Assembly (NCBI GenBank): GCA_024276815.1
Contig: JAJRWM010000223.1
Span: forward strand, 1-9,496
Reading direction: 5' to 3'
Origin: a bacterium
Lineage (GTDB): Bacteria > JACRDZ01 > JAJRWM01
DNA length: 9,496 nt
The notes below the pieces were generated by a model, which was not told the DNA's origin, ran no database searches, and saw nothing but the letters and a program-made list of their open reading frames with translations. Shown piece by piece: positions 1 to 9,496 of this stretch (its first letter is position 1; every line of letters starts with the position of its first letter). The position numbers were made by a program, and so were the translations under genes.

Positions 1-19
1 GCACAAATCGCCAAATAAC

Positions 20-46
20 TTGACAGGCAACCTGTTTTACTATACA
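20..46 (+). promoter_or_regulatory. Candidate sigma70 promoter upstream of ino1 leader
   Basis: A full-consensus -35 hexamer TTGACA (20-25) is followed by TATACA at 41-46 (15-bp spacer) or TACAGT at 43-48 (17-bp spacer). The -35 is embedded in a small hairpin, ACAGG (23-27) and CCTGT (31-35) with a 3-base loop, followed by TTTT. The same bases could therefore be the terminator of a gene left of the window, or an operator. Transcription from here would start near 53-55 and give ino1 a leader of about 175 nt. A second, weaker candidate lies closer to the gene: TTGACT (169-174), 17-bp spacer, CACAAT (192-197). Confidence 0.35.
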
Positions 47-75
47 GTAGTAGGGTTTTACTTGGAGCTGTATGT

Positions 76-183
76 CTTTAAGCGAGCCGGGAGCAGAGGG
101 CGGAGTCCACTGTCATAAGCGGGAAGATCAACCGTGACCTTTTGGTTTGCGGTTGCCCTGTCCCCTCCTTGACTAGGCTAAAG
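76..183 (+). ncRNA. Possible structured leader RNA or small RNA upstream of ino1
   Basis: Several complementary segments are nested in the right order to form a rod. CTTTA (76-80) with GC (82-83) pairs with GC (177-178) and TAAAG (179-183). GGAG (90-93) pairs with CTCC (165-168). GGGC (98-101) pairs with GCCC (155-158). An inner hairpin CAACCG (129-134) / CGGTTG (150-155) competes for one base, with ACC (137-139) and GGT (144-146) pairing inside it around a TTTT loop. I do not recognise a riboswitch or ncRNA family. It could be the 5' leader of ino1, a separate small RNA from the promoter at 20-46, or a chance fold. No U-tract terminator follows. Pairing was done by eye. Confidence 0.3.
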
Positions 184-230
184 AAACGCTTCACAATAAT
201 TTAACATTGCTTGATGGGGAATTCTTTTAA

Positions 231-1337
231 ATGGCTAAAATTAAAATCGCGGTTGTTGGTTTGGGGAATTGCGCGAGTTCACTGATTCAGGGTATCGAAT
301 ACTATAAACGGGTTGACGCCGGACATGAGAGTGTTGGCTTGATGCATGAAAATATCGGCGGCTATTTACCGCGTGATATCGAAGTTGTCGCCGCCTATGA
401 TATTGACCGGCGCAAGGTGGGACTGGACGTTTCGAAAGCGATTTTCGCGCCTCCTAACTGCACCGTTCAGTTTTGTCCTGAGGTCTCCGACGTCCAGGTG
501 AAAGTAAGGATGGGCAAAGTCCTCGACGGTCTCTCCGAGCACATGAAAGACTACGATGAGCGCGCTACGTTTGTCCTGAGCCGGGAAAAGGAAGCGACCA
601 AAGAGGAAATCGTAACCAACCTGTACGACAGCGGAGCCGAGATCCTGGTGAATTATTTGCCCGTCGGCTCGGAAAACGCCACCAGGTTTTACGCTGATTG
701 CGCTCTCGAGGCCGGCGTCGCTTTTATCAATAATATTCCGGTGTTTATTGCCAGCGACCCCGAATGGGCCAGGAAATTTGAAGAAAAAAAACTGCCCGTC
801 ATCGGCGACGATATTAAATCTCAACTGGGCGCGACCATTACCCACCGAATGCTGGCCGACCTTTTTGAGAAAAGAGGCGTGAAGCTGGAGCGAACCTATC
901 AGTTAAATACCGGGGGGAATACCGACTTCCTCAACATGCTGAACCGGACCCGGCTCCGCTCCAAGAAAAAATCAAAAACAGAAGCGGTCCAGTCAATCCT
1001 GAGCGAAAAACTGCCGGCGGAGAATATTCACGTCGGCCCAAGCGACTATGTGCCTTGGCAAAAAGATAACAAGGTTTGTTTCCTCAGGATGGAAGGCCGG
1101 CTTTTTGGCAACGTGCCCATGAACCTGGAGTTACGTTTGTCTGTCGAGGACTCTCCCAATTCGGCTGGGATTGTCATTGATTCAATCAGGTGCTGTAAAC
1201 AGGCCCTTGACCGCGGGGTGGGCGGCGCCCTGATCTCACCCTCAGCTTATTTTATGAAACACACGCCGCGGCAGTTTACCGATGACGAAGCTTATCAGAT
1301 AACCGAAGATTATATCGCCGGTAAACGCTTCCATTAA
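231..1337 (+). CDS. ino1: Inositol-3-phosphate synthase (Ino1/MIPS), short bacterial form
   Basis: This cytoplasmic NAD-dependent enzyme (EC 5.5.1.4) turns glucose 6-phosphate into myo-inositol 3-phosphate, the first step toward inositol and inositol-containing lipids or solutes. The 368-residue protein matches the length of actinobacterial Ino1. Seen in the sequence: an N-terminal Rossmann start with a GLGNCAS dinucleotide loop (10-16), the family motif GDDIKSQLGAT (192-202) containing the catalytic-region lysine, NTGGNTDF (226-233), a K-x-x-x-R-x-E-G-R segment (about 281-290), and DSPNSAG (307-313). The ATG at 231 has a weak GGGGA about 10 bases upstream. Promoter candidates are at 20-46 and 169-197. 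The gene stands alone and ends in TAA, convergent with the minus-strand cluster. The family call is secure; the end product (phosphatidylinositol, di-myo-inositol phosphate or other) cannot be told because no downstream pathway gene is in the window. Confidence 0.96.
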   Translation: MAKIKIAVVGLGNCASSLIQGIEYYKRVDAGHESVGLMHENIGGYLPRDIEVVAAYDIDRRKVGLDVSKAIFAPPNCTVQFCPEVSDVQVKVRMGKVLDGLSEHMKDYDERATFVLSREKEATKEEIVTNLYDSGAEILVNYLPVGSENATRFYADCALEAGVAFINNIPVFIASDPEWARKFEEKKLPVIGDDIKSQLGATITHRMLADLFEKRGVKLERTYQLNTGGNTDFLNMLNRTRLRSKKKSKTEAVQSILSEKLPAENIHVGPSDYVPWQKDNKVCFLRMEGRLFGNVPMNLELRLSVEDSPNSAGIVIDSIRCCKQALDRGVGGALISPSAYFMKHTPRQFTDDEAYQITEDYIAGKRFH

Positions 1338-1377
1338 ACAACTAAAGCAAATTACGATCAGGTGTGAATTTTGATAA

Positions 1378-1420
1378 GGGGACTCTTGGGGGAAAAAGGC
1401 CTTCCCCCCTAAAGACTCCC
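1378..1420. terminator. Hairpin between convergent ino1 and TPR lipoprotein genes
   Basis: GGGGGAA (1388-1394) and TTCCCCC (1402-1408) form a perfect 7-bp stem around a 7-base loop. The stem can be extended across an internal loop by GGG (1378-1380) with CCC (1418-1420). Its place between two convergent genes suits a bidirectional terminator. Neither strand has a clear U-tract directly after the stem, so this is not a canonical intrinsic terminator. Confidence 0.4.
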
Positions 1421-1482
1421 ACGCAAAAACTTTAATCTGCCTGCGGCAAAAAAAACGTTGCAAATTGTGATAGAAAAACGCT

Positions 1483-3153
1483 CTAACGTTCCCGATTAGC
1501 TCCCGTGAGCGGTAGCCCATTCAGAACGTCCTGAATTATAGGGTTGGCCGGTAATATTCTTCCCGCTCTTTCCAGCCAATAGCGCGCTTGTACAACGTTG
1601 TCTTCATTCAGGTATAATTGCCCCAGATTAAAGCAGGCTTCACCATGTTCAGGGTTGAATTCCAGGGCCTTCAGGAAAGCTTTTTCGGCTTGGCGATTCG
1701 AGCCCGCGTTGGCGTAAAAGAATCCCAGGTTGTTATAAGCGAGATCATAGCCTGGTCCCTTTTCCGCGGCCTTGATATACGCCTTTTCCGCTAAATTCAT
1801 CTGGCCCCGCTCAACATAAAAATCACCCAGCGTCGAGTTGAAGTTCAGATATTCCGGGCTGAGTTTTCGCGCGCGCTGGAAGGCGGTAAAAGGAATGTTG
1901 GGGTCGATGCCGGGCTTGGTCAGCAAAAACTCGCCCACCAGTGAATGGGCGGCGCCATAGTTTTCATCTGCCTGCCAGGCCAGCTTGGCGTACTCCTCCG
2001 CTTCCTGAGCTTTTCCCGTGGCAATCAGCAGGTTAGCTAACTCCACCATGGCCGTTGGGTCTTCCGGCACTTTTTTCAAATACGCTAAATAAAGTTGTTC
2101 CGCCTCTTCAATCCGCTCCCGGTTTTCAGCCAAACGAGCTTCATAAAGCAGAATATCCGAATAAAAAGGATCGTTTAGGGAACTCTTTTGCCGGGCGGCT
2201 CGCGCGGTCTTTTCCTCTCCCAGCCCTTGGGCGATTTTACTCAGCAGGTAATAATCCAGACCACCGCCCGGGTTTTTCTTTATCGCTTCCAGGGCGTATT
2301 CTTTTGCTTTGCCGTAATCCTTGTTGTTATAAGCCGCCAGCGCGTCGGACCGTAGCCGGAAGAGCTGCCAGAAAATTTTATCGTTTTTCATCGGGTCAGT
2401 GAGATACTGATGGACAGCCGCGCCCCAGAAACGGTAAATCGCCGGGGTATAGCCGCCGCTGATGGAAGTGGCTATGGTAGCCATTTTGACATGCAGCTTT
2501 TTGCCGGCTAGCTTTTCCAGGAAGGTTGTCAGATCCGCGAGAAGAGGCGACCGGCCCTCTGTATAATAAAAAGAGCGGAAGGTGAAATAATCCAGGTCCA
2601 GATCAAAGAGGACGTCCTGGTCAAGACTCGGCAGGTTGTGAAGATTACAGATGATAATTTTGGTCTGATAAAGCTTGCCCTGGTAGGTCCCGCCATACTT
2701 TTCAAAACTATTAATGTCGTCAAGATCAATCTGTCTTTGATGATTGTTCAGCACCTCCTTGATCTTGTTTAACATCCCCGCGCCCCGCGACATTTCCTTG
2801 TCCGGAACCACCCAGTAAATCCTTTTGATCAAACCGCTATTAATCGCCGGATAGATAAAGTTATCCCGGGTCAGGATTTCGTTGCGCTTCGAACCGAAAG
2901 GAGTTTCCTGCTCAATCATGGCCAGATCTTTGGGGCTGAGCCAGTTTAAATCCAGATGGGTGTCGATATGGACGAGAATTTCATTCTTTAGCGCCGGCTG
3001 ATGGCGTTGCCAAAGCTTGTAACTTTGTTTGTGATTATCGACAACCTGAACATTTTTCAGCGGCTCGACGCCCAGGACCGGGGCCTGAGGGCCGGCTGAT
3101 TCGCAACCCGGCAACATTAAGATCAGGAAAACAATGATTACGATTTTTCGCAT
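1483..3153 (-). CDS. Lipoprotein with arginase-like UPF0489-type domain and TPR repeats
   Basis: The 556-residue protein starts with a short hydrophobic signal ending in LPGC, with Cys17 the predicted lipidated residue and Glu at +2. Residues about 55-250 carry HIDTHLDL (62-69) and DLDLDYF (184-190). These resemble the two metal-ligand motifs (DxHxD and DxDxD) of the ureohydrolase/arginase fold, in the form found in UPF0489 proteins, a family that from memory includes peptide arginases converting arginine in peptides to ornithine. From about 265 to 537 there are roughly six TPR units, clearest at 471-502 and 506-537. A metal enzyme or binding domain displayed outside the cytoplasm on a TPR scaffold is inferred; the substrate is unknown. 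An in-frame TTG at 3162 overlaps the kinase stop as TTGA. I prefer ATG 3153, which has AAGG 9 bases upstream and gives a normal signal peptide. The stop is TAG. The gap to the kinase stop is 5 bases, so the two are probably co-transcribed. Confidence 0.82.
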   Translation of the reverse strand: MRKIVIIVFLILMLPGCESAGPQAPVLGVEPLKNVQVVDNHKQSYKLWQRHQPALKNEILVHIDTHLDLNWLSPKDLAMIEQETPFGSKRNEILTRDNFIYPAINSGLIKRIYWVVPDKEMSRGAGMLNKIKEVLNNHQRQIDLDDINSFEKYGGTYQGKLYQTKIIICNLHNLPSLDQDVLFDLDLDYFTFRSFYYTEGRSPLLADLTTFLEKLAGKKLHVKMATIATSISGGYTPAIYRFWGAAVHQYLTDPMKNDKIFWQLFRLRSDALAAYNNKDYGKAKEYALEAIKKNPGGGLDYYLLSKIAQGLGEEKTARAARQKSSLNDPFYSDILLYEARLAENRERIEEAEQLYLAYLKKVPEDPTAMVELANLLIATGKAQEAEEYAKLAWQADENYGAAHSLVGEFLLTKPGIDPNIPFTAFQRARKLSPEYLNFNSTLGDFYVERGQMNLAEKAYIKAAEKGPGYDLAYNNLGFFYANAGSNRQAEKAFLKALEFNPEHGEACFNLGQLYLNEDNVVQARYWLERAGRILPANPIIQDVLNGLPLTGANRER

Positions 3154-3158
3154 GAGAG

Positions 3159-4685
3159 TCAACCTTGTTCGCTTCGTCTCTCGATTCGCAGGAAATATTT
3201 GACTTTAATATTTAACTCGCGCGCTTTGAATGGTTTTAGCAGGTAGGCGTCAAAGCCGGAACCGTAAATATCTCTCTTCAGCAGGAAGGAGTTTCTGGGC
3301 GCCAGAGCGATAACCGGTACCCGGCTGAGCCGTTCACCGTTTTTTATTCTGGCCAGCAGATTGTTGCCGTTAGTTTTTGATGTTAGCAGATCAATGATAA
3401 TTAAAGCCGGGTTTTTCTTCTTCAGCAGCTTGAAAGCGTCATCAGGGTTATCGGCACAGGTTAGGTCGAATTCCTGTCCCAGCGCTTTTTCAATCACCTG
3501 AAGCGTTTTAACCTGGCCGTCAACAATCAGGAGCCGGGGCTTGGCCTCGATTTTTACATAATCCTGAGACATCGCCACCCGCCGGTCATAAGGTAAACGG
3601 ATAAAAAAGTGACTGCCCTTGCCAACGGCGCTTTCAACCCGGATCTCGCCGCGGTGCGCTTCAATTATTTCTTTGCTGATAGCCAGCCCGAGACCGGTTC
3701 CCTTTTCTCCCAGGGTTCCCTTTTTACTGCTTTTTTGATAGCGGTTAAATAAAACAGCTAAATTTTTGGGCGGGATGCCAACCCCGTTATCCTCAACCTC
3801 AATCATAAACGAAGTCTTGTCCTTGGGGTAAGCGCGAACAATAATGACGCCGTTTTCAGGCGTAAACTTGTTGGCGTTGGAGATCAGGTTGTTGATAACC
3901 TGTTTCAGGCGGGTGAAATCGCCTTTCATCACCGGCATATTGCTGGTGATTTCCAGTAACAGCTTCTGTTTTTTAATATCGCAAAGAATGCCCAGTTCAT
4001 CCGTCGCCATCTCCAGCAGCATCGGTATTTCCACGTCCGAGATCCTGAGCTCCAGCTTCCCTTCCTCCAGCCTGGAGATGTCCAGCAGATCGTTAACCAG
4101 GTTGAACATGTGACGGGAGCTTTCCAGTATCGTATGCACGACTTCCTCCTGCTCCGCGCTCAAGGCCCCGATAGTCCCTTCCTGCAAGAGCATCGTGTAG
4201 CCGATAATCGCTGAAAGCGGTGATTTTAAATCGTGGGAGACCATGGAGAGTAATTCGCTTTTAAGGCGGTTCAGTTTTTCATACTCCAGGGCTTTATGAT
4301 CCAACTCGCGGAACAATCGCTTTATTCTTAACATGGAGTTGACACAAGCCAGGAATTCATCCGTCTCAAAAAATTTACCCAGATAACTGTCAGCCCCCAG
4401 CTTGAGAGCGAGCGTTCGGCTTTCCGAGTTGTTCAGGGCGGACAGGATCATGACCGGAACATGTTTATTGGCTTGGTTTTCCCGGATCATACGGCAAATA
4501 TCATAACCGCTGAGACCGGGCATGACCAGGTCCAGAATAACCAGGTCAAGTTTTTACCGGGCCGAAATTTCCAGTCCTTCTCTACCGCCCAGCGCGGTAA
4601 AAACTGTGTGATTTTCCTGCTCGAGATAGAGTCTCAAGGCTTCCAGAATAGCGTCGTCATCGTCGATGACCAGTATTTTCGGCAT
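3159..4685 (-). pseudogene. Hybrid histidine kinase (REC-HisKA-HATPase-REC) interrupted by one in-frame TAA
   Basis: Read from ATG 4685, which has AGGAAG a few bases upstream, this is 508 codons with a single TAA at 4556-4554 (codon 44) and no change of frame. Receiver 1: acidic pair D8/D9, phospho-acceptor D52 in VILDLVMPG, Ser82, Lys104. HisKA: SHDLKSPL with His151. HATPase: N box NNLISNANK (about 265-273), G1 DNGVGI, G2 GEKGTGLGL. Receiver 2 is degenerate: LLIVDG with only one acid of the pair, Asp432, Lys484, and Ala where Ser/Thr is usual. There is no transmembrane segment, so it would be a cytoplasmic phosphorelay kinase. Without readthrough the products are a 43-residue stub and, if translation restarts at ATG 4523 (poor ribosome site), a 454-residue kinase lacking D52. 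A point nonsense mutation, a sequencing error or readthrough are all possible; everything downstream is intact. It ends 5 bases before the TPR lipoprotein gene. Confidence 0.8.
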
Positions 4686-4711
4686 GGGCGTCTTCCTATC
4701 GGCTTTATGGG

Positions 4712-4720
4712 TATATACCA
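4712..4720 (-). promoter_or_regulatory. Candidate extended -10 promoter for the histidine kinase gene
   Basis: On the minus strand the sequence reads TGG-TATATA (4720-4712), an extended -10 element without a recognisable -35. Predicted initiation near 4705 leaves a leader of about 20 nt containing the kinase ribosome binding site (AGGAAG). It lies in the 146-bp gap after the upstream lipoprotein gene. The gap also holds a short palindrome, CTATC/GATAG at 4771-4783, of unknown meaning. Confidence 0.3.
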
Positions 4721-4831
4721 GAAACCATGATTTAAGTTTTAGACGGGACAACCTTTAATGTGATTATTGCCTATCGCGGATAGCAACCATGGCCGGGCTT
4801 CAAAACAATCTGCCTGAAAACCGGGAAAAAC

Positions 4832-5920
4832 TCACAGACTCAGGATCTTGAGATTATCCCAAAATACCGGCAGAGAGCCTTTCATGTTTACATAGCCGCC
4901 AATAATGCCAATACTGAACTGCTCCTCGCGCATCCGGGTTACCGGCAGTTTGTCAATAAACAGGAAATAGTTCTGTTTATCAACAAAGACCTCGAAATGG
5001 AAAGGTCTGTTGGTCGGGAAGCGGTATTTGATCGGCCCGGACAACCACTGGTCTTTTTTCTCTTTTCTCAGGACAAAACCGGTCATTTGCCGGCTGGCGC
5101 TGAAGATAACGAAAACCGAAAAGTTCGGCGTCGCTCCTTTAACCAGCAAACCGGCTTCACCATTATTAGCGATATAACAATCGCCTTCAAAAATGAAACT
5201 CTTATGGTCTTTGATCGGCGAGGTGAAGACCGCCATGTTGTTTATCAGTGGCTCGTTGGTTCCCCCCAACGGAGTATACTTACCGTCCTGAATTACCCAG
5301 GCGCCGGTTTTCCGCCAGATGTCAGGGGTTTCCTTGTCAAAGTTTTCTTCCCAGATGACCTTGCCTTTTCTCGAGCCGGGATGAAAGTAGCGCCCCTCCT
5401 TGATGGTGGCGATTAAAGAGGAGGTTGTATCCTGAATGCGATAATCACTTTTCATTTTGATTTTCCGCTCAGGGTAACTTGATAATTCAACCAGGAGTCT
5501 GTAATCGTTCCCGGCCTGCTCGAAACTTAGCCGCAACAGGCTGTCAACACCTAATTCTCCGCTGATCTCTGATTCTGACCAGGGCTTGTTCGCCCCGGTT
5601 TGCTTTATCAGAGCCGTCAGCTCCAGGGGCGTGATTACCTTCAGGTTGCGATTGACGTACAAGCGCCGTAAAACCTCTTCGGCGACAAACGCTTCGGGGC
5701 GGTTTCCGCTGGCCACGGCCGGGATTATCAGCTTCTTGAAACCGGCCTTATCGCTTTCCTGTAGTATCCGGTAAGAGAGAATATCCAGCGTCTTTTCCAG
5801 GTTGTCTGACGACATGGAAGGAAGAGTGGACGATTCTTTCCATGCCGGTTTTAATGGCTCTGATTTATCACAGCCAATCAGAAACAGCAAACAGCTCAAA
5901 CTAATAATCAGTTTTTTCAT
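4832..5920 (-). CDS. Lipoprotein with FlgO/CsgG-like N-terminal and concanavalin A-like C-terminal domain
   Basis: The 362-residue protein begins with a clear lipoprotein signal: MKK, a hydrophobic stretch, then LIGC with Cys17. Asp follows the Cys; in Enterobacteria this favours the inner membrane, but the rule may not hold here. Residues about 60-170 (segments around AEEVLRRLYVNRNLKVITPLEL) have the look of the FlgO/CsgG/TolB-N type of alpha/beta domain found in envelope lipoproteins. Residues about 188-362 (WEENFD near 190, then many beta-strands, ending FWDNLKIL) look like a jelly-roll, laminin-G or DUF1080-like domain, usually binding or cleaving sugars. No catalytic residues are evident. 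The ATG overlaps the tyrS stop as ATGA and has AAGGTG 8 bases upstream inside tyrS, so it is translationally coupled to tyrS. Both domain assignments come from overall pattern and are tentative; the lipoprotein call is firm. Confidence 0.75.
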   Translation of the reverse strand: MKKLIISLSCLLFLIGCDKSEPLKPAWKESSTLPSMSSDNLEKTLDILSYRILQESDKAGFKKLIIPAVASGNRPEAFVAEEVLRRLYVNRNLKVITPLELTALIKQTGANKPWSESEISGELGVDSLLRLSFEQAGNDYRLLVELSSYPERKIKMKSDYRIQDTTSSLIATIKEGRYFHPGSRKGKVIWEENFDKETPDIWRKTGAWVIQDGKYTPLGGTNEPLINNMAVFTSPIKDHKSFIFEGDCYIANNGEAGLLVKGATPNFSVFVIFSASRQMTGFVLRKEKKDQWLSGPIKYRFPTNRPFHFEVFVDKQNYFLFIDKLPVTRMREEQFSIGIIGGYVNMKGSLPVFWDNLKILSL

Positions 5921-7245
5921 GTTTCATTCACCTTTACATAGACTTTATAGAAACTTCTTTTTCCCACTTTCACCAAATGCTCCGGGCTATTATCCGTAAA
6001 CTCTATCTGATAGTTGATATCCTTGATTACCTCATTATCAACCCTGACCCCACCCTGCTTAATTAAACGACGGGCCGCGCTTTTCGAGCTGACAGTAGTA
6101 GTGTGTTGAACCATTGAGTCAACCAGGGTGATTGGTTTTTCCGAAACCCCGAACGAGGGGACCTCGTCGGGAAGGGCTTTGTCCCGGAAGACCCGGTCGA
6201 ATTCAGCGGCCGCACGCTCGGCAAGCTCGCGGCAATGGTAGGTTGCCACCAGTTCTCGCCCCAGTTCCACCTTGGCCGTTTTGGGGTGCAGTTTGCCGGA
6301 TTCAACATCCTCTTTTCGCTGGCCGATCTCCTCGACGGAGAGTTGGCTGAGCAGTTCATAGTAGCGCCACATCAATTCATCGGAGATAGACATCAGTTTG
6401 CCGAACATTTGCCCGGCTTTCTCATTCAGGCCAATAAAATTGTGGTAGCTTTTACTCATTTTCCGCTGACCGTCAGTTCCTTCCAGCAAAGGCATGGTCA
6501 GGATTACCTGCGGTTCCTGATTGTGCTCTCTTTGCAGGTCCCGGCCAACCAGGAGGTTGAACTTCTGGTCGCTGCCGCCGATTTCAAGGTCGGCCTTCAA
6601 ATAAACCGAGTCGTAGCCCTGAGCCAGCGGGTAGAGAAATTCATGGAGAGAGATTGTTGTCTCCTCGGTATAGCGTTTATGAAAGTCATCCCGCTCAATC
6701 ATGCGGGCGACGGTGTATTTTGAGGCTAATTTAATGACTTCGCTGAAACTCATTTTGTCCAGCCAGTCGCTGTTATAGACCAGTTCAACCCGGTTCATGT
6801 CGAGAATTTTGCCGGCCTGTTCCTGGTAGGTCTTGGCGTTTTCCATGACCTCTTCCTTGCTTAAGGGCGGGCGGGTCTTGTTGCGCCCCGAGGGGTCGCC
6901 GATTTGAGCGGTAAAGTCGCCGATGATAAAAACAATTTTGTGCCCCAACTCCTGGAATTGCCGCAATTTCCGCAAGACCACCGCGTGCCCGAGATGGATA
7001 TCGGGGGCGGTTGGGTCGGCGCCGAATTTGATTCGCAAAGGCGTGGAATTAACTTTGCCGAGGACCAGTTTTCGTACCAGTTCCTCAAAGGGTAAAACTT
7101 CCAGACAACCCCGCTTGATTAAGTCTATTTCATCCTGCAAACCATATTGGTTGATTAGCTTGTCCAGGTCCAGCCCGCCGTTCTCAAGCCGCGGCCATTC
7201 GTAAGCGTCGTTTTTACTTTGGTTCTTGTTGGCAGGCCTTGTCAC
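5917..7245 (-). CDS. tyrS: Tyrosyl-tRNA synthetase, KMSKS (TyrZ-like) type
   Basis: This class I synthetase activates tyrosine with ATP and charges tRNA-Tyr in the cytoplasm. Seen in the 442-residue protein: FGADPTAPDIHLGH with the HIGH-type signature at 84-87, GDFTAQIGDPSGR (109-121), YPLAQGYDS (205-213), GGSDQKFN (223-230), KMSKS at 262-266, and a C-terminal S4 RNA-binding domain (about 375-440). KMSKS instead of KFGKT places it in the second bacterial TyrRS group rather than with E. coli TyrS. It starts with GTG 7245, with AAGGA 10 bases upstream. The N-terminus is about 30 residues longer than typical relatives, and I found no better internal start. It is first in the minus-strand cluster and overlaps the next gene by 4 bases. 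No T-box is visible upstream. Confidence 0.97.
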   Translation of the reverse strand: MTRPANKNQSKNDAYEWPRLENGGLDLDKLINQYGLQDEIDLIKRGCLEVLPFEELVRKLVLGKVNSTPLRIKFGADPTAPDIHLGHAVVLRKLRQFQELGHKIVFIIGDFTAQIGDPSGRNKTRPPLSKEEVMENAKTYQEQAGKILDMNRVELVYNSDWLDKMSFSEVIKLASKYTVARMIERDDFHKRYTEETTISLHEFLYPLAQGYDSVYLKADLEIGGSDQKFNLLVGRDLQREHNQEPQVILTMPLLEGTDGQRKMSKSYHNFIGLNEKAGQMFGKLMSISDELMWRYYELLSQLSVEEIGQRKEDVESGKLHPKTAKVELGRELVATYHCRELAERAAAEFDRVFRDKALPDEVPSFGVSEKPITLVDSMVQHTTTVSSKSAARRLIKQGGVRVDNEVIKDINYQIEFTDNSPEHLVKVGKRSFYKVYVKVNET

Positions 7246-7316
7246 AGTATTTCAATCCTTCTTCCGAGTTGTAATTGTTTAGGGAATATTATCACAAGGA
7301 CGTGTTTTTGACCAGA

Positions 7317-7355
7317 ATTATAGCGGTTGGTCATGAAAAGTTGGTTTACCGCTAT
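7317..7355 (-). promoter_or_regulatory. Candidate tyrS -10 element overlapped by an 8-bp inverted repeat
   Basis: A consensus TATAAT reads on the minus strand at 7322-7317, about 70 bases before the tyrS GTG. No good -35 is visible at 16-18 bp. ATAGCGGT (7320-7327) and ACCGCTAT (7348-7355) form a perfect inverted repeat with a 20-bp spacer. Its tyrS-proximal arm overlaps the -10, as a repressor site would. The rest of the 240-bp gap between fic and tyrS holds a weak hairpin (7446-7451 with 7464-7469) just after the fic stop and nothing else I can support. Confidence 0.35.
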
Positions 7356-7485
7356 TCCCGGGTGATTTAGGGTAACCGATTTTAGGTTTGATGACTTGGC
7401 GGTGTTTTATTGAATATTGTTAACAGGTTGGCTTGTCCGGGGAAAGTTCTTTTAGTTTTCAGCAAGAACAATAAAAAACTTTGTT

Positions 7486-8676
7486 TCAGGTCTTTTTTCC
7501 CCTGGCTCTTTTTTCTCTGAAAACATCGTCGAAAATCTGGTAATAGTCAGCATAAATATATTTTTGACCATATTCAGCTTTGCCTAGAGGCTCCAGTATT
7601 TTTAGTTTCTCAAGCCGTTCAATCACGTTGTAAGCCCCTTGCATGGTGAAGCCTGTCCAATTCATCATCTTGGCGACCCCAACAATCGGCTGGCTAAAGA
7701 GCTTACGGATTATTTCCAGCGTCGAGGCCGCCGACCGTTTGCCAAGTTTTTGCATTTTGATAAAATCACGATCACGCAAAGCCGTTATTTGAGCGCAAGT
7801 ATCTATGGAAGATTTGGCGATTTCAGCTATTCCATCCAGAAAAAATTCCAGCCACTGGTCAACTTGCGTTTCCTCATGATAATCATGTAATTTTTGGTAA
7901 TAAAATTTTTGGTGTTTTTTTAAAAAACTAGACAGATATAAAACAGGCAATTCCAGAAGCCGCTGATGGTGAATATAGATAGCAAGCAATATCCGCCCTG
8001 TACGCCCATTGCCGTCAGCAAAAGGATGAATCGTCTCAAACTGGGCATGAATAAGCCCGGCTTTAACCAAAGAAGGATATTCATCCTCTGCGTGGATGAA
8101 TTTTTCCAGATCATTTAAAGCCGTGTGCATATCAGGCGGTGCCGGAGGAACGAAAGAAGCTTCGTTAGGAGTTCTGCCACCAATCCAGTTTTGCGAGCGG
8201 CGAAATTCTCCCGGATAAGCGTGCTGGCTTTTGCGTGCGTCAGTCATCAGCCGTTCATGGATTTCCCTTATCAACCTTAGGGAAAGCGGCAGGGTTTTAG
8301 TCCGCTCAATACCGTAATTTACTGCGTCAACGTAATGCGTAATGTCATCCACGTCAGGATTTAAACGTAACCTTTCTTCCGTCACCGGAGCCGCTACCGC
8401 GTCTTGCAAGGTTGCTTTCGTACCCTCAATCTGGCTGGAATAGGTAGCGTCTTTTTTTATGAACATGAACAGGAAGAAATCTTTGTCTGGCAGGAGCCTG
8501 GTGATACCATCGAGTTTGCCCACTAAGCGGATAGCTTCCTCATGTTTTTTATAAAGCCTGGGCGTGATAAAAAAACCGTCCTTGGGCGGAAAAGGATACA
8601 AAGTGAAAGATCGATAACCTTCCCTTTGCCTGACGTACCTGCCAATTTTCAGCTTGTTGATATCGTTCATAACCAT
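7486..8676 (-). CDS. Class II Fic family protein (probable AMP transferase) with C-terminal winged helix
   Basis: Fic enzymes transfer AMP, or sometimes other nucleotide parts, from a nucleotide to a hydroxyl of a target protein. The 396-residue protein has the intact core motif HPFADGNGRTGR (217-228) with catalytic His217. An N-terminal inhibitory-helix motif SSQIEG (80-85) carries Glu84, which in class II Fic proteins blocks productive ATP binding, so the enzyme is probably auto-inhibited and may also de-AMPylate. The N-terminal helical part covers about 30-115 and the Fic fold about 120-290. Residues about 310-380 look like a winged helix (IVGVAKMMNWTGFTMQGAYNVIERLEKLKIL). A DNA-binding domain together with the operator array at 8655-8727 suggests autoregulation. 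Start: ATG 8676, or ATG 8670 two codons later. Neither has a Shine-Dalgarno, and the predicted transcription start falls on or next to 8676, so the message appears leaderless. No antitoxin gene is adjacent; inhibition is internal. Confidence 0.93.
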   Translation of the reverse strand: MVMNDINKLKIGRYVRQREGYRSFTLYPFPPKDGFFITPRLYKKHEEAIRLVGKLDGITRLLPDKDFFLFMFIKKDATYSSQIEGTKATLQDAVAAPVTEERLRLNPDVDDITHYVDAVNYGIERTKTLPLSLRLIREIHERLMTDARKSQHAYPGEFRRSQNWIGGRTPNEASFVPPAPPDMHTALNDLEKFIHAEDEYPSLVKAGLIHAQFETIHPFADGNGRTGRILLAIYIHHQRLLELPVLYLSSFLKKHQKFYYQKLHDYHEETQVDQWLEFFLDGIAEIAKSSIDTCAQITALRDRDFIKMQKLGKRSAASTLEIIRKLFSQPIVGVAKMMNWTGFTMQGAYNVIERLEKLKILEPLGKAEYGQKYIYADYYQIFDDVFREKRARGKKT

Positions 8677-8727
8677 ATCAACATTATGCGCCTTTTTGTT
8701 GATATTGACAAGCGGAATATCAACAAA
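8655..8727 (-). promoter_or_regulatory. Four-half-site operator array over the fic promoter and start codon
   Basis: The 9-mer TGTTGATAT occurs at 8655-8663 and 8697-8705, and its exact reverse complement ATATCAACA at 8675-8683 and 8717-8725. These make two palindromes. The outer one (8695-8727) has 12-bp perfect arms and a 9-bp spacer and covers the -35. The inner one (8655-8683) has 9-bp arms and an 11-bp spacer and covers the start codon and predicted transcription start. Half-site starts are 20, 22 and 20 bp apart, about two helical turns each, so all four face one side of the DNA. The natural reading is an autorepressor site. The winged helix of the Fic protein is the obvious candidate binder, by inference. 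Confidence 0.75.
8683..8711 (-). promoter_or_regulatory. Sigma70 promoter of the fic gene
   Basis: On the minus strand: TTGTCA (8711-8706, 5 of 6 to consensus), a 17-bp spacer, then CATAAT (8688-8683, 5 of 6). Initiation about 7 bases further falls at 8676, the A of the first fic ATG. The -35 sits at the centre of the outer palindrome and the -10 lies beside the inner one. Confidence 0.7.
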
Positions 8728-9058
<331 letters not shown>

Positions 9059-9078
9059 GCACCGTTAATAAAAAACGT

Positions 9079-9107
9079 ATTATACCGTTAAAATCACACA
9101 CTGTCAA
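9079..9107 (-). promoter_or_regulatory. Full-consensus sigma70 promoter of tRNA-fMet
   Basis: The minus strand reads TTGACA (9107-9102), 17-bp spacer, TATAAT (9084-9079), matching consensus at all 12 positions with optimal spacing. Initiation near 9072 leaves about 14 nt of 5' leader for RNase P to remove. Such strength suits a tRNA needed for every protein start. Confidence 0.92.
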
Positions 9108-9223
9108 GGAATTATTGTTTTGCCAAAAATCCTGCCTTGTTAATTCTAAGTTGTTGAGAATGGCCGTTTTTACAAGTGTCAGGGGTGTTTTTTTTTGAAA
9201 ATTGGGGGAACTTTTTGTTAGCC

Positions 9224-9253
9224 TTTACATGAACAGGCCTCCTTTGGTATAAA
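9224..9253 (+). promoter_or_regulatory. Candidate internal IS promoter for the transposase
   Basis: TTTACA (9224-9229) and TATAAA (9248-9253), each 5 of 6 to consensus, are separated by 18 bp. Initiation near 9260 would give a leader of about 48 nt that starts inside the hairpin at 9241-9299 and so lacks its left outer arm. Confidence 0.5.
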
Positions 9254-9299
9254 GGTTTCAATAACCTGCAAGTCACTGAAACCAAAGAAAATACCAAGG
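9241..9299 (+). promoter_or_regulatory. Hairpin that can bury the transposase ribosome binding site
   Basis: Outer stem: CC (9241-9242) plus TTGGTAT (9244-9250) pairs with ATACCAA (9291-9297) plus GG (9298-9299). Inner stem: GGTTTCA (9254-9260) pairs with TGAAACC (9277-9283). The Shine-Dalgarno AAGGA (9296-9300) lies in the right outer arm. Transcripts entering from outside the IS carry both arms; those from the internal promoter start near 9260 and lack the left outer arm. Confidence 0.5.
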
Positions 9300-9307
9300 A
9301 TGCTTAA

Positions 9308-9496
9308 ATGAAATATACCAAAGTCGCAAACAGATTGCGAGAACAAATTAGCAAATTTTCGGGGGAACTTTCTCTTGGATTGCCCAAAGTAGGGCAACGC
9401 CTGGTTGCGGAACTCGTCTACGGCATCCAGGCCAGCCAGTCGGTGACCTTAACCAAGATTGCCCGCACCCTGGAAGAAAAGATATCCATTAAGAAA
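9308..9496 (+). CDS. Transposase, N-terminal part (DDE type, probably IS4-like), cut by window end
   Basis: Only the first 63 residues are present and the frame is open at the window edge. The segments FSGELSLGLPK and LVYGIQASQSVTLTKIARTL resemble the N-terminal region of IS4-like DDE transposases, where a conserved helical segment (roughly, Y-GI-QS--LT-I-R-L) precedes the catalytic domain. The DDE residues lie beyond the window. ATG 9308 has AAGGA 7 bases upstream. The promoter at 9224-9253 and the hairpin at 9241-9299 probably limit its expression. Family is from memory of the sequence pattern; that it is a transposase is likelier than which IS family. Confidence 0.72.
   Translation, partial: MKYTKVANRLREQISKFSGELSLGLPKVGQRLVAELVYGIQASQSVTLTKIARTLEEKISIKK

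What the first reader, a model, noticed from the sequence alone, without database searches (positions are those of the whole stretch)
1483..3153. Exported arginase-like (UPF0489-type) domain fused to TPR repeats
HIDTHLDL and DLDLDYF keep the candidate metal ligands of the ureohydrolase fold, but the protein has a lipoprotein signal and about six TPRs. Known peptide arginases act in the cytoplasm on ribosomal peptides. A surface-anchored version on a peptide-binding scaffold would be a new setting: extracytoplasmic arginine-to-ornithine modification, or a binding domain that has lost activity.
Basis: partly seen in the sequence, partly recalled or inferred. Interest (0 to 1): 0.75.

Follow-up and report, generated by a model that had tools for sequence, protein, structure and literature searches.

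The report
Exported peptide-arginase-like TPR lipoprotein
This gene encodes a protein anchored outside the cytoplasm that carries an apparently intact relative of enzymes that turn arginine into ornithine inside peptides; its close relatives sit inside peptide natural-product gene clusters, whereas this exported branch does not, so it may modify exported peptides or proteins, which nobody has tested.

Summary
The 556-aa minus-strand protein (1486-3153) has a lipoprotein signal, a UPF0489 (PF12640) domain above the Pfam cut-off, and about eight TPR-type repeats. All six metal ligands of the peptide arginase OspR (PDB 8BRP) are present and rank in the top 12 of 222 domain columns. The only convincing solved-structure match by sequence is OspR (profile E 1.7e-12). 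It is not a singleton. UPF0489-TPR proteins occur in many phyla and fall into two sorts. Those without a signal peptide sit in RiPP-type clusters in 22 of 25 loci (radical SAM, PqqD, HPr-kinase-like, Asn synthetase), and seven of these loci have candidate precursors, several with Arg-rich cores. The exported sort, which includes the window protein, has none of these markers in 8 of 8 loci, and a single exported clade is not rejected. Exported relatives can lose ligands: three lack the metal site and one has His-to-Asn. Best reading: an extracytoplasmic peptidyl-arginine hydrolase-type domain, probably catalytic here, on a TPR scaffold that brings the client. Catalysis, substrate and lipidation are inferred. 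It is a new variant of a known kind.

The parts
1483..3153 (-). CDS of the exported UPF0489-TPR protein, 556 aa, ATG start, stop codon 1483-1485
   Evidence: homologues of the same domain order in other phyla
3103..3153 (-). Signal peptide with lipobox, aa 1-17 MRKIVIIVFLILMLPGC (Cys17 as the lipidated residue; +2 is Glu)
   Evidence: sequence; other exported relatives have lipoboxes or signal peptides. Lipidation inferred; Pro at -2 is atypical
2380..3057 (-). UPF0489 / peptide-arginase-like ureohydrolase domain, about aa 33-258, without the OspR dimerisation insert
   Evidence: Pfam PF12640 29.2 bits; NF052474 1.6e-14; profile match to 8BRP 1.7e-12; hhalign to OspR-type set 99.1%, 9e-19; model pLDDT mostly above 90
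3031..3039 (-). Motif 1 D39-N-H41: H41 = OspR H12 (Mn ligand), D39 = OspR E11
   Evidence: alignments; OspR roles from PMC10028609
2950..2964 (-). Motif 2 D64-T-H66-L-D68 = OspR D39, H41, D43 (Mn ligands)
   Evidence: PMC10028609
2590..2604 (-). Motif 3 D184-L-D186-L-D188: D186 and D188 = OspR D165 and D167 (Mn ligands)
1516..2379 (-). TPR-type helical repeat array, aa 259-546, 17 helices, about 8 repeats
   Evidence: Pfam TPR families up to E 8.9e-18; model; fold matches to consensus TPR and PilW/PilF
3159..4523 (-). Upstream co-directional histidine kinase / receiver gene; its stop lies 5 bp before the ATG of the lipoprotein, so co-transcription is plausible
   Evidence: spacing only, operon inferred

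Best explanation
The gene encodes an exported, probably lipid-anchored member of a UPF0489-TPR family. Its N-terminal domain has the peptide-arginase type of ureohydrolase fold and a complete dinuclear metal site (H41, D64, H66, D68, D186, D188). The most likely mechanism is that a metal-activated hydroxide attacks the guanidine carbon of an arginine held in a peptide or protein, releasing urea and leaving ornithine, as in OspR. The TPR superhelix, found in a family that lacks the OspR dimerisation insert, would hold the client protein or peptide at the membrane. The exported branch probably shares an ancestor with cytoplasmic RiPP maturases and has moved the chemistry to exported clients. Shown here: domain identity, ligand conservation, export signal, the family split by gene context. 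Inferred: metal binding, catalysis, peptide substrate, lipidation and which membrane face.
For: Domain identity: PF12640 above cut-off, NF052474 1.6e-14, 8BRP as the only convincing PDB match with plain sequence E 0.003 and exported-family profile E 1.7e-12 across three segments including the C-terminal SGYTP block, hhalign 99.1% to OspR-type sequences. All six ligands kept and among the top 12 of 222 columns. The AlphaFold model has the domain at high confidence, with the ligands at the C-terminal ends of strands 35-38, 58-63 and 180-186. Ser230 matches OspR Ser264 and Asp39 matches Glu11, not the Glu277 of free-arginine arginases. Signal-less siblings lie in RiPP-type clusters in 22 of 25 loci, next to candidate precursor peptides, some Arg-rich (CRKTATSRVNPKRGTSCRACRTTYRSS, L053), which supports a peptidyl-arginine substrate type for the family. 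Exported members recur in several phyla and one exported clade is not rejected (p-AU 0.635). The genome encodes an Omp85 protein, so an outer membrane is likely.
Against: No activity data. The window copy has Asp in place of the Glu near the first His ligand, which most relatives keep. No RiPP precursor, PqqD or radical SAM gene lies near it, so the family's substrate logic is not carried over, and the genome's one PqqD/radical SAM pair is on another contig. Exported relatives L040, L041 and L087 have lost the metal site and the L038/L054/L055 group has Asn for the first His, so activity is not required for the exported role everywhere. Metallation of such a site after Sec export is uncertain. 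The lipobox has Pro at -2. No homologue was found in the three other genomes held for the phylum.
Confidence: 0.5

Rival explanations
1. The exported UPF0489 domain is a binding module, not an enzyme: it binds arginine-containing peptides or a partner, and the TPR array scaffolds a cell-envelope complex.
For: Three exported relatives keep architecture and export but lack the ligands (L040 D-A-N-L-E and S-I-S-L-S; L041; L087), and one group has His to Asn. Ligand loss occurs among exported (4 of 10) but not signal-less TPR members (0 of 25), Fisher p 0.004, not corrected for phylogeny.
Against: The window copy and five other exported members keep all six ligands at roughly 30% identity or less, which is hard to explain without selection for metal binding.
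Confidence: 0.25
2. It is a metallohydrolase of another small guanidino, amidino or acyl-amide substrate in the periplasm, not of peptides.
For: The ureohydrolase fold covers agmatinases, formiminoglutamases and others (PMC10028609); the natural substrate is unknown, and the OspR dimer insert thought to help bind long precursors is absent.
Against: Sequence kinship is to peptide arginases and not to PF00491 (no PF00491 hit; hhalign to the genome's own agmatinase-like protein 1.2%). OspR does not accept free arginine. Siblings are linked to peptide precursors. A TPR array suits a protein client.
Confidence: 0.13
3. It is a RiPP maturase acting in trans on an exported RiPP made elsewhere in the genome, for example by the PqqD/radical SAM pair on contig C50.
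For: The genome has one PqqD gene next to a radical SAM/SPASM-like gene, and signal-less siblings lie in such clusters.
Against: The pair is on a separate contig and no precursor of the sibling type was found in the genome (weak test) or in the window. All exported loci examined lack RiPP neighbours.
Confidence: 0.07

Closest known systems
OspR, peptide arginase of landornamide A biosynthesis (PDB 8BRP, PF12640)
   Same: All six Mn ligands in three motifs; the Ser at the position of arginase Glu277; the SGYTP end motif; profile E 1.7e-12
   Different: OspR is cytoplasmic, about 300 aa, with a 65-residue dimerisation domain and a RiPP precursor in its cluster; the window protein is exported, lacks that insert and carries a TPR array
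FlmR/OhkR-type peptide arginases (NCBIfam NF052474)
   Same: Detectable match over aa 35-191, E 1.6e-14
   Different: 54 bits against a cut-off of 350; different architecture and context
Signal-less UPF0489-TPR proteins of radical SAM/PqqD or Asn-synthetase clusters (found here; Omnitrophota, Elusimicrobiota, Acidobacteriota and others)
   Same: Same domain order and ligand set, about 20-30% identity
   Different: No signal peptide; in 22 of 25 loci next to RiPP-type genes; no ligand losses
Conventional arginase/agmatinase (PF00491)
   Same: Ureohydrolase superfamily chemistry and ligand types
   Different: Not matched by sequence; acts on free small substrates; no TPR, not exported
TPR lipoproteins such as PilW/PilF and XrtA/PEP-CTERM PrsT
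   Same: Exported TPR array, significant but sub-cut-off matches (fold)
   Different: No UPF0489 domain

Membership tests
UPF0489 / PF12640 | Score above the Pfam gathering cut-off | tested here: met
   29.2 bits vs 27; 28.6 on the genome
Peptide arginase (OspR-type) | Six metal ligands in the three motifs EEH, DxHxD, DxDxDYF | tested here: met
   H41, D64, H66, D68, D186, D188 aligned to OspR ligands (PMC10028609)
Peptide arginase (OspR-type) | Conserved Glu of the EEH motif (OspR E11 proposed to contact the guanidine) | tested here: not met
   D39-N-H41 in the window; nearly all relatives have Glu at the Asp39 column. Conservative change, effect unknown
Peptide arginase (OspR-type) | Three-layer alpha/beta/alpha ureohydrolase fold | tested here: inconclusive
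   Full-length model confident with fitting strand order, but fold searches were filled by the TPR part and the domain-only model was poor; supported by sequence profile only
Peptide arginase (OspR-type) | Dimerisation domain (OspR 170-234) | tested here: not met
   Profile alignment skips OspR chain residues 177-238; only about 20 residues at that place
Peptide arginase (NCBIfam NF052474) | Curated score cut-off 350 bits | tested here: not met
   54.1 bits
RiPP maturase | Precursor peptide and other maturases in the cluster | tested here: not met
   No PqqD, radical SAM, Asn synthetase or precursor in the window; contig ends at the window's end
Peptide arginase (OspR-type) | Arg-to-Orn activity on a peptide with urea release | not testable with these tools
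   needs an assay
Bacterial lipoprotein | Signal peptide with lipobox and invariant Cys | tested here: met
   MRKIVIIVFLILMLPGC; Pro at -2 atypical; read by eye, no signal predictor was run; lipidation itself not testable
Conventional arginase/agmatinase PF00491 | Match to the family | tested here: not met
   No PF00491 among the 25 best hits at E up to 1; the genome has a separate agmatinase-like PF00491 protein, and the window locus is not among its matches

The most novel reading that the evidence does not exclude
A clade of envelope-anchored peptidyl-arginine hydrolases that converts arginine to ornithine in exported proteins or peptides outside the cytoplasm, with a TPR array selecting the client: a post-translational modification of the bacterial cell surface not known before.
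Probability: 0.33. Interest if true: 0.8.

Novelty: new variant of a known kind. Interest (0 to 1): 0.6.

Why it matters
Peptide arginases are known only from a handful of cytoplasmic RiPP pathways. This survey points to (1) a large, apparently undescribed sub-family fused to TPRs that sits with precursor peptides, some Arg-rich, in radical SAM/PqqD or Asn-synthetase clusters of poorly studied phyla, and (2) an exported branch outside any such cluster. If the exported branch is active, ornithine could be present in mature envelope proteins of these bacteria, which is directly testable by mass spectrometry (-42.02 Da on Arg). If it is not, it is a clear case of an enzyme fold turned scaffold, with ligand-less relatives already in hand.

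Tried and rejected
Single-sequence scan of genome contigs found nothing; the A3 alignment scan found 35 loci. A viral-contig scan found no relatives. PDB fold searches with the full-length model listed TPR proteins only, and the second structure job, the domain without an alignment, gave pLDDT 39 and was not used; folding the domain with an alignment would have been the better use of that job. A search for the sibling precursor type in the window's genome rang nowhere, a weak test. No neighbour conserved among all exported loci was seen. A link of exported members to multihaem cytochromes was considered: 3 exported loci but not the window; kept as a lead, since these genomes are rich in such genes (the window's has 71 Paired_CXXCH matches). 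Chance occurrence of the motifs was rejected. Free-arginine arginase was rejected as the closest kin.

Full report
What is there. The ORF at 1486-3153 on the minus strand encodes 556 aa (stop 1483-1485) and begins MRKIVIIVFLILMLPGC, a Sec-type lipoprotein signal with an LPGC box. Pfam finds UPF0489 (PF12640) at aa 35-124, 29.2 bits against a cut-off of 27, and several TPR families in the C-terminal half. NCBIfam's peptide arginase model matches aa 35-191 at E 1.6e-14, far under its cut-off of 350 bits. In the window's genome this is the only UPF0489 gene found.

Metal site. In OspR, the peptide arginase with a crystal structure, the Mn ligands are H12, D39, H41, D43, D165 and D167 (PMC10028609). 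They align to H41, D64, H66, D68, D186 and D188 of the window protein. In 36 aligned relatives these columns rank 2, 4, 5, 8, 9 and 12 of 222 domain columns. Ser230 corresponds to OspR Ser264, which replaces the catalytic Glu277 of human arginase. Asp39 stands in the place of the conserved Glu of motif 1, for which a guanidine contact is proposed in OspR (Glu11); most relatives have Glu there.

Fold. An AlphaFold model of the full protein, with 36 sequences, has mean pLDDT 86.4 and pTM 0.82; most blocks of the N-terminal domain exceed 90 and the ligands sit at the ends of strands 35-38, 58-63 and 180-186. The PDB searches with this model were filled by TPR proteins, so the domain's fold was not tested by structure comparison. 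By sequence profile, the only convincing PDB match is 8BRP, E 1.7e-12 for the exported members, in three segments that skip chain residues 177-238, which is essentially the OspR dimerisation domain. Profile-profile comparison with six OspR-type sequences gives 99.1%, E 9e-19, while the genome's own agmatinase-like protein gives 1.2%. The TPR part has 17 helices, about eight repeats.

Relatives. Profile searches found the same architecture in other genomes, by record titles in Omnitrophota, Elusimicrobia, Acidobacteria, Thermodesulfobacteriota, Nitrospirae, Aminicenantes, Armatimonadetes and others. They fall into two sorts. One has no signal peptide. The other is exported: the window (lipobox), L027 (twin-arginine-like TRRQF plus LPGC), L037 (signal peptide), L038/L054/L055 (signal peptide, near-identical), L056, L059, L062 (lipoboxes), and the ligand-less L040, L041 and L087. 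Signals were read by eye. On a tree of the domain the exported label needs three changes against 9.1 in shuffles, and a single exported clade is not rejected (p-AU 0.635, slightly higher likelihood when enforced). The window's nearest rows are exported ones, at 30% identity at most.

Context. Profiles built from recurrent neighbours were run over all loci with flanks. RiPP-type genes (radical SAM with PqqD, small PqqD proteins, B12-radical SAM, HPr-kinase-like, nucleotidyltransferase/GNAT, or an asparagine synthetase as in lasso-type clusters) occur at 22 of 25 signal-less UPF0489-TPR loci and at 0 of 8 distinct exported loci, Fisher p 1.2e-5 without correction for phylogeny. The three signal-less exceptions (L060, L066, L067) form one clade. 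Six of the cluster loci carry a small gene with leader KKxYxKPxIxEVKL and a Cys-containing core that in L046, L048 and L053 is rich in arginine, for example CRKTATSRVNPKRGTSCRACRTTYRSS; L065 has lasso-like candidates. The YxxP leader element is, from general knowledge, that of lasso-type leaders bound by PqqD-like domains. This makes the signal-less siblings likely peptide arginases of undescribed RiPPs; it is inference from context.

How it probably works. The window protein is exported and most likely lipid-anchored; Omp85 in the genome suggests an outer membrane. [quoted passage not shown] The main rival is a binding module: among 10 distinct exported members four have altered or lost ligands, against none of 25 signal-less ones (Fisher p 0.004, same caveat). 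Six exported members, including the window's, keep all ligands over long divergence, which favours continued metal chemistry there.

Surroundings. The gene starts 5 bp after a histidine kinase/receiver ORF on the same strand, with a lipoprotein gene, tyrS and a Fic gene further upstream; an inositol-3-phosphate synthase gene lies convergent. The contig ends at the window's end, so no wider context is available.

Literature. In the held library UPF0489 occurs in four papers and 'peptide arginase' in six, none of them together with TPR. The absence of a report there is not proof of novelty.

Verdict. A real, conserved and interesting variant of the peptide-arginase kind; the exported setting is well supported, catalysis is not shown.

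Noticed in passing
window 4554-4556 (minus strand): An in-frame TAA interrupts a receiver-histidine kinase gene: the receiver N-terminus (4554-4751) and the rest (3159-4523) share one frame. Either a natural nonsense change or an assembly error.
   Followed up: partly
L043 8645-8800, L044 9768-9953, L045 7613-7783, L046 9512-9697, L048 9589-9780, L053 9788-9943: Candidate RiPP precursor family: leader KKxYxKPxIxEVKL, Cys-containing and often Arg-rich core, next to UPF0489-TPR, radical SAM and PqqD genes.
   Followed up: partly
L046 5474-8446 and L049 5471-8338: In Elusimicrobia the UPF0489-TPR protein is fused in frame to a B12-binding radical SAM protein, and in L046 also to a C-terminal PqqD-like domain.
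   Followed up: no
L065 6887-7066, 8506-8694; L058, L063, L064, L068, L069: UPF0489-TPR genes beside PqqD, HPr-kinase-like and Asn-synthetase genes, with lasso-like precursor candidates in L065: possible ornithine-containing lasso peptides.
   Followed up: no
L071 5599-6969 and L072 5281-6906: In the cyanobacteria Roseofilum and Moorena, a degenerate UPF0489 domain with an apparent C-terminal 2OG-Fe oxygenase-like part lies directly upstream of an intact peptide arginase.
   Followed up: no
L056 3088-7860, L077 8882-15001, L080 1374-5492: Three exported UPF0489-TPR loci lie next to giant multihaem cytochrome genes (19-27 CxxCH); none of 22 signal-less loci do. The window's genome is rich in such proteins but not near this gene.
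   Followed up: partly
L040 946-2451, L041 1210-2454, L087 (550-aa frame, minus strand): Exported UPF0489-TPR relatives that have lost the metal ligands: apparent pseudoenzymes.
   Followed up: partly
L032 612-2172: A separate TPR lipoprotein-like gene directly precedes a single-domain UPF0489 gene: the two parts as neighbouring genes.
   Followed up: no
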